Positions 1 to 64,000 of a stretch of DNA of 64,000 nt are shown here, in pieces; within the stretch, counting starts at the first letter, position 1, and each line of letters opens with the position of its first letter. The stretch comes from Ramlibacter sp. (GTDB taxonomy: Bacteria; Pseudomonadota; Gammaproteobacteria; Burkholderiales; Burkholderiaceae_C): NCBI GenBank assembly GCA_030695945.1, contig JAUYOG010000023.1, positions 62,001 to 126,000 of the forward strand, read 5' to 3'. The translations under genes and the position numbers were made by a program. The notes beneath the pieces were generated by a model. It was given only the letters and a program-made list of their open reading frames with translations. It had not been told where the DNA came from and ran no database searches.

Positions 1-12
1 CCTGCGTCGCGC

Positions 13-236
13 CAGGCGGCACCCGGCAGCGGCTCATACTGTGACGGTCGTCGCACTGCGACGACTCCGCTTCGCTACCCTCGGCCTGGGGCCGGCGCCG
101 TGGCACTCGCTACGCGCCCTGAGGCCGCTGCGCTCGGACAGCTACGGCGAGCATGAAACGTAGCGCGCTGCGCGCGCCCGTCCCCAGGCCGAGCCGCTGC
201 GCCGCCACAGAAATCGCCACTGCCGGGTACCGCCTG
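13..236. repeat. Imperfect inverted-repeat block 1 in non-coding left edge
   Basis: No credible protein-coding gene is present in bases 1-583; the ORFs the track lists there lie on both strands across the repeats and look like nothing recognisable. Two nested inverted pairs are visible. Positions 13-33 (CAGGCGGCACCCGGCAGCGGC) pair with 216-236 with 2 mismatches in 21. Positions 80-91 (CTCGGCCTGGGG) pair perfectly with 182-193. The block ends just before a second inverted-repeat block. Its function is unknown; it could be two oppositely oriented copies of a small genomic repeat or a structured RNA. Confidence 0.6.
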
Positions 237-287
237 ACGCTCAGGTGCCGTCGGGGCACGCCACCGGAGGCGCGCCAACATTGTGTC

Positions 288-520
288 TGCAAAGCCGCGT
301 GCGGGTGGGCTGTGTCGCGCAATCAGGCAAGGCGCCTGCGATGGCCGGCTTTGCGGTCGGCGCGAAGCGCTACGTCAACATGCTCATCGCGGCTGTTCGA
401 ACGAAGCGGCCTTGGCGTAGTGAGTTCCGCGATGCGACCGCAAAACCGGGCGTCGCAGGTTCAGTCGGCGCAGCCGACCGCCTTGTCGCGCGACACAGCC
501 CACCCGTGCGCGGCTTTGCA
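288..520. repeat. Long imperfect inverted repeat block 2
   Basis: Positions 288-320 (TGCAAAGCCGCGTGCGGGTG...) and 488-520 are reverse complements over 33 bases with about 2 mismatches. The similarity continues inward: 335-359 pairs with 435-459 with 3 mismatches in 25. The whole 233-bp block is therefore an imperfect palindrome with a small centre. It lies downstream of the stop codon of the minus-strand sensor gene that ends at 584, so in RNA it could fold into one very long hairpin. Confidence 0.65.
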
Positions 521-583
521 GCGAGGACGAGGCGTGGAAGGCGCGCTGGAAATGAATGCCGGATCGTGCCCGGCATGCGGCTG

Positions 584-2296
584 TCAACTCGTCAGCGTGA
601 AAACGGCCCGCTTGCTGTCGGGCGCGACGTTGTTCAGCAGCGCGGAGAGCCGGTCGATCACCTGCTGCGCGTCGGCCCTTTGCGTGGGCACCAGCGTCTG
701 CGCGACGCGCACCTGTGCCACCCAGTCGATCGGCTTGTTCTTGAACGGCATCAGGCAGCGCGCCACGATGCGCGGGCCGGCGGAGGCGGCATCCTCGGCG
801 GTGAGAGGCCCTTCCACCAGCATGCCGAACCGCAGTTCCGACAGACGCGCCACGCCGTCGATTTCGCGCGCCGCCGACAGCAGCCGGCCGGCCACGCGCA
901 GGGGCAATTCCTCGGCCGAGCGTGCGCCGAAGGTGCGCCGCACCTGGTCGATGTTGACGAGGTCGATCACCAGCACGGCGCTCTGGTACTTCAGCCGCTC
1001 GGAGCGCGCCATCATGCGGGCCAGCCGCTCGACGAACACCTGCCCGTTGATGAGGCCGGTGGCCGGGTCGATGCGGTCCAGGCCGTGGATGCGGCGGTTG
1101 TGCTCGCGCCGCTGCTGGCTGCGCACCATCAGGATCACCAGCAGCACCGGCAGCTCGATGGCGATTCCCACCTGCATGCCGTGCATCGTCCAGAAGCTCA
1201 CCGGGATCAGCCCCCACAGCCGGGCTAGCGGGAACGCCGAGCCGACGATCACGGGCAGCATGCCCGCCATCAGGCCGGGCGCGTAGCGGTCGCCGCGCCG
1301 GGCGGCCCAGAGCACGGCGGTCACGGCCACACTGCTCGCGACGACGATATACGGCACCATCAGGCGCAAGCGCAGCGACGGCTCGACGAGCATGACGCCC
1401 AGCGCGACCGGCGCCGACAGCAGGGCCAGCCCGATGAGCACCAGGTTCAGCTTGCGGGAGCGCTCGGGCATCGAGACCACGGCGGCGAAGAACCACAGCA
1501 GGGAGCCCACGGCCAGCACCGGCAGCACCATGGACGACACGTCGTTCCATGCGGGCCAGTGCGGCCACAGGTGCAGGCCGCCGATGCCTGTCATGGCGGC
1601 CTGCGCCAGGCCCATCAGGGCGACACTGGCCGCGTAGAGGCCGTAGGCGCCGTCGCGCAGCGAGACGGCGCTCAGTGCGCCGACGGCGACGGCGAGCCCG
1701 GCCAGGCCGAAATAGATGCCCAGGATCAGCGAGGTCCGCTGTTCGTGGCGGCTCAGGTAGCTTTCGCTCACGAAGGTGAGCGGCGCGCTGAAGCTGTGCG
1801 GGTTGTCGATCCGCAGCAGGAACTTGCGCGGCTCCTCGGCGGAGACGACCACCGGCAGCAGCGGGTGGCGGTGGGGGACGGGCCAGTCGGCCACGGCCAG
1901 CGTGTCGCCGGCCGACTGGGGCAGCCACTGCCCCACGCTGTCGGGCGTGTACAGCGTGGCGCGGTTGACGGAGGGATAGGGAATCTCGAGGTACCAGCGT
2001 TCGGCGTCGGGCGCCGGCGGGATCGTGAATCGGATCCACAGCGACTTCCCCGTCGTGACCGGGTAGATCGCGCCCTGGCGGGTCGGTGCCCATTCGATGC
2101 GGGTATCGGACGCGACGTTGTCCACGAGCGTTTCACCGGTCGTATCGATCCAGGCGTCGCCCCAGTCCTGCAATTGCACCGGCTGCCGCGCGGGGTCCAG
2201 CTCCAGGACCGTGCGCGCCTCCACCGGCGCCGCAGCGACCGTGACAAGCAGCAACACGATTCCCAGCAGCCTGCGGCCGCTCTCCTTCAACCCCAT
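584..2296 (-). CDS. 7TMR-DISM membrane sensor with degenerate GGDEF domain
   Basis: A membrane sensor of about 570 residues. A signal peptide (MGLKESGRRLLGIVLLLV) is followed by a periplasmic 7TMR-DISMED2-like beta domain (about residues 30-185). Next come about seven membrane helices (about 190-390) and a C-terminal GGDEF-family domain (about 410-570). The catalytic loop reads SELRF where GGDEF is expected, so diguanylate cyclase activity is unlikely. The inhibitory c-di-GMP site RxxD is kept as REID, exactly five residues before the degenerate loop. The protein may therefore bind c-di-GMP or act through protein contacts; that is inference. The ORF is open to 2374, but the ATG at 2296 is preferred because GAGGAG lies about 10 bases upstream and the signal peptide starts there. 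It is divergent from rlmI. Confidence 0.85.
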   Translation of the reverse strand: MGLKESGRRLLGIVLLLVTVAAAPVEARTVLELDPARQPVQLQDWGDAWIDTTGETLVDNVASDTRIEWAPTRQGAIYPVTTGKSLWIRFTIPPAPDAERWYLEIPYPSVNRATLYTPDSVGQWLPQSAGDTLAVADWPVPHRHPLLPVVVSAEEPRKFLLRIDNPHSFSAPLTFVSESYLSRHEQRTSLILGIYFGLAGLAVAVGALSAVSLRDGAYGLYAASVALMGLAQAAMTGIGGLHLWPHWPAWNDVSSMVLPVLAVGSLLWFFAAVVSMPERSRKLNLVLIGLALLSAPVALGVMLVEPSLRLRLMVPYIVVASSVAVTAVLWAARRGDRYAPGLMAGMLPVIVGSAFPLARLWGLIPVSFWTMHGMQVGIAIELPVLLVILMVRSQQRREHNRRIHGLDRIDPATGLINGQVFVERLARMMARSERLKYQSAVLVIDLVNIDQVRRTFGARSAEELPLRVAGRLLSAAREIDGVARLSELRFGMLVEGPLTAEDAASAGPRIVARCLMPFKNKPIDWVAQVRVAQTLVPTQRADAQQVIDRLSALLNNVAPDSKRAVFTLTS

Positions 2297-2382
2297 GTTC
2301 CGGACACTCCTCAGGCGCCTATTGTGCAGTCCGGCGGCCACCGGCGAATTGCCGGGGGCGACAAGGCCGGACAATCGGGCCC

Positions 2383-3564
2383 ATGAAAACGATCCGGCTC
2401 AAAGACGGCAAGGAGCGCTCGCTGCTGCGCCGCCACCCATGGATTTTCGATTCCGCCATCGCCAAGGGCGGTGGCGACCCCGGGGAGACCGTGCGCGTGG
2501 AATCGCACGCGGGCCAGTTCCTCGCCTGGGCCGCCTTCAGTCCGGCCTCGAAAATCCGGGCCCGCGCCTGGAGCTTCGACGAGGCCCAGCGCATCGATGC
2601 GGCCTTTCTTGCCGCCACCTGCGAGCGGGCGGTGCGGGCGCGCTCGCGCTTCGACATCCGCAGCGACGCCATGCGGCTGGTGCACGGCGAATCGGACGGC
2701 CTGCCCGGGCTGATCGTCGACCGCTACGGCGACACGCTCGTGGCGCAGTTCCTCTCCGCGGGGGTGGAGCGCTGGAAGCCGCAGCTGGCGGACGCGCTCC
2801 TGAAGGAGACCGGGCTGGCCCGGCTCTACGAGCGGTCCGACACGAGTTCGCGCCCGCTCGAAGGGCTCGCGCCGGCGGCCGGCTGGTTGCGCGGCGAGGG
2901 GCCCACGGAACTCACGATCCGGGAGAACGACTGGACGCTGACGGTGGACATCGCCGGCGGGCACAAGACCGGGTTCTACCTGGACCAGCGCGACAGCCGG
3001 CGCAAGTTCTCCGAATTCACGCGGCGGCTGCGGTTCCAGCGCGTCCTGAACTGCTATTGCTACAGCGGTGGCTTCACCGTGGCCGCCCTGGCGGGCGGCG
3101 CGGCGCACGTTACCTCCATCGACTCGTCCGCGCCGGCCCTGGAGCGGGCGCGCGCGCACGTGGCGCTGAACGGTTTCGACGCGGCGCGGGCCGATTTCCT
3201 GGATGCCGATGTCAATGCCACGTTGCGCCGATTCATCGAGGAGGGCCGTACCTTCGACGCGATCGTCCTCGACCCGCCCAAGCTCGCCCCGACGGCCGCC
3301 CATGCCGACCGGGCCGCCCGGGCCTACAAGGACATCAACCGGCTGGCCCTCAAGCTGCTGGAGCCGGGAGGCGTGCTGTTCACCTATTCCTGTTCGGGCG
3401 GGATCAGCGCCGACCTGTTCCACAAGATCGTGGCGTCCGCGGGCGCCGACGCCGGGGTGGACGGCTACATCGGCGAACGGCTGGGGGGCGCGCCCGATCA
3501 TCCGATGACGCTGGCCTTCCCGGAAGGGGAATACCTCAAGGGGCTGGTGATCGTGCGCAGGTAA
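2383..3564 (+). CDS. rlmI: 23S rRNA (cytosine-C5)-methyltransferase RlmI-type
   Basis: A SAM-dependent methyltransferase of 393 residues, close to E. coli RlmI (396), which makes m5C1962 in 23S rRNA. An N-terminal PUA-like RNA-binding domain (about residues 1-75, with KDGKERSLLRRHPWIF) is followed by a Rossmann methyltransferase domain. Visible motifs are NCYCYSGGF (about 222, SAM-binding motif I), the acidic ribose-binding region SIDSS, IVLDPPKLAP (about 294-303) and SCSGG (about 335), whose Cys is the expected catalytic nucleophile. It is a single gene, divergent from the upstream sensor with an 86-bp gap, and followed by the COG0523 GTPase on the same strand. The assignment to the RlmI/COG1092 family is secure; the exact target base is taken from the family. 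Confidence 0.9.
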   Translation: MKTIRLKDGKERSLLRRHPWIFDSAIAKGGGDPGETVRVESHAGQFLAWAAFSPASKIRARAWSFDEAQRIDAAFLAATCERAVRARSRFDIRSDAMRLVHGESDGLPGLIVDRYGDTLVAQFLSAGVERWKPQLADALLKETGLARLYERSDTSSRPLEGLAPAAGWLRGEGPTELTIRENDWTLTVDIAGGHKTGFYLDQRDSRRKFSEFTRRLRFQRVLNCYCYSGGFTVAALAGGAAHVTSIDSSAPALERARAHVALNGFDAARADFLDADVNATLRRFIEEGRTFDAIVLDPPKLAPTAAHADRAARAYKDINRLALKLLEPGGVLFTYSCSGGISADLFHKIVASAGADAGVDGYIGERLGGAPDHPMTLAFPEGEYLKGLVIVRR

Positions 3565-3649
3565 AGGGCGGGGGCGGGCGGCCTCACCGCCCGCCGACCC
3601 TTGATTTGCCCGCTAAACTGCCCCACCTCCGAAGTATTTGGGCGCCATC

Positions 3650-4720
3650 ATGAGTCTCATTCCCGCCACCATCCTCACCGGCTTCCTGGGTTCCGGCAAG
3701 ACCACCCTGCTCAAGCGCGTGCTCGAGGAAGCGCACGGCCAGAAGATCGCCGTCATCGAGAACGAGTTCGGCGAGGAGAACATCGACAGCGACATCCTCG
3801 TGTCCGACACCCAGGAGCAGATCATCCAGATGAGCAACGGCTGCATCTGCTGCACCATCCGCGAGGACCTGCGTACGACCCTGCAGGACCTGGCTGCCAA
3901 AAAGCGCAAGGGCCTGCTGGAGTTCGACCGGGTGGTGATCGAGACCACCGGCCTGGCCGATCCGGGCCCTGTGGCGCAGACCTTCTTCATGGACGACGAG
4001 ATCGCAGAGACCTACCTGCTGGACTCGATCCTGACGCTGGTGGATGCCAAGCACGCCGCCCAGCAGCTCGACGACCGGCAGGAAGCGCGGCGCCAGGTGG
4101 GCTTCGCCGACCAGATATTCATCAGCAAGACCGACCTGGTCGCCCAGGACGAGACCGACGCGCTGATCCACCGCCTGAAGCACATGAACCCCCGCGCGCC
4201 GCAGCGGGCGGTGCACTTCGGCGAGGTGGCGCTCTCCGAGGTGTTCGACCTGCGTGGCTTCAACCTGAACGCCAAGCTGGACATCGACCCGGACTTCCTC
4301 AAGGAGGAGGAAGAACACCATCACGATCACGAGCATGGCGAGCATTGCGACCATCCCTCGCATGCGCACGAGGGGCATGGAGAAGGACGCGCCGGCGCGT
4401 CGGGACACCACCATCATCACGACGACGACGTGAAGAGCTTCGTCTTCAAGGCCGACCGGGCGTTCGACCCTGCGAAGCTGGAGGATTTCCTGGGGGCCGT
4501 CGTGAACATCTACGGCCCCCGGATGCTGCGCTACAAGGGCGTGCTCCACATGAAGGGCACCGACCGCAAGGTCATATTCCAGGGGGTGCACCAGCTGATG
4601 GGCAGCGATCTGGGCCCGCTTTGGGCCGAGGGCGAGTCGCGGGGCAGCAAGATGGTCTTCATCGGCATTGACCTGCCTAAAGATATCTTCATGCAGGGCC
4701 TTGAACAGTGCCTGATCTGA
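3650..4720 (+). CDS. COG0523/CobW-family GTPase, putative zinc metallochaperone
   Basis: A P-loop GTPase of 356 residues of the YjiA/ZigA/CobW group, which transfers metals (often zinc) to client enzymes. It shows Walker A GFLGSGKT (about residues 10-17) and the family metal-site motif CICC (65-68). Further motifs are ETTGLADP (Walker B region) and the base-recognition motif SKTD. A His/Asp/Glu-rich loop (HHHDHEHGEHCDHPSHAHEGHG...HHHHHDDD, about 222-262) links it to the C-terminal CobW_C domain. The track starts at a TTG (3638); the ATG at 3650 gives the normal family start SLIPATILTGF. No biosynthetic client gene is adjacent, so the specific partner cannot be read from context. A hairpin directly follows the stop. 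Confidence 0.9.
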   Translation: MSLIPATILTGFLGSGKTTLLKRVLEEAHGQKIAVIENEFGEENIDSDILVSDTQEQIIQMSNGCICCTIREDLRTTLQDLAAKKRKGLLEFDRVVIETTGLADPGPVAQTFFMDDEIAETYLLDSILTLVDAKHAAQQLDDRQEARRQVGFADQIFISKTDLVAQDETDALIHRLKHMNPRAPQRAVHFGEVALSEVFDLRGFNLNAKLDIDPDFLKEEEEHHHDHEHGEHCDHPSHAHEGHGEGRAGASGHHHHHDDDVKSFVFKADRAFDPAKLEDFLGAVVNIYGPRMLRYKGVLHMKGTDRKVIFQGVHQLMGSDLGPLWAEGESRGSKMVFIGIDLPKDIFMQGLEQCLI

Positions 4721-4757
4721 CCATTTAAAAAAGTCGCTGCGCGACATTTTTAAATGG
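4721..4757 (+). terminator. Hairpin directly after the COG0523 gene
   Basis: The sequence CCATTTAAAAA (4721-4731) pairs perfectly with TTTTTAAATGG (4747-4757). A further inner stem GTCGC/GCGAC closes on TGC. It starts on the base after the stop codon. The AT-rich outer stem lacks a separate T-tract, but the T run inside the 3' arm could serve; it could act as a terminator in either direction. Confidence 0.6.
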
Positions 4758-4980
4758 TTGATATGCGTAGCAAGGCCCGGCGGAGCCGGATCCTTCCCAC
4801 GAGTGGGGCTGCCCTGCACGTCGTTTCGGGCGGCCCGGTCCGGCGAGCAGCGAACGCTGACCGCCCGCAGATTGCGCGCAGCAACGCGCAGCGCAATCTC
4901 ACTTGAGGACGGGATCCGGCTCCGCGGCGCCTGGCCTCACTGATCAGCCTCTTAAAAATCGCCTCGGTGATTTTTAAGAG
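4758..4980. repeat. Composite spacer of nested inverted repeats
   Basis: The 515-bp gap between 4721 and the dksA start holds no recognisable protein gene; the 61-codon ORF at 4758-4943 lies wholly in this repeat. Three nested pairs are seen. GCGGAGCCGGATCC (4780-4793) pairs with GGATCCGGCTCCGC (4912-4925), a perfect 14-bp match. AGATTGCGC (4869-4877) pairs with GCGCAATCT (4891-4899). CTCTTAAAAATC (4949-4960) pairs with GATTTTTAAGAG (4969-4980), a perfect 12-bp stem with an 8-base loop. With the hairpin at 4721-4757 this makes one folded unit of about 260 bp flanked by two AT-rich stems. It may be a structured RNA or a small mobile repeat. Confidence 0.55.
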
Positions 4981-5135
4981 ATTTATCAGTTAGGCTAGCG
5001 CCTTCCAAAAATAAGGCGGGGGCGCCGGATGATTGTCTCGATTCTGCAACTTATGGGTTTTCCCTTTGGCAGTGGCGCGTCCGAACGCAGGGGTGAAAAC
5101 CCCAGCGGCGGGCGCCCGGGGGGGGACAATCGGGG

Positions 5136-5141
5136 TATAAC
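5136..5141 (+). promoter_or_regulatory. Candidate -10 box upstream of dksA
   Basis: TATAAC is the only good -10-like hexamer in the dksA leader; no convincing -35 sits 16-18 bases upstream in the G-rich stretch. If used, transcription would begin near 5148-5150, at the ATG of a 29-codon upstream ORF. The remaining bases 4981-5130 show a short GGGG-TGAAAA-CCCC hairpin and nothing else recognised. Confidence 0.3.
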
Positions 5142-5149
5142 TCGCACTC

Positions 5150-5239
5150 ATGAAGGCGACAGATCACCAGAACAAGGACAGTGGGCGGGCGCGCAGACGG
5201 ACCATGCCGTCGCCGCTGCTGCGAGGAGAGAAGAAGTGA
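5150..5239 (+). CDS. Possible 29-residue upstream ORF overlapping the dksA start
   Basis: ATG at 5150 opens a short frame, MKATDHQNKDSGRARRRTMP..., that ends at TGA 5237-5239. The TGA overlaps the dksA GTG (5236-5238) as GTGA. The frame differs from dksA. No Shine-Dalgarno precedes it, but the ATG would lie close to the start of the transcript if the TATAAC at 5136 is used. Its end contains the dksA ribosome-binding site GAGGAG. It may be a leaderless regulatory uORF coupled to dksA, or chance. No homologue is recognised. Confidence 0.35.
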   Translation: MKATDHQNKDSGRARRRTMPSPLLRGEKK

Positions 5240-6195
5240 AGTCCCCCATCAAGGCCAGCAAACCCGCGGCCAAGGCCAAGCCGGCCGCCAAGGCAGCCAA
5301 GCCGGCTGCCAAGAAGGCAGCGCCGGCCAAAAAGGCGCCGGCCAAGAAGGCGTCGGCCAAGGCGGCCAAGCCGGCCGCGAAGGCCCCGGCCAAGAAGGCG
5401 CCGGCCAAGGCGGCCAAGCCGGCCGCGAAGAAACCAGTGGCTGCGCCCAAGGCCAAACCGGCCGTCAAGGCAGCGGCCACCAAGCCCAAGGCAGTTCCCG
5501 CCAAGACCCCCGCCAAGGCGAAAGCCCCGGCAGGGCCGGCGTTGCCAAGGGCCATGCCCCCCCGTCCCGACGCGGCCGCCCTCGGCGCCGAGCCGGCACG
5601 GGCCACCAAACCTTCGGCGCGGCTCGCGCAGATCACGGTGCCCTCCATGGCGCAATCCGTGGCGTCGACCGCCGCCAAAGCCAGTTATATCCAGACCATG
5701 TCCCCTTCCGTCCTCACTCCTCCACCCCTGGTGGCCATCAAGAAAGACCCCAAGCTCGCCAACAACTGGAAGAGCAAGGCGGTCGAGCAGCTCTCCGACG
5801 CCGAGGTCCTGGCCATGCCGGACTCGGAGTACATGAACGACAAGCAGATGGCGTTCTTCCGCCTGAAGCTCACCCAGCTCAAGCAGGACATCCTCAACAG
5901 TGCCGGTGAAACCACCGAACACCTGCGCGAGGACACCGTGATCGTTCCCGACCCGGCGGACCGCGCCACCATCGAGGAAGAGCACGCCCTGGAACTGCGC
6001 ACGCGCGACCGCGAGCGCAAGCTGCTCAAGAAGATCGAGCAGTCCATCGCGCGCATCGACGCCGGTGACTACGGCTACTGCGACGAGACCGGCGAGCCGA
6101 TCGGCGTGGGGCGCCTGTTGGCGCGGCCCACGGCCACCCTCTCGCTGGAGGCCCAACAGCGCCGCGAGCTCAAGCAGAAGATGTTCGGGGACTGA
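5236..6195 (+). CDS. dksA: RNA polymerase-binding transcription factor DksA, extended, Cys-poor
   Basis: DksA binds the RNA polymerase secondary channel and, with ppGpp, adjusts rRNA and amino-acid promoter activity. The C-terminal 150 residues are standard DksA. The coiled-coil tip PDPADRA keeps both key Asp residues (about D239 and D242), and the motif ARPTA is present. The zinc finger is altered: only one Cys (about C282) remains, in the pattern CxxT-x17-SxxA instead of four Cys, like zinc-independent DksA paralogues. The N-terminal 150 or so residues are a Lys/Ala/Pro-rich tail ([19 protein letters not shown]...) resembling histone H1-like proteins. The GTG at 5236 is chosen because GAGGAG is 7 bases upstream; the track frame starts further upstream without support. 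Predicted length is 319 residues, against 151 for E. coli DksA. Confidence 0.88.
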
Positions 6196-6198
6196 TTT

Positions 6199-6276
6199 GG
6201 CCCCCACGCTCGTCACTCCACGTGCGTCGCCGCGCCCCGAGGGGGCGGCAGACGGCTTGGGGTGGCCCGGCGCCGT
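6199..6276 (+). repeat. Dispersed palindromic element A, copy 1
   Basis: GGCCCCCACGCT followed by a GCCCCGAGGGGGC palindrome and ending GTGGCCCGGCGCC. The same pattern recurs at 12052, 23270, 42236, 47922 and 53833, in both orientations, always at gene junctions. It begins 4 bases after the dksA stop. Confidence 0.6.
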
Positions 6277-6317
6277 CTGAGCCCCCCAGCAGTACCCCCG
6301 TCCACCCTACCTCCGCC

Positions 6318-8228
6318 ATGCCGCCGAAGGAAGAGCCAACCGGCCTGCTGTCCAAGGTAGTGAAGTTCGTCAAGAACCCGACGACGAACTGGGCTGACCT
6401 CGACCAGCAGGAAACCGACCGCGAGAGCAGCTACTCCAAGCAGATGCTCAAGGAGATGATCGAGCGCAAGCGCCGCAACGATTTCGTCCGCAAGCGCGAG
6501 TTCGACATGCTGCGAAAGATGCGCCGCAGCGAGGTGATGGCCGGGCAGGACCCGGCGGCGCGGCCGTCCTTCTTCCAGAGCTCCATGCCGTCCAAGCCGG
6601 ACGACCGCGCGACCACTCTCAAGAAGATCGACGAGATCGAGGCGCAGATGTCGATGCAGTGGTGGAAGACCAAGCATGGCGAAGTCTCCAGCCGCAGCGG
6701 CAGCAGCACGAACTTCCCGATGTCGTCGCACGTGCCGCCAGACGCGGCCGGGCGTCCTTCGGGCGCGCCGCCCATGCGCTCCACGGCTTACACGCGCACG
6801 GAGCCCCAGCCGCTGGAGTCGAGCAAGCAGAACGACAAGACGGAACCAGCCGACCTGGCGCCGATGATGGATTTCGAAACGCCGGAGTCGGCCTCGCACC
6901 TTTCAGTGGCGCCGCCGTCCCCTTCGGTGTTCCCGTCCGTGGCGCCGCCCGCCGCGCGAGTGCCGCCGCCTGCGCAGCGCGGGGCGACGCCGCTGGCGAA
7001 GCCGGCCTCGGCCCCCTCGATTTCCGCCGTGACGCCGGCCGCGGGGCCCAATTCGGAGCCAGCCAGTTCCAGCACGGGGTTCTCGGCGTCCAAGCTGTTC
7101 GCCATCGACGTCGACGAGTTCGCGCACGACCCCGAACTCGAGGAGGCCTCCATCCGCTTTGCCAATGGCGACGACGCGGGCGCCGAAGCCGGCCTGATGG
7201 AGGTGCTGAGCCCTCAGGGCGCTCGCATCGATCACGACGAGACCTGGCTGACCCTGTTCGACCTGTACCGTGCCACCGGCCAGCAGGACCGTTTCGAGAC
7301 GGCCGCGATCGACTTCGCGGGGCGTTTCGGCCGCTCCGCCCCGCAGTGGTTCTCCATTCCCGAAGCCGTCGGCCGCATGCACGCGGCGCCAGCGGCCGCG
7401 ACCGCCGGCGCCGTGCAGCAGCCGGCCCACTGGACCTGCCCCGCGACGATGGGGACCCAGACCGTCGCAGCCATGGCCATCGCGCTGGGCAAGGCCACGC
7501 CGCCGTGGCGCCTCTCGTGGGTCAAGCTCAATACGATCGACGAGGCCGCGGTGGAAAGCCTGACCAGGCTCTTCACGCAGTGGGCCTCGCAGGCGGTGCA
7601 GCTGCGCTTCATCGGTGCGGACAACTTCGAGAAGGTCCTCAAGAACGCCACCCCGTCGGGCGACAAGAGCGTGAGCCCGGCCTGGTGGAAGCTGCGGATG
7701 GAGGTGTTGCGTGTCATGCACCGCCCCGACGAGTTCGAGCTGGTGGCGCTGGACTACTGCGTCACGTACGAGGTGTCGCCGCCGTCGTGGGACAGCGCAC
7801 GCTGCGAATACAAGCCGCTGCAGGAAGATGGCAGCTACGTGCCCGGCCACACGATCATCGGCGAGGCCTTCCGCGACTCCCTGTCCTCCGGCATGAGCAT
7901 GGGCTACAGCGACACGCACGCGGCAGGGCCCAATTCACAGATGTCCAACATCGCCACCGTCGAGCTGGCCGGCCAGATCCTGGGCGACGCGACCGAGGCG
8001 CTGGACATGCTCGAAACCAGGATGGGCGCGGCCGACGTGATGGTGATCTCCTGCGCCCGGCTGATCCGCATCGACTTCTCCTCCGCCGGCACGCTGCTCA
8101 ACTGGGTGACGGCGCGGCAGGCCGAGGGCCGGCAGGTCCAGTTCGTCGAGGTGCACCGCCTCGTGGCCGCGTTCTTCAACGTCATCGGCATCAGCGAGCA
8201 CGCGCGGGTGCTGGCGCGCACGGACTGA
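6318..8228 (+). CDS. STAS-domain protein with long disordered N-terminal half
   Basis: A protein of 636 residues. Residues 1-130 are charged and helical ([22 protein letters not shown]). About 130-270 are Pro/Ser/Ala-rich and probably disordered. About 280-350 are an acidic helical segment ([25 protein letters not shown]). Two STAS/anti-anti-sigma-like segments follow, about 370-470 and about 525-636; the second has the pattern [26 protein letters not shown]. The ATG at 6318 was chosen because the upstream frame reads through element A. STAS domains bind protein or lipid partners; a role in lipid transport (MlaB-like) or signalling cannot be decided. It lies between dksA and hslV, 98 bp before hslV. 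Function unknown. Confidence 0.8.
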
Positions 8229-8326
8229 TACCGTCCCGCGGCCCGGAGCCGGGGCTGTTGCTGAGCTTCCCGGGGGTATCCTTCCGGTTGCCTTGCATTC
8301 GCGAGCCGAACCCCAAACTGGGCCCA

Positions 8327-8875
8327 ATGGAACAATTTCACGGCACGACCATCGTCAGCGTGCGCCGCAAGGACGCTGACGGCCGCTGGCAGGTGGCGAT
8401 CGGCGGCGACGGCCAGGTGACACTGGGTAACGTCGTGGTCAAGGGCACGGCGCGCAAGGTGCGCAAGCTCTATCACGACAAGGTGATCGCCGGCTTCGCG
8501 GGCGCCACGGCCGATGCCTTCACCCTGTTCGAGCGTTTCGAAGCCAAGCTGGAGAAGCACCAGGGCCACCTCGTGCGCTCGGCGATCGAGCTGACCAAGG
8601 ATTGGCGCACCGATCGCGTGCTGCGCCGGCTGGAGGCGATGCTCGCGGTGGCGGACAACGAGGCTTCGCTGATCATCACCGGCAACGGCGACGTGCTGGA
8701 GCCCGAGCACGGCATCATCGCCATCGGCTCGGGTGGCGCTTACGCGCAGGCGGCGGCCAAGGCGCTGCTGGACAACACGCAGCTCGGCGCGCGGGACATC
8801 GTCAAGAAGTCGCTGGAGATCGCGGGCGAGCTGTGCATCTACACCAACATGCACCACACCATAGAAACCCTCTGA
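8327..8875 (+). CDS. hslV: ATP-dependent protease subunit HslV
   Basis: The proteolytic core of the HslUV (ClpQY) protease, a 20S proteasome beta-like N-terminal-threonine hydrolase that assembles as stacked hexamers. The protein has 182 residues. The start MEQFHG is followed by TTIVSVRR, so removal of a six-residue leader would expose the catalytic Thr7. E. coli HslV has only the initiator Met before this Thr. Family motifs [20 protein letters not shown] and [15 protein letters not shown] are intact. The gene overlaps hslU by one base (TGATG), so translation is likely coupled. The ORF on the track is a read-through from the STAS gene frame; the ATG at 8327 fits the known N-terminus. Confidence 0.95.
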
Positions 8876-10191
8876 TGTCTTCGATGACTCCCCAGGAAAT
8901 TGTGTCCGAGCTGGACCGGCACATCGTCGGCCAGGCCGACGCCAAGCGCGCCGTGGCCATCGCCCTGCGCAATCGCTGGCGCCGCCAGCAGGTGGACGAG
9001 AAGCTGCGCGGCGAGATCACGCCCAAGAACATCCTGATGATCGGCCCCACGGGTGTCGGCAAGACCGAGATCGCGAGGCGGCTGGCGCGCCTGGCCGATG
9101 CGCCCTTCATCAAGGTGGAAGCCACCAAGTTCACCGAAGTCGGCTACGTCGGCAAGGACGTCGATTCGATCATCCGGGACCTGGCCGAGATGGCGGTGAA
9201 GCAGACGCGCGTCGCCGAAATGCGCAAGGTGCGCGCCCGGGCCGAAGATGCCGCGGAAGACCGCATCCTCGACGTGCTCGTGCCGCCACCCCGCATGGGG
9301 GACGCGCCGGGCGAGGGCGCCGCGCGCCAGGCCTTCCGCAAGAAGCTGCGCGAAGGGTTGATGGCGGAGACGGAGATCGAGATCGACGTGGACGAGCCGC
9401 GCCAGCAGCTGGAGATCATGGGCCCGGCCGGCATGGAGGAGATGGCCGAGCAGCTGCGCGGGATGTTCAGCCAGTTCGGCGCTAACCGGCGCAAGACGCG
9501 CAAGCTCAAGATTGCCGAGGCACTGAAGCTGCTGGCCGAGGAGGAAGCAGCCAAGCTGGTCAACGAGGACGAGATCCGCACGGCCGCCATCCACAACGCC
9601 GAGCAGAACGGCATCGTCTTCATCGACGAGATCGACAAGGTGGCCTCGCGCAGCGAAATGAGCGGCGCGGACGTCTCGCGGCAGGGCGTGCAGCGCGACC
9701 TGCTGCCGCTGGTGGAAGGCACGACCGTTTCCACGAAGTACGGGCCAATCCGCACCGACCACATCCTGTTCATCGCGAGCGGGGCATTCCACCTGTCCAA
9801 GCCGAGCGACCTGATCCCCGAGCTGCAGGGACGCCTGCCGATCCGCGTCGAGCTGCAGTCGCTGTCGGTCCAGGACTTCGAGGCGATCCTCACGCAGACC
9901 CACGCCTCGCTCGTCAAGCAATACCAGGCGCTGCTCTCCACCGAGGGGGTGACACTGGAATTCCAGCCCGGCGCCATCACGCGCCTCGCGAACATTGCCT
10001 TCGAGGTGAACGAACGCACCGAAAACATCGGCGCACGGCGTCTGGCCACGGTCATGGAACGGCTGCTGGACGAGGTAAGCTTCGATGCCACCCGCCTCGG
10101 GGGGCAAACCGTCAGCATCGATGCAGCCTATGTCGATGCCCGCCTGAAGGAACTGAGCCGCGATGACGATCTGTCGCGCTACATTCTTTAA
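8875..10191 (+). CDS. hslU: ATP-dependent protease ATPase subunit HslU
   Basis: The AAA+ unfoldase that feeds substrates to HslV; 438 residues (E. coli 443). Walker A GPTGVGKT lies at about residues 57-64 and Walker [10 protein letters not shown] at about 243-251. The pore-loop motif GYVGKD (about 89-94) and the C-terminal tail DDLSRYIL, which inserts into HslV, are all visible. The ATG at 8875 overlaps the hslV TGA; a second in-frame ATG three codons later (8884) is possible. The intermediate I domain (about 110-220) is present. It is the last gene before the dcw cluster promoter region. Confidence 0.96.
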
Positions 10192-10223
10192 CATTAGACA
10201 GCGTGCTGAGGATTCACTTTCAC

Positions 10224-10246
10224 AGCACTCGCTAAGTGCTTCATTT
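10224..10246 (+). terminator. Weak hairpin after hslU
   Basis: AGCACT (10224-10229) pairs with AGTGCT (10235-10240) around a CGCTA loop, followed by TCATTT. It is a small stem with a poor T-tract. It is the only terminator-like structure between hslU and the mra promoter. Confidence 0.35.
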
Positions 10247-10327
10247 AGAACGGCTTTTGTCGTGTTGAGTCATGTCAAATCCGCTCTAAGTCCTTGATTT
10301 CATTACAAAAACTGGCAGCGGCCTCGC

Positions 10328-10355
10328 TTGCATCGCTGAGTTTTCCTGCTACAGT
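10328..10355 (+). promoter_or_regulatory. Promoter of the division/cell-wall (dcw) cluster (Pmra)
   Basis: TTGCAT (10328-10333) and TACAGT (10350-10355) are separated by 16 bases. The start of transcription would fall near 10362, inside the MraZ operator, about 75 bases before the mraZ GTG. This is the only strong promoter-like pair seen before the 15-gene run. Confidence 0.65.
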
Positions 10356-10386
10356 GCAAAAAAGTGCAATTAAGTGGTGAAGAGTG
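10353..10386 (+). promoter_or_regulatory. MraZ operator: four AGTG repeats at 10-bp period
   Basis: AGTG occurs at 10353, 10363, 10373 and 10383, exactly one helical turn apart. MraZ is known to bind short tandem direct repeats spaced about 10 bp upstream of its own gene. The first repeat overlaps the -10 box, so binding should repress the dcw promoter. Confidence 0.75.
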
Positions 10387-10435
10387 CCTTCGCACCTCCA
10401 CAGTTGCGCTTTTTCTGTAGCAAGGGCTCACACAG

Positions 10436-10864
10436 GTGTTTCAAGGCGCTTCGTCGCTCAGTCTCGATGGCAAAGGCCGGCTCTCGGTGCCGACCCGGCA
10501 TCGTGACGTCCTGAGCGCGACCGCCGGCAACCAGCTCACCATCACGCGCCACCCTCATGGCTGCCTGATGATCTTCCCCCGCCCGGAATGGGAGAAATTC
10601 CGGGACCGTATCGGCGCGTTACCCATGGCTGCCCAGTGGTGGAAGAGAATATTCCTGGGCAACGCAATGGATGTCGAGCTCGACGGCACGGGCCGCGTGC
10701 TGGTCTCCCCCGAGCTGCGTGCCGCGGCGGGCATCGAGAAGGAAACCATGCTGCTCGGCATGGGCAACCACTTCGAGCTCTGGGACAAGGCGACGTACGA
10801 GGCCAAGGAAGCGGAGGCGCTGCGCGGCGAAATGCCCGACGTCTTCAAGGATTTCTCCTTTTGA
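10436..10864 (+). CDS. mraZ: Transcriptional regulator MraZ
   Basis: A DNA-binding regulator and first gene of the dcw cluster; 142 residues. It contains two SpoVT/AbrB-like beta domains, with the repeated motifs [15 protein letters not shown] (about residues 9-23) and [15 protein letters not shown] (about 80-94). These DGKGR/DGTGR loops bind DNA when the protein forms a ring. The start is a GTG (10436); AAGGG lies about 9 bases upstream. The four AGTG repeats just upstream are its expected target, so autoregulation of the cluster is likely. The gap to rsmH is 9 bases. Confidence 0.95.
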
Positions 10865-10873
10865 GAGCAGGCG

Positions 10874-11785
10874 GTGGAAAGCACATGGCAACACACCACC
10901 GTCTTGTTGAACGAAGCAGTAGACGCTCTTCTCACCAAGCCGGATGGCACCTACATCGACGCGACCTTCGGCCGCGGCGGCCACTCGCGGCTGATCCTCT
11001 CGCGGCTCGACGAGACCGGCCGGCTGATCGCGTTCGACAAGGATACGGAAGCCGTGGCCGTCGCCAATGCGATCGAGGACACCCGCTTTTCGATTCGGCA
11101 CGAAGGCTTCAGCGGCCTGCGCGACCTGGAAGGCGGCAGCGTGGCCGGAATCCTGATGGACCTGGGCGTGAGCTCGCCGCAGATCGACAACCCGGCGCGC
11201 GGATTCTCTTTCCGGGGCGACGGGCCGCTGGACATGCGGATGGACACCACGCGCGGCGACAGCGTGGCCGACTGGCTCGCCACGGCCGAAGCCGGGCAGA
11301 TCGCGGAGGTGATACGTGACTACGGCGAGGAACGGTTTGCTGTTCAGATTGCAAAGGCGATTGTGGCTCGCCGACAGGAACGGGGCCCTCTTGCAACCAC
11401 CGCCGAACTGGCCCAGCTCGTGGCTGGCACGGTCAAAACCCGCGAGCCGGGCCAGGACCCTGCAACGCGCACATTTCAGGCTCTTCGGATTTTCATCAAC
11501 GCCGAGCTTGAAGAGCTGCAACAGGCGCTAGAGGCCAGCTTGGACATCCTCCAACCCCAGGGACGGCTCGTGGTGATCAGCTTTCATTCGCTGGAAGACC
11601 GCATCGTCAAGCAGTTCATCGCGAGCCACTCGAAGGAAGTGTTCGACCGGCGCGCGCCGTTCGCCGCGCCCAAGGCGATGAAGCTGAACGCCCTGGGGCG
11701 TGTGAAGCCGACGGCCGAAGAAGTCGCGGTGAACCCGCGTTCGCGCAGCGCGATCATGCGCGTGGCCGAGAGGACAGGCGAATGA
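10874..11785 (+). CDS. rsmH: 16S rRNA (cytosine1402-N4)-methyltransferase
   Basis: RsmH (MraW) adds the N4-methyl of m4Cm1402 in the ribosomal P site. The protein has 303 residues (E. coli 313). The motif [13 protein letters not shown] opens the protein and the SAM-binding motif [10 protein letters not shown] (about residues 29-38) follows. [27 protein letters not shown] and the C-terminal [14 protein letters not shown] are all typical. The start is a GTG at 10874, a few bases after mraZ. The stop overlaps the ftsL ATG (ATGA), which fits a coupled operon. Confidence 0.96.
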
Positions 11786-12132
11786 CGAGATTGAACCTCG
11801 TCCTGCTCATCGCCGTGATCGCGAGCGCGCTGTACCTCGTGCGGACGCAGTACGAATCGCGCAGCCTCTACGCCGAGATCGACAAGGCGGCGGGTGAAGC
11901 GCGCAAGATCCAGCAGGAAAACGAGCGCCTGCAGGTCGAAAAGCGCGCGCAGGCCACGCCGCTGCGGGTGGAGAAGCTCGCCAAGGAGCAGCTGCAGATG
12001 CGCGGCGCCTCGCCTGCCATCACGCAATACGTCAATGCGCGGCCCTTGAGCGCCGCCGGGCCGCCCCAAGGCGCGAACGCCCCCTCGGGGGGCCGCGCAG
12101 CGGCTTCAGCCGCAAGCGTGGGGGCCCAATGA
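11782..12132 (+). CDS. ftsL: Cell division protein FtsL
   Basis: A small bitopic divisome protein of 116 residues. A short cytoplasmic start (MTRLN) is followed by one membrane helix (about residues 5-20) and a periplasmic coiled coil (about 25-75, [25 protein letters not shown]). FtsL pairs with FtsB and FtsQ to recruit and activate FtsWI. The last 25 or so residues ([26 protein letters not shown]) are encoded by a copy of dispersed element A, so the tail is probably acquired and not functional. The start overlaps the rsmH stop and the stop overlaps the ftsI ATG. Confidence 0.92.
12052..12127 (-). repeat. Dispersed palindromic element A, copy 2 (inside ftsL)
   Basis: In reverse orientation, CGCCGGGCCGCCCCAAGGCGCGAACGCCCCCTCGGGGGG...AGCGTGGGGGCC. 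It forms the last codons of ftsL and ends two bases before the overlapping ftsI start. It is almost identical in its first half to the copy at 47922. Confidence 0.65.
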
Positions 12133-13862
12133 CCCGCAGCGTCGCCTATACCTCCAGCCCGCTGCTGGCGAGCAAGACGCCGGTGTGGCGCAGCAAGTTC
12201 ATCGTGGCGGCGATCGCCATGGGTTTCGTCGTGCTCGCCGGACGCGCCGCGTGGGTGCAGGTGTTCGCCAACGACTTCTTCCAGCGGCAGGGGGAGGTGC
12301 GCTTCGCGCGCACCCTCGAGCTGCCGGCCAATCGCGGCCGGATCCTGGACCGCAACGGCCTGCTGCTCGCGTCCAGCGTTCCGGCGCCGAGCATCTGGGC
12401 CATCCCCGAGGACGTGGAGCGCGATCGCGCCAAGCTTTCGCGGCTGGCAAAACTGCTGGAAATGCCGCTGGCCGAGCTCGAGAAAAAGCTCGAGGACGAG
12501 GACAAGACTTTCGTCTGGCTCAAGCGGCAGGTGGAGGACACCGTCGCGCAGCAGATCACCGCGCTCGACATCAAGGGCATCTACCAGCGCAAGGAATACA
12601 AGCGCCAGTACCCCGAGGGCGAGGCCGCGGCCCACGTCGTGGGCTTCACCAACGTCGAGGACCGCGGGCAGGAAGGCGTCGAGCTCGCGTTCGAAAAGGA
12701 CCTCGCGGGGCGCGCCGGCATGCGCCGCGTGATCAAGGACCGTCTGGGCCGCGTCGTCGAGGACGTCGGCGAGCAGGTCCTGCCGGTGCCCGGCCGCGAC
12801 CTGCAGCTGTCGATCGACAGCAAGGTGCAGTTCTTCGCCTACCAGAAGCTGCGCGACGCCGTGCTCGAGCACAAGGCGCGCGCCGGCAGCGTGGTGGTGC
12901 TGGATGCGGTGAGCGGAGAGCTGCTGGCGCTGGCCAACTACCCGAGCTACGTGCCCGGCAAGCGCCAGAACCTTTCGGGCGAGCAGCTGCGCAACCGCGC
13001 GATGACCGACGTTTTCGAGCCCGGCTCGACGATGAAGCCTTTCACCGTGGGCCTGGCGCTGGAGAGCGGGCTGGTGACGCCGCAGACGCCGATCCAGACT
13101 GCGCCGGGCTTCATCGTGATCGGTGGCCGGAAGATCTCGGATGCGCACGCCCACGGCGTGCTCAGCGTGCAGCAAGTCATCCAGAAATCCAGCAATGTCG
13201 GCACGCTCAAGCTGGCGATGCAGATGCAGCCGCGCGAAATGTGGGAGATGTTCACGCAGGCGGGCTTCGGGCAGAAGCCGCAAATCGCCTTCCCCGGCGC
13301 CGTCACCGGCCGCTTGCGCCCGTACAAGAGCTGGAAGCCGGTGGAGCAGGCGACCATGTCGTACGGCTACGGCCTTTCCGCCTCGCTGTTCCAGGTCGCG
13401 CGTTCCTACACCGTGTTTGCGCACGACGGGCAGATCATCCCGGCGACACTGCTCAAGACCGACGAGCCCGCGACCGGCACCCGCGTGTTCTCGGCCAGGA
13501 CTGTCGCGGAAATCCGCACCATGCTGCAGATGGCGGCCGGCCCCGGCGGCACGGGCCCCAAGGCGCAGACGCTCGGCTACTCGGTCGGCGGCAAGTCGGG
13601 TACCGCCTACAAGCAGGTGGGCAAGGGCTACGTGACCAACAAGTACCGTTCGTGGTTCGTCGGCATCGCGCCCATCGAAAAGCCGCGGATCATCGTCGCG
13701 GTGATGCTGGACGAACCCTCCAACGGCAAGCATTACGGGGGCGAGGTCGCCGCGCCGGTGTTCAGCGCCACCGTACAGCAGACGCTGCGCATGCTGGGCG
13801 TGCAGCCCGACATGAACGTCAAGCCCCAGATCGTGGTGCAGGCCGTGGAGGAGTCGTTCTGA
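12129..13862 (+). CDS. ftsI: Peptidoglycan D,D-transpeptidase FtsI (PBP3)
   Basis: The septal class B penicillin-binding protein, 577 residues. It has a cytoplasmic N-terminus, one membrane anchor (about 23-45), a PBP dimerisation domain (about 65-220) and a transpeptidase domain. Active-site motifs are SxxK as STMK (about 299-302), SxN as SSN (about 354-356) and the third motif as KSGT (about 489-492) where KTG is usual in E. coli; KSG is a known natural variant. It works with the SEDS glycosyltransferase FtsW, encoded further down the cluster. The start overlaps ftsL (ATGA) and the stop overlaps murE. Confidence 0.96.
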   Translation: MTRSVAYTSSPLLASKTPVWRSKFIVAAIAMGFVVLAGRAAWVQVFANDFFQRQGEVRFARTLELPANRGRILDRNGLLLASSVPAPSIWAIPEDVERDRAKLSRLAKLLEMPLAELEKKLEDEDKTFVWLKRQVEDTVAQQITALDIKGIYQRKEYKRQYPEGEAAAHVVGFTNVEDRGQEGVELAFEKDLAGRAGMRRVIKDRLGRVVEDVGEQVLPVPGRDLQLSIDSKVQFFAYQKLRDAVLEHKARAGSVVVLDAVSGELLALANYPSYVPGKRQNLSGEQLRNRAMTDVFEPGSTMKPFTVGLALESGLVTPQTPIQTAPGFIVIGGRKISDAHAHGVLSVQQVIQKSSNVGTLKLAMQMQPREMWEMFTQAGFGQKPQIAFPGAVTGRLRPYKSWKPVEQATMSYGYGLSASLFQVARSYTVFAHDGQIIPATLLKTDEPATGTRVFSARTVAEIRTMLQMAAGPGGTGPKAQTLGYSVGGKSGTAYKQVGKGYVTNKYRSWFVGIAPIEKPRIIVAVMLDEPSNGKHYGGEVAAPVFSATVQQTLRMLGVQPDMNVKPQIVVQAVEESF

Positions 13863-15340
13863 TGCGCGAACTCCACAGCCCGCAGGAAGCCGCGCAATGG
13901 CTGCGCGACCGGGTCACGGGCACGCTGCACATTGACAGCCGCAACATCGGCGCGGGCGACGGTTTCATCGCCTGGCCGGGCGCGGCCACCGATGGCCGAG
14001 CGCATGTGCCGTCGGCGCTGGGCCGGGGCGCGGCGGCCTGCCTGGTCGAGCGGGAAGGCGTGGAGGCATTCGGTTTCGAAGGCGAAGCGATCTCGGCGTA
14101 CGCGCAGCTCAAGGCGGCCACCGGCCCCATCGCCGCGGCGTATTTCGGCCAGCCGACCGAGCAGCTGCAGGTGCTGGCGGTGACGGGCACGAACGGCAAG
14201 ACTTCCACGGCGTGGTGGCTGGCCCAGGCGCTGTCCAACCTGCAGGGCGCGCATGCGACGCCCTGTGGCCTGATCGGCACGCTGGGCACCGGCCGCCCGC
14301 CGGAGGTCGAGTTCGTCGGCCTCACGACGCCCGACCCGGTGCTGCTGCAGCGGCAGTTCCGCCGCTTCGCCGACGACGGCCTGAAGGCCTGCGCGATCGA
14401 GGCTTCGTCGGTCGGCGTCGTCGAGCGGCGGCTGGACGGCACGCATGTCCGCGTCGCGATCTTCACGAACTTCACGCAGGACCACCTGGACTACCACGGC
14501 ACGATGGAGGCGTATTGGGAAGCCAAGGCCGAGCTGTTCCGCTGGCCCGGGCTGCGGGCCGCGGTGATCAACATCGACGACGAGAAGGGCGAAGCGCTTT
14601 CGCAATCGCTGCCAGCCGGCCTGGAACTGTGGACGGTGTCCTGCCAGCAGCCCGCGCGGCTCGCGGCGCAGGAGATCGGCTACGACCAGGGCCTGCGCTT
14701 CGCGGTGGTGGAGGGCGCCGAGCGGCATGAGCTCGCGACGCAGCTGATCGGCCAGTACAACGTGTCCAACCTGCTGGGCGTGATCGCCGCGATGCGCGCG
14801 CTGGGCGTGCCGCTGGCCGACGCCGTCGCGGCCTGCGGCGGCCTGCTGCCCGTGCCGGGGCGCATGGAACGCCTGCAGGAAGCAGGCAAGCCGGTGATCG
14901 CGGTGGACTACGCGCACACGCCCGATGCGCTGGACAAGGCGCTGCAGGCGCTGCGGCCGCTGGCGGCGCAGCGCGGCGGCAAGCTGTGGTGCGTGTTCGG
15001 CTGCGGCGGCGACCGCGACCCGACGAAACGCCCCCTGATGGCGGCGGTGGTCGAGAAGAACGCCGACCGCGTGGTCGTCACCAGCGACAACCCGCGCAGC
15101 GAGAAGCCCGAGAACATCATCAGCCAGATCCTGCTGGGGCTGTCGCACCACGAATGCGTGCAGGTACAGGCCGATCGGGCATTGGCCATCGCGGAAACCA
15201 TCGCGGCGGCCGGCGCGCAGGACGTCGTGCTGATCGCCGGCAAGGGCCACGAGGACTACCAGGAGGTGGCGGGTGTCAAGCACCCGTTCTCCGACAAGGT
15301 CCATGCGCAGCGCGCGCTGGATGCGAGGAGCGCGGGATGA
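13862..15340 (+). CDS. murE: UDP-N-acetylmuramoyl-L-alanyl-D-glutamate--2,6-diaminopimelate ligase
   Basis: A Mur ligase that adds meso-diaminopimelate to UDP-MurNAc-Ala-Glu; 492 residues. The ATP-binding motif is [13 protein letters not shown] (about residues 104-116). FTNFTQDHLDYHG (about 201-213) and the C-terminal VFGCGGDRDPTKRP are family hallmarks. The motif SDNPRSEKPENI contains DNPR, which marks DAP-specific rather than Lys-specific MurE, as expected in a Gram-negative. The ATG at 13862 overlaps the ftsI stop; the longer frame on the track is read-through. Confidence 0.96.
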   Translation: MRELHSPQEAAQWLRDRVTGTLHIDSRNIGAGDGFIAWPGAATDGRAHVPSALGRGAAACLVEREGVEAFGFEGEAISAYAQLKAATGPIAAAYFGQPTEQLQVLAVTGTNGKTSTAWWLAQALSNLQGAHATPCGLIGTLGTGRPPEVEFVGLTTPDPVLLQRQFRRFADDGLKACAIEASSVGVVERRLDGTHVRVAIFTNFTQDHLDYHGTMEAYWEAKAELFRWPGLRAAVINIDDEKGEALSQSLPAGLELWTVSCQQPARLAAQEIGYDQGLRFAVVEGAERHELATQLIGQYNVSNLLGVIAAMRALGVPLADAVAACGGLLPVPGRMERLQEAGKPVIAVDYAHTPDALDKALQALRPLAAQRGGKLWCVFGCGGDRDPTKRPLMAAVVEKNADRVVVTSDNPRSEKPENIISQILLGLSHHECVQVQADRALAIAETIAAAGAQDVVLIAGKGHEDYQEVAGVKHPFSDKVHAQRALDARSAG

Positions 15341-16731
15341 TGTTCACGCTCGCGCAGGCCCTGCAGTGGATCCCCGGTGGCAAGCTGGTGGGCGAGGGCG
15401 CCACGGAAGTCCTGCGCGTCCACAGCGACACGCGCACGCTGCAGCCCGGCGACCTGTTCGTCGCGCTCAAGGGCGAGCGTTTCGACGCCAACGATTTCCT
15501 GGCCGACGCGAAGGCCAAGGGCGCCGCCGCCGCCATCGCGCACCGCGGCAAGCTGCCGGCAGGCCTGCCGGGCATCGAGGTGGACGACAGCAAGCTCGCG
15601 CTCGGCACGCTCGGCGCGGGTTGGCGCTCGCAGTTCGGCCTGCCCCTCGTCGCCGTCACTGGCAGCAACGGCAAGACCACGGTGACGCAGATGATCGCCT
15701 CGATCCTGCGCGCCTGGCAGCCGGACGCGATGCTCGCGACGCAAGGCAACCTGAACAATGACATCGGCCTGCCGCTGCAACTCCTGCGGCTGCGCGCGGA
15801 CCATCGCGTCGCCGTGCTGGAACTGGGCATGAACCACCCGGGCGAGATCGGCTACCTGGCCGGCCTCACCCAGCCTACCGTCGCGCTAGTGAACAACGCG
15901 CAGCGCGAGCACCAGGAATTCATGGCCACCGTCGAGGCGGTGGCGCGGGAGAACGGCTCCGTGTTCGCGGCCCTGGCTCCGACCGGCGTGGCCGTGTTCC
16001 CCGCCGGCGAGGAGTTCACGCCGCTGTGGAAGGAATTGGCGGGCGCGAGGCCCTGCATGACTTTCGGCGACGCGCAGGGCGCCGCCGACATCGTTTTGGC
16101 CGGGACTGAATGGCAAGAGGGGCTCTGGCAGGTGGGCGTGCAAACGCCCGCCGGCCCGGTGGCATACCGACTCCATATCGCCGGCCGCCATAACGTGCGC
16201 AACTCGCTGGCCGCGGTGGCCTGCGCACTCGCAGCCGGCGTCCCGCTGGCTCCCATCGCTCAGGGCCTGGAGGCGTTCGAGCCGGTCAAGGGGCGCTCGC
16301 GGGCACTGGCGGTGCAGCTGGGCGGCCGGACGATCACGCTCGTCGACGACACATACAACGCCAACCCGGATTCCGTGCGGGCCGCCATCGACGTGCTGGC
16401 CGAACTGCCGGGGCCGCGCCTGCTGGTGCTGGGCGACATGGGCGAGGTGGGCGACCAGGGCCCGCAGTTCCACGCCGAGGTGGGCGAGCATGCGCGCCGG
16501 CGCGCCATCGAGCACCTCTTCACGATCGGCGACCAATCCACTGCCATGCGCGGCCGCCACTTCACGGCGATCGATGCGCTCAACGCCGCCGTGCTGGCCG
16601 AGTTGCCGCATGTCGCCAGCGTACTGGTGAAGGGGTCGCGGTTCATGCGAATGGAACGTGTGGTCGAGGCGATCGGGGCCCATTCGCCACAACAAGAACA
16701 AGACCCGAAGGAGTCCGGCCATGCTGCTTAG
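15337..16731 (+). CDS. murF: UDP-N-acetylmuramoyl-tripeptide--D-alanyl-D-alanine ligase
   Basis: The Mur ligase that attaches D-Ala-D-Ala to the muramoyl tripeptide; 464 residues. The N-terminal UDP-binding part contains [22 protein letters not shown]. The ATP-binding motif is [13 protein letters not shown] (about residues 108-120). The motifs [10 protein letters not shown] and [14 protein letters not shown] are diagnostic of MurF. The start MMFTL uses the ATG at 15337 overlapping the murE stop. The last 11 bases overlap the mraY coding region. D-Ala-D-Ala is supplied by ddl downstream. Confidence 0.96.
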
Positions 16732-17899
16732 CCTCGCCCAGTGGCTGCAAACGCTGTCGCCGGAATTCGGCTTCCTGCGCGTGTTCCAGTACATCACGTT
16801 CCGCGCCGTGATGGCCGCGATGACCTCGCTGCTGATCGGTCTGATCGCCGGGCCCTGGGTGATCGACCGGCTGGCCCACCTCAAGATCGGCCAGCCGGTG
16901 CGCGGCTACGGCATGGAGACGCACCTGACCAAGACGGGCACGCCCACCATGGGCGGCGTGCTGATCCTGCTGGCCATCGCGATCTCCACCCTGTTGTGGT
17001 TCGACCTCACCAACCGCTTCGTGTGGATCGTGCTGGCCGTCACCCTCGGCTTCGGCGCCATCGGGTGGGTGGACGACTGGCGCAAGGTGGTCAACAAGGA
17101 CCCGGAAGGCATGCGCTCGCGCGAGAAGTACTTCTGGCAGTCGGTGATCGGGCTGCTGGCCGCGCTGTACCTGGTCTTCAGCATCTCGGAGAGTTCCAAC
17201 TGGCGCGTGCTGCAGCTGTTCTATACCTGGGTGGCGTCCGGGTTCGACGTCAACCTGCCGCCCAAGGCCGGCCTGCTGTTGCCCTTCTTCAAGGAAGTGA
17301 GCTACCCGCTGGGCGTGTTCGGCTTCGTGATCCTGACCTACCTGGTGATCGTCGGTTCCAGCAACGCGGTGAACCTCACCGACGGCCTCGATGGCCTGGC
17401 GATCATGCCCGTGGTGATGGTCGGCTCCTCGCTCGGCGTGTTCGCGTACGTCACAGGCAGCGCCGTGTATTCGAAGTACCTGTTCTTCCCCCACATCCCC
17501 GGCTCGGGCGAGCTGATGATCTTCTGCGCCGCGATGGCCGGCGCGGGGCTGGCATTCCTGTGGTTCAACACCCATCCGGCTCAGGTCTTCATGGGCGACG
17601 TCGGCGCGCTGGCGCTGGGCGGCGCGCTCGGCACGAGCGCGGTGATCGTGCGGCAGGAGATCGTGCTGGCGATCATGGGCGGCATCTTCGTTGTCGAGGC
17701 GCTGTCGGTGATGGCGCAGGTGATGTACTTCAAGTACACGCGCAAGAAGTACGGCGAGGGCCGGCGCTTCCTGAAGATGGCGCCGCTGCACCATCACTTC
17801 GAGAAGAGCGGCTGGAAGGAGACCCAGGTCGTCGTGCGCTTCTGGATCATCACGATGCTGCTGTGCCTGGTCGGCCTCTCCACCCTGAAATTGAGGTAA
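16721..17899 (+). CDS. mraY: Phospho-N-acetylmuramoyl-pentapeptide-transferase
   Basis: MraY makes lipid I by moving phospho-MurNAc-pentapeptide onto undecaprenyl phosphate at the inner membrane. The protein has 392 residues and about ten membrane helices. Conserved cytoplasmic motifs are KTGTPTMGG (about 66-74), [21 protein letters not shown] (about 210-224), [12 protein letters not shown] and the HHHFE loop ([11 protein letters not shown]). The ATG at 16721 has a GAAGGAG site about 7 bases upstream, inside the end of murF. Confidence 0.97.
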
Positions 17900-17901
17900 C
17901 C

Positions 17902-19446
17902 GTGCAGGATCTGAAAGACCGCCACGTTCTCGTCCTCGGCCTCGGCTTGTCCGGGCTGGCGATGGCGCGCTGGTGCGCGCGCAACGGCGCGCGGGTCACC
18001 GTTGCCGACACGCGGGACGAGCCACCGCAGATCGAAGCCATGCGCGGGCAATTGCCGCAGGTGGAGTTCATTGGCGGCGCATTCGGTGCCTCGCTGCTGG
18101 ACGGCGAGGTACAGGCGGTGTTCCGCAGCCCGGGCCTGTCACCCCAGCAGGTTGCGCCCGTGGTGTCGGCCGCGGCCGAGCGGGGCATCCCCGTCGGCGG
18201 CGAGTTGAGCCTCTTTGCCGCGGCGCTGGCCGGGCTGCGCGCGCAGGACGGCTACGCGCCGGCCGTCCTGGCAGTGACAGGCACGAACGGCAAGACGACC
18301 GTCACGGCGCTCACGGGCCAGCTCGTGGAGCGTGCCGGCAGGACGGTCGCTGTCGCGGGCAACATCGGCCCGTCGCTGCTCGACACGCTGGCCGCGAAGA
18401 TCGATGCGCAGGCCCTGCCCCAGGCGTGGGTGATCGAGCTGTCCAGCTTCCAGCTGGATGCCGCGGGCGACTTCGAGCCCACCGCGGCGGCCGTTCTCAA
18501 TCTCACGCAGGACCACCTCGACTGGCACGGCAGCATGGATGCATACGCGAAGGCCAAGGCCCGCGTCTTCGGCAAGGGCGGCCTCATGATCCTCAACCGC
18601 GAGGACCCGCTGGTGATGAAGATGCTGCCCGAGCCCGTGAGGCTCAAGGGTGGAAAGATGGAGCAGCGCGAGTACGTCACCTTCGGCGGCGACATGCCGC
18701 AGCGGCCCGGCGACTTCGGCATCGAAGTGGTGAACGGCATGGCCTGGCTGGTGCGCGCGCTCGAAGCGGACGAAACCCTGAAGAAGCGCAAGGACAACGA
18801 CGAAGAGTTGCACTTCCAGCGCCTGATGCCCGCCGACGCGCTGCGCATCCGCGGCCGCCACAACGCCGTGAACGCGCTGTCGGCCCTGGCGCTGGCCACG
18901 GCCGCAGGTTGCACGCTCGGCCCCATGCTTTACGGGCTGCGCGAATACCGGGGCGAGTCGCATCGCGTCGAGCCCATCGGCGTGATCCACGACATCGAGT
19001 ATTTCGACGACAGCAAAGGCACCAACGTCGGCGCGACGGTGGCCGCCCTGCAGGGGCTGGGCGAGCAATTGGGCGAGCCGACTGCCGCGGGCTCGCGGCG
19101 CCAGCTGGTGGTCATCCTCGGCGGCGACGGCAAGGGGCAGGACTTTTCGCCCCTGGCGGCGCCAGTGGCCCGCTACGCGCGCGCCGCGGTGCTGATCGGG
19201 CGCGACGCGCCCCTGATCCGCGCCGCGCTGGAGTCCGCGGGGGTGCCACTGCTGGATGCGGAATCGATGGAGCAGGCCGTGTCGCTCGCCACGCAGCGTG
19301 CGCATGCTGGCGACGCCGTCCTGATGTCCCCCGCTTGCGCCAGCTTCGACATGTTCAGGAACTACCCGCATCGCGCCGAAGTCTTCCGCGCGGCGGTGCG
19401 TGCCATCGCCCATGATGCGGGCGTGCAGCTGGAGGGCAGCGCATGA
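17902..19446 (+). CDS. murD: UDP-N-acetylmuramoylalanine--D-glutamate ligase
   Basis: The Mur ligase that adds D-Glu to UDP-MurNAc-L-Ala; 514 residues, longer than E. coli MurD (438). The start is a GTG two bases after mraY, with GAGG just upstream; the longer track frame runs through mraY. An N-terminal Rossmann motif ([16 protein letters not shown]) is followed by the ATP-binding motif [13 protein letters not shown] (about 125-137) and [21 protein letters not shown] and [17 protein letters not shown] complete the set. Extra length comes partly from an insert around residues 245-310 ([16 protein letters not shown]). The stop overlaps ftsW. Confidence 0.95.
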
Positions 19447-20690
19447 ACGTTGTCATGCAGCGCATCAACGGCTGGTTCGGCGGGCTGTCGCCCGTGGACG
19501 GCCCGGCCCCTGCCATCCGGGGCGCGGGCTACGGCCGCGCGACCGCGGCGACGCCGGTGAGGGGCTTCGACCAGGCCTTGCTGTGGGTGACGGTCGCGCT
19601 GCTCGCATTCGGTCTCGTCATGGTGTATTCGGCGTCGGTGGCGCTCCCGGACAACCCCAAGTTCGCCCGTTACGCGCACAACCATTTCCTGGTCCGCCAC
19701 GCCATCTTCACCGTGCTCGCGTTCGTCGCCGCGCTGCTGGCCTTCCAGGTGCCGATCGCGACCTGGGAGAAAGTGGCGCCGTGGCTCTTCGTCGCCTCCC
19801 TCATCCTGCTGATCGTCGTGCTCATCCCGCACGTCGGCAAGGGCGTGAACGGCGCGCGCCGCTGGATCGGCCTGGGCTTCATGAGCTTCCAGCCGTCGGA
19901 GCTCGCCAAGTTCGCGGTGCTGCTCTACGCGGCGGACTACATGGTGCGCAAGATGGATGTGAAGGAGCGGTTCTTCCGCGCGGTGCTGCCCATGGCCGCG
20001 GCTGTGGCCATCGTCGGCATGCTCCTGCTGGCCGAACCCGACATGGGCGCGTTCATGGTGATCGCCGTGATCGCGATGGGCATCCTCTTCCTGGGCGGCG
20101 TCAACGCCCGCATGTTCTTCCTGATCGCGGCGGTGATCACCATCGCCTTCGTGCTGATGATCGCGCTGTCCGACTGGCGGCGCGAACGCATCTTCGCGTA
20201 CCTGGATCCGTGGAGCGAGAAGCACGCGCTGGGCAAGGGCTACCAGCTGTCTCATTCGCTGATCGCCATCGGGCGTGGCGAGATCTTCGGCGTCGGCCTG
20301 GGCGGCAGCGTGGAGAAGCTGCACTGGCTGCCCGAGGCGCATACCGACTTCCTGCTGGCCGTGATCGGCGAGGAATTCGGCCTCATCGGCGTGCTGGTCG
20401 TGATCGGCCTGTTCCTGTGGATGACGCGCCGGATCATGCACATCGGCCGCCAGGCCATCGCGCTGGACCGTGTGTTCGCCGGGCTGGTGGCGCAGGGGGT
20501 GGGCATCTGGATCGGCTTCCAGGCCTTCATCAACATGGGCGTGAACCTGGGCGCGCTGCCGACCAAGGGCCTTACGCTGCCGCTCATGAGTTATGGCGGC
20601 TCGGCGATCCTGATGAACCTCGTCGCGATCGCGGTCGTGCTGCGGGTGGACTACGAGAACAAAGTGCTGATGCGCGGAGGCCGGGCATGA
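19443..20690 (+). CDS. ftsW: SEDS peptidoglycan glycosyltransferase FtsW
   Basis: The septal lipid II polymerase that partners FtsI; 415 residues and about ten membrane helices. A cytoplasmic N-terminus of about 40 residues is followed by the SEDS core with [21 protein letters not shown] and [12 protein letters not shown] (the catalytic Asp region). [25 protein letters not shown] and [16 protein letters not shown] follow. Its stop (ATGA) overlaps the start of a 29-codon ORF created by a 25-bp direct repeat before murG. It is a paralogue of rodA at 36453. Confidence 0.96.
20666..20690 (+). repeat. 25-bp direct repeat, left copy (ftsW end)
   Basis: GCTGATGCGCGGAGGCCGGGCATGA is repeated perfectly at 20752-20776. 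The unit contains a Shine-Dalgarno (GGAGG), the FtsW C-terminal codons LMRGGRA and the ATGA stop/start junction. Confidence 0.9.
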
Positions 20691-20776
20691 AGACTTTGTT
20701 TCGCCAAAACAAGGTCAGCGCGCAGCGCTGCAAGGCGCGGAACGCGGCTTGGCTGATGCGCGGAGGCCGGGCATGA
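20687..20776 (+). CDS. 29-codon ORF created by duplication between ftsW and murG
   Basis: ATG at 20687 overlaps the ftsW stop as ATGA and is preceded by GGAGG. The frame [29 protein letters not shown] ends at a TGA that overlaps the murG ATG, again as ATGA. The last seven residues copy the FtsW C-terminus because both are encoded by the 25-bp repeat. A hairpin (GACTTTGTTT, 20692-20701, with AAACAAGGTC, 20707-20716) lies at its start. No function is recognised; it may only maintain translational coupling across an 86-bp insertion. Confidence 0.45.
20752..20776 (+). repeat. 25-bp direct repeat, right copy (murG start)
   Basis: The second perfect copy of GCTGATGCGCGGAGGCCGGGCATGA. It supplies the GGAGG and ATG of murG. 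The distance between copies is 86 bp, not a multiple of three. Confidence 0.9.
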
Positions 20777-21843
20777 GCGGCCGCTGCGCACTCGTCATGG
20801 CCGGCGGCACGGGCGGCCACATCTTCCCGGGGCTGGCCGTGGCCGAAGCGCTGCGCGAGAAGGCGTGGCGCGTGCACTGGCTGGGCGCACCGGGCAGCAT
20901 GGAAAGCCGCTTGGTGCCGCCGCGCGGTTTCACCTTCGAAGCCATCGACTTTTCCGGCGTGCGGGGCAAAGGCCCGAAGACCCTTTTCCTGCTGCCGCTG
21001 CGGCTGTTGCGGGCTTTCTGGCAGAGCATCGCCGTCGTGCGGCGCGTCAAGCCGGACGTGGTGATCGGCCTGGGCGGCTACATCACCTTCCCCGGCGGCA
21101 TGATGAGCGTGCTGCTCGGCAAGCCGCTGGTACTGCACGAGCAGAACTCGGTGGCCGGCATGGCCAACCGCATCCTGGCCGGCGTCGCCGACCGCGTTTT
21201 CACCGCGTTCCCGAACGTGCTGAAGAAGGCTGTTTGGGTAGGCAACCCGCTGCGCGCCGGCTTCCTGCAACAGCCGGGCCCGGTCGAGCGGATGGGATCG
21301 CGAGCTGGCCGCCTGCGCCTGCTGGTGGTGGGCGGCAGCCTCGGCGCGAAAGCTCTGAATGACGCCGTGCCGAAGGCATTGGCGCTGATCCCCGAGGCCG
21401 CCCGGCCGATCGTGCTGCACCAAAGCGGCGAGAAACAGATCGACGCCTTGCGGGCCAGCTACGAGGCGGCGGGCGTCCAAGCCGAGCTGACACCCTTCAT
21501 CGAGGACACGGCGCAGGCCTATGCCGATGCGGACCTGATCGTGTGCCGAGCCGGAGCCAGCACCGTCACCGAGATCGCCGCCGTCGGCTGCGCCGCGGTG
21601 TTCGTGCCGTTCCCCTCCGCGGTCGATGACCACCAGACGACCAATGCGAAGTTCCTGGTCGAGAAGGGTGGCGGCTGGCTGGTGCAACAGCGCGACCTGA
21701 CGCCCGAATGGCTGGCCCACCTGCTGCAGGTGGTGGAGCGGGGCGAGCTGATCCAGCGCGCGATCGCGGCGAAATCCATGCAGAAGACCAAAGCCACGAC
21801 CGAGGTCGTCGCGGCCTGCGAAGCATTGGCGAGGAAACCATGA
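20773..21843 (+). CDS. murG: UDP-GlcNAc:lipid I N-acetylglucosaminyltransferase MurG
   Basis: A GT28 glycosyltransferase that converts lipid I to lipid II on the inner leaflet; 356 residues (E. coli 355). The N-terminal glycine-rich loop [20 protein letters not shown] (about residues 6-25), the second G loop [12 protein letters not shown] and [12 protein letters not shown] are typical. The C-terminal donor-site region includes [28 protein letters not shown] and [13 protein letters not shown]. The ATG at 20773 is chosen from GGAGG in the repeat and the family N-terminus. Confidence 0.96.
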
Positions 21844-23249
21844 AACACGCCGTCAAGCATATTCACTTCGTAGGCGTGGGCGGCGCCGGCATGTCCGGCA
21901 TCGCCGAGGTGCTGCGCAACCTCGGCTACCTGATCTCCGGCTCCGACCTGTCCGACAGCCCGACGCTGCGGCGGCTCGAGGGGCTGGGCATCAAGACGTT
22001 CGTGGGCCATGCGGCCAGCCACGTGATCGGCGCGGACGCCGTGGTGACTTCCACGGCCGTGCACGAGGACAACCCCGAAGTGCTGGCGGCGCGCAAGCGC
22101 AAGATTCCCGTGGTGCCGCGCGCGATGATGCTGGCCGAGCTCATGCGGCTGAAGCAGGGCATCGCCATCGCCGGCACGCACGGCAAGACGACGACCACCA
22201 GCCTCGTGGCCAGCGTGCTGGCCGAGGGCGGGCTGGACCCGACCTTCGTGATCGGCGGGCGCCTGAACAGCGCCGGGGCCAACGCCAAGCTCGGCGGCGG
22301 CGACTACATCGTGGTGGAGGCCGACGAGTCCGATGCCTCGTTCCTGAACCTCATGCCGGTGATGGCCGTCGTCACGAACATCGACGCCGACCACATGGAG
22401 ACCTACGGCCACGACTTCAACCGGCTCAAGGGCGCGTTCGTCGAGTTCCTGCACCGCATGCCGTTCTATGGCACCGCGATCCTGTGCACCGACGACCCGG
22501 CGGTGCGCGAGATCGTCCCCGACGTGCAGTGCCCGATCACCAGCTACGGCTTCGGCGAGGACGCGCAGGTGCGCGCCGTGGACGTGCGCGCGGTCGGTCC
22601 CCAGATGCACTTCACCGCGCAGCGGCGCAACGGCGTCACGTTGCCCGACCTGAAGATCGTGCTCAACCTCGCGGGCATGCACAACGTGCTGAACGCGCTG
22701 TCGGCGATCGCGGTGGCGGTGGAGCTGAACATTCCCGACGAGGCCGTGCAGAAGGCGCTGGCGGAATTCCACGGCGTGGGCCGCCGGTTCCAGAGCTATG
22801 GCGAGCTGCCCGTGAAGGCGGAGCACGGCGGGGGGTGCTTCACCGTCATCGAAGACTACGGGCACCACCCGGTGGAAGTCGCCGCCACGCTCGCCGCGGC
22901 GCGCGGCGCCTTCCCGGGCCGGCGCCTGGTGCTCGCCTTCCAGCCGCACCGCTACACCCGTACGCGCGACTGCTTCGAGGATTTCGTGAAGGTGCTCGGC
23001 CACGCCGACGCCGTGCTGCTGGGCGAGGTGTACCCGGCCGGCGAAGCGCCGATCGTCGCGGCCGATGGCCGTTCGCTGGCGCGCGCGGTGCGCGTGGCCG
23101 GCAAGGTGGAACCCGTGTTCGTCGACGACATTGCCGGGATGCCGGATGCCATCCTGGAAACCGTGCGCGACGGCGACGTGGTGATGTGCATGGGCGCGGG
23201 CTCGATCGGCGGCGTGCCGGCGAAGCTGGTGGAAATGGGAGGCGTATGA
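21840..23249 (+). CDS. murC: UDP-N-acetylmuramate--L-alanine ligase
   Basis: The first Mur ligase, adding L-Ala to UDP-MurNAc; 469 residues (E. coli 491). The N-terminal UDP-binding motif is [17 protein letters not shown] and the ATP loop is [16 protein letters not shown] (about residues 112-127). [37 protein letters not shown] and [13 protein letters not shown] are diagnostic. The start ATGA overlaps the murG stop. It is a paralogue of mpl at 46498. Confidence 0.97.
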
Positions 23250-23269
23250 GCGCTGCGCAGAACCGCTTC

Positions 23270-23331
23270 AAGCAAGCTCGCGCCCCCTTGGGGGGCAGTG
23301 CAGCCGCCCTGGCGGCAAACGTGGGGGCCAA
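23270..23331 (-). repeat. Dispersed palindromic element A, copy 3
   Basis: In the murC-ddl gap: AAGCAAGCTCGCGCCCCCTTGGGGGGCAGTG...AACGTGGGGGCC. It has reverse orientation relative to copy 1 and fills most of the 88-bp gap, ending just before the ddl ATG. Confidence 0.6.
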
Positions 23332-23337
23332 CATCAC

Positions 23338-24318
23338 ATGACCGCAGGCAAGGAAAGCCAGGACTTCGGCAAGGTCGCCGTGCTGATGGGTGGCCGTTCG
23401 GCCGAGCGCGAGGTCTCGCTCATGTCCGGCAGCGGCGTGCTCAAGGCCCTGCAGTCGAAAGGCGTGGATGCGCATGCGTTCGACCCGGCCGAACGCGACC
23501 TGTCGGAGCTCAAGCGCAAGGGCTTCAAGCGCTGCTTCATCGCGCTGCATGGCCGGTTCGGCGAGGACGGGACGGTGCAGGGTGCGCTCGAGCTGCTGGG
23601 CATCCCCTACACGGGCTCGGGCGTCATGGCCTCCAGCATCTCCATCGACAAGGTCATGACCAAGCGCGTCTGGCTGGCCGAAGGGCTGCCCACGCCGAAA
23701 TACGTGCTGCTGCGCCGGGGCTCCTACACGCGCGAGCAGGTCCGCGCCGTCCCCGACGACCTGAACCTGCCGCTGATCGTGAAGCCGGCGCGCGAGGGCT
23801 CGTCCATCGGCGTGGCCAAGGTCCATGGCTACTCCGAGATGGCCGATGCCGTGGACCAGGCGGCGGCGTTGGACGCCGACGTGCTGTGCGAGCAATTCAT
23901 CAGCGGGGACGAAGTGACCTGCCCGGTGCTCGGCTCCGGCGACGAGGCCCGGGCCCTGCCCGTCATCCGCATCGTCGCGCCCGAAGGCAATTACGACTAC
24001 CAGAACAAGTACTTCACCGACGACACCAAGTACCTGGTGCCGTGCGGGCTTCCCCAGGGCGAGGAAGAGGCGATCCAGGAGATCGTCGTCAAGGCCTACC
24101 GGGTGCTCGGCTGCCGCGGCTGGGGCCGCCTGGACGTGATGATCGATTCGGCCACGCGCAAGCCTTACCTGCTGGAGATCAACACGTCGCCGGGCATGAC
24201 CGGGCATTCGCTGGTGCCGATGTCCGCCCGCGCCGCGGGCATCAGCTACGAAGACCTGTGCGTGCAGCTGCTGGCCTCGGCCGCGCTGGACCAGGAGAAA
24301 GGAGCGCAACGGCCATGA
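23338..24318 (+). CDS. ddl: D-alanine--D-alanine ligase
   Basis: An ATP-grasp ligase making D-Ala-D-Ala for MurF; 326 residues (DdlB-type, E. coli 306). The N-terminal motif [19 protein letters not shown] contains the conserved Glu and Ser. [36 protein letters not shown] and the metal-binding [16 protein letters not shown] are intact. The start follows element A, so no overlap with murC exists here; the stop overlaps ftsQ (ATGA). Confidence 0.96.
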
Positions 24319-25103
24319 AAGCCCCCCTGCAGCAGCCCTTCGACGTCAAGCTGATGAACGTCGCCGCCTCGGCGCTGTTCGCGGCCGGCATCGTGCTGCT
24401 GCTCGCGGCGGTGTTCTGGTGGGCGCTGAGGCATCCGCTCTTCGCGATTTCCGGCATCACCGTGCAGGGCGACGTGGCGCACAACAACGCCGTCACCTTG
24501 CGGGCCAACGTGGCGCCGCGCCTTGCCGGGAACTTCTTCACGGTGAACCTGGCGACGGCGCGGGAGGCCTTCGAGGGCGTGCCGTGGGTGCGCGCCGCGG
24601 TGGTCCGGCGCGAGTTCCCGAACCGGCTGCGTGTTTCGCTGGAGGAGCACCGCGCCGCGGCTTTCTGGGGGGCCGAGGGCGAGGGCCGCCTGGTCAACAA
24701 CTTCGGCGAGGTGTTCGAGGCGAATCCCGGCGACGTCGAGTCCGATGGACTGCCGCGCCTCTCGGGCCCGCAGGAGCAGGCGGCGCTGGTGCTGACGATG
24801 TACCAGACGCTCCAGCCGATGTTCGAGGCGCTCGACCTGGGGCTGGAACACGTGGCGCTGACGTCGCGTGGCAGCTGGCAGGTGGAACTGGACAACGGCG
24901 GGCAGGTGGAACTGGGGCGCGGCACGCCGGAGGAAGTGGTGGCGCGCACGCAGCGCTTCCTGCAGACGCTGACGCAGGTGACGTCCCGCTATAGCCGGCG
25001 CCCTGACGCGCTGGTGTCGGCGGACCTGCGGCATGGCGACGGGTATGCGGTGCGGTTGAGGGGCGTGGGCACGACGGGTGCCGACGCGGTGGGCAAAAAC
25101 TAA
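24315..25103 (+). CDS. ftsQ: Cell division protein FtsQ
   Basis: A bitopic divisome scaffold of 262 residues. It has a short cytoplasmic tail and one membrane helix (about 17-40, [19 protein letters not shown]). A POTRA domain follows (about 47-115, [16 protein letters not shown]...) and then the beta domain that binds FtsB. The motif [24 protein letters not shown] marks the POTRA-beta junction. The start overlaps the ddl stop and ftsA follows 21 bases after the stop. Confidence 0.95.
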
Positions 25104-25124
25104 ATGGCTTGACCAGAGACGAAC

Positions 25125-26354
25125 ATGGCAAAAGAGTACAAGGACCTGGTGGTAGGCCTGGACATCGGAACCGCCAAGGTGATGGTGGTGGTGGCCGAGG
25201 TCATGCCCGGCGGCGAGCTCAAGCTCGCGGGGTTGGGCGTGTCCGCGTCCAACGGGCTCAAGCGAGGCGTGGTGGTGAACATCGACGCCACCGTGCAGAG
25301 CATCCAGCAGGCGCTGAAGGAGGCCGAGCTGATGGCCGACTGCAAGATCACCCGCGTCTACACCGGGATCACGGGCAACCACATCCGGGGCATCAACTCC
25401 AGCGGCATGGTGGCCGTCAAGGACAAGGAAGTCACGCAGGCGGACGTCGCCCGCGTGATCGAGACGGCGCGCGCGATCAACATCTCCACCGACCAGCGGC
25501 TGCTGCTGGTCGAGCCGCAGGAATTCGTGATCGACGGCCAGGACGTGAAGGAGCCGATCGGCATGAGCGGTATCCGGCTGGAGGCCAAGGTGCACATCGT
25601 CACCGGCGCACAGAGCGCGGCCGAGAACATCATCAAGTGCGTGCGGCGCTGCGGGCTGGAAGTGGAGCAGCTGCTGCTCAACGCCCTGGCGTCGAGCCAG
25701 GCCGTGCTGACCGAGGACGAGAAGGAGCTCGGCGTGGCGCTCGTGGACATCGGCGCCGGCACGACGGACGTTGCGATCTATACCAACGGCGCGATCCGCC
25801 ACACGGAGGTGATCCCGATCGCCGGCGACCTGATCACCAGCGACATCGCGATGGCGCTGCGCACCCCCACCAAGGACGCGGAGAACATCAAGGTCGAGAA
25901 CGGCTACGCCAAGGAACTGCTGGTCAACCCGGACGAACAGGTCGAGGTGCCCGGCCTGGGCGACCGCGAGCCGCGCCAGATGGCGCGCCAGGCCCTGTCG
26001 TACGTGATCGAGAAGCGGGTGGAGGAGATCTACCTGTGCGTGCGCAACGTGATCCGCGACACCGGCTACGAGGAGGTGCTGTCCTCCGGGATCGTGATCA
26101 CCGGCGGCAGCGCCCTGATGCCGGGCATGGTCGAACTGGGCGAGGACGTGTTCCTGAAACAGGTGCGCCGAGGGCTGCCGAGGTATTCGGGCGCGCTGGC
26201 GGACATGGTCACCCAGCCGCGCGCGGCCACCGTGATGGGCTTGCTGGAAGAAGCGCGCCTCGCGCGCATCCGCGGCTTCAAGGTGGCGCAACAGAACGGC
26301 TCCATGAAGACGGCTTTCGGCCGCTTCAAGGATTTCATCGTGGGGAACTTCTGA
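25125..26354 (+). CDS. ftsA: Cell division protein FtsA
   Basis: An actin-family ATPase that tethers FtsZ to the membrane; 409 residues. The phosphate-1 motif DLVVGLDIGTAKVMVVV, the family 1C domain, VDIGAGTTDVAIY (phosphate-2) and ITGGSALMPGM (adenosine motif) are present. The extreme C-terminus (FGRFKDFIVGNF) is the expected amphipathic membrane-targeting helix. It is separated from ftsZ by about 150 bp, enough for an internal promoter or processing site. Confidence 0.97.
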   Translation: MAKEYKDLVVGLDIGTAKVMVVVAEVMPGGELKLAGLGVSASNGLKRGVVVNIDATVQSIQQALKEAELMADCKITRVYTGITGNHIRGINSSGMVAVKDKEVTQADVARVIETARAINISTDQRLLLVEPQEFVIDGQDVKEPIGMSGIRLEAKVHIVTGAQSAAENIIKCVRRCGLEVEQLLLNALASSQAVLTEDEKELGVALVDIGAGTTDVAIYTNGAIRHTEVIPIAGDLITSDIAMALRTPTKDAENIKVENGYAKELLVNPDEQVEVPGLGDREPRQMARQALSYVIEKRVEEIYLCVRNVIRDTGYEEVLSSGIVITGGSALMPGMVELGEDVFLKQVRRGLPRYSGALADMVTQPRAATVMGLLEEARLARIRGFKVAQQNGSMKTAFGRFKDFIVGNF

Positions 26355-26504
26355 TGTGCCAGCCCAGCAAGCTGTGGCTGGCCAGGGGCAGCCCCCCGCC
26401 GAGAAAGGAGCGATGGCGATGCACCGATCCGCCGACGCGACCTTCATGAGCGACGACATAACAATCTATCCAGTGGCAACTGCAAACGTATTCAGGAGAT
26501 TCAA

Positions 26505-27740
26505 ATGAGCATCGAAATGATTGAAGTCGAAGAGTTCCACCTCGGCACCCAGATCAAGGTGATCGGCGTCGGCGGTGGCGGCGGCAACGCGGTCGACCAC
26601 ATGATCGGCCGGGCAGTGCAGGGCGTGGAGTTCATCTGCGCCAACACCGACGCGCAGGCGCTCTCGCGCACCGCGGCGCACAAGACGATCCAGCTGGGCC
26701 AAAGCGGACTGGGTGCCGGCAGCAAGCCCGAGAAGGGCCGCGAAGCGGCCGAAGCCGCGGTGGACGACATCCGCACCGCGATCAATGGGGCGCACATGCT
26801 GTTCATCACCGCCGGCATGGGCGGCGGCACGGGCACCGGGGCCGCACCGGTGATTGCGCGCATCGCCAAGGAGATGGGCATCCTCACCGTGGGCGTGGTC
26901 ACCAAGCCCTTCGACTGGGAGGGCGGGCGCCGCATGACCAACGCCGACAACGGCCTGGCCGAGCTGGAAGCCAACGTCGATTCGCTGATCGTGGTGCTCA
27001 ACGAGAAGCTGCTCGACGTGCTCGGCGACGACATCACGCAGGACGAGGCTTTTGCCCATGCGAATGACGTGTTGAAAAACGCCGTCGGTGGCATCGCCGA
27101 GATCATCAACGTCCCCGGCCATGTGAACGTCGACTTCGAAGACGTGCGCACGGTGATGGGCGAGCCGGGCAAGGCGATGATGGGTACGGCCGTGGCCAAC
27201 GGTCCGGACCGCGCGCGCATCGCGGCCGAGCAGGCCGTGGCCTGCCCGCTGCTGGAAGGCATCGACCTGTCGGGCGCCAAGGGCGTGCTGGTGCTGATCA
27301 CCGCGGCCAAGGGCAGCCTGAAGCTGTCGGAGTCGAAGCTCGCGATGAACACCATCCGCGCCTATGCGTCGCCCGACGCGCACGTGATCTATGGCACGGC
27401 ATACGACGACGACCTCGGCGACGAAGTGCGCGTCACGGTCGTCGCCACCGGCCTGTCGCGCCAGGGCCAGCGCCGCACGGCCCCGCCGCTGCAGGTGCTG
27501 CGCACCGGCACCGACAACGTGGCGTTCAACATCCCCACGGTGAACAACGCCGTGGGAGGGCCCGGCGCCATCGCCACCCGTGAAGCCCCGCATGCCACCC
27601 AGCCCGATTACGGCGGCATGGCCGTGCCCAGCGTCTGGCGCACCAACCGCACGCAGGCGGCGGCGAGGGTCGACGCGCTGTCCAATGGCGGCATGGACGA
27701 TTTCGAGATCCCGGCGTTCCTGCGCAAGCAGGCGGACTGA
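26505..27740 (+). CDS. ftsZ: Cell division protein FtsZ
   Basis: The tubulin-like GTPase of the division ring; 411 residues. The GTP-binding signature GMGGGTGTGAAPVIA (about residues 105-119), the N-terminal loop GVGGGGGNAVDHM and the T7-loop region NVDFEDVRTVM are intact. The core ends near residue 320. A variable linker follows and then the conserved C-terminal peptide DDFEIPAFLRKQAD that binds FtsA and ZipA-type partners. An AGGAG site lies about 7 bases before the ATG. The 150-bp gap from ftsA contains no further recognised gene. Confidence 0.97.
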   Translation: MSIEMIEVEEFHLGTQIKVIGVGGGGGNAVDHMIGRAVQGVEFICANTDAQALSRTAAHKTIQLGQSGLGAGSKPEKGREAAEAAVDDIRTAINGAHMLFITAGMGGGTGTGAAPVIARIAKEMGILTVGVVTKPFDWEGGRRMTNADNGLAELEANVDSLIVVLNEKLLDVLGDDITQDEAFAHANDVLKNAVGGIAEIINVPGHVNVDFEDVRTVMGEPGKAMMGTAVANGPDRARIAAEQAVACPLLEGIDLSGAKGVLVLITAAKGSLKLSESKLAMNTIRAYASPDAHVIYGTAYDDDLGDEVRVTVVATGLSRQGQRRTAPPLQVLRTGTDNVAFNIPTVNNAVGGPGAIATREAPHATQPDYGGMAVPSVWRTNRTQAAARVDALSNGGMDDFEIPAFLRKQAD

Positions 27741-27781
27741 CTGACTGAAATAAAAGAGTGTTCTCCAAGGGAAGTGCTTGG

Positions 27782-27816
27782 GGGTGGGCCTTGCAAGGGG
27801 TTCACCCTCTTTTCTT
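27782..27816 (+). terminator. Possible intrinsic terminator after ftsZ
   Basis: GGGTG (27782-27786) can pair with CACCC (27803-27807), followed directly by TCTTTTCTT. The loop is long, so the call is tentative. It would separate ftsZ from lpxC at least partly. Confidence 0.4.
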
Positions 27817-27830
27817 CGCATTCACCGGTT

Positions 27831-27858
27831 GTCATTGCGGGCTTGACCCGCAATCCAG
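27831..27858. repeat. REP-like hairpin between ftsZ and lpxC
   Basis: GTCATTGCGGGCTTGACCCGCAATCCA contains an 8-bp stem ATTGCGGG/CCCGCAAT around CTTGA. The wording 'CATTGCGGGC...CCCGCAATCC' is that of repetitive extragenic palindromes common in proteobacteria. This is the only copy seen in the window. Confidence 0.55.
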
Positions 27859-27920
27859 GCCATGACGGCGATTTACCCTTCGTTCATGAAGGCACGCGGC
27901 TGACCGCCTAAAATTGCACC

Positions 27921-28844
27921 ATGCTCCAGCAACGCACCCTGAAGACCTTGACCAAAGCGGTCGGCGTCGGCCTGCACAGCGGCCAGCGGGTCGAGCTGAC
28001 GCTGCGCCCGGCCCAGCCGGACACGGGCATCGTGTTCCGGCGGGTGGACCTGCCGATCCCGGTGGACATCCCGGTGTCGGCGCAGGCGGTGACGGATACA
28101 CGGCTGGCCTCCACCATCTCGAACGGCGGCGCCAAGGTGCACACCGTCGAGCACTTGATGTCGGCCTGCGCGGGCCTGGGTATCGACAACCTGTACGTGG
28201 ACATCACGGCCGAGGAAGTCCCCATCCTCGACGGTTCCTCGGCCTCGTTCGTGTTCCTGCTGCAAAGCGCGGGCATCGTCGCGCAGAACGCGCCGCGCCG
28301 CTTCATCCGCGTGCTGAAGCCCGTGGAAGTGCGCGAAGGCGACGGCGACAACCTCAAATGGGTGCGGCTGGACCCCTACCACGGCTACAAGCTGCGCTTC
28401 GAGATCGATTTTGCCCACCGCGTGGTGAGCTCCACCGGCCAATCCGTGGAGTTCGACCTGAGCACCGGCTCCTATGCCCGCGACATCGCGCGGGCCCGCA
28501 CCTTCGGCTTCACGAAGGATGTCGAGATGATGCGCGCCAACGGGCTGAGCCTGGGCGGCGGCCTGGACAACGCCGTGGTGATGGACGATTACCGCGTGCT
28601 CAATGCCGACGGCCTGCGCTACGACGACGAGTTCGTCAAGCACAAGATGCTGGACGCGATGGGCGACCTGTACCTGATCGGCCGTCCCCTGCTGGCCGCC
28701 TACAGCGCCTTCCGCTCCGGCCACGCGCTGAACAACAAGTTGCTGCGCGAGTTGCTCGCGCAGCCGGGCAGCTACGAAGTCGTCACCTTCGACGACGAGA
28801 AGCTCGCGCCCGCCGGCTTCACCCAGCCCGCCAGGGCCTGGTAA
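27921..28844 (+). CDS. lpxC: UDP-3-O-acyl-N-acetylglucosamine deacetylase
   Basis: A zinc amidase that catalyses the committed step of lipid A synthesis; 307 residues (E. coli 305). Zinc ligands sit in HTVEHLMSA (His) and in [17 protein letters not shown] (His and Asp). The catalytic Glu region [14 protein letters not shown] and the C-terminal His in RSGHALNN are present. It is the last gene of the dcw cluster, a common position in proteobacteria. A small membrane protein gene follows 6 bases later. Confidence 0.97.
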
Positions 28845-28850
28845 ACCGCG

Positions 28851-29027
28851 ATGCTGCTGTTCCGGTGGGCGATGCTGATGCTGCTGCTGGCAGCGGCGGT
28901 CTGCTTCGTCTTTTACGCCGGCACGGGGCAGGTGCGTTTCAAGCGCTACGGCCTCGTCACGCTGAAGTGGACGCTGATCGCGGCGTTCGCGTTCTTCGCC
29001 ATCCTGATCCTCGAGCGGTTGGGCTAG
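28851..29027 (+). CDS. Small membrane protein of unknown function
   Basis: A 58-codon gene missing from the track because of its size. The protein [18 protein letters not shown]... has two membrane helices (about residues 3-23 and 40-56). They are joined by a basic loop ([17 protein letters not shown]), a layout that would put both termini on the same side. It starts 6 bases after the lpxC stop, so it is probably cotranscribed. Its TAG shares the palindrome CTAG with the convergent ruvC stop. No family is recognised; similar short two-helix proteins after lpxC are expected in relatives but could not be searched. Confidence 0.65.
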
Positions 29028-29572
29028 TACGTCCGCCCGCCCTTGTACATCCCGCTGGTCCGGCGGGCGGTCGACGTGGCCTGCGCGATCCGGCTCATTG
29101 CCGCGCCGGCATGGGCGTGCGTGATGGCCAGCCCGAGCGCGTCGGCGGCGTCCTTGCCCGGCAGGCCGGGCAGCTTCAGCAGCCGCTTGACCATCTCCTG
29201 CACCTGCCCCTTGGCTGCCTTGCCGTGGCCCGCGATGGCTTTCTTCATCTGCAGCGCGGTGTATTCGGCGACCGCCAGTTCGCAGGCGACCAGCGCGGTG
29301 ACACATGCGCCGCGCGCCTGGCCGAGCAGCAGCGTGGCCTGGGGATTGACGTTGACGAACACGATCTCGACGGCCGCGACGTCGGGGCTGTAGCGCTCCT
29401 TGACTTCGGCGATGCCGTCGAACAGCACCTTCAGCCGCGCGGGCAGGTCGCCGCGCTCCAGGTGCGTCGTGGTGATGGTGCCGCTGGCGACGTAGGTGAG
29501 GGCGTGCCCGGCCACGTCGACCACACCGAAGCCGGTGGTCTGCAGGCCGGGGTCGATGCCGAGAATTCGCAT
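29024..29572 (-). CDS. ruvC: Holliday junction endodeoxyribonuclease RuvC
   Basis: An RNase H-fold resolvase that cuts Holliday junctions with RuvAB; 182 residues (E. coli 173). Catalytic acids are visible in ILGIDPG (Asp7 equivalent), AVEIVFVN (Glu66) and [15 protein letters not shown] (Asp138 and Asp141 equivalents). The track begins at a TTG six codons upstream (MEPNTR); the ATG at 29572 matches the family start and has GGAG about 11 bases upstream. ruvA and ruvB are not in the window. It lies 7 bases after the CDP-DAG synthase-like gene and probably belongs to the same transcript. Confidence 0.95.
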
Positions 29573-29579
29573 ACGCGTA

Positions 29580-30560
29580 TTAGGCTCCAAAGTACCAGCG
29601 CGCGGAATGAAAGAAGATCGGCGCGGCGAAGCACAGGGCGTCCACCCGATCCAGCAACCCGTTGGCCCCCGTGACCGACATGTCGCGCTGGCCCCAGGCC
29701 GTGACGCCCCGGTCGCGCTTGAGCGCCTTCATCACCAGGTGTCCCATCGACCCGGCGACGCAGGCGACGAAAGCCATGGCCAAGGCCTGTCCGGGCTTGA
29801 ACGGCGTTATGAAGGACAACAGGCCGCCGACCACGCCCCCGACGATCACGCCGAGGAGCCAGCTGGTCCAGTTGAAGCTCTTGCTCACCTCCGGGGCGCT
29901 GGGCGCACCTTTCATGCGGCGCGTGGCAACATGCTGCACGATCATGCAGGTCTGCACCACGAACACCAGGAAGAACACCAGGAAGGCGCCCTTGCCCTCG
30001 TAGTTGCGGAAGTCCAGCAGCATCAGCGCGGGGACGTGGCTCATGCCGTAGACGCAGACCATGATGCCCCACTGCAGCTTGGCGTTGCGTTCGAGGAAGC
30101 GGTGCGGGTCGCCCGAGAGCGCGCTCACCACTGGGATCGCGAGGAACACGTAGACCGGAATGAACACGGTGAACAGGTCGAAGTGCTCGGTGCGCACCAG
30201 CCAGAACTGGATCGGCAGCACGATGAAAAACGCCAGCACCAGGCTGCGGTGGTCGCCCCGGCGCGTGGGCGAGAGCGTGATGAACTCGCGCAGCGCGAAG
30301 AACGCGATCAGTCCGAACAGCACCGTTGCCACCGTGTCGCCCACGGCCCAGGCGACCCAGAACACCACGACCATGAACCACGAGGTGCCCAGGAGCCTGC
30401 GGAAGTTCTTTAGCTCGGCGTTCCATGCCTCGTCGTGCTCCTCGGCACGGAACGAGAGCAGGAACGCCGTCACGCTCACGGCGATGAGGATGCCGAAGAC
30501 GATGAGGAACAGGGCCGCCACCTGCTGGGTGGGCGTGAGGCTGCGCAGGAACTGGTTCAT
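29580..30560 (-). CDS. Phosphatidate cytidylyltransferase-family membrane protein
   Basis: An integral membrane protein of 326 residues with about eight helices. The C-terminal signature [37 protein letters not shown] resembles the CDP-alcohol cytidylyltransferase (CdsA) motif with the Asp pair in LDRVD. In canonical CdsA the stretch reads KD.G..IPGHGG.LDR.DS; here the PGHGG part is TGANG. Such proteins occur beside PlsC-like acyltransferases, as here (9-bp gap), and may form a second phospholipid-precursor pair. Whether it makes CDP-diacylglycerol is inferred from the family only. A separate essential cdsA is expected elsewhere in the genome. Confidence 0.8.
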
Positions 30561-30569
30561 GGCAACGCC

Positions 30570-31181
30570 TCAGACGTCCCGCAGGGCAATGACCGCCTGC
30601 CGCGCGCGATCCAGGAATTCGCGGCGCTCTTCGTCGTTGCCCAACTGGATCGGCGCGCCGAACGTTACCGAGCACAGGATCGGCACGGGGACGACCTCGC
30701 CCTTGGGCATGACGCGCTGGATGTTGTCGATCCAGGCGGGCACCAGCACCACGTGCGGGAATTTCTCGGCCAGGTTATAGAGACCCGCCTTGAAGGGCTG
30801 CGGCTCCTCGGCGTTGCCGCGCGTGCCCTCGGGAAAGATGATGATCGAGTCGCCGCGTTCCAGGGCGTCGATGAGCGGCTCCAGCGGATCCTGGTCGGCG
30901 GTGCGCGCGCGGTCGACGTAGATGGCATTGAACACCGCCGTGGTGATCCACTTCTTGAACGGCGACTTCGTCCAGTAGTCCTTCGCGGCGATCGGCCGCG
31001 TGATGCTGCGCAGCTCCTGCGGGAGCGCCGCCCAGATCATCACGAGGTCGGCGTGGCTTTGGTGGTTGGCGAAGTAGATGCGCTGTTCGGCCTTGGGCGG
31101 GCAGCCGTACCAGCGCGCCTGCGCGCCGGTCAGCACGCGCACCAGGCCCAGCAGGAACAGGCTCATCAGCTTGGCAAGCAT
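30570..31181 (-). CDS. 1-acyl-glycerol-3-phosphate acyltransferase (PlsC-like)
   Basis: A membrane-associated acyltransferase of 203 residues. The catalytic motif NHQSHAD (NHxxxxD, about residues 39-45) and the substrate motif FPEGTRG (about 116-122) are both intact. An N-terminal hydrophobic segment (MLAKLMSLFLLGLVRVLTG) would anchor it to the inner membrane. The gene is first in a run with the CdsA-like gene and ruvC. The likely reaction is acylation of lysophosphatidic acid, but related lipids are possible. The start is the ATG at 31181. Confidence 0.85.
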   Translation of the reverse strand: MLAKLMSLFLLGLVRVLTGAQARWYGCPPKAEQRIYFANHQSHADLVMIWAALPQELRSITRPIAAKDYWTKSPFKKWITTAVFNAIYVDRARTADQDPLEPLIDALERGDSIIIFPEGTRGNAEEPQPFKAGLYNLAEKFPHVVLVPAWIDNIQRVMPKGEVVPVPILCSVTFGAPIQLGNDEERREFLDRARQAVIALRDV

Positions 31182-31215
31182 GCGCGGATGATAAGGCTGA
31201 GCTGCAGCGCTTGCG

Positions 31216-31956
31216 TCAGGGCAGTTCGGCGTCGCGCATGCGGGCCACGATGGTCGAGGCGCGGCTCGCGAGGTAACCGGAGTTGGGCACCCGTTCGAAG
31301 TACTTGGGCCGCGGCAGCATCACGGCCAGGCGCGCTGCCTCGTAGGCGGAGAGTTGCGCGGCCCCCTTGCGGTAGTAGTGCCGGGCGGCGGCCTCCGCGC
31401 CGAACACCCCTTCACCCCATTCAACGCTGTTCAGGTAGATCTCCAGGATTCGCTCCTTCGAGAGCATCTTTTCCAGCGCGAACGCCAGCACGAACTCCTG
31501 GCCCTTGCGCAGGAGCGTCCGCTCGCCGGACAGCAGGATGTTCTTCGCCAGCTGCTGCGTGATGGTGGACCCGCCGACGATCTTGGGCGGCTTCACGGCC
31601 CGGGGCGCCAGCTGCGCCCTCCCGGCGCGCCGGGCCGCCTGTTCCTCGGCCTTGACGTTGCGCTCCCAGGCTTTCTCCAGCGCCTCCCAGTCCACGCCTT
31701 CGTGGCTGGTGAAGCTGCCGTCTTCCGAGGCGATCACCGCGCGCTTGAGGTTGTCGGAGATCTTCTCGTACGGCACCCACTGCTGGCGCCAGCGCAGCCT
31801 GTCTTTCTGGGTGGCGATGCGCCACGCCTCGGAGCGTTGGAACGTCGTGGACTGCGGGTCGATCGTCGCCATCAGCGCGATGCGTGCCAGGAAGAAGAAC
31901 TGCAAGGCCAGCCCCGCGACGAGCACCAGCGCGGCCCAGCGAAGCAGCGACCTCAT
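31216..31956 (-). CDS. mtgA: Monofunctional peptidoglycan glycosyltransferase MtgA
   Basis: A GT51 glycan-chain polymerase without a transpeptidase domain; 246 residues (E. coli MtgA 242). One N-terminal membrane helix (MRSLLRWAALVLVAGLALQFFFLARI) precedes the GT51 domain. Motif 1 ASEDGSFTSHEGVDWEAL carries the catalytic Glu. Motif 2 is GGSTITQQLAKN, motif 3 is RKGQEFVLAFALEKMLSKERILEIYLN and motif 4 is GVFGAEAAARHYYRK. The track ORF starts 46 codons too early inside aroE; the ATG at 31956 overlaps the aroE stop. Confidence 0.95.
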   Translation of the reverse strand: MRSLLRWAALVLVAGLALQFFFLARIALMATIDPQSTTFQRSEAWRIATQKDRLRWRQQWVPYEKISDNLKRAVIASEDGSFTSHEGVDWEALEKAWERNVKAEEQAARRAGRAQLAPRAVKPPKIVGGSTITQQLAKNILLSGERTLLRKGQEFVLAFALEKMLSKERILEIYLNSVEWGEGVFGAEAAARHYYRKGAAQLSAYEAARLAVMLPRPKYFERVPNSGYLASRASTIVARMRDAELP

Positions 31957-32786
31957 GGGAGCGTGGCGCGCAGTTCGGCGAGCACCTGCGCCGCCGGTGG
32001 GTGCACACCGCGCCAGACCAGGAAGGCCTCGGCCGCCTGTTCCACCAGCATGCCCAGGCCATCGCGCGGGGTGGCGCCGTGCTCTCGCGCCCAATCCACG
32101 AAACCCTGCGCGGCAGGGCCATACATCAGGTCGCAGGCCAGCGCGCCGGGCTTTAGGGCGGTGGCGGGGATGGGGATGCCGCCGCCGCTCAGGCTGCTGG
32201 CCGTCGCATTGATGACGATGTCGAACGCGCCGCGCACCTGTGCCGGCTCGATAGCGGCAAGCTCGACGCCGTGTTGCTGCGCCAAAGCGGCATGGCGTTC
32301 TATCAATTCAACGGCGCGGGAGAGGGTGCGGTTGGCGATGACGATGCGCCGCGGACGGACCTCGATGAGCGGGCCCAGCACGCCCGCCGCCGCGCCGCCC
32401 GCGCCGGCGAGCAGCAGGTCGCGCCCGGCGAGGTCGACGCCGGCGTTGCCGCGGATGTCGTTGACCAGACCCACACCGTCGGTGTTGTCACCCAGCACGG
32501 CGTCGCCGTCGAAGCGCAGGGTGTTGCTGGCCTGCGCCAGCTGCGCTCGCGGCGTCAGCTGCGTCGCCAGGGCCGGTGACTCGAATTTGAACGGCACGGT
32601 GACGTTGCAGCCCTTGCCGCCCTCGGCGCGGAACTCGCGCACGGCCTGCGCGAAGCCGCCCAGCGGCACGAGCCGCTTGCCATATTGCAGCTTCTGCCCC
32701 GTGAGCTGCGCGAAGCGCGCGTGGATCCACGGCGACTTGCTGTGCTCGACGGGGTTGCCCATGACGCAGTAAAGATCGGTGGTCAT
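31953..32786 (-). CDS. aroE: Shikimate dehydrogenase (NADP+)
   Basis: AroE reduces 3-dehydroshikimate to shikimate in aromatic amino acid synthesis; 277 residues. The substrate motif GNPVEHSKSPWIH (about residues 10-22), the catalytic region CNVTVPFK (Lys) and GDNTDGVG (Asp) are intact. NADP is bound by AGAGGAAAGV and the following NRT (ANRTLSRA). The C-terminal DGLGMLVEQAAEAF is typical. The gene sits between the TonB-like gene and mtgA with ATGA overlaps on both sides. aroG elsewhere in the window feeds the same pathway. Confidence 0.96.
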   Translation of the reverse strand: MTTDLYCVMGNPVEHSKSPWIHARFAQLTGQKLQYGKRLVPLGGFAQAVREFRAEGGKGCNVTVPFKFESPALATQLTPRAQLAQASNTLRFDGDAVLGDNTDGVGLVNDIRGNAGVDLAGRDLLLAGAGGAAAGVLGPLIEVRPRRIVIANRTLSRAVELIERHAALAQQHGVELAAIEPAQVRGAFDIVINATASSLSGGGIPIPATALKPGALACDLMYGPAAQGFVDWAREHGATPRDGLGMLVEQAAEAFLVWRGVHPPAAQVLAELRATLP

Positions 32787-33637
32787 CGGGCCAGCTGCTT
32801 CGTCTCGAGCGTTTCGTCGCGGGTGAACTTGAAGCGCGACACCACGACGATCTGGTCGGCCTGCCTGCGCATGGCGTCGTTGAAGCGCCCGAACGGACCG
32901 GCGGCCCGCGCGATCGTCTTCGCGCGGCGGTCCAGGGCAAGGCTGCCGGAACTCTCGGCCACTTCCGCGTCCAGCACCTTGCCGTCGAAGTTCACGGTGA
33001 CGACCATCGTGAGCTCGCCATACAGCTTCTTGCCGGCGACCTCAGGGAAATTGTGCGTGCCCTTGTCCTCGATCTTGCGGCGCAGGCCGTCGTAGTAGAT
33101 CGCGTACACCTCCTCGCGCGTAGAGGGGCTGATGTACCGCTTCTTGGGCCGGGCGTTTTCCTCGTTGATGCGCCGCTCGATCTCCGCGAGGATCTTGATC
33201 AGCTGGCGCCGCTTGTCCTCGCGGGCCTGCGCTTCGGGGTTGCTCGTGGGTTGCTTCGGGTCCGGCGGGGGCAGGGCGGCCAGCATCTTCTTGACCTGCC
33301 CGAGCAGCAGCATCTGCTGCTCCTGCATCGCGTCGATCTTGCGTTGGGCGTCCTCCGGCGAATCGCCCAGCTCGGTCAGCGCCGACGGCGGCAGCGGCGA
33401 AGTGGCGCGGCCCTTGGCGGCGTCGCCGCCGCCGGCCAGGCGGGTCTGCGCGATGGCGTGGGCCTTGTCGGCCTTCTCGTTGGTCTTGGTGTTGACCAGG
33501 ATCACTTCCAGCGGGGTGTCCTCGAACACGCGGTTGAAACCTTCGGGGTCGACGATGCGCAGCCCCAGCAGCGCCGCGTGCACCGCAACGGAGATGCCGA
33601 GCGCGATCTGCAGGGTGCTGAAGGAACGCCAGTTCAC
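32783..33637 (-). CDS. TonB-family energy-transducer-like protein
   Basis: A protein of 284 residues with one N-terminal membrane helix (about 10-28, IALGISVAVHAALLGLRI) containing the SxxxH-type residues of TonB proteins (SVAVH). The C-terminal TonB-like domain (about 170-260) is VYAIYYDGLRRKIEDKGTHNFP...GELTMVVTVNFDGKVLDAEV. The middle is charged and probably coiled (EAQAREDKRRQLIKILAEIERRINEEN). It starts with GTG at 33637; an in-frame stop lies just upstream, so no longer form exists. It is downstream of the RNase II-like gene and coupled to aroE. No exbBD genes are adjacent, so iron uptake is not implied by context. Confidence 0.8.
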   Translation of the reverse strand: MNWRSFSTLQIALGISVAVHAALLGLRIVDPEGFNRVFEDTPLEVILVNTKTNEKADKAHAIAQTRLAGGGDAAKGRATSPLPPSALTELGDSPEDAQRKIDAMQEQQMLLLGQVKKMLAALPPPDPKQPTSNPEAQAREDKRRQLIKILAEIERRINEENARPKKRYISPSTREEVYAIYYDGLRRKIEDKGTHNFPEVAGKKLYGELTMVVTVNFDGKVLDAEVAESSGSLALDRRAKTIARAAGPFGRFNDAMRRQADQIVVVSRFKFTRDETLETKQLAR

Positions 33638-33673
33638 GAGGGGAAATTATCCGGTATTGCGGATGAGTTACAT

Positions 33674-33704
33674 GCTATCGGGGGATGCTGCGCACCCCGA
33701 TAGC
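33674..33704 (-). terminator. Strong hairpin between RNase II-like gene and TonB-like gene
   Basis: GCTATCGGGG (33674-33683) pairs perfectly with CCCCGATAGC (33695-33704) around an 11-base loop. No T-tract follows on either strand, so it may be an mRNA-stabilising or attenuating hairpin and not a full terminator. Confidence 0.5.
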
Positions 33705-33734
33705 CCGGCGCGTTGGACGGGACCAACAGGCCCG

Positions 33735-35783
33735 TCAACTTGCCGCTGGCGAATCGGCCGTCGCGGATTCGCTTTCGCTGACATCCACCGCGATCGCGAT
33801 CGGGCCGGCGACCGGCTCGTCTTCCGCTTCCTCTTCGGCTTCCAGGGGCTCGGGCGCGAGGTCGAGCCGCTCGATCACCGTCCCCTTCACGTCCAGCGTG
33901 ATCAGGTCGATCTCGCCCAGCTTCACGCGCACGTGGGCGCCGCGCGGCAGGTCGGCGCCGCCCAGCACCGGCAGCACCAGCGGCAAGTCATCGGCGCGGA
34001 CCAGGCCTTCCTTGAAGACGACGCCCGTCAGCTCGGACAAACCCTGCTGCTGCAGGTACTTGAGCGTCCAGAAACGCTCCATGCCCGCCTGGTGCCCGTT
34101 GTAGGCGGCGTAAGCGGCGTCGAACCCGGAGATGATGGAGAACAGCTCGGCATCCTTGGGCTTGAACGGGGCGGCCAGGGCGGCGGTGCGGCCATGCCGG
34201 GCCGCCGCGATGATCTGCCACTGGTTCACCAGGTCGGTGTAACGGCGCAAGGGCGAGGTGCTCCAGGCGTAGCTCTTCACGCCGATGCCGGCGTGCGGCA
34301 GCGACTTGGTGCCCATGCGCACCTTGACACCGGGGGCCAGGCTGGCCTGGCTGCGGTAGATCGCCGGCACGCCGAGTTCGGCCAGCCACGCGCCCCAGGT
34401 GCTGTTGGCCAGGATCATGGCCTCGGCGACGATCAGGTCCAGCGGCGCGCCGCGCCGACGCACCGTGATCTGCACCTGCTCGTCGCCCGTCGGTTCGGCG
34501 CCGCCATTGCCGACGAGGCGGAAGTTGTAATCCGGCCGGTTGAAGTTCTCCGGCTTGCCGCGCACCACCTCGCGCTGCGACTTGAGCTGCGAGGCGAGAC
34601 GATGCAGGAAACCCAGTTGCAGTCGCAGGGCCGCGACCGCATCGGGCACATCCACGTCCGGCTCGAGGCCTTGCAGCCACTCCTCGGTCACGACGGCGTC
34701 CAGCCGGTCGTGCCGCAGGTTGACGGTGATCGGAACCCGCTCCAGCCGGGTCAGCGTTTCCTTCAACTGCAGCGTCGCCTCGTCGAAGGTGGCGTAAAGC
34801 GAAACGGAAGGGCAGTCCCGGCCTTCCTGGAGGGTGTAGGCCTGCACCACGTCGTCGGGTAGCATGGTGACCTTGTAACCCGGCATGTAGACGGTGGAGA
34901 GGCGCTGCCGCGCGACGCCGTCGACCGGCGTCGAAGGCTGCAACGCGAGCGCGGGCGCCGCGATGTGGACGCCGACGATGACGGTGCCGCTGCCCAGCCC
35001 CCGCACCGAGAGCGCGTCGTCGATTTCCGTGGTGTGCGAATCGTCGATCGAGAATGCCTGCGCGTCGGCCAGCGGCAGCTCGTCGCGGATCTCCGGCGCC
35101 GACAGCGGCGGAAAGCCGGTGCCCTTGGGAAAGTTGTCGAACAGGAAGCGCTTCCAGTGAAACTGGTAAGGGCTGGCGATGGCGCCGGCCTTCTGCAGCA
35201 GCTCCAGCGGCGCCGTATGCGTATGGCGCGAAGCCTCGACCACGGCCTTGTACTCGGGCGCGTTCTTGTCGGGCTTGAAGAGGATCTTGAACAGCTGGTC
35301 GCGGATGGCGGGCGGGCAGCTGCCGGCGGCGAGTTCCGCGGCCCACGCTTCGATCTGCGCCTGCACCTGCTTCTTCTTTTCGATCGCCGCGAGCGCCTGT
35401 TGCAGGATTTCGGCGGGCGCCTTCCTGAACCGTCCCTTGCCGGCGCGCCTGAAGTAGTGGGGTGCCTCGAAGAGGCGCAGCAACGCGGCGGCCTGCTGCT
35501 CCAGCGTCGCCTTGGCGCTGAAATAGTCGCGCGCCAGGTCCGCGAAGCCGAACTCCTCTTCGGGCGCGAATTCCCACGCGAGTTCCAGCTCGATGGATTG
35601 CGCCAGCGCCTGGGCATCGCGCATCAGTTCCGCCGGCGAGGGCTTCTCGAATTTCAGCAGGATGTTGGCGGCCTTGACCTTGACGCGCTTGCCGCTGTCG
35701 AGCTCCACCTGTGCCGATGCTTCGGCTTCGGCCAAAACGCGGCCCGCCTGGAACTTCCCGGCTTCTTCAAACAATACGAACAT
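33735..35783 (-). CDS. RNase II/RNase R-family exoribonuclease
   Basis: A 3'-5' exoribonuclease with an RNB domain; 682 residues. An N-terminal small beta domain (MFVLFEEAGKFQAGRVLAEAEASAQV) and a helical region (about 60-230) precede the RNB core (about 240-560). The metal-binding signature FSIDDSHTTEIDDALSV carries the clustered Asp residues. PVDGVARQRLSTVYMPGYKVTMLP and the C-terminal RRYTDLVNQWQ are typical. A terminal S1-like part and an acidic tail (EPLEAEEEAEDEPVAG) follow. It is shorter than E. coli RNase R (813) and similar to RNase II (644), but the N-terminus differs from both; the subfamily cannot be fixed by eye. Confidence 0.85.
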   Translation of the reverse strand: MFVLFEEAGKFQAGRVLAEAEASAQVELDSGKRVKVKAANILLKFEKPSPAELMRDAQALAQSIELELAWEFAPEEEFGFADLARDYFSAKATLEQQAAALLRLFEAPHYFRRAGKGRFRKAPAEILQQALAAIEKKKQVQAQIEAWAAELAAGSCPPAIRDQLFKILFKPDKNAPEYKAVVEASRHTHTAPLELLQKAGAIASPYQFHWKRFLFDNFPKGTGFPPLSAPEIRDELPLADAQAFSIDDSHTTEIDDALSVRGLGSGTVIVGVHIAAPALALQPSTPVDGVARQRLSTVYMPGYKVTMLPDDVVQAYTLQEGRDCPSVSLYATFDEATLQLKETLTRLERVPITVNLRHDRLDAVVTEEWLQGLEPDVDVPDAVAALRLQLGFLHRLASQLKSQREVVRGKPENFNRPDYNFRLVGNGGAEPTGDEQVQITVRRRGAPLDLIVAEAMILANSTWGAWLAELGVPAIYRSQASLAPGVKVRMGTKSLPHAGIGVKSYAWSTSPLRRYTDLVNQWQIIAAARHGRTAALAAPFKPKDAELFSIISGFDAAYAAYNGHQAGMERFWTLKYLQQQGLSELTGVVFKEGLVRADDLPLVLPVLGGADLPRGAHVRVKLGEIDLITLDVKGTVIERLDLAPEPLEAEEEAEDEPVAGPIAIAVDVSESESATADSPAAS

Positions 35784-35809
35784 GGGCGGGATTGTCCCAT
35801 GCAGATGCT

Positions 35810-36403
35810 TCAGCCCGGTGTGCCCGCCCCGATGAAATCGAACACCTCATCGATATGCGCGTCGAAATCCGACAGCGCATGGTCCCCGCCTTCCAGCAGC
35901 TTGATCCTGGCCCCGGCGTAGCGGGCCGTCATCTCCCGCCAGTCGAGGACTTCGTCGCCCTTGGCGACGACGGCGAAGAAATCCGCCGGGCGGATGAGCG
36001 GGCCGGTTTCGAGCCGCCGCAACTCCTCCACGTATTCCGGGGCGAAGAAGAAGTGCTGGCCGGGGTCGTGCCAGGCCGTCTGTTCGCCGATGTGGCGGGC
36101 CAGGTCCCGCGCCGGGTCGATCGCGGGGTTGAGCAGGACGGCGCGGCAGCCCGTGGCCTGCGCCACGCACGTGGCATAGAAGCCGCCCAGCGATGAGCCG
36201 ATCACGGCCATCGAGTCGCGCGGCCAGCCGGCGATACCGCCCATGACCATGGCCATCGCGGCCCGGGGAGAGGGCGGCAGTTGCGGGCACCACCATACGA
36301 CTTCCGGGTGACGCTCCCTCACGCGGGCGGCGACCTGCCGGGCCTTGGTCGATTGCGGGGACGAGCGGAAGCCGTGCAGGTAGAGCAAGTGGGTGAGGGC
36401 CAT
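35810..36403 (-). CDS. YqiA-like alpha/beta-hydrolase (UPF0227)
   Basis: An esterase-like protein of about 197 residues. It has YLHGFRSSPQSTKA near the start, the nucleophile elbow GSSLGGFYA (about residues 78-86) and an Asp in VAKGDEVLDW (about 150). The catalytic His is in EGGDHALSDF. These match the E. coli YqiA family, which has weak esterase activity on short acyl-CoA substrates. The start MALTHLLYLHGF at 36403 is preferred over the track start because the extra 27 residues overlap the divergent rodA start. It may be read separately from the RNase gene, 27 bp away. Confidence 0.8.
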   Translation of the reverse strand: MALTHLLYLHGFRSSPQSTKARQVAARVRERHPEVVWWCPQLPPSPRAAMAMVMGGIAGWPRDSMAVIGSSLGGFYATCVAQATGCRAVLLNPAIDPARDLARHIGEQTAWHDPGQHFFFAPEYVEELRRLETGPLIRPADFFAVVAKGDEVLDWREMTARYAGARIKLLEGGDHALSDFDAHIDEVFDFIGAGTPG

Positions 36404-36452
36404 GTGGGGATGTTTCCATGTTTGCGCCGGGCAGGCCGGATAATGCCCTGCC

Positions 36453-37607
36453 ATGGCAGCAGTGTTCGAAAAACCCCCCATCACGCACCGGCTGGCCCCG
36501 ATGCTGCAAGGCTTCGACGGGCCACTGGCGTTTGCCGTGTTCCTGCTCGCCTGCGCCGGGCTGTTGACGATGTATTCGTCGGGATTCGATCACGGCACTC
36601 GCTTCGCCGACCACAGCCGCAACATGGTGCTCGCGGGCGTGATCATGTTCGTGGTGGCCCAGGTGCCGCCGCAGCGGCTCATGAGCTTCGCCGTGCCGCT
36701 CTATACCGTGGGCGTGGCGCTGCTGATCGCGGTGGCGATCTTCGGCCTCACCAAGAAGGGGGCGAGGCGCTGGCTCAACGTCGGCATCGTGATCCAGCCC
36801 AGCGAGATCCTGAAGATCGCCACGCCCCTGATGCTGGCCTGGTGGTTCCAGAAGCGCGAATCCCAGATGCGGCCCCTTGACTTCCTGGTGGCCGGCATCC
36901 TGCTGGCGATCCCGGTCGGCCTGATCGTGAAGCAGCCGGACCTGGGCACGGCCATCCTCGTGATGGTGGCGGGCCTGTCCGTGATTTTTTTCGCGGGCCT
37001 GTCGTGGAAGCTGATCGTGCCGCCGGTGGTGCTCGGCATCGTGGCCGCGGTGCTGCTGATCGTGTTCGAGGACCAGCTGTGCGCCGCGGGCGTGCGCTGG
37101 CCGATCCTGCACGACTACCAGCAGCAGCGGATCTGCACATTGCTGGACCCCGGCAAGGACCCGCTCGGCAAGGGCTTCCACATCATCCAGGGCATGATCG
37201 CGATCGGCTCCGGGGGATTCCTCGGCAAGGGGTTCATGCCGGGCACGCAGACCCACCTGGAATTCATCCCCGAGCGGACGACCGACTTCATCTTCGCGGC
37301 GTTCTCGGAGGAGTTCGGCCTCGTCGGCAACCTGTGCCTGATCGCCGGCTTCCTGTTCCTGGTGCTGCGGGGGCTGGCCATCGCGCTTGAAGCTTCGACG
37401 GTGTTCTCGCGGCTGCTGGCCGGTGCGATCACCATGATCTTCTTCACCAACGCTTTCGTGAACATGGGCATGGTGAGCGGCATCCATCCCGTGGTGGGCG
37501 TGCCGCTGCCCTTCATCAGCTATGGCGGCACGGCCATGGTCACGCTGGGCATGGGCCTGGGGATCCTGATGTCGATCTCCAAGGCCAAGCGACTGGTGCA
37601 GTCATGA
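36453..37607 (+). CDS. rodA: SEDS peptidoglycan glycosyltransferase RodA
   Basis: The elongasome lipid II polymerase that pairs with PBP2; 384 residues (E. coli 370), about ten membrane helices. Motifs are TKKGARRWLNVGIVIQPSEILKIATP, VKQPDLGTAILV (catalytic Asp) and QQQRICTLLDPGKDPLGKGFHIIQGMIAIGSGG. HPVVGVPLPFISYGGTAM follows; the GARRWL and PSE motifs are shared with FtsW. It is divergent from the YqiA-like gene with a 49-bp gap. The usual mreBCD/mrdA neighbours are not downstream here and may lie elsewhere. Confidence 0.93.
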   Translation: MAAVFEKPPITHRLAPMLQGFDGPLAFAVFLLACAGLLTMYSSGFDHGTRFADHSRNMVLAGVIMFVVAQVPPQRLMSFAVPLYTVGVALLIAVAIFGLTKKGARRWLNVGIVIQPSEILKIATPLMLAWWFQKRESQMRPLDFLVAGILLAIPVGLIVKQPDLGTAILVMVAGLSVIFFAGLSWKLIVPPVVLGIVAAVLLIVFEDQLCAAGVRWPILHDYQQQRICTLLDPGKDPLGKGFHIIQGMIAIGSGGFLGKGFMPGTQTHLEFIPERTTDFIFAAFSEEFGLVGNLCLIAGFLFLVLRGLAIALEASTVFSRLLAGAITMIFFTNAFVNMGMVSGIHPVVGVPLPFISYGGTAMVTLGMGLGILMSISKAKRLVQS

Positions 37608-37611
37608 AACA

Positions 37612-37700
37612 CCCCCCGAAGCGCCTGCGGCGCCTCCCCCCTCAAGGGGGGCGACACCAGCGGCCCGGCGAAACCGGTTCCGCGGTGTCCCCCGAAGGGA
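37612..37700 (+). repeat. Dispersed element B, copy 1
   Basis: CCCCCCGAAGCGCCTGCGGCGCCTCCCCCCTCAAGGGGGG...CGGCCCGGCGAAACCGGTTCCGCGGTG. It contains three palindromes (GCGCCTGCGGCGC, CCCCCCTCAAGGGGGG, ACCGGTTCCGCGGT). A near copy lies at 52805-52890. It fills most of the gap from rodA to the dehydrogenase gene. Confidence 0.7.
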
Positions 37701-37751
37701 GCGCGCCGTTTCGTGCGTCGCGAGTCACGCGCAGCGCGGTGGGGAACTGAG

Positions 37752-38626
37752 ATGAGAGGAGTCGCCATCGTCGGCGTCGGCAACATGGGCGGCGCGATCG
37801 CGCGGCGCCTGCTGGACCAGCGCTGGCCGGTGCAGGTGTTCGACGTCGACGCGGCCAAGGTCGCGGCATTGCAGGCGCTGGGCGCCGGCGGCCGCGGCGA
37901 CGCTGCCGCGGCGGTGGTGGGGTGCGGCGTCCTGGTCGTTTGCGTGGTGGATGCGGCCCAGGTCGAGGACGTCCTGTTCGGCCCCCGTGGCGCGGCGCAG
38001 GTGATGCGGGCGGGACAGGCCGTGCTGCTGTGCCCGACGATCGCGCCCGGCGACGTGGAGGATTTCGCCCGGCGCCTCGGAGAGCGCGGCATATCGGCGA
38101 TCGACGCGCCCATGTCCGGCGGCCCCGCACGCGCCCGGGACGGCTCCATGAGCCTGATGGTCGCCTGCGACGAGGTGGTTTTCGAGCGCCAGCGCATGGT
38201 GATCGAGGCCATGAGCAGCAAGGTGTTCCGCATCAGCGGCAGCCCCGGCGACGGCGCGCGCACCAAGCTGGTCAACAACCTGCTCGCCGGCATCAACCTG
38301 GCAGGCGCGGCCGAGGCCCTGGCGATGGCGCAGCGCCTGGGCCTGGACCCCGCCGGCACCTCGACGTGATCGAGCAATCCAGCGGCCAGAGCTGGATCGG
38401 CTCGGACCGCATGCGGCGCGCGATCGCCGGCGACTATGCGCCGCGCGCCCACGTCACCCTGTTGCAGAAAGACACCCGGCTTGCCGTGGAAGCCGCCGCC
38501 GCCGCCGGTTTCATCGGGCCGCTCGGGCCGGCCGCGCGCGACGTGTTCGCGCGCGCGGCCGCCGCGGGCCTGGGCGACCTCGATGACGCGGCCCTGTTGC
38601 GGTTGCTCTCGGAGCCGGGCCGCTAA
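37752..38626 (+). pseudogene. Beta-hydroxyacid dehydrogenase family gene with -1 frameshift
   Basis: An NAD(P)-dependent 3-hydroxyisobutyrate dehydrogenase-family protein split by a frameshift. Frame 1 (37752-38369) gives MRGVAIVGVGNMGGAIARRLL (Rossmann), APMSGGPARARDGSMSLMV and KLVNNLLAGINLAGAAEAL (catalytic Lys), then stops after LGLDPAGTST. The missing C-terminal part continues in another frame as LDVIEQSSGQSWIGSDRMRRAI...LLSEPGR, ending at 38626. One extra C near 38358-38361 (GGCACC(C)TCGACGTG) would restore a 291-residue protein of normal family length. Either the gene is newly broken or the base was lost in sequencing or assembly. The start at 37752 is the only ATG before the Rossmann motif that leaves element B out of the gene. 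Confidence 0.8.
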
Positions 38627-38668
38627 ACTGGGGCCTGGCCGCGGTACAGAGGAGGCGGCCCGCCCCCC

Positions 38669-40756
38669 ATGACGCAAATCCTGATCGTCGAGGACGACGA
38701 CGCCATCCGCAACAACATCATCCGGCTGCTCAAGCTGGAGGGCTACGACATCGTGTCGGCCATCAACGGCCGGTTGGGGCTGGAGCGCGCGCGCGAAATG
38801 CGCCCCGACGTGGTTATCTCCGATGTCAGCATGCCGGAGATGGACGGCTTCCAGCTGCTGGAGGCGATCCGGGCCGACCGCGACCTCGCGGCCACCTCCG
38901 TGATGCTGCTCACGGCGTTGGACGACCGTGCCAGCATGCGGCGCGGCATGACGGCGGGCGCCGACGATTACCTGGCCAAGCCGTTCACCCGGCTGGAACT
39001 GCTGGAGGCGCTGGAGGGGCTGCTCAGGAAGAAGGGCCGCATCGAGGAGACCATCGAGTCGGCCGTCAAGGCGCGCGAGGAGCACCTGCGCCGCGCGTTC
39101 ACGGAAAGCCTTGGCGGCACGGCCCTTCCGGACAAGTTCGCCCTGGAGGCGCCGCATGGGGCGATCCCCGACACGGTCATCGAGGCGACGGTGCTGTTCT
39201 CCGACATCCGCAACTTCACTTCGCTCGCCGAGAAGCTCAGTTCCCCCGAGGTGGCTGAACTGCTCACCGAGTATTTCGAGCGCACCTGCGAGCCCGTTCT
39301 CAAGAACGGCGGCCGCCACCTGAAGTTCATCGGCGACGGCCTGATGAGCGTATTTGCCGATACTTTGAGCGGAGGCTCGCCGCTGCCGGCGTCGCGCCGC
39401 GCGGTCTCGGCGGCGCTGGGCATGGCGCTGGCCACGCACGAGTTCCGCGGCTGGCTGGACCGGCGCTTCGGGCAGCGCGGCCTGCCGCCGTTCGCCATCG
39501 GCGTCGGGCTGCATGCCGGCGAAGTCACGATCTGCCGGCTGGGCACCATCCACAACAAGGAAACCACGCCGATCGGCGATACGGTGAACGTCGCGGCGCG
39601 CCTCGAGGCGGCGAGCAAGGAGCTGGGCTGGACCGTGGTTGCCAGCAGCGCGGTGCTGGGCACGGCCGGCGACGGCGTCCAGACCGGCGGCATGACGTCG
39701 CTCGCCGTGCGCGGCAAGAACGCATTCGTCGACGTCGCGGAGATCACCGGGCTGGTGACGAACATCGACGATCAGCGCCACGGCATGGCGACCCTCACCG
39801 AGCGCGCCGGCGAGGTGCGCGACGCGGTGCAGGTGAATTCGGAGATCACGGCCCGCGCCGTCAAGGGGGCGCTGCAGTCCAAGCTGTCGGCATTCAAGGA
39901 CCACCAGTTCGAGTCCGGGCAGGCCCCCCTGCGGCTCAAGGGTTATTGCCTCAGCCGCAAGATCGGCTCGGGCGGCATGACCGAGGTGTACCTGGCCGCC
40001 CGCGAAAGCGACGACCTGCCGGTCGTGCTCAAGGTGCTGGACGCCAGCGGCAAGGCGGCCAGCGAGCACCTTTCGCGCTTCATCCAGGAGTACGCGCTGC
40101 TGTCGCGGATCGAGCACCCGAACGTCATCCGGATCTACGACCAGGGCTTCACCGACGACCACGCGTACATCGCGATGGAGTATTTCGAGCAAGGGGACCT
40201 GCGCGCGGAGATCGCCGCGGGCATGAGCCAGCAGCGCGTGCTGGCGATCGTCGCTCAGGCGGCGCAGGCGCTGGCGGCGATCCACGAACGCGGCGTGATC
40301 CACCGGGACCTGAAGCCCGAGAACATCATGCGCAGGCCCGACGGCAGCGTGGCGCTGGCGGACTTCGGCATCGCCAAGTCGATGCTGCAGGCCGAGAACA
40401 TGGCGCTGACGCAGACGCGGCACGGCGATGTCGTGGGAACGCCGTACTACCTGAGCCCCGAGCAGGCCACCGGCCAGGTGATCACGCCGCGGTCCGACCT
40501 GTACAGCCTCGGGGTCATGATGTTCGAGATGCTGGCCGGCGAACGGCCCTTTCGCGCCGAGTCGCTGGACCTGCTGTTGGCGCGCCATCTGACGGCCCCG
40601 ACGCCCGCGCTGCCGCCCGCGCATGCGGCGCTGCAACCGGTCGTCGAACGGCTGATGGCCAAGAAGCCGGAGGACCGTTACGAGTCCGCGCTGGGCCTCT
40701 TGGCGGACCTGGACCAGAGGGCGCTGCTGCAAACCGTTACGGGGCCAAAAGCCTAG
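38669..40756 (+). CDS. Response regulator - adenylate cyclase - Ser/Thr protein kinase fusion
   Basis: One protein of 695 residues with three signalling domains. Residues about 1-125 are a receiver: acidic pocket VEDDD, phospho-acceptor Asp52 in VISDVSMPEMDG, and Lys in YLAKPF. About 165-365 are a class III nucleotide cyclase. It has metal Asps in FSDIRNFTS (about 179) and FIGDGLM (about 222), the purine-binding Lys in LKFIGD and Asp in PIGDTVN, and the transition-state Asn/Arg in NVAARLE (about 306 and 310). Lys plus Asp points to ATP, so cAMP. About 425-680 are a Hanks-type kinase: KIGSGGMTEVYLA, VVLKVL, IHRDLKPENIM, LADFGIAKS and the activation segment GTPYYLSPEQ. All catalytic residues are present. 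No adjacent histidine kinase was found. A GAGGAGG site lies about 13 bases upstream of the ATG. Confidence 0.9.
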   Translation: MTQILIVEDDDAIRNNIIRLLKLEGYDIVSAINGRLGLERAREMRPDVVISDVSMPEMDGFQLLEAIRADRDLAATSVMLLTALDDRASMRRGMTAGADDYLAKPFTRLELLEALEGLLRKKGRIEETIESAVKAREEHLRRAFTESLGGTALPDKFALEAPHGAIPDTVIEATVLFSDIRNFTSLAEKLSSPEVAELLTEYFERTCEPVLKNGGRHLKFIGDGLMSVFADTLSGGSPLPASRRAVSAALGMALATHEFRGWLDRRFGQRGLPPFAIGVGLHAGEVTICRLGTIHNKETTPIGDTVNVAARLEAASKELGWTVVASSAVLGTAGDGVQTGGMTSLAVRGKNAFVDVAEITGLVTNIDDQRHGMATLTERAGEVRDAVQVNSEITARAVKGALQSKLSAFKDHQFESGQAPLRLKGYCLSRKIGSGGMTEVYLAARESDDLPVVLKVLDASGKAASEHLSRFIQEYALLSRIEHPNVIRIYDQGFTDDHAYIAMEYFEQGDLRAEIAAGMSQQRVLAIVAQAAQALAAIHERGVIHRDLKPENIMRRPDGSVALADFGIAKSMLQAENMALTQTRHGDVVGTPYYLSPEQATGQVITPRSDLYSLGVMMFEMLAGERPFRAESLDLLLARHLTAPTPALPPAHAALQPVVERLMAKKPEDRYESALGLLADLDQRALLQTVTGPKA

Positions 40757-40765
40757 AATGACCCG

Positions 40766-42226
40766 ATGATTTCCCGCGAACCCACCATCGAGCGCCTGGC
40801 CACGGCGCAACGCCTCCTGCTGGAGCCTTTCGGCCTGACCGAAACCCACCTGTCGCGCGCCCTCGCCGAGATCGCCACGCACAGGGTTGATGACGCCGAC
40901 CTGTATTTCCAGTACACGCGCAGCGAAGGCTGGAGCCTGGAAGAGGGCATCGTCAAGACGGGCAGCTTCAGCATCGACCAGGGCGTCGGTGTTCGGGCCG
41001 TGAGCGGCGAGAAAACGGCCTTCGCCTATTCCGACGATATCTCCGAGTCGTCGCTGATGGACGCCGCGCGCACGGTGCGCACCATCGGCGCGGCGGCCGG
41101 CCAGGGCCGCGTGAAGGTGGCCACGCGCAAGATCGCGGGCGGCCGCTCGCTGTATGGCGGCGTGGATCCCATCTCCACGCTCGACAGCACGGCCAAGGTG
41201 CAATTGCTGGAGCGTGCCGAGAAGTTGGCCCGCTCCAAGGACCCCCGGGTGGCCCAGGTCATGGCGGGACTGGCCAGCGAGTACGACGTGGTCATGGTCG
41301 CGCGTGCCGACGGCACCCTGGCAGCGGACGTACGTCCGCTGGTGCGGCTGTCGATCACCGTCATTGCCGAGCAGGACGGCCGGCGCGAGGTCGGCTCCGG
41401 CGGCGGCGGCGGCCGTTTCGGCTTGGCCTACTTCGATGACGAGCGCATCGAAAGCTACGTGGACGACGCGGTCAGGGCCGCGCTCACGAACCTCGAGTCG
41501 CGTCCCGCGCCAGCGGGGGAGATGACCGTGGTGCTCGGCCCCGGCTGGCCCGGCATCCTGCTGCACGAGGCCATCGGCCATGGCCTGGAAGGCGACTTCA
41601 ACCGCAAGGGCTCGAGCGCGTTCTCCGGGCGCGTGGGCAAGCGGGTGGCGGCCAAGGGGGTCACTGTCCTCGACGACGGGACGATCGCGGACCGCCGCGG
41701 CTCGCTGAACGTGGACGACGAGGGCAACGCCAGCCAGCGCACCGTGCTCATCGAGGACGGTATCCTGCGCGGCTACATCCAGGATTCGCTCAATGCGCGC
41801 CTGATGGGCGTGACGCCGACCGGCAACGGCCGCCGCGAAAGCTACGCGCACGTCCCGATGCCGCGCATGACCAACACCTACATGCTCGGCGGCGACCGCA
41901 AGCCCGACGAGATCGTGGCCAGCATCAAGAAGGGCCTCTATGCGACCAATTTCGGCGGCGGGCAGGTGGACATCACGTCGGGAAAGTTCGTGTTCTCGGC
42001 CAGCGAGGCCTTCTGGGTCGAGAACGGCAAGATCCTCTACCCGGTCAAGGGCGCCACGATCGTCGGCAACGGGCCGGACGCGCTGACGCGCGTGACCATG
42101 ATCGGCGACGACATGGCGCTGGACACCGGCGTGGGCACCTGCGGCAAGGAGGGCCAGAGCGTGCCGGTGGGCGTGGGCCAGCCGACACTGCGCATCGACG
42201 GCCTGACCGTCGGCGGCACGGCCTGA
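40766..42226 (+). CDS. tldD: Metalloprotease TldD
   Basis: A zinc protease subunit of the TldD/TldE complex, known for microcin/peptide maturation and CcdA degradation in E. coli; 486 residues. The metal motif HEAIGHGLEGD (HExxxH, about residues 263-273) and the conserved GGGGRFGLAYFDD, NAVARLMGVTPTGNGRRESY-type segment (here LNARLMGVTPTGNGRRES) and MRMTNTY-like stretch PMPRMTNTYMLGGD are present. The C-terminal GDDMALDTGVGTCGKEGQSVPVGVGQPTLRI is typical. tldE/pmbA is not in the window. The gene follows the fusion kinase by 9 bases and may share its transcript. Confidence 0.95.
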   Translation: MISREPTIERLATAQRLLLEPFGLTETHLSRALAEIATHRVDDADLYFQYTRSEGWSLEEGIVKTGSFSIDQGVGVRAVSGEKTAFAYSDDISESSLMDAARTVRTIGAAAGQGRVKVATRKIAGGRSLYGGVDPISTLDSTAKVQLLERAEKLARSKDPRVAQVMAGLASEYDVVMVARADGTLAADVRPLVRLSITVIAEQDGRREVGSGGGGGRFGLAYFDDERIESYVDDAVRAALTNLESRPAPAGEMTVVLGPGWPGILLHEAIGHGLEGDFNRKGSSAFSGRVGKRVAAKGVTVLDDGTIADRRGSLNVDDEGNASQRTVLIEDGILRGYIQDSLNARLMGVTPTGNGRRESYAHVPMPRMTNTYMLGGDRKPDEIVASIKKGLYATNFGGGQVDITSGKFVFSASEAFWVENGKILYPVKGATIVGNGPDALTRVTMIGDDMALDTGVGTCGKEGQSVPVGVGQPTLRIDGLTVGGTA

Positions 42227-42235
42227 AGAGATGTT

Positions 42236-42303
42236 GGCCCCCACGCTCCCAGTGGTCGCTGCCCCCCGAGGGGGCCTGGCCCTGCTTGGGAGCGGCCCGG
42301 CGC
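42236..42303 (+). repeat. Dispersed palindromic element A, copy 4
   Basis: GGCCCCCACGCTCCCAGTGGTCGCTGCCCCCCGAGGGGGCCTGG...CTTGGGAGCGGCCCGGCGC. It has the same orientation as copy 1 and fills the gap after tldD. Confidence 0.65.
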
Positions 42304-42307
42304 AGGG

Positions 42308-42889
42308 GTGACCGCGCGGCGGACAGAACGCATGGCCCGCGACCCGCGCCTTCCGATCGACCCGTCCACCAACCTGCCGAGCATCCACTCGTTCGGCGAG
42401 CTGAGCAACTTCCTGCGCGGCTCCGTCGCCGACGAGGACAGCCGGCATTTTTCGGACAGCATGAGCCAGCTCGCGGTGCACATCGAGGCGATCATCGCGG
42501 GCCTGCGCCTGAACCGCGCGCGCGTCACGGTCGCGCCGATGCTGGTGGACCTGCTCACGGTCGTGCGCGGCCACCGCAACCTCGTCGTCGGGCTGGGGCT
42601 GCCCTGGCGCGGCCTCTATGAATATGCCGCCTACCTGCAGGCGCTGAACAACTTTCGCGTCCTGATCGGCCAGTGGCTGCTGGACGGCGGTCCGCGCAGC
42701 GCGCAGCTGCTGGTCTCTGCCGAGGACTTCGAGCTGGTGGCCTGGCGCACGCTGGGCGAAGGCATGCTGCTGATCGACATGTACGAGCAGTGGGCGGGCA
42801 GCGATCACCCGGAGCAGTCCTCCCTGGCGTCCCTGAGCGAGCCGCAGGTGGAGCGCGCGCTGCAATGGTGGAAGAAGCTGAGGCTGTAG
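42308..42889 (+). CDS. Conserved-looking protein of unknown function
   Basis: A protein of up to 193 residues with no recognised family. It is soluble and largely helical (EDSRHFSDSMSQLAVHIEAIIAGLRLNRARVTVAPML...), with a hydrophobic middle (VVGLGLPWRGLYEYAAYLQALNNFRVLIGQWLL). It ends with SEPQVERALQWWKKLRL. The start may be GTG 42308, at the end of element A, or ATG 42332 eight codons later; neither has a strong ribosome-binding site. Codon use fits the neighbours, and the ORF stops just 32 bases before the aroG leader peptide. It may be cotranscribed with tldD. Confidence 0.6.
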   Translation: MTARRTERMARDPRLPIDPSTNLPSIHSFGELSNFLRGSVADEDSRHFSDSMSQLAVHIEAIIAGLRLNRARVTVAPMLVDLLTVVRGHRNLVVGLGLPWRGLYEYAAYLQALNNFRVLIGQWLLDGGPRSAQLLVSAEDFELVAWRTLGEGMLLIDMYEQWAGSDHPEQSSLASLSEPQVERALQWWKKLRL

Positions 42890-42905
42890 GACCTATGCCG
42901 CGTTG

Positions 42906-42914
42906 TGCTACATT
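42906..42914 (+). promoter_or_regulatory. Candidate extended -10 promoter of the aroG leader
   Basis: TGCTACATT is an extended -10 element (TGnTACATT) without a clear -35. Transcription from about 42921 would start one base before the leader-peptide ATG at 42922, giving a leaderless message, which would explain why no Shine-Dalgarno is seen there. Confidence 0.35.
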
Positions 42915-42921
42915 TCCTTCC

Positions 42922-42993
42922 ATGCATACGGTTCGCGCGTATTTTTTTGGCTACTTTTGGCATCTCACGTCCACCGGCGGCAGAGAGATCTGA
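42922..42993 (+). CDS. Aromatic-codon leader peptide of aroG attenuator
   Basis: A 23-residue peptide MHTVRAYFFGYFWHLTSTGGREI. Seven residues in a row (YFFGYFW) contain two Tyr, three Phe and one Trp, a density expected only in leader peptides of aromatic-amino-acid attenuators. The start could instead be the in-frame ATG at 42895 (32 residues). Codons for Thr-Gly-Gly near the end include CCGGCGG, which is the antiterminator arm. A ribosome that stalls at the Phe/Tyr/Trp codons would leave this arm free; one that reaches the stop would cover it. The gene downstream is DAHP synthase, the first enzyme of the pathway that makes these amino acids. Confidence 0.8.
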   Translation: MHTVRAYFFGYFWHLTSTGGREI

Positions 42994-43036
42994 GCGTACC
43001 CAGCAAAAACGCAACGACCCCCTAGCAAACCGCCGG
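42974..43036 (+). promoter_or_regulatory. Antiterminator pairing for aroG attenuation
   Basis: CCGGCGG at 42974-42980 (inside the leader peptide) is identical to the 3' arm of the terminator and is the exact complement of its 5' arm CCGCCGG at 43030-43036. The two pairings are mutually exclusive, as in classical ribosome-mediated attenuation. The core pairing is 7 bp, all G-C. Confidence 0.7.
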
Positions 43037-43055
43037 ATCCCGGCGGTTTTTTTTT
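43027..43055 (+). terminator. Intrinsic terminator/attenuator before aroG
   Basis: AAACCGCCGG (43027-43036) pairs with CCGGCGGTTT (43040-43049) around an ATC loop, and the T run continues to 43055 (nine T in all). It is the strongest intrinsic terminator in the window. It lies 33 bases after the leader-peptide stop and 38 bases before the aroG ATG. Confidence 0.9.
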
Positions 43056-43093
43056 GCCCGAACCCATTTTCCGAACCCGAGAGGAGCCCGCGA

Positions 43094-44218
43094 ATGAATG
43101 CCAAAGCCACGGCCGCCAGCGAAGGCTGGTATGCGCACCCCGTCGACAAGACCAGCGAGACCGACGACGAGCGCATCAAGGACATCACCGTGCTGCCCCC
43201 TCCGGAACACCTGATCCGCTTCTTCCCGATCCACGGGACGGCGGTGGAAGCGCTGATCACCGACACACGCCGCAACATCCACAACATCATGGCCGGCAAG
43301 GACGACCGCCTGCTCGTCGTGATCGGCCCCTGCTCGATCCACGATCCCGGTGCGGCCCTCGACTACGCGCGCCGGCTGAAGGAGGCGCGTGGAAAGTACG
43401 CCGGCACCCTGGAAATCGTGATGCGGGTCTATTTCGAGAAGCCGCGCACGACCGTCGGCTGGAAGGGCCTGATCAACGACCCCTACCTCGACGAGAGCTA
43501 CCGCATCGACGAGGGCTTGCGCATCGCGCGGCAGCTGCTGATCGAGATCAACCGCCTGGGCCTGCCGGCCGGCAGCGAGTTCCTGGACGTCATCTCGCCG
43601 CAGTACATCGGCGACCTGATCTCCTGGGGCGCGATCGGCGCGCGCACGACGGAAAGCCAGGTGCACCGGGAGCTTGCGTCGGGCCTCTCGGCGCCGATCG
43701 GCTTCAAGAACGGCACCGACGGCAACATCCGGATCGCCACGGATGCGATCCAGGCGGCCGCCCGCGGGCACCATTTCCTGTCCGTGCACAAGAACGGCCA
43801 GGTGGCGATCGTGCAGACCAACGGCAACAAGGACTGCCACGTGATCCTGCGCGGGGGCAGGGCGCCCAACTACGACTTCGCCAGCGTGGCGGCGGCCTGC
43901 AAGGACCTGGAAGCGGCCAGGCTGCCGCAGACGCTGATGGTCGATTGCAGCCATGCCAACAGCAGCAAGCAGCACGACAGGCAGGTGGACGTGGCGCGGG
44001 ATATCGCCGGCCAGGTCGCCAGGGGGTCGCACTGCGTTTTCGGCGTGATGGTGGAAAGCCACCTGAACGCCGGCGCCCAGAAGTTCACGCCCGGCAAGGA
44101 CGATCCGGCCGCGCTGGACTACGGCAAGAGCATCACGGATGCCTGCCTGGGCTGGGGCGAGTCGCTCCAGGTGCTCGACCTCTTGTCCGATGCCGTCAAG
44201 GCACGCCGTCTCCTCTAA
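43094..44218 (+). CDS. aroG: 3-deoxy-7-phosphoheptulonate (DAHP) synthase
   Basis: A class I (AroFGH-type) DAHP synthase joining phosphoenolpyruvate and erythrose 4-phosphate, the first step of aromatic synthesis; 374 residues (E. coli AroG 350). Motifs are VVIGPCSIHDPGAALDYA, MRVYFEKPRTTVGWKGLINDPYLD and GARTTESQVHRELASGLSAPIGFKNGTDGN. HVILRGGRAPNYD and DCSHANSSKQ carry metal and substrate residues. A GAGAGGAG site lies before the ATG at 43094. Expression is probably controlled by the leader peptide and terminator upstream; the enzyme may also be feedback inhibited, but the isozyme type (Phe, Tyr or Trp) cannot be read safely. Confidence 0.95.
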   Translation: MNAKATAASEGWYAHPVDKTSETDDERIKDITVLPPPEHLIRFFPIHGTAVEALITDTRRNIHNIMAGKDDRLLVVIGPCSIHDPGAALDYARRLKEARGKYAGTLEIVMRVYFEKPRTTVGWKGLINDPYLDESYRIDEGLRIARQLLIEINRLGLPAGSEFLDVISPQYIGDLISWGAIGARTTESQVHRELASGLSAPIGFKNGTDGNIRIATDAIQAAARGHHFLSVHKNGQVAIVQTNGNKDCHVILRGGRAPNYDFASVAAACKDLEAARLPQTLMVDCSHANSSKQHDRQVDVARDIAGQVARGSHCVFGVMVESHLNAGAQKFTPGKDDPAALDYGKSITDACLGWGESLQVLDLLSDAVKARRLL

Positions 44219-44241
44219 ACCAGCCATATACAGAAACACTG

Positions 44242-44270
44242 TTTACATAAAGTAACGTTTGGGGTAGATT
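44242..44270 (+). promoter_or_regulatory. Candidate sigma-70 promoter before the tandem paralogues
   Basis: TTTACA (44242-44247), a 17-base spacer and TAGATT (44265-44270) in an unusually AT-rich stretch after aroG. The start of transcription would fall near 44277, about 33 bases before the ATG of the first paralogue. Confidence 0.5.
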
Positions 44271-44309
44271 TGCTCCCGGCCCCGCAGTGCACTTGGGGCT
44301 GCCAGCAAT

Positions 44310-45323
44310 ATGACCATTGAACATCCTGTGCTGCGCCTGGGCCTCGCCGGTTTCTCGGCACGGGAGCAGGACGAGATCAGGGCGGCCGTTCCGGCCGTCG
44401 CCCCGGGAGTGCCGTGGGTGCTGGCCGAACTCGGCGACGCCGATGCATGGTGGGTGAATGGCTCGCGACTGCGCATGCTGGACGAGGCGACGGTCAAGGT
44501 CGCCGCTGCGGAGGCGACGGCCCGATCCCTGCGCCTGCGGTTGCCCGACATCGACCGGCCGGTGGCGTTCACGCTGCCGCTCTCCTGCGAGGGGTTGCCG
44601 CCCGCGTACACCCTGGACGTCGCGTCGGGCGACAGCATGGCGGCTGTTCTCGGCAAGTTCGAGGACTGGCTGTCGCCCCTGACGGCGCAGTTGTGCCTGG
44701 CCTCGCACATCGTCGAGCACCAGGCCGCGCTGGGCAGCGGCATCTTCGAGGTGAGGCTGGACGGGCGGCTCCTCGCGGTGGTCGACATGCATGGCGAGGC
44801 CGGCGTGCTGCCCGGCACCGGGCCGGCGGATTTCGAGGATGCCGAATGGCGGCGGCGGGCCTCGCGCCACGTGCCCGAGGACCTCGCGCACGCCAGCATG
44901 TCGCAGCTGATGTGGCAATACAGCGTCCGCACCCAGCGGGACTTGCTCCCGCGCCATTACCGCACGGGCTTGCTCTATTTCCGGCGTCCGCCGCGGCTGC
45001 CGAACCGCCTCCTGCGCGACTCCCACCTGTTGCTGATGCGCGAGCTGGCGGGCGGGCCGGCGAGCTTCCAGGCGCTGCAGCGCGCTACCGGCCTGCACCC
45101 CGCCCGGCTTGCCCAGGACCTGGCCGCCCTGTATTTCGTCGGAACGATCACCTCGAACCCGAAGCGGGCGCCCCTGTACCAGCTGCCCCGCGCCGACCAC
45201 GTCGACCTGGCCACTGCGCACAGCAGCCTGCCTTCGGGCCTGGACTCCGGACTGCCGCGAGAGGACGGTCGCGCAGCCAGCCGGTCCGACTTGACGGCGC
45301 CGGCACCCCTTGAACGGCATTAG
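44310..45323 (+). CDS. Unknown protein, tandem paralogue 1
   Basis: A protein of 337 residues, not recognised. It is clearly homologous to the next gene. Shared blocks are GDADAWWVNG (about residues 42-51), DRPVAFTLPL (about 82-91), LLPRHYRTGLLYFRRPPRLPNRLLRDSHLLLMREL (about 215-249) and the C-terminal DLTAPAPLER. The N-terminal 50 residues have the beta-alpha-beta look of a degenerate receiver-type domain (LRLGLAGFSAREQDEIRAAV). The region about 240-290 (FQALQRATGLHPARLAQDLAALYFVGTI) looks like a winged helix. Both domain guesses are inference. It has its own candidate promoter and a 119-bp gap to paralogue 2. Confidence 0.75.
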   Translation: MTIEHPVLRLGLAGFSAREQDEIRAAVPAVAPGVPWVLAELGDADAWWVNGSRLRMLDEATVKVAAAEATARSLRLRLPDIDRPVAFTLPLSCEGLPPAYTLDVASGDSMAAVLGKFEDWLSPLTAQLCLASHIVEHQAALGSGIFEVRLDGRLLAVVDMHGEAGVLPGTGPADFEDAEWRRRASRHVPEDLAHASMSQLMWQYSVRTQRDLLPRHYRTGLLYFRRPPRLPNRLLRDSHLLLMRELAGGPASFQALQRATGLHPARLAQDLAALYFVGTITSNPKRAPLYQLPRADHVDLATAHSSLPSGLDSGLPREDGRAASRSDLTAPAPLERH

Positions 45324-45442
45324 CCGCGGGGCCGGTTTTCTCCCCCAAATGGGGGGCGACGGGTGCAGCCGGACGCGCCATGATGGGGCGGCGAGGCGGG
45401 GGCGCCTCGGTATGAAAGCACCAATAACAAGGAAGTACCCCG

Positions 45443-46501
45443 GTGAGAGAAGAAAAGACAGCCGGCGCAGCTGTGGAGCAGCCGATCCTCTGGCTTGGCA
45501 TGGCGGGCTTCGCTCCGCAGGAGCGGACCGTGCTCGAGGCTTCGCTGGACCGCTACGGCGGCCTGCCGCGCTGGCGTCCCAGCGCGTTCGGGGATGCCGA
45601 CGCCTGGTGGGTGAACGGCGCCAAGGTGCGGCCGACACCGGAAGGCAACCTGAAGGTCTCGCCCGGGATGCCCACCGAGCACACGCTGAACCTCAACCCC
45701 AGCGAAGTCGACCGGCCGATCGCCTTCGCCTTGCCGCTGGTCGGTGACGACTTCGAGCCGAGGTATACCTTCGACCCCGTGTCGCAGCCCAGCATCGACG
45801 GCGTGCTGTCGCAGTTCGACCATTGGCTCTGGCTTGTCCGCGCGCAATTCGTGCTGGGGGCGCAGATCATCGACCGCGCCACGACGCTGCGCCGCGACGT
45901 TTATCACGTGGGCCACGCCGGCAGGCTGCTTGCGGTGCTCGATTTTCACCACGGCAAGGCGGCGCTCGCGCCACGCGCGCATCCTGTCGACCTCTGGCAG
46001 GCCCAATGGCTCAAGCGTCCGATCGGGGCCCATGGCCTGCCCGAAAGTTTCGTGCCGATGACGCCTGCGCACCTGACCTGGACGTACGTGCGGCGCACGG
46101 ATCGCAACATGCTGCCCGAGCGCTACCGCACGCAGACGATCTACTACCGCCATGTTCCGGGCGTTCCCCTGTGGTGGCTGCGGGACTCGCAGCTCATGCT
46201 GCTGCGGGAGCTCTCGGCCGAGCCCGGGACCATCGAGGCACTGCGACAGCGCACCGGCTTGCCGCTCGGGACCATCGAGCACGACCTGAGTTGCCTCTAT
46301 TACGCCTACGCCATCACGACCACCCGGGAGAAGGCTGCGGCGCCAGTTGCCTCGCCGCACGAACGCCAGGCGCCTTCTTCCCAATCGATGATGGATTCGG
46401 TGTTCAGCAACCAGTCGCGCCCGTCGCAGCCGCATCGCGACCTGACGGCGCCCGCGCTGCTGGAACGACGGAAGCCCGCCGACCCGGACCCGGCGGACTA
46501 G
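45443..46501 (+). CDS. Unknown protein, tandem paralogue 2
   Basis: A protein of 352 residues paralogous to the preceding gene. It shares the N-terminal block ILWLGMAGFAPQERTVLEASL, GDADAWWVNG, DRPIAFALPL and LPERYRTQTIYYRHVPGVPLWWLRDSQLMLLRELSAEPGTIEALRQRTGLPLGTIEHDLSCLYYAYAIT. The end DLTAPALLER is followed by a short charged tail. The segment before the tail (about 300-335) is Ser/Gln-rich and probably disordered, so the kept C-terminal motif may be a docking peptide. The start is GTG 45443, with AAGGAAG about 9 bases upstream. The stop TAG shares CTAG with the convergent mpl stop. Function unknown. Confidence 0.75.
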   Translation: MREEKTAGAAVEQPILWLGMAGFAPQERTVLEASLDRYGGLPRWRPSAFGDADAWWVNGAKVRPTPEGNLKVSPGMPTEHTLNLNPSEVDRPIAFALPLVGDDFEPRYTFDPVSQPSIDGVLSQFDHWLWLVRAQFVLGAQIIDRATTLRRDVYHVGHAGRLLAVLDFHHGKAALAPRAHPVDLWQAQWLKRPIGAHGLPESFVPMTPAHLTWTYVRRTDRNMLPERYRTQTIYYRHVPGVPLWWLRDSQLMLLRELSAEPGTIEALRQRTGLPLGTIEHDLSCLYYAYAITTTREKAAAPVASPHERQAPSSQSMMDSVFSNQSRPSQPHRDLTAPALLERRKPADPDPAD

Positions 46502-47883
46502 GCTGCTTCGCGCTGCGGCGCCGCCAGCGCGCCCAGCAGCTTCGCGTGCACGTCCCCGAAGCCGCCGTTGCTCATGCACAGGATGTGGTCACCGGGGCGG
46601 GCCACCTGCGCGACTTCCCGCACCACCTCATCGATGGAGGCGCACACCCGGGCCCGCCCGCCCATGGGCGCGAGCGCTTCCGCCGCGTCCCATTCGAGGC
46701 CGCCACTGTGGCAGAAGGAAAGGTCCGCCTGCTCGAGGCTCCAGGGCAGCTGCGCCTTCATGGCGCCGAGCTTCATGGTGTTGCTGCGCGGCTCGAACAC
46801 CGCGAGGATCCGTTGCGCGCCCACCTTGCGGCGCAGGCCATCGACGGTCGTGCGGATCGCCGTAGGATGGTGGGCGAAATCGTCGTACACCGTGACGCCG
46901 GCGACGCTGCCCCGCACCTCCATGCGCCGCTTGACATTGCGGAACTCGCGCAGCGCGCGGGCGGCGGCTTCCGGCGGGACGCCGACATGCTCGGCGGCGG
47001 CGATCGCTGCCAGCGCGTTGAGCTGGTTGTGCACGCCGGTGAGCTCCCACTCCACGCGGGCGACCGGCTTGCCGCGTTCCAGCACGTCGAAGCTGTGCGG
47101 CTCGCCTTGCGCGCAGAAATCGCTCACGGCGGCGCCGAAGCTGCGCAGCTCGCTCCAGCACCCCATGTTCAGCACGCGCTGCACGCTCTCCTCCAGGCCG
47201 TTCGCGATCACCCGCCCGCTGGACGGCACGGTGCGCACCAAGTGGTGGAACTGCCTCTCGATCGCCGGCAGGTCGTCGAAGATGTCGGCGTGGTCGAACT
47301 CGAGGTTGTTGAGGATGGCCGTTCGCGGGCGGTAATGGACGAACTTGCTGCGCTTGTCGAAGAATGCCGTGTCGTACTCGTCGGCCTCGATCACGAAGCT
47401 CTTGCCTTGCCCCAGCCGGGCCGAGATGCCGAAATTGGTAGGCACGCCGCCGACCAGGAAGCCGGGCTGCAGCCCTGCGTGTTCCAGGATCCAGGCGAGC
47501 ATGGACGTGGTGCTGGTCTTGCCGTGCGTCCCGGCCACCGCCAGCACATGCCGGCCCTGCAGCACGTGCTCGGACAGCCACTGGGGCCCGCTGGTGTAGG
47601 GCAAGCCGGCATCGAGTATGGCCTCCATCAGCGGGTAGCGCGGCGTGCCGTCGGGCTTGCGCGCGCGTGACACGACGTTGCCCACGATCCAGGCGTCGGC
47701 CTGCAGCGCGAGCTGGTCGGCACCGAAGCCTTCGATGAGGTCGATGCCCAGCGCGCGCAACTGGTCGCTCATGGGCGGGTACACGCCGGCGTCGCAGCCC
47801 GTGACCTTGTGGCCCGCCTCGCGGGCTAGTGCGGCAAGGCCTCCCATGAACGTGCCGCAGATGCCGAGGATATGGATGTGCAT
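46498..47883 (-). CDS. mpl: UDP-MurNAc:L-Ala-gamma-D-Glu-meso-DAP ligase Mpl
   Basis: A murein-recycling ligase that attaches recovered tripeptide to UDP-MurNAc; 461 residues (E. coli 457). The start MHIHILGICGTFMGGLA is diagnostic. The ATP loop AGTHGKTSTTSMLAWIL, EADEYDTAFFDKRSKFVHYRP, NLEFDHADIFDDL and DDFAHHPTAIRTT follow. The track ORF starts 30 codons too early, inside element A; ATG 47883 fits the family N-terminus. It is related to murC in the dcw cluster and feeds the same pool of UDP-MurNAc-tripeptide. Confidence 0.95.
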   Translation of the reverse strand: MHIHILGICGTFMGGLAALAREAGHKVTGCDAGVYPPMSDQLRALGIDLIEGFGADQLALQADAWIVGNVVSRARKPDGTPRYPLMEAILDAGLPYTSGPQWLSEHVLQGRHVLAVAGTHGKTSTTSMLAWILEHAGLQPGFLVGGVPTNFGISARLGQGKSFVIEADEYDTAFFDKRSKFVHYRPRTAILNNLEFDHADIFDDLPAIERQFHHLVRTVPSSGRVIANGLEESVQRVLNMGCWSELRSFGAAVSDFCAQGEPHSFDVLERGKPVARVEWELTGVHNQLNALAAIAAAEHVGVPPEAAARALREFRNVKRRMEVRGSVAGVTVYDDFAHHPTAIRTTVDGLRRKVGAQRILAVFEPRSNTMKLGAMKAQLPWSLEQADLSFCHSGGLEWDAAEALAPMGGRARVCASIDEVVREVAQVARPGDHILCMSNGGFGDVHAKLLGALAAPQREAA

Positions 47884-47921
47884 CGAGCGATTATCCAAGC
47901 TTCGTCGCAGGAACTGAGCGA

Positions 47922-47994
47922 CGCCGGGCCGCCCCAAGGCGCGAACGCCCCCTCGGGGGGCAGCGAACCACACGCAGTGGGGAGCGTGGGGGCC
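47922..47994 (-). repeat. Dispersed palindromic element A, copy 5
   Basis: CGCCGGGCCGCCCCAAGGCGCGAACGCCCCCTCGGGGGGCAGCG...GAGCGTGGGGGCC, between mpl and the acyl-CoA ligase. Its first 40 or so bases match the copy inside ftsL almost exactly. Confidence 0.7.
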
Positions 47995-47997
47995 ATG

Positions 47998-49629
47998 CTA
48001 TTTCGGGAAGCGCTCGCGTAACTTCATCTTCCAGAACTTGCCCGTCGATGTCCGCGGGACGGCCTCGATGAATTCATAACGATCGGGCAGCTGCCACTTG
48101 GCGAAACTCTGGCGCAGCAGGTGGGCATTGAAATCCCCGGGCGTTGCCGACTGGCCCGGGCGCAGCACCACGCAGGCGAGCGGCCGCTCGCTCCATTTTT
48201 CGTCGGGGATGGCGATCACCGCTGCCTCGGCGACCGCCGGGTGCGCCATGATGGCGTTCTCCAGGTCCACCGAGCTGATCCACTCGCCGCCGGACTTGAT
48301 CAGGTCCTTGGTGCGGTCCGAGATCTTCACGAAGCCCAAGGGGTCCACCGAGGCGACGTCGCCCGTGCGCAGCCACCCGTCGGCCGTGAATTTCTCCGCC
48401 TCCACCGGCACCTCATGGTAGCTCGCCGTGATGAAGGGCCCGCGCACCTGGATCTCGCCGACGCTCTTGCCGTCCCAGGGCTGGTCGCCGCCGGTGTCGC
48501 CGCGAACCCGCAGGTCCACCAGCGGCACCGGGACGCCCGCCATCGCGGCGCGGCGGTAGCGCTCGTCGGCGCTGGCGTCGCGCAGTTCGGCACGCGGGTA
48601 CGAGATGGTGCAGACCGGCGAGGTTTCCGTCATGCCCCAGCCCTGCAGGATCCAGATGCCGTGCCTGTCGAACGCGCGGATCAACGCTTCGGGCACGGCG
48701 GCGCCGCCGACCAGCGACCGCATGCCGCGCGGGAGCTTCCAGCGGCCGTGATGGGGCGACCCCTCGGCCTGCGCGGCGTCGTAAGTCTGGATCAGGCTCA
48801 TCCAGATGGTGGGCACGCCCAGCGACAGGGTCGGCGGCTCCTGCTGGATCAGGTCCAGCAGGTCCTCCGGATGCAGGTGCGGTCCGGGGAAGACCAGCTT
48901 CACGCCCATCATCACCGCGCCATAAGGCATGCCCCAGCTGTTGGCGTGGAACATGGGTGTCACCGGCAGGACGACGTCGGTGCCACGCAGGCCCCAGAAG
49001 TCGCCCAGGCTCGCCACCAGGGTGTGCAGGATGGTGGAGCGGTGGGAGTACGCGACGCCCTTGGGCCGGCCGGTGGTGCCGGACGTGTAGCACATGGCCA
49101 CCGGGTCGTTCTCGTCGTGCTCGGCGTACTCGAAGCCGTCCGGGTCGGCCACATCGAGCAACGCCTGGTAGTCGGCAAATTCCGGGGCGACGGGTGCGCC
49201 GGAGAAGGGAAAGACGATGACCTTCTCGAACTTGTGCAGGTGCGCGAACTGCCTGTACAGCGGCAGCAGGACGTCGTCGATCACGAGGAACCGGTCCTTC
49301 GCGTTGCCGGCGATCCAGCCGACCTCGTCCGGCGAAAGACGCAGGTTCAGCGTGTGCATGACGCCGCCGGCCGCGGGGATGCCGAAATAGCATTCCAGGT
49401 GGGCGTGGTGGTTCCAGCACAGCGTCGCAACCCGGTCGCCCTTCTTAAGGCCGAGCTTTTGCAGGGCGGCGCCGAGCGCGCGGGTGCGGCGGTAGAACTC
49501 GCCGTAGGTGTGCCGGCGCAAGGATTTGTCGGGCAGGCGCGAGACGATCTCGTTGCCGCCGAAGAGCTTTCCCGCTCGCTCGAGCAGGTGATTGAGCGAG
49601 AGGGGAACATCCATCATCGTGCTTTGCAT
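47998..49629 (-). CDS. Long-chain fatty-acid--CoA ligase family protein
   Basis: An AMP-forming acyl-CoA synthetase of 543 residues. The ATP/AMP signature is YTSGTTGRPKGVAYSH (about residues 184-199). The A5 motif is GWGMTETSP and the A8 hinge region is DGWLRTGDVASVDPLGFVKISDRTKDLIKSGGEWIS. The catalytic Lys near the C-terminus is in TSTGKFWK. The subfamily resembles medium/long-chain ligases of the AlkK/FadD3 kind; the acyl group is not determined. GGAG precedes the ATG at 49629. It is divergent from the next gene with a 55-bp gap that must hold both promoters. Confidence 0.88.
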   Translation of the reverse strand: MQSTMMDVPLSLNHLLERAGKLFGGNEIVSRLPDKSLRRHTYGEFYRRTRALGAALQKLGLKKGDRVATLCWNHHAHLECYFGIPAAGGVMHTLNLRLSPDEVGWIAGNAKDRFLVIDDVLLPLYRQFAHLHKFEKVIVFPFSGAPVAPEFADYQALLDVADPDGFEYAEHDENDPVAMCYTSGTTGRPKGVAYSHRSTILHTLVASLGDFWGLRGTDVVLPVTPMFHANSWGMPYGAVMMGVKLVFPGPHLHPEDLLDLIQQEPPTLSLGVPTIWMSLIQTYDAAQAEGSPHHGRWKLPRGMRSLVGGAAVPEALIRAFDRHGIWILQGWGMTETSPVCTISYPRAELRDASADERYRRAAMAGVPVPLVDLRVRGDTGGDQPWDGKSVGEIQVRGPFITASYHEVPVEAEKFTADGWLRTGDVASVDPLGFVKISDRTKDLIKSGGEWISSVDLENAIMAHPAVAEAAVIAIPDEKWSERPLACVVLRPGQSATPGDFNAHLLRQSFAKWQLPDRYEFIEAVPRTSTGKFWKMKLRERFPK

Positions 49630-49684
49630 GCCGGTCTCCTTATGGAGAGCACTGTACGGCCCGGGCGGGCGTGATCAATGCAGA

Positions 49685-50287
49685 ATGACCCCTATGGAAA
49701 GCGCGAAGTCGGAGATCGCCGCGACAGCGGCACGGATGGTGGTGGAGGAGGGCCTGGAATACGGCCCCGCCAAGCGGCGGGCGGTGCGCCAGCTCGGCCT
49801 GAACAGCCGCAGCGCCTTGCCCGACAACGATGCCCTCGAGGAGGCGGTCCGCGAGTACATCGAGCTTTTCTGCGCCGACACCCAGCCTGTGGAATTGGCC
49901 GCGTTGCGCAAGCTGGCGCTGACCTGGATGGAGCGGTTGGCCCAGTTCCGGCCTTACCTGGGCGGCGCGGTCTGGCACGGGACGGCCACGCGGCTGTCCG
50001 ACATTTATATCCAGCTGTTCTGCGACGACCCGAAATCGGCCGAGATGGCGTTGATCGAGAACAAGGTCGACTACGTGCCCCGCACGGTCACGGGCCTCAA
50101 TGGCGAGCCGGTCGAGGCGCTGAGCCTGTCGAGCATCAGCCGGGAGCTTGGTGAACCCATCGGCGTCCACCTGCTGATTTACGACCACGACGACGTTCGA
50201 GGCGCACTGAAGCCTGATGCCAAGGGCCGGACCCCGCGTGGGGACATCGCCGCGGTCCGCGCGCTGGTGGAGAATCGGGCGCCATGA
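49685..50287 (+). CDS. Conserved protein of unknown function upstream of a TlpA-like gene
   Basis: A protein of 200 residues (or 197 from the ATG at 49694). The N-terminal half is helical (AATAARMVVEEGLEYGPAKRRAVRQLGL). The C-terminal half contains WHGTATRLSDIYIQLFCDDPKSAEMALIENKVDYVP, which has the look of a small nucleotidyltransferase-like fold, but key catalytic residues are not evident. I do not recognise the family. The stop overlaps the ATG of the thioredoxin-like gene (ATGA), so the two are probably coupled. Confidence 0.75.
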   Translation: MTPMESAKSEIAATAARMVVEEGLEYGPAKRRAVRQLGLNSRSALPDNDALEEAVREYIELFCADTQPVELAALRKLALTWMERLAQFRPYLGGAVWHGTATRLSDIYIQLFCDDPKSAEMALIENKVDYVPRTVTGLNGEPVEALSLSSISRELGEPIGVHLLIYDHDDVRGALKPDAKGRTPRGDIAAVRALVENRAP

Positions 50288-50844
50288 ACGTCCAACCCGA
50301 AATCCCACCGGCTCCCGCCGATCCTGCGCGCCGCCGCCTTCTCTATGCCGGGGTCGCGGGGGCTGCGGCGCTCGCGGGTGCCGGCGCGGCGCTGTGGAAA
50401 TGGAGGGTCGAGGCAGGCCGGCGGGATGCAGCGGCCGTCCTCTGGCCGATGAGTTTCGACACCCCGACCGGTGCGACGCTGGCGATGCAATCGCTACGCG
50501 GCAAGCCGCTGGTGCTGAATTTCTGGGCCACCTGGTGCCCGCCGTGCGTGGAAGAGTTGCCGCTTCTGGACCGTTTCTACCGCGAAAATGCAGCTAAAAG
50601 CTGGCAAGTAGTCGGCTTGGCGATAGACCAGCCGAGTGCGGTGCGCAAGTTCCTCGAGCGCGCACCGGTCAGCTTTCCGATCGCCATCGCGGGCCTGGGG
50701 GGCACCGAACTGGGTCATGCATTGGGCAACCTGGGAGGCGGGCTGCCCTTCACGGTCGTCGTCGGCGCGGGTGGGGATGTGCTGCAGCGTAAAATGGGCC
50801 GGGTCACCGCCGCTGACCTGGCGGGCTGGACGCAGCTGCGATAG
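50284..50844 (+). CDS. TlpA/ResA-like thioredoxin-fold protein
   Basis: A membrane-anchored or exported thiol-disulfide protein of 186 residues. It starts with a Tat-like or lipid-free signal/anchor region (PARRRLLYAGVAGAAALAGAGAALWKW, about 17-43). The active-site motif WATWCPPCVEEL (about residues 80-91) is intact. The cis-Pro region is GGLPFTVVV and the protein ends shortly after. Such proteins reduce periplasmic disulfides, for instance in cytochrome c maturation, but no ccm gene is adjacent. It is coupled to the upstream unknown gene. Confidence 0.85.
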   Translation: MNVQPEIPPAPADPARRRLLYAGVAGAAALAGAGAALWKWRVEAGRRDAAAVLWPMSFDTPTGATLAMQSLRGKPLVLNFWATWCPPCVEELPLLDRFYRENAAKSWQVVGLAIDQPSAVRKFLERAPVSFPIAIAGLGGTELGHALGNLGGGLPFTVVVGAGGDVLQRKMGRVTAADLAGWTQLR

Positions 50845-50985
50845 CGCAGTTCGTGCCGGGATGGGCTGGCCGCCGGTTCGTCAAGTGAAATGCTATAAAT
50901 AAACGAAAAATGGCTGCAGAAGCGTGAGTTAAGTGAATTTTGCTGTAAATTCGCCTTCCTTTCGTTCGCACGCGTTGGAGATCAA

Positions 50986-51435
50986 ATGGACTTGCGCAAA
51001 TTAAAGACGTTGATCGACCTGGTGTCGGAATCCAACGTTTCCGAGCTGGAGATCACCGAGGCCGAGGGCAAGGTTCGCATCGTCAAGGGTGGTGGCGCCT
51101 CGCCGCAGCCACTGGCCGGCCCGGCCATGGCGGTGGCTGCTCCCGCCGCTGCGCCCGCCATCGGCGCACCGGCCGCGGCCCCGGCCGCTCCCGTTCCGTC
51201 CGGCCACATCGTCAAGTCGCCCATGGTGGGCACCTTCTACCGGTCTTCGAGCCCCGGCGCCAAGCCGTTCGTCGAGATCGGAAGCCAGGTCAAGGAAGGC
51301 GAGACGATCTGCATCATCGAGGCGATGAAGATCCTCAACGAAATCGAGACCGACAAGGCCGGCACCATCGTCAAGATCCTGTGCGAAAACGGACAGGCCG
51401 TCGAATACGGGCAACCGCTGTTCGTGGTCGAGTAA
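50986..51435 (+). CDS. accB: Biotin carboxyl carrier protein of acetyl-CoA carboxylase
   Basis: BCCP, which carries biotin between the two half-reactions of acetyl-CoA carboxylase; 149 residues. The N-terminal helix ([33 protein letters not shown]) is followed by an Ala/Pro linker. The biotinyl domain follows, with the biotinylation motif [10 protein letters not shown] and the thumb region [25 protein letters not shown]. The preceding 140 bp are AT-rich (TGCTATAAATAAACG) and likely contain the promoter, but no single -35/-10 pair stands out. accC follows by 10 bp. Confidence 0.97.
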
Positions 51436-51445
51436 GCACTCCCTC

Positions 51446-52795
51446 ATGTTCAAGAAGATTCTTGTCGCCAACAGAGGCGAGATAGCCCTTCGTATCCAGC
51501 GCGCGTGCCGCGAACTCGGCGTCAAGGCCGTGATGGTCTATTCCGAGGCCGATCGCGAGGCCAAGTACGTGAAGCTGGCGGAGGAAGCGGTGTGCATCGG
51601 CCCGGCGCCTTCGCCCCAGAGCTACCTCAACATGCCGGCCATCATTTCGGCCGCCGAGGTGACCGACGCCGAGGCAATCCATCCGGGCTACGGCTTCCTG
51701 TCGGAGAACGCCGATTTCGCCGAGCGCGTCGAGAAGAGCGGCTTCCAGTTCATCGGCCCCACGCCCGAGAACATCCGCATCATGGGCGACAAGGTCTCGG
51801 CCAAGCAGGCGATGATCAAGGCGGGCGTGCCGTGCGTGCCCGGTTCCGAAGGCGAACTGCCGGACGACCCGGTGATGATCCGCCGCACGGCCAAGGCCGT
51901 GGGCTATCCGGTGATCATCAAGGCCGCCGGGGGCGGCGGCGGGCGTGGCATGCGCGTGGTGCACACCGAGGCGGCGCTGATCAACGCGGTGCAGATGACC
52001 AAGGCGGAAGCGGGCGCGGCATTCGGCAATGCGGCCGTCTACATGGAGAAGTTCCTGCAGAACCCGCGTCACATCGAGATCCAGATCCTGTCGGACAAGC
52101 ACAAGAACGCGGTGTACCTGGGCGAGCGCGATTGCTCCATGCAGCGCCGCCACCAGAAGATCATCGAGGAAGCCCCGGCACCGGGCATCCCGCGCAAGCT
52201 GATCGAGAAGATCGGCGAGCGCTGCGTCACGGCCTGCAAGAAGATCGGCTACCGCGGCGCGGGCACCTTCGAGTTCCTGTACGAGAACGGCGAGTTCTAT
52301 TTCATCGAGATGAATACGCGCGTCCAGGTGGAGCACCCCGTCACCGAGCTGATCAGCGGCGTGGACATCGTGAAGACGCAGATCATGGTGGCCGCCGGGG
52401 AGAAGCTGCCTTTCGCCCAGCGCGACATCACCTTGCGCGGCCACGCGATCGAATGCCGCGTGAACGCGGAGGACCCGTACAAGTTCGTGCCTTCGCCGGG
52501 TCGCATCACCATGTGGCACGCGCCGGGCGGCCCGGGCGTGCGAGTGGATTCCCACGTCTACACCAATTATTTCGTGCCGCCGAACTACGACTCGATGATC
52601 GGCAAGATCATCGTGCACGGCGACACGCGCGAGCAGGCCCTGGCGCGCATGCGCACCGCCCTGCTCGAAACCGTGGTGGAAGGCATCAACACCAACATCG
52701 CGCTGCACCGCGAGCTGATGGTGGACGCCAAGTTCATGGACGGCGGCACCAACATCCACTACCTGGAAGAGTGGCTGTCGCACCACAAGCGGTAG
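51446..52795 (+). CDS. accC: Biotin carboxylase subunit of acetyl-CoA carboxylase
   Basis: An ATP-grasp enzyme that carboxylates biotin on AccB; 449 residues (E. coli 449). The start [25 protein letters not shown] is typical. The ATP-binding glycine-rich loop [61 protein letters not shown] and CRVNAEDP are intact. It forms an operon with accB. Dispersed element B follows directly, then prmA. Confidence 0.98.
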
Positions 52796-52804
52796 AAATG
52801 GCTC

Positions 52805-52890
52805 CCCCCCGAAGCGCCTACGGCGCCTCCCCCTCAAGGGGGCGCAACCAGCGGCCCGGCAAAGCCGGTTCCGCGGTTGCCCCCGAAAGG
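52805..52890 (+). repeat. Dispersed element B, copy 2
   Basis: CCCCCCGAAGCGCCTACGGCGCCTCCCCCTCAAGGGGG...CGGCCCGGCAAAGCCGGTTCCGCGGTTG. It is nearly identical to copy 1 at 37612, with compensating changes in the palindromes (GAAACC to AAAGCC). It fills the accC-prmA gap. Confidence 0.7.
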
Positions 52891-52898
52891 TCGCTTCT

Positions 52899-53780
52899 GT
52901 GTTCGAGTTGAGTCTGCTTTGCCCCGAGGACCGCATTGAAGTGGTGAGCGAGGCACTGGACGCGCTCGATGCCCTCAGCGTGTCCGTGGAGGACGCCGAC
53001 GCGCAGACCGACGCCGAGCAGGCGCTGTTCGGCGAGCCGGGCATGCCGCCGCCGAAGGAGGGCTGGCAGCGCTCCCGCGTGATTGCCCTGTTCGCGACCG
53101 ATGCCGCGGCCCGCGATGCTTTACGGTTGCTCGAAGTCCAGGATTTCTTCGGCAGCTGCAGGTTCCTCGGCGTGACGCCGGTGCCGGACCAGGATTGGGT
53201 GCGCCTCACGCAGTCGCAGTTCGCGCCGGTGGAGATCACGCCCGAATTCTGGATCGTGCCGACATGGCACGAGCCGCCCGCGCAGGCGCGGCAGGTGATC
53301 CGCCTGGATCCGGGCCTGGCCTTCGGCACGGGCACGCATCCCACCACCCGCATGTGCCTGCGCTGGATCGCGCGTCACGCGATGCGGGGCCAACGCGTGC
53401 TGGACTACGGCTGCGGCTCGGGCATCCTGGCGATCGGCGCCGCACGCTTCGGGGCCTCGCATATCGATGCGGTCGACATCGACCCGGCCGCCGTGCAATC
53501 CACCGTCGACAACGCCACCGCCAACGGGGTCCGGGTCAACGCGGGCCTTCCCGACAAGGCCGGGGGCCGCTACGACACCGTGCTGGCCAACATCCTCGCG
53601 ACGCCGCTCAAGGTGCTGGCGCCGCTCCTGTGCTCTTACGTGGCGCCAGGCGGCGCGCTGGTGCTGGCGGGCATCCTCGAGCGCCAGGCCGACGAACTCC
53701 GGGCCGCGTATGCACCTTTCGCCAGGCTCGACGTGGCCGATGCGGAGGATGGCTGGGTGCTGATGACGGCGACGCTCTGA
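52899..53780 (+). CDS. prmA: Ribosomal protein L11 methyltransferase
   Basis: PrmA trimethylates ribosomal protein L11; 293 residues (E. coli 293). The N-terminal substrate-binding domain (about 1-100) contains MFELSLLCPEDRIEVVSEALDALDALSVSVEDAD. The methyltransferase domain has DPGLAFGTGTHPTTRMCL, LDYGCGSGILAIGA (SAM loop, about 166-179), VDIDPAAV and LANILATPL (NxL-type motif). The start is a GTG at 52899, just after element B. The accBC-prmA order is common in proteobacteria. Confidence 0.95.
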   Translation: MFELSLLCPEDRIEVVSEALDALDALSVSVEDADAQTDAEQALFGEPGMPPPKEGWQRSRVIALFATDAAARDALRLLEVQDFFGSCRFLGVTPVPDQDWVRLTQSQFAPVEITPEFWIVPTWHEPPAQARQVIRLDPGLAFGTGTHPTTRMCLRWIARHAMRGQRVLDYGCGSGILAIGAARFGASHIDAVDIDPAAVQSTVDNATANGVRVNAGLPDKAGGRYDTVLANILATPLKVLAPLLCSYVAPGGALVLAGILERQADELRAAYAPFARLDVADAEDGWVLMTATL

Positions 53781-53832
53781 GTTCGACGCCAGGGCGGCGG
53801 GGGCGCGCTGGCTACAATCGCGGGCTGATGCC

Positions 53833-53907
53833 GGCCCCCACGCTTGTCACTTCGTTTACTGCGCTGCCCCCCTGGGGGGCTTCAGCCTCCTTGAGGCGGC
53901 TCGGCGG
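53833..53907 (+). repeat. Dispersed palindromic element A, copy 6
   Basis: GGCCCCCACGCTTGTCACTTCGTTTACTGCGCTGCCCCCCTGGGGGGC...CTTGAGGCGGCTCGGCGGAGG. It has the same orientation as copies 1 and 4; its end supplies the GGAGG ribosome-binding site of the next gene. Confidence 0.65.
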
Positions 53908-53914
53908 AGGCTGA

Positions 53915-54910
53915 ATGAGCCTGATCACGCGCTGCCCCGCCTGCGGGACGATGTTCAAAGTCGTGCCCGACCAACTCAGGATCTCGGAAGGATGGGTGCG
54001 CTGCGGGCATTGCGCCGACGTCTTCGATGCCTCCGCGCACCTGCAGGCCGATGCCCCCGTCGTGCCGGAGGCTCCGCCCGTCGAGAGCCCCGCCACACTG
54101 GTGCGGGAAAGCGGCGGCGTCGCTGCCCCCGCCGATACACCGGACATTGATGAGGGGCAGGCCGAACCCGAGGAGTTCCTGTCGTCGCTGAACACGGAGG
54201 TGGACGGCGCGATGGCGCTGGATGCGCCGGATTCGGCGCAGCTGGAAGCCGAGGCGCGGACGTTGCGCGAAACGCCGCTGGACCGGCCGTTCGAATTGCG
54301 GCGACAGGATGAGGCCGACGAGGTCGCCGAGCCGCTGCCCTCGCGATTCACGCCCGTGCCCGAATCGGAACTCGAACCCGAACTCCACGACCTGTCGTTC
54401 GTGCGCCAGGCGCGCAGCCAGGAGTTCTGGCGCAAACCCGGCATCCGCGCGGTCCTCGCGCTCGTGCTGTTGGTGCTGGTCTTCCTGCTGGCGGCGCAGA
54501 TCGGCGTGCATGACCGGGACCGTCTCGCGGCCGCGCACCCCGCGCTGCGACCCTGGCTGGCCCGGCTGTGCGAGCCGCTCAGGTGCCGCATCGCACCGCC
54601 GCGCCAGATCGACGCGATCGTGATCGACAGTTCGTCTTTCAACAAGTTGCGCGGCGATGCCTACCGGCTCAACTTCACCCTGAAGAACCAAGCCACCATG
54701 CAGGTGGCGATGCCCGCGCTGGAGCTGACGCTGACCGATGGCCAGGAGCAGCCCGTGGTGCGGCGCGTACTGCTGCCGGCGGATCTCGGGACCCATCCCG
54801 GCGTCATTGCCGCCACGGCGGACTGGTCCGGCTCGCTCGCGCTGGCCGTGGCGGGCAACGGCGCCGGTGCACGGATCGCCGGTTATCGCCTGCTGGCTTT
54901 CTACCCCTGA
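53915..54910 (+). CDS. Zinc-ribbon and DUF3426 membrane protein
   Basis: A protein of 331 residues. The N-terminal MJ0042-type zinc ribbon has two CxxC pairs (CPACGTMFKVVPDQLRISEGWVRCGHC, residues 7-33). A long acidic disordered region follows (about 45-165), then one membrane helix (about 172-192, AVLALVLLVLVFLLAAQIGV). The C-terminal DUF3426-like beta domain (about 215-331) contains YRLNFTLKNQATMQVAMPALELTLTD. The family usually follows prmA in betaproteobacteria. Its role is unknown; a cytoplasmic metal ribbon joined to a periplasmic domain suggests a membrane-linked regulator. Confidence 0.88.
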   Translation: MSLITRCPACGTMFKVVPDQLRISEGWVRCGHCADVFDASAHLQADAPVVPEAPPVESPATLVRESGGVAAPADTPDIDEGQAEPEEFLSSLNTEVDGAMALDAPDSAQLEAEARTLRETPLDRPFELRRQDEADEVAEPLPSRFTPVPESELEPELHDLSFVRQARSQEFWRKPGIRAVLALVLLVLVFLLAAQIGVHDRDRLAAAHPALRPWLARLCEPLRCRIAPPRQIDAIVIDSSSFNKLRGDAYRLNFTLKNQATMQVAMPALELTLTDGQEQPVVRRVLLPADLGTHPGVIAATADWSGSLALAVAGNGAGARIAGYRLLAFYP

Positions 54911-54932
54911 CTACCCTCACGGAACCTTCACC

Positions 54933-55814
54933 ATGGCAGCATTGATCTGTGGCTCCCTTGCCTTCGACACCATCATGGACTTCGAGGGGCGCTTTGCCGA
55001 GCAGATCCTGCCGGACCAGCTGCACATCCTCAACGTTTCCTTCCTGGTGCCGGCGCTGCGGCGCGACTTCGGGGGCTGCGCGGGCAACATCGCCTACAGC
55101 CTGAAGATGCTGGGTGGCGAGCCCCTGCCGATGGCGACCGTCGGCAGCGACGGCGCGGACTACCTGGCGCGGCTGGAGGCGCTGGGTATCGCCACGCAAT
55201 ACGTCAAGGTGGTCGGCGACACCTACACGGCGCAGGCGATGATCATGACCGACCGCGACAACAACCAGATCACGGCGTTCCATCCCGGCGCGATGATGCA
55301 GGCCCACGCCACGCGCATCGAGGCGAGGCCGGATGTCAAGCTGGGCATCATCTCGCCCGACGGCCGCGACGCGATGCTGCAGCACGCGCAGCAGTTCGTG
55401 GATTGCGGCATCCCGTTCGTCTTCGACCCGGGCCAGGGCCTGCCGATGTTCGACGGCAGGGAACTGGCGCGTTTCATCGAGCAGGCGACGTGGGTGACGG
55501 TGAACGACTACGAAGGCAAGATGCTGGGCGAGCGGACGGGCTGGAGCAGCGCGGAAATCTCGCGCCGGGTCGAGGGCCTGGTCGTGACGCTCGGCGGCGA
55601 GGGCTGCGAGGTGTGGATCGATGGGGAGAAGACGACCGTGCCGCCGGTGAAGGCGCGCGAGATCGTGGACCCCACCGGCTGCGGCGATGCCTGGCGCGGC
55701 GCGCTGCTGCACGGGCTGGAGCAGGGCTGGCCGCTCGCGCGCTGCGCCGAGCTTGGCAACCGGGTGGGCGCGACCAAGATCGCGAGCCGCGGCCCGCAGA
55801 ACTGGAAACCCTAG
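54933..55814 (+). CDS. PfkB-family sugar/adenosine kinase
   Basis: A ribokinase-fold kinase of 293 residues. The first PfkB signature region is FGGCAGNIAYSLKMLGGEPLPMATVG (about residues 46-71). The second, DPTGCGDAWRGALLHG (about 247-262), carries the catalytic Asp and anion hole (usual GAGD, here GCGD). The family member in this lineage is often called adenosine kinase, but the substrate is not determined by sequence alone. It follows the DUF3426 gene by 22 bp, and its TAG shares CTAG with the convergent SDR gene. Confidence 0.88.
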   Translation: MAALICGSLAFDTIMDFEGRFAEQILPDQLHILNVSFLVPALRRDFGGCAGNIAYSLKMLGGEPLPMATVGSDGADYLARLEALGIATQYVKVVGDTYTAQAMIMTDRDNNQITAFHPGAMMQAHATRIEARPDVKLGIISPDGRDAMLQHAQQFVDCGIPFVFDPGQGLPMFDGRELARFIEQATWVTVNDYEGKMLGERTGWSSAEISRRVEGLVVTLGGEGCEVWIDGEKTTVPPVKAREIVDPTGCGDAWRGALLHGLEQGWPLARCAELGNRVGATKIASRGPQNWKP

Positions 55815-56578
55815 CCGCGCGCCAGCGTCACGCCGCCATCGACGACGATGGTCTGGCCGACCACGTAATCGCCGGCCCGTGAGGCGAGGTAGATCGCGAC
55901 GCCCGCCATGTCCTCCTCCGTGCCGATCCGCCCGGAGGGAATGCGCCTGGCCACTTCGTCGCCATGGTCGCGTGCCAGCCGGTTCATGTCGGAGGCGAAG
56001 GCGCCCGGCGCGATGCCGCTGACCACGATGTTGTCCTGCACCAGGCGCAGCGACATGCGCTTGGTCAGGTGGATCAGGCCGGCCTTGCTGGCGGCGTACG
56101 AGTAGGTCTCCTGCGGATTCACCGAGACGCCGTCGATCGAGGCGATGTTGATCACCTTGGCGCAATGGGACTTGGCGCCGTATCGCAGCTGCTCGTGCAG
56201 CGCCTGGGTGAGGAAGAACGGCGACTTGACGTTCAGGTCCATCACCTTGTCCCACCCCTTCTCCGGGAAGGTGTCGAACGATTCGCCCCAGGCCGCGCCC
56301 GCGTTGTTCACGAGGATGTCGAGCGCGCCTTCCTTCGCTGCGTAGGCCGAGGCCAAGCCCCGGGCGCCTTCCACGGTGGACACGTCGGCGGGGAGCGCGA
56401 AGCACGGGCCCAGCGCCGAAAGCTCCCGGGCGGTGTCTTCGCAGGCGGCGGCCTTGCGCGAGGAGATGTAGACGCGTGCGCCCTGCATGAGGAAGCCCTT
56501 GGCGATCATGCGCCCGATGCCGCGCGAGCCGCCGGTGACGAGGGCGGTGCGGCCCTTGAGCGAGAAGAGGTCGTTCAT
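55811..56578 (-). CDS. Short-chain dehydrogenase/reductase (SDR)
   Basis: A classical SDR of 255 residues. The cofactor motif TGGSRGIG (about residues 15-22), NNAGAAWG, the catalytic Ser in INIASIDG and YSYAASK with Tyr and Lys are all present. The sequence resembles RhlG/3-oxoacyl-reductase-type enzymes (cofactor Arg SSRK, so NADPH is likely). The end VVGQTIVVDGGVTLARG is usual. It is separate from the liv operon by about 90 bp, on the same strand. Substrate unknown. Confidence 0.9.
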   Translation of the reverse strand: MNDLFSLKGRTALVTGGSRGIGRMIAKGFLMQGARVYISSRKAAACEDTARELSALGPCFALPADVSTVEGARGLASAYAAKEGALDILVNNAGAAWGESFDTFPEKGWDKVMDLNVKSPFFLTQALHEQLRYGAKSHCAKVINIASIDGVSVNPQETYSYAASKAGLIHLTKRMSLRLVQDNIVVSGIAPGAFASDMNRLARDHGDEVARRIPSGRIGTEEDMAGVAIYLASRAGDYVVGQTIVVDGGVTLARG

Positions 56579-56668
56579 TGCTGTTTCGAGGTTGGGACAG
56601 CGGCAGGTTAGCGCCTGCCCGCCGGGCGGCCAATCACCTGGATGACACCCTGGCGCGGCCGGGCTGGC

Positions 56669-57616
56669 TCAGGCGCGGGCGCGCCGCCGGTCCATCCAGG
56701 CGCGCAGCTCGCCGACCACGCCCTTGCGGAAGGCCAGAACGCAAACCACGAAGATCGCACCGATGATCACCGTCACCCAGCTGCCCACCTTGTCGGCGAG
56801 CATGTCCTGCAATGCGATGACGATGCCGGCGCCGAACACCGGGCCGAAGAACGTGCCCACGCCGCCCAGCAGGCTCATCAGGATCACCTCGCCGGACATC
56901 GTCCAGTGAACGTCCGACAAGGTCGCGAAGCCCATCACCAGCGTCTTGAGCGAACCGGCCAGCCCCGAGAGCGCGGCGGACAGCACGAAGGCCAGCAGCT
57001 TGTAGCGGTCGACCTCGTAGCCGAGCGACACGGCGCGCGGCTCGTTCTCGCGGATCATCTTGAGCACCTGGCCGAACGGCGAGGTGACGATGCGCGTGAT
57101 GCCGAGGAAGCACGCGATGAAGATGACCACGACCACGTAGTACATCACGGTGTCGGACGACAGGTCGAGCACGCCGAAGAGCGTGCCGCGCGGAACGCCC
57201 TGCAGGCCGTCCTCGCCGCCGGTGAACGGCGCCTGCAGGCAGATGAAGAACACCATCTGCGCCAGCGCAAGGGTGATCATCGCGAAGTAGATGCCCTGGC
57301 GGCGGATCGCCACCAGGCCGACCAGCAACCCGAGGAAGCCGGCGACGACGACGCCGGCGGCGATCGCCAGCTCCGGGGACCAGGCCTGCGACTTGACGAA
57401 GTAACCCGTCACGTAGGCTGAAAATCCGAAGAACGCCGCATGCCCGAACGAGAGCAGGCCGGTGAACCCGAGCAGCAGGTTGAACGCGCATGCGAACAAC
57501 GCGAAGCACAGCAGCTTCATCACAAAGACGGGGTACAGCCCGATCAGCGGCGCCACGAGCGCCAGGGCCAGCAGCGCCACATAAGTGGCGCGGATCAGTT
57601 TCTTGTCGTTGGTCAT
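56669..57616 (-). CDS. livM: Branched-chain amino acid ABC transporter permease LivM
   Basis: The inner-membrane permease of a high-affinity branched-chain amino acid (or related) importer; 315 residues and about nine helices. Family motifs are LLGFTGLLSFGHAAFFGFSAY near the start, AIRRQGIYFAMITLALAQM and the ATPase-docking region RVTS-like IVTSPFGQVLKMIRENEPRAVSLGY. GGVGTFFGPVFGAG follows. The ATG at 57616 is chosen because the track ORF begins inside livH. Genes run livG-livF-binding protein-livH-livM from right to left. Confidence 0.92.
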   Translation of the reverse strand: MTNDKKLIRATYVALLALALVAPLIGLYPVFVMKLLCFALFACAFNLLLGFTGLLSFGHAAFFGFSAYVTGYFVKSQAWSPELAIAAGVVVAGFLGLLVGLVAIRRQGIYFAMITLALAQMVFFICLQAPFTGGEDGLQGVPRGTLFGVLDLSSDTVMYYVVVVIFIACFLGITRIVTSPFGQVLKMIRENEPRAVSLGYEVDRYKLLAFVLSAALSGLAGSLKTLVMGFATLSDVHWTMSGEVILMSLLGGVGTFFGPVFGAGIVIALQDMLADKVGSWVTVIIGAIFVVCVLAFRKGVVGELRAWMDRRRARA

Positions 57617-57621
57617 TTTTT

Positions 57622-58506
57622 TCACGCCTCCTTGCCGAAGAGGCCGGCGGGGCGCAGGATCAGGACGACCACCATCACGACGAAGACGACGACACTGGAT
57701 GCCTCGGGGTAGAACACGCGCGTCATGCCCTCCACGACGCCCAGCCCCAGGCCGGTGATGACGGAGCCCAGAATCGAACCCATGCCGCCGATCACCACCA
57801 CGGCAAAGACGACGATGATCAGGTTCGAACCCATCAGCGGGTTGACCTGGATGATCGGGGCGGCCAGCACGCCCGCCAGCGCGGCCAGCGCGGCGCCGGC
57901 GCCATAGGTGAGCATCACCATCATCGGCACGTTGACCCCGAACGCCTGGACCAGCTTGGCGTTCTCGGTGCCGGCGCGCAAATAGGCGCCCAGCCGCGTG
58001 CGTTCGATCAGGAACCAGGTGCCCAGGCAGACCACCAGCGAAGCCAGCACCACGAAGGCGCGGTAGTTCGGCAGCACCATGAACCCCAGGTTGGTGGCGC
58101 CGGCGAGCAGGTCGGGCACCGGGTAGTTCTGCCCGGAAACGCCGTACTGGTCGCGGAAGATGCCTTCGAATATCAACGAAAGCCCGAATGTGAGCAGCAG
58201 ACCGTACAGCGGATCGAGCCCGTACAGGTGCTTGAGCATGGTGCGTTCTATCACCACCCCGAGGATGCCGACCACGAGCGGTGCCAGGACCAGGGCGAGC
58301 CAGAAGTTGACACCGAACTTGTCCAGCATGATCCACGCGGCGAACGCGCCCAGCATGTACAGCGCGCCATGCGCGAAGTTCACGATGTCCAGCAGGCCGA
58401 AGATGACGGCCAGGCCCAGGCTGAGCATGGCGTAGAAAGCGCCGTTCACCAGGCCCAGCATGAGCTGGCCCAGGAAGGCCTGGTGGGGGATGCCGAAAAT
58501 CTCCAT
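57622..58506 (-). CDS. livH: Branched-chain amino acid ABC transporter permease LivH
   Basis: The second permease subunit, 294 residues with about eight helices. Motifs include LGLVNGAFYAMLSLGLAVIFGLLDIVNFAHGALYMLGAFAAW, GSNLIIVVFAVVVIGGMGSILGSVITGLGLGVVEG (the EAA-like coupling loop region). The gene follows the binding-protein gene after a strong hairpin and precedes livM by 5 bp. Confidence 0.93.
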   Translation of the reverse strand: MEIFGIPHQAFLGQLMLGLVNGAFYAMLSLGLAVIFGLLDIVNFAHGALYMLGAFAAWIMLDKFGVNFWLALVLAPLVVGILGVVIERTMLKHLYGLDPLYGLLLTFGLSLIFEGIFRDQYGVSGQNYPVPDLLAGATNLGFMVLPNYRAFVVLASLVVCLGTWFLIERTRLGAYLRAGTENAKLVQAFGVNVPMMVMLTYGAGAALAALAGVLAAPIIQVNPLMGSNLIIVVFAVVVIGGMGSILGSVITGLGLGVVEGMTRVFYPEASSVVVFVVMVVVLILRPAGLFGKEA

Positions 58507-58532
58507 GGGGGTAACGCTTCGCGAAAGGAAGA

Positions 58533-58554
58533 AGCCGGCCCGCGGGGGCCGGCT
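58533..58554 (-). terminator. Hairpin between binding-protein gene and livH
   Basis: AGCCGGCC (58533-58540) pairs with GGCCGGCT (58547-58554) around CGCGGG. Read on the minus strand it is followed by TCTTCCTTT. It probably lets the binding protein be made in excess over the permeases, as in many ABC importers. Confidence 0.65.
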
Positions 58555-58566
58555 ATTTCTGGGTTT

Positions 58567-59682
58567 TTACTTCTTGAGCAGTGCGCACTTGGACTCGGCC
58601 ACGGTGGTGAACGCCTGGTCACCCGGCACCTTCTGCACCAGCTTGTAGTAATCCCACGGCGTGGTCGATTCCTTCGTGCCCTTGACCTGGAACAGGTACA
58701 TGTCGTGGATCATGCGGCCGTCGGCGCGGATCTTGCCCTTGCTGTAGAAGTCGTTCGCGCCCGTCTTCTTGATCTCGGCCATCACCTTGTCGGCGTCCGT
58801 CGAGCCCACGGCCTTCACCGCGTTCAGGTACGTCAGGGTCGCGGAGTAGTCGGCGGCTTGCAGGCTGGAGGGCATGCGCTTGTACTTGTCGAAGAAGCGC
58901 TTGGCGAACTTGCGCGAGGCGTCGTCCTGGTTCCAGTACCAGCTGTCGGCCAGCTGCAGGCCTTCGGTGTTCGCCAGCCCCAGGCTGTGCACGTCGTTGA
59001 TGAACACCAGCAGGCCGGCGATCTTCATCGTCTTGTTGATGCCGAACTCCTTGGCTGCCTTCATCGCGTTCGTGAAGTCGCCGCCGGCGTTCGCCAGGCC
59101 CAGGATCTGCGCCTTGCTGGACTGCGCCTGCAGCAGGAACGACGAGAAGTCAGAGGCGTTCAGCGGGTGGCGCACGGCGCCCACCACTGTGCCGCCGTTG
59201 GCCTTGACCAGCGCGTTGCCGGCAACCTTGGCCAGCGCCACGGTGTCGTAAGCGTAGTGGACCGTGTAGGGTGAGCAGTCCTCGTTGGTCAGGCGGGCCG
59301 AGCCGGCGCCGATGACCAGGAACGGGCGCTTCTTCTCGAGTGCCACCTTGGACATGGCCAGCGCGGTGCCCGAGCTGGTGCCACCCACCAGCATGGAAAG
59401 GTTTTCCTTGTCCATCCACTCGCGGGCCTTCGAGCTCGCGACGTCGGCCTTGTTCTGGTGGTCGGCCGTCAGCACTTCGATCGGGCGGCCCAGCACCTTG
59501 CCGCCGAAGTCCTGCGCGGCCCACTTGATCATTTCTCCGCCGGCCGGGCCGTCGATGTCGGCGTACAGGCTCGACATGTCGGTGATGAAGCCGATCTTCA
59601 CCGGGCCGGAACTGCTCTGCGCGAAGGCGCTGAACGTGCCCAGGCCGACGGCCAGTGCTGCCACGAGGGTCTTGAGTTTCAT
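58567..59682 (-). CDS. Periplasmic branched-chain amino acid-type binding protein
   Basis: A substrate-binding protein of the type 1 periplasmic fold (Peripla_BP_6, LivJ-like); 371 residues. The signal peptide MKLKTLVAALAVGLGTFSAFA ends near residue 21. The mature start is VKIGFITDMSSLYADIDGPAGGEMIKWAAQDFGGKVLGRPIEVL. Motifs MLVGGTSSGTALAMSKVALEKKRPFLVIGAGSA follow. Substrates of this family range from Leu/Ile/Val to aromatic acids and amides; the pocket cannot be read safely. The hairpin after its stop suggests higher expression than the permeases. Confidence 0.92.
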   Translation of the reverse strand: MKLKTLVAALAVGLGTFSAFAQSSSGPVKIGFITDMSSLYADIDGPAGGEMIKWAAQDFGGKVLGRPIEVLTADHQNKADVASSKAREWMDKENLSMLVGGTSSGTALAMSKVALEKKRPFLVIGAGSARLTNEDCSPYTVHYAYDTVALAKVAGNALVKANGGTVVGAVRHPLNASDFSSFLLQAQSSKAQILGLANAGGDFTNAMKAAKEFGINKTMKIAGLLVFINDVHSLGLANTEGLQLADSWYWNQDDASRKFAKRFFDKYKRMPSSLQAADYSATLTYLNAVKAVGSTDADKVMAEIKKTGANDFYSKGKIRADGRMIHDMYLFQVKGTKESTTPWDYYKLVQKVPGDQAFTTVAESKCALLKK

Positions 59683-59728
59683 GTAAGTCTCCTGAAAAAA
59701 CGGGGTTGGGTGACGTGGACGGGCGGCG

Positions 59729-60433
59729 CTACACGCCCAGGAATTCCTGCAGCATGGCCATGTTGCCGGCCAGTTCGCGCTGCTCGAACTGCTTGACGAT
59801 GCGGCCGTGTTCCATCACGTAGAAACGGTCGGCCAGCGGCGCCGCGAAGCGGAAGTTCTGCTCCACCAGGACGATGGTGTAGCCCTTGGCCTTCAGGGTG
59901 CGGATCATCTCGGCCAGCTTCTGCACGATGACGGGGGCCAGGCCCTCGGAGATCTCGTCCAGCAACAGCAGGCGGGCGCCGGTGCGCAGGATCCGCGCCA
60001 CCGCCAGCATCTGCTGCTCGCCGCCCGACAGGCGCGTGCCGGGGCTGCCGGCACGCTCCTTGAGGTTGGGGAACATCTCGTAGATGTCGGCCACGCTCAT
60101 GCCGCCAGGGGCGATCACCGGTGGAAGCATCAGGTTCTCTTCGGCCGAGAGGCTGGCGAAGATGCCGCGCTCCTCGGGGCAGTAGCCCACGCCGAGCCGC
60201 GCAACTTTGTGCGGCGGCAGCTTGATGGCTTCCTCGCCGTGGATGCGGATCGATCCCTTGCGGCTGCCGGTGAGCCCGACGATCGCGCGCATGGTCGTGG
60301 TGCGGCCCGCGCCGTTGCGGCCCAGCAGGCAGACCACCTCGCCCTCGTTGACGGTGAGGTTCACGCCGTGAAGGATGTGCGATTCGCCGTACCAGGCGTT
60401 CAGGTCCTCGATGCGAAGGAGCTCCTTGGCCAT
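59729..60433 (-). CDS. livF: ABC transporter ATP-binding protein LivF with altered Walker A
   Basis: An ATPase of 234 residues. The Walker A loop reads GRNGAGRTTTM with Arg44 where nearly all ABC ATPases have Lys. The signature RLSGGEQQMLAVAR, Walker B LLLLDEISEGLAP and the switch His region as VEQNF (LivF normally has Gln here) are typical. The start MAKELLRIEDL at 60433 is preferred to the longer track frame. The partner LivG has a normal GKT. The nucleotides (GGCCGCACC on the sense strand) leave no doubt about Arg. Confidence 0.93.
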   Translation of the reverse strand: MAKELLRIEDLNAWYGESHILHGVNLTVNEGEVVCLLGRNGAGRTTTMRAIVGLTGSRKGSIRIHGEEAIKLPPHKVARLGVGYCPEERGIFASLSAEENLMLPPVIAPGGMSVADIYEMFPNLKERAGSPGTRLSGGEQQMLAVARILRTGARLLLLDEISEGLAPVIVQKLAEMIRTLKAKGYTIVLVEQNFRFAAPLADRFYVMEHGRIVKQFEQRELAGNMAMLQEFLGV

Positions 60434-60434
60434 A

Positions 60435-61208
60435 TCAGTGGGCTCCCTGGAGGGCGGCATCGGCCGTGCCCATGTACGCCTCGATGACCTGCGGGTTGGC
60501 CGACACCTCGGCGTACGGCCCGTCGGCGATGATGGCGCCGCGCTGCAGCACCGTGATCCGGTCGGCAATGGAGGCGACGACGTTCATGTTGTGCTCCACC
60601 ATCAGGATGGTGCGGCCGGTGGACACCTTCTTGATCAGCTCCGTCACGCGGTGCACGTCCTCGTGGCCCATCCCCTGCGTCGGCTCGTCCAGCAGCATCA
60701 GGTCGGGCTCCAGGGCCATGGTGGTGGCCAGTTCGAGCGCGCGCTTGCGGCCGTAGGGAAGGTTGACGGTGAGCTCGTCCGCGAAATCCTTCAGGTCCAC
60801 CGCGGCCAGCAGCTCGTCCGCTCGTTCATGCAAGTGGTGCAGCGAGTGCTCCGGTCTCCAGAAGTGGAACGAGGTGCCCAGGCCGCGCTGCAGGGCGGCG
60901 CGCACGTTCTCGAGCACGGTCATGTGGGGGAACACCGCGGAAATCTGGAAGGAGCGGACAATGCCGCGCCGCGCCGTTTGCGCGGGCTTCTCGTGCGTGA
61001 TGTCCTCGCCGCGGTAGATGATGGTGCCGCGGGTGGGGATGATGAATTTGGTCAGCAGGTTGAAAAAAGTCGTCTTGCCGGCCCCGTTCGGGCCGATCAG
61101 CGCATGGATATGCCCGCGCGCGACCTTCAGGTCGACGTTGTTGACCGCGACGAAGCCCTTGAACTCCTTGGTCAGGCCCTTCGTCTCGAGAATGAACTCA
61201 GCTGCCAA
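60435..61208 (-). CDS. livG: ABC transporter ATP-binding protein LivG
   Basis: An ATPase of 257 residues. Walker A is GPNGAGKTTFF (about residues 38-48). FQISAVFPHMTVLENV is the Q-loop region. The signature is degenerate (NLPYGRKRALELATTMA, LPYGR for LSGGQ), as is normal in LivG. Walker B is LMLLDEPTQGM and the switch is VEHNM. The start is a TTG (61208), with AGGAGG just 4 bases upstream; no better start exists nearby, as ILETKGLTKEF follows at once. It is first in the liv operon; the promoter must lie in 61209-61382. Confidence 0.92.
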   Translation of the reverse strand: MAAEFILETKGLTKEFKGFVAVNNVDLKVARGHIHALIGPNGAGKTTFFNLLTKFIIPTRGTIIYRGEDITHEKPAQTARRGIVRSFQISAVFPHMTVLENVRAALQRGLGTSFHFWRPEHSLHHLHERADELLAAVDLKDFADELTVNLPYGRKRALELATTMALEPDLMLLDEPTQGMGHEDVHRVTELIKKVSTGRTILMVEHNMNVVASIADRITVLQRGAIIADGPYAEVSANPQVIEAYMGTADAALQGAH

Positions 61209-61382
61209 TCCGCCTCCTGCGTTGAACGAGTTGCTCCAGCCAGTAGCGGAGCAACGGGATGGCGAATGCTAAGAACGCATGCTGCACTGCGATAGGGGGT
61301 AAGACCTTAGGTAGTTTTGCGTGATGGACCGCGCCAGAGGGCGGCTCCTCGAGCATGCTGTCAGAAGCCTGACTGACGCGCG

Positions 61383-61505
61383 CTAATGGCCCTCGCGGGC
61401 CCTTGCCAGCAGCTCCGCCGGGAACGCGTTCATGTGGCCCACATGGTCGCAGTGCCACGGGTAGACGGCGCCACGGTAGGTGATGCCCGCCTCGGCCGCC
61501 CTCAC
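61383..61505 (-). pseudogene. Truncated acyl-CoA thioesterase-like remnant after icmF
   Basis: GTG at 61505 overlaps the icmF stop (GTGA) and opens a 40-residue frame, [26 protein letters not shown], then AFPAELLARAREGH and a stop. The stretch YRGAVYPWHCDHVGHMN is the start of the 4HBT (hot-dog) thioesterase family, which normally runs on for about 110 more residues after GHMN. Everything after is missing. The break is therefore a deletion or rearrangement between icmF and the liv operon. Bases 61209-61382 show nothing else recognised beyond the expected livG promoter region. Confidence 0.6.
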
Positions 61506-64000
61506 ATGTTCCTGCGGTACTGGCCGCCGACCTCGAACAGCGCGTTCGTGATCTGGCCCAGCGAACAGACGCGCACGGCGTCCATCAGCACCTCGAACAC
61601 GTTGCGGTTGTCGATGACGGCCTGCTGGAGGCGCTTGAGCATGGCCGGCGCCTGTTTGGCGTTGCGCGCCTGGAAGTCCTCCAGGCGCCTGAGCTGGCCC
61701 TGTTTTTCCTCCTCGGTGGAGCGGGCGAGCTCCAGCTTGTCCTGCACGGCATCGCCATGCGGGTTGCGAAAGGTGTTGACGCCGACGATGGGCAGCTCGC
61801 CGGTGTGCTTGAGCATCTCGTAATGCATGCTCTCGTCCTGGATGCGGCCGCGCTGGTAGCCGGTCTCCATCGCGCCCAGCACGCCACCGCGCTCGGCGAT
61901 GCGTTCGAACTCCGCCAGCACCGCTTCCTCGACCAGTTCGGTGAGCTCCTCGATGATGAAGGAGCCCTGGTTCGGGTTTTCGTTCTTCGCCAGGCCCCAT
62001 TCGCGATTGATGATCAGCTGGATGGCCATCGCGCGGCGCACGCTGTCCTCGGTCGGCGTGGTGATCGCCTCGTCGAACGCGTTGGTGTGCAGCGAGTTGC
62101 AGTTGTCGTAGATCGCGATCAGCGCCTGCAGCGTGGTTCGGATGTCGTTGAACTGGATCTCCTGCGCGTGCAGGCTCCGCCCGGAGGTCTGGATGTGGTA
62201 CTTGAGCTTCTGGCTGCGCTCGTTGGCACCGTACTTTTCCTTCATCGCCACGGCCCAGATGCGGCGGGCCACGCGCCCCATGACCGTGTATTCCGGGTCC
62301 ATGCCGTTGGAGAAGAAGAACGACAGGTTCGGCGCGAAGTCGTCGATGTGCATGCCACGCGCCAGGTACGCCTCGACGAAAGTGAAGCCATTGGACAGCG
62401 TGAACGCCAGCTGGCTGATCGGGTTGGCGCCGGCCTCGGCGATGTGGTAGCCGGAGATCGACACCGAGTAGAAGTTGCGCACGTTGTGGTGCACGAAGTA
62501 CTCGGCAATATCGCCCATCACCTTCAGGCTGAACTCGGTCGAGAAGATGCAGGTGTTCTGGCCCTGGTCTTCCTTCAGGATGTCGGCCTGCACCGTGCCG
62601 CGCACATTGGCCAGCACCCACTCGCGGATTTTCTGGCTCTCGGTGTCCGTGGGCTCGCGGCCATTGTCGGCCTTGAACTTCTCCAGGTTCTGGTCGATGG
62701 CCGTGTTCATGAACATCGCCAGGATGGAGGGGGCGGGGCCGTTGATCGTCATCGACACAGAGGTGCTCGGGCTGCACAGGTCGAAGCCCGAATACAGCAC
62801 CTTCATGTCGTCCAGCGTCGCGATGGACACGCCCGAGTTGCCGACCTTGCCGTAGATGTCGGGGCGCAGGTCGGGGTCGTTGCCGTACAGCGTGACCGAA
62901 TCGAAGGCCGTGGACAGGCGCTTGGCCGGCATGCCCGAGCTGAGCAGCTTGAAGCGGGTGTTGGTGCGGAAGGCGTCGCCTTCGCCCGCGAACATGCGGG
63001 TCGGGTCCTCGTTCTCGCGCTTGAAGGCGAAGGTACCCGCCGTGTACGGGTAGCTGCCCGGCACGTTGTCCAGCATCAGCCACTTGAGGATCTCGCCGTG
63101 GTCTTCGTATGCAGGCAGGCTGACCTTGCGGATGGTGGTGCCCGAGAGCGACCTGGTGGTCAGTTGCGTGCGGATTTCCTTGTCGCGGATCTTGACCACG
63201 TACTCGTCGCCCGAATATGCCTTCTGCATCTGCGGCCACTGCGCCAACAGCTTGCGCGCGGCTCCATCGAACCGGGCGTCGCGCTCGTCGGCCAGCCGCA
63301 GGACGGTGTTCTTTGCGCCGTCGCGCTCGGCGTCATCCTCGTGCAGCATGCGGGCGCTCTCGCGCAACTGCTGGATCTCGCGCGCCAGCCGGGCCTGCTC
63401 GCGCGCCTGCTTCTTGTAGCCGCGCACGGTGTCGCTGATCTCGGCCAGGTAGCGGGTGCGCGCCGCGGGCACGACGGGCGTCTGGTTGGTGCTGTGACGC
63501 ACATTGACGGCCGGAAGCTCGCCTTCCTTCAGCTTCAGCCCCAGCTCGGCCAACCGCGGTTTCAGCGCCTGGTACAGGGCCGTGACGCCATCGTCATTGA
63601 AACGCGCGGCCATCGTGCCGAAGACCGGCATCTCGTCCGGCTTCCTGCCAAAGGCCTCCTTGTTACGCTGGACTTGCTTGGCAACGTCGCGGAGCGCATC
63701 GAGCGAGCCCTTGCGGTCGAACTTGTTGATCGCGACGAACTCCGCGAAGTCCAGCATGTCGATCTTCTCGAGCTGGCTGGCCGCGCCGAACTCGGGCGTC
63801 ATCACGTACATGGGAATGTCCACCAGCGGCACGATGGCGGCGTCTCCCTGGCCGATGCCCGAGGTTTCGACCACCACCAGGTCGAAGCCGGCCGCCTTGC
63901 ATGCGGTGACGACGTCCGGCAGGGCAGCCGAGATCTCGCTGCCGAAATCGCGCGTGGCCAGCGAGCGCATGAAGACGCGCGGACCCTGGCGCCACGGGCC
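61502..64000 (-). CDS. icmF: Fused isobutyryl-CoA mutase (IcmF), C-terminal 832 residues
   Basis: The adenosylcobalamin-dependent fused isobutyryl-CoA mutase combines, in order, a B12 domain, a MeaI-type GTPase chaperone and the large mutase subunit. The window contains the C-terminal half of the GTPase ([28 protein letters not shown]) and the whole mutase ([75 protein letters not shown]). It lacks the B12 domain and Walker A, which lie beyond base 64000. The track starts at Met 63970, but the frame is open to the edge ([10 protein letters not shown]). It ends with [17 protein letters not shown]. The overlapping thioesterase remnant suggests an original acyl-CoA metabolic pair. Confidence 0.93.

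Follow-up and report, generated by a model that had tools for sequence, protein, structure and literature searches.

Chemoreceptors carry NWETF tails that bind CheR, and the Comamonadaceae include the cyst-forming, gliding bacterium Ramlibacter tataouinensis. This organism encodes three BLUF proteins, together with two chemotaxis systems for which a role in gliding has been proposed (PMC3164672). Atypical receivers that lack the phospho-accepting Asp, for example RitR, are common (PMC4395418). In DgcB, the ligand of an FHA domain is a disordered tail in which a conserved Thr has Glu at −2 and a hydrophobic residue at +3 (PMC6733907), and around Thr sites that depend on mycobacterial PknA, Pro at +2, Leu or Val at +3 and acidic upstream residues are enriched (PMC7164672).

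The window analyzed here, a stretch of 64,000 nucleotides of Ramlibacter sp. DNA, contains two intact tandem paralogues (genes 1 and 2) whose products align end to end, tail included, with 37% identity (125/342, E 4e-69). This alignment bore out the claim of a preliminary description of the DNA that the two proteins share GDADAWWVNG, DRPxAFxLPL, an LLP.RYRT...RDS.LLL.REL block and DLTAPA.LER; its statement that only the second protein has a low-complexity linker was not borne out, as the linker is present in both. The features of the locus are as follows:

38669..40756, plus strand: hybrid of REC, class III cyclase and Ser/Thr kinase, 695 aa, the proposed kinase, 3.5 kb upstream of the pair
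43094..44218, plus strand: DAHP (3-deoxy-7-phosphoheptulonate) synthase gene, recognized by eye from its sequence, bordering the conserved locus on the left
44242..44270, plus strand: sigma-70-like promoter match TTTACA-17-TAGATT upstream of gene 1, a consensus match only
44310..45323, plus strand: gene 1, ATG start, 337 aa, with a degenerate receiver-like N-domain, beta-rich middle, winged-helix-like end, low-complexity linker and tail DLTAPAPLERH
45288..45311, plus strand: gene 1 tail motif D-L-T-A-P-A-P-L, residues 327-334
45443..46501, plus strand: gene 2, GTG start, 352 aa, same architecture as gene 1, from the other ancient clade
46439..46462, plus strand: gene 2 tail motif D-L-T-A-P-A-L-L, residues 333-340, in a linker predicted to be disordered
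46498..47973, minus strand: convergent gene for an Mpl-type murein peptide ligase, recognized by eye from its sequence, bordering the conserved locus on the right

The DAHP synthase gene is separated from gene 1 by 91 bases and gene 1 from gene 2 by 119 bases; the 3' end of gene 2 overlaps the convergent mpl gene by four bases. The promoter candidate proposed earlier for gene 1 was recovered at 44242-44270, where one such consensus match was found and 0.1 expected. Also within the window are a conserved protein of 185-193 aa without a Pfam match (42308-42889), flanked by tldD and the DAHP synthase gene, and, on the minus strand at 37520-42865, an open frame of 1781 residues that lies opposite real genes; it is an artefact of G+C content, of the kind that a naive gene caller would retain.

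Neither protein matched any Pfam (at E 5), NCBIfam, PHROG or PADLOC model, so that no clear match to a characterized family emerged from these profile libraries, and we conclude that the pair belongs to an undescribed protein family without any profile. A similarity to TssK (NCBIfam, E 0.07) was rejected as far below the cut-off, and a phage or defence origin was rejected on the PHROG and PADLOC results and because no copy lies on a plasmid. The genome that contains the window (79% complete) has these two family copies and no others. Family members occur in 50 of 60 Ramlibacter genomes, in one to six copies each, and 15 of 151 genomes of a wider Comamonadaceae sample gave a match; those relatives that carry a name are Ramlibacter. 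Outside the Comamonadaceae, about 400 genomes of the order yielded winged-helix fragments only, with marginal E-values; these apparent matches span the winged helix alone and, where read, were ArsR-, MarR- or DprA-like, and were rejected as members. The family is thus confined to the Comamonadaceae in the genomes sampled (no members outside), as the preliminary description had supposed it might be.

The standard position of the family is between the DAHP synthase (aroG) and mpl genes. In a tree of 83 members, genes 1 and 2 fell in two different ancient clades, which rejects a recent tandem duplication; the gene 2 clade also includes members from other genera (genomes G133, G051, G002 and G040), and the copies from chemosensory operons group in a single clade (support 100/99), which nests with that of gene 1. 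The earlier suggestion of a regulatory pair, taken as a fixed pair, found no support: many genomes have only one of the two genes, the clades are old and separate, and single copies are dispersed. In draft genome G196 (9% contamination; closely related, to judge from its kinase, 89%), five bases separate the DAHP synthase gene from mpl and both family genes are missing, and this clean junction indicates that the pair is dispensable there; region L233 (G196:C143) is a natural empty site in a close relative. In genome G199 (region L083), several diverged family copies are found near one another, of which two are in tandem and lack a clear tail motif; this suggests local expansion and decay.

The AlphaFold model (52 relatives) had a mean pLDDT of 88, with values under 50 for the stretch that comprises the tail motif and the residues directly before it (314-345 of gene 2). 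The N-terminal third has a receiver-like order of elements with extra beta hairpins, and Foldseek returned weak matches to the receivers 3kht and 3cu5 (E 0.08-0.19, TM to target 0.41-0.53); all of its receiver matches were weak (E 0.07 or worse, TM to target 0.31-0.53). The site equivalent to the phospho-Asp, placed by motif at gene 2 position 58, is most often N (30 of 52 relatives), followed by H, E, S, D (in only 3) and Y. The REC profile (PF00072) matched neither protein, nor was it among the families matched by the 52 relatives. Of the earlier proposal of a degenerate receiver-like start, therefore, the order of elements, the weak fold matches and the mostly replaced Asp stand, and a sequence match to REC is missing; because of the latter, we regard a degenerate receiver as a plausible description of the modelled N-terminal domain rather than a proven one. 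Asp-less receivers such as RitR (PMC4395418) have in common with the family the receiver-like order of N-terminal elements, Asn as the commonest residue at the phospho-Asp site, and a regulatory context; the family differs from them in the lack of a REC profile match and in its extra beta hairpins, beta domain, non-basic winged helix and conserved Thr tail. No whole-chain fold match was found in the PDB or among viral models at E under 0.001.

In the model, the C-terminal domain consists of three helices followed by a strand pair. A winged-helix fold is supported by DprA_WH, matched by 15 of 52 members (best E 9e-5), by other HTH profiles also matched in relatives, and by ArsR-type PDB chains that match this domain with E 0.03. 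Such similarity, the standard response-regulator layout of receiver plus winged helix, and the commonness of Asp-less receivers (PMC4395418) would suit DNA-binding transcription regulators with an atypical receiver, whose tail contacts RNA polymerase or controls dimerization. We consider that reading improbable: the middle beta domain is foreign to the response-regulator layout, family copies sit between CheA and CheW, the putative recognition helix, LGTIEHDLSCLYYA, is hydrophobic, and the net charge of the winged helix, calculated from sequence, is centred on 0 across the family. With a net charge near zero, a DNA-binding regulator is not indicated and the winged helix probably does not bind DNA; of the earlier description, the winged-helix end is retained and the DNA-binding regulator is not.

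A distant member (region L023:661-2016, plus strand) has a BLUF domain fused to the middle and winged-helix core of the family (Pfam E 1.5e-17), and is possibly a photosensor with an unnamed output domain. It resembles BLUF photosensors with output domains in that BLUF is joined to the middle/winged-helix core; the window proteins differ from them in carrying the receiver-like domain where BLUF would be. BLUF genes also adjoin family or core genes in region L079 and, by eye, in L147.

A strongly conserved feature outside the folded body is the tail motif, which in its usual form, D-x-TAPAPL, ends a linker of 50-60 residues predicted to be disordered. Of the 82 distinct family tails that are 25 residues or longer, 67 had the pattern T[AVLMI]P..[LIMFV], versus a mean of 3.7 and a maximum of 10 in 500 composition shuffles, and 50 had D.T[AVLMI]P, versus 0.8 and a maximum of 5; these shuffles preserve the composition of the tails but not their relatedness. 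The motif is thus retained in orthologues, and T335 of gene 2 is in the columns at least 90% conserved among the 52 relatives even though it lies outside the folded part. When the 67 tails were aligned on this Thr, position −2 was D in 50, +1 was A, V, L or M, +3 was A in 47, +4 was P in 39 and +5 was L in 56; E at +6 occurred in 19 of 67, so that the "LER" of the preliminary description does not extend to the family as a general part of the motif. A weaker upstream motif, [LMWF][DE]S, was seen in 28 of 82 tails versus 6.3. Some members in other genera (regions L005, L009 and L018) lack the tail. A search of the window's own genome (79% complete) for further proteins with the tail, made with a degenerate DNA pattern, gave four matches; two were the pair, and neither of the others was real, both being chance matches, one antisense to a real gene and one overlapping the purK start. 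The distance from the motif to the C-terminus ranges from 8 to 29 residues and is mostly 8-13. A processing or degradation signal, such as a C-terminal tag read by a protease, would fit the C-terminal position and the small hydrophobic composition; that distance varies, however, and a motif of the same kind is internal to another protein, between the two domains of a double receiver, making a signal of this type highly improbable.

Comparison with the FHA-read Thr tails of DgcB, GarA and OdhI (PMC6733907) gave a mixed result. Shared are a conserved Thr in a disordered tail (67 of 82 tails; pLDDT under 50), an acidic residue at −2 (D in 50 of 67) and the presence of Ser/Thr kinases in the genome. 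A large hydrophobic residue at +3 was not found in the family, where this position is Ala in 47 of 67. The family further differs from those proteins in having no FHA domain of its own, Pro at +2, Leu at +5 and a C-terminal rather than N-terminal tail; its phosphorylation is presumed here.

Six of the regions read have a family gene inside or beside a chemosensory operon (L160/L218, L163, L169, L179, L175 and L181), and these operons include one or two Ser/Thr kinases. The order in L218 and L163 is cyclase-type Ser/Thr kinase, second Ser/Thr kinase, double receiver, CheY, CheA, family gene, CheW, MCP, CheR, CheD and CheB; genes in the neighbourhoods were called with a simple codon-score script, and the domains of the main L218 genes were confirmed by Pfam. 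Che operons whose first genes encode two Ser/Thr kinases and a double receiver, the first domain of which is degenerate (L218:7793-19499, L163, L169 and L220), were seen in about half of the genus. In L157 the double receiver directly adjoins a family gene, and other family copies lie near single-domain receivers (L172, L174, L177, L180 and L092). Most motif-bearing copies, however, are at the aroG-mpl locus rather than in Che operons.

The linker between the two receivers of the double receiver holds a motif of the tail kind in 23 of 30 orthologues by pattern and in about 21 by inspection. In three orthologues the linker reads EDDTMPAPLEP, EDETMPVPLEP or LDETAPAPLVA; the others are mostly of the DDEGTLPLG type (for example DEGTLPLGR) or the E[ED]xTxPLGR type, most double receivers have Leu at +3, and one of those with the motif has Ser in place of Thr. 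About eight orthologues have no motif, and both kinases were still present in the one such operon inspected. Among 193,065 residues of neighbouring non-family genes, [DE]xT[AVMLI]P occurred 13 times, and 4 of the 13 were double receivers. Compared for a possible common origin, the N-domains of the family and the double receiver aligned with an hhalign probability of only 15.7; a single-sequence model of the double receiver (pLDDT 36) was uninformative. Because a disordered tail and an inter-domain linker are not homologous positions, the likeness would come from a common binding partner or kinase and not from shared ancestry. The proposal of a C-terminal docking peptide is thereby supported as one of a short linear motif, and strengthened by recurrence in another protein. 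Because the motif recurs in a different protein of a sensory cluster that has a related kinase, the tail probably serves as a docking signal or as the target of a kinase.

A Thr written by a kinase would agree with the Pro at +2 and the acidic upstream residues, features that the tail shares with PknA-dependent sites (PMC7164672), and with the precedent of DgcB (PMC6733907). Less readily reconciled with phosphorylation are Ala at +3 and the strong Leu at +5, so that docking independent of phosphorylation is the main rival; the tail would then bind to a folded protein, be it a receiver, CheW/CheA, the kinase or a paralogue. A binding groove would suit the conservation of L at +5 nearly to the level of T (56/67) and P at +2; most tails end 8-13 residues beyond the motif, and region L054 carries two consecutive copies, DRTAPAPLVTDRTMPAPLMPE. 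The NWETF pentapeptide of chemoreceptors offers a parallel, being likewise a short peptide at the C-terminus, borne on a flexible linker in a chemosensory setting, whereas the family tail differs from it in sequence, sits on a non-receptor protein and is common to the double receiver. Against such docking are the replacement of Thr by Ser in one double receiver and the location of the motif beside Ser/Thr kinases; AlphaFold leaves the tail undocked on its own body (pLDDT 40-52), and no partner domain was identified. On this balance we think it possible but somewhat unlikely.

The hybrid kinase of the window (38669-40756) shares 40% identity across 514 residues with the cyclase-type kinase of the Che operons and, on this sequence identity, is a member of the same subfamily; its HRDLKPEN and ADFG motifs are intact by eye. 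The gene is conserved upstream of tldD in many Ramlibacter genomes. This subfamily was present in 47 of 50 Ramlibacter genomes with the family versus 2 of 10 without it (Fisher 2.6e-6, not corrected for phylogeny), a co-occurrence that may be inflated if the genomes without the family form a divergent branch. The two family-less genomes that keep the kinase are G196 and G185; in G185 the kinase lies at a contig edge, so that the place where the family genes would be expected falls outside the contig. At the thresholds applied, the subfamily was missing from genomes G051 and G204, both of which have the tail motif; in G051 one kinase outside the subfamily is present. Ser/Thr kinases and FHA domains in general were uninformative as to co-occurrence, because all 17 of the 17 genomes tested have both. 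Elsewhere in the window's own genome (L214; G000:C53:139000-152000) is a cluster of a 906-aa frame with a Ser/Thr kinase domain, a PP2C-phosphatase-like protein, an FHA protein and a cyclase-like protein; its FHA protein is a candidate reader of the tail.

We propose that the family members are signalling adaptors whose tail Thr is phosphorylated by, or docks to, a Ser/Thr-kinase/chemosensory network, and give this reading a probability of roughly 40%. Each protein would consist of a folded body, with degenerate receiver-like, small beta and winged-helix-like domains, a disordered linker and the Thr peptide D-x-T-(A/V/M/L)-P-A-P-L. Cyclase-kinase hybrids, one of them encoded 3.5 kb upstream of the pair, would either phosphorylate the tail Thr or use it as a docking site. 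The tail would next be bound by a chemosensory component or by a reader of phospho-peptides, for which the FHA protein of the genome is an example, and binding would link the kinase branch with the output of receivers and of the chemosensory system. Phosphorylation, the reader, the direction of signalling and the cause of tail conservation are what we infer from these patterns. A broader idea, which we find rather unlikely, is that eukaryotic-type kinases in Ramlibacter are coupled to chemosensory signalling by a phospho-threonine code, with acidic-x-T-x-P-(AP)L placed on two unrelated proteins, the family tails and the double-receiver linker, and written by cyclase-kinase hybrids of the same operons.

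To our knowledge, the targets of bacterial Ser/Thr kinases are mostly unknown. If true, our proposal would supply a concrete, testable substrate motif for such kinases and a physical link between them and Che-type pathways, in a family without a profile that, within one bacterial family, is repeatedly attached to signalling genes: Che operons, single receivers and BLUF.
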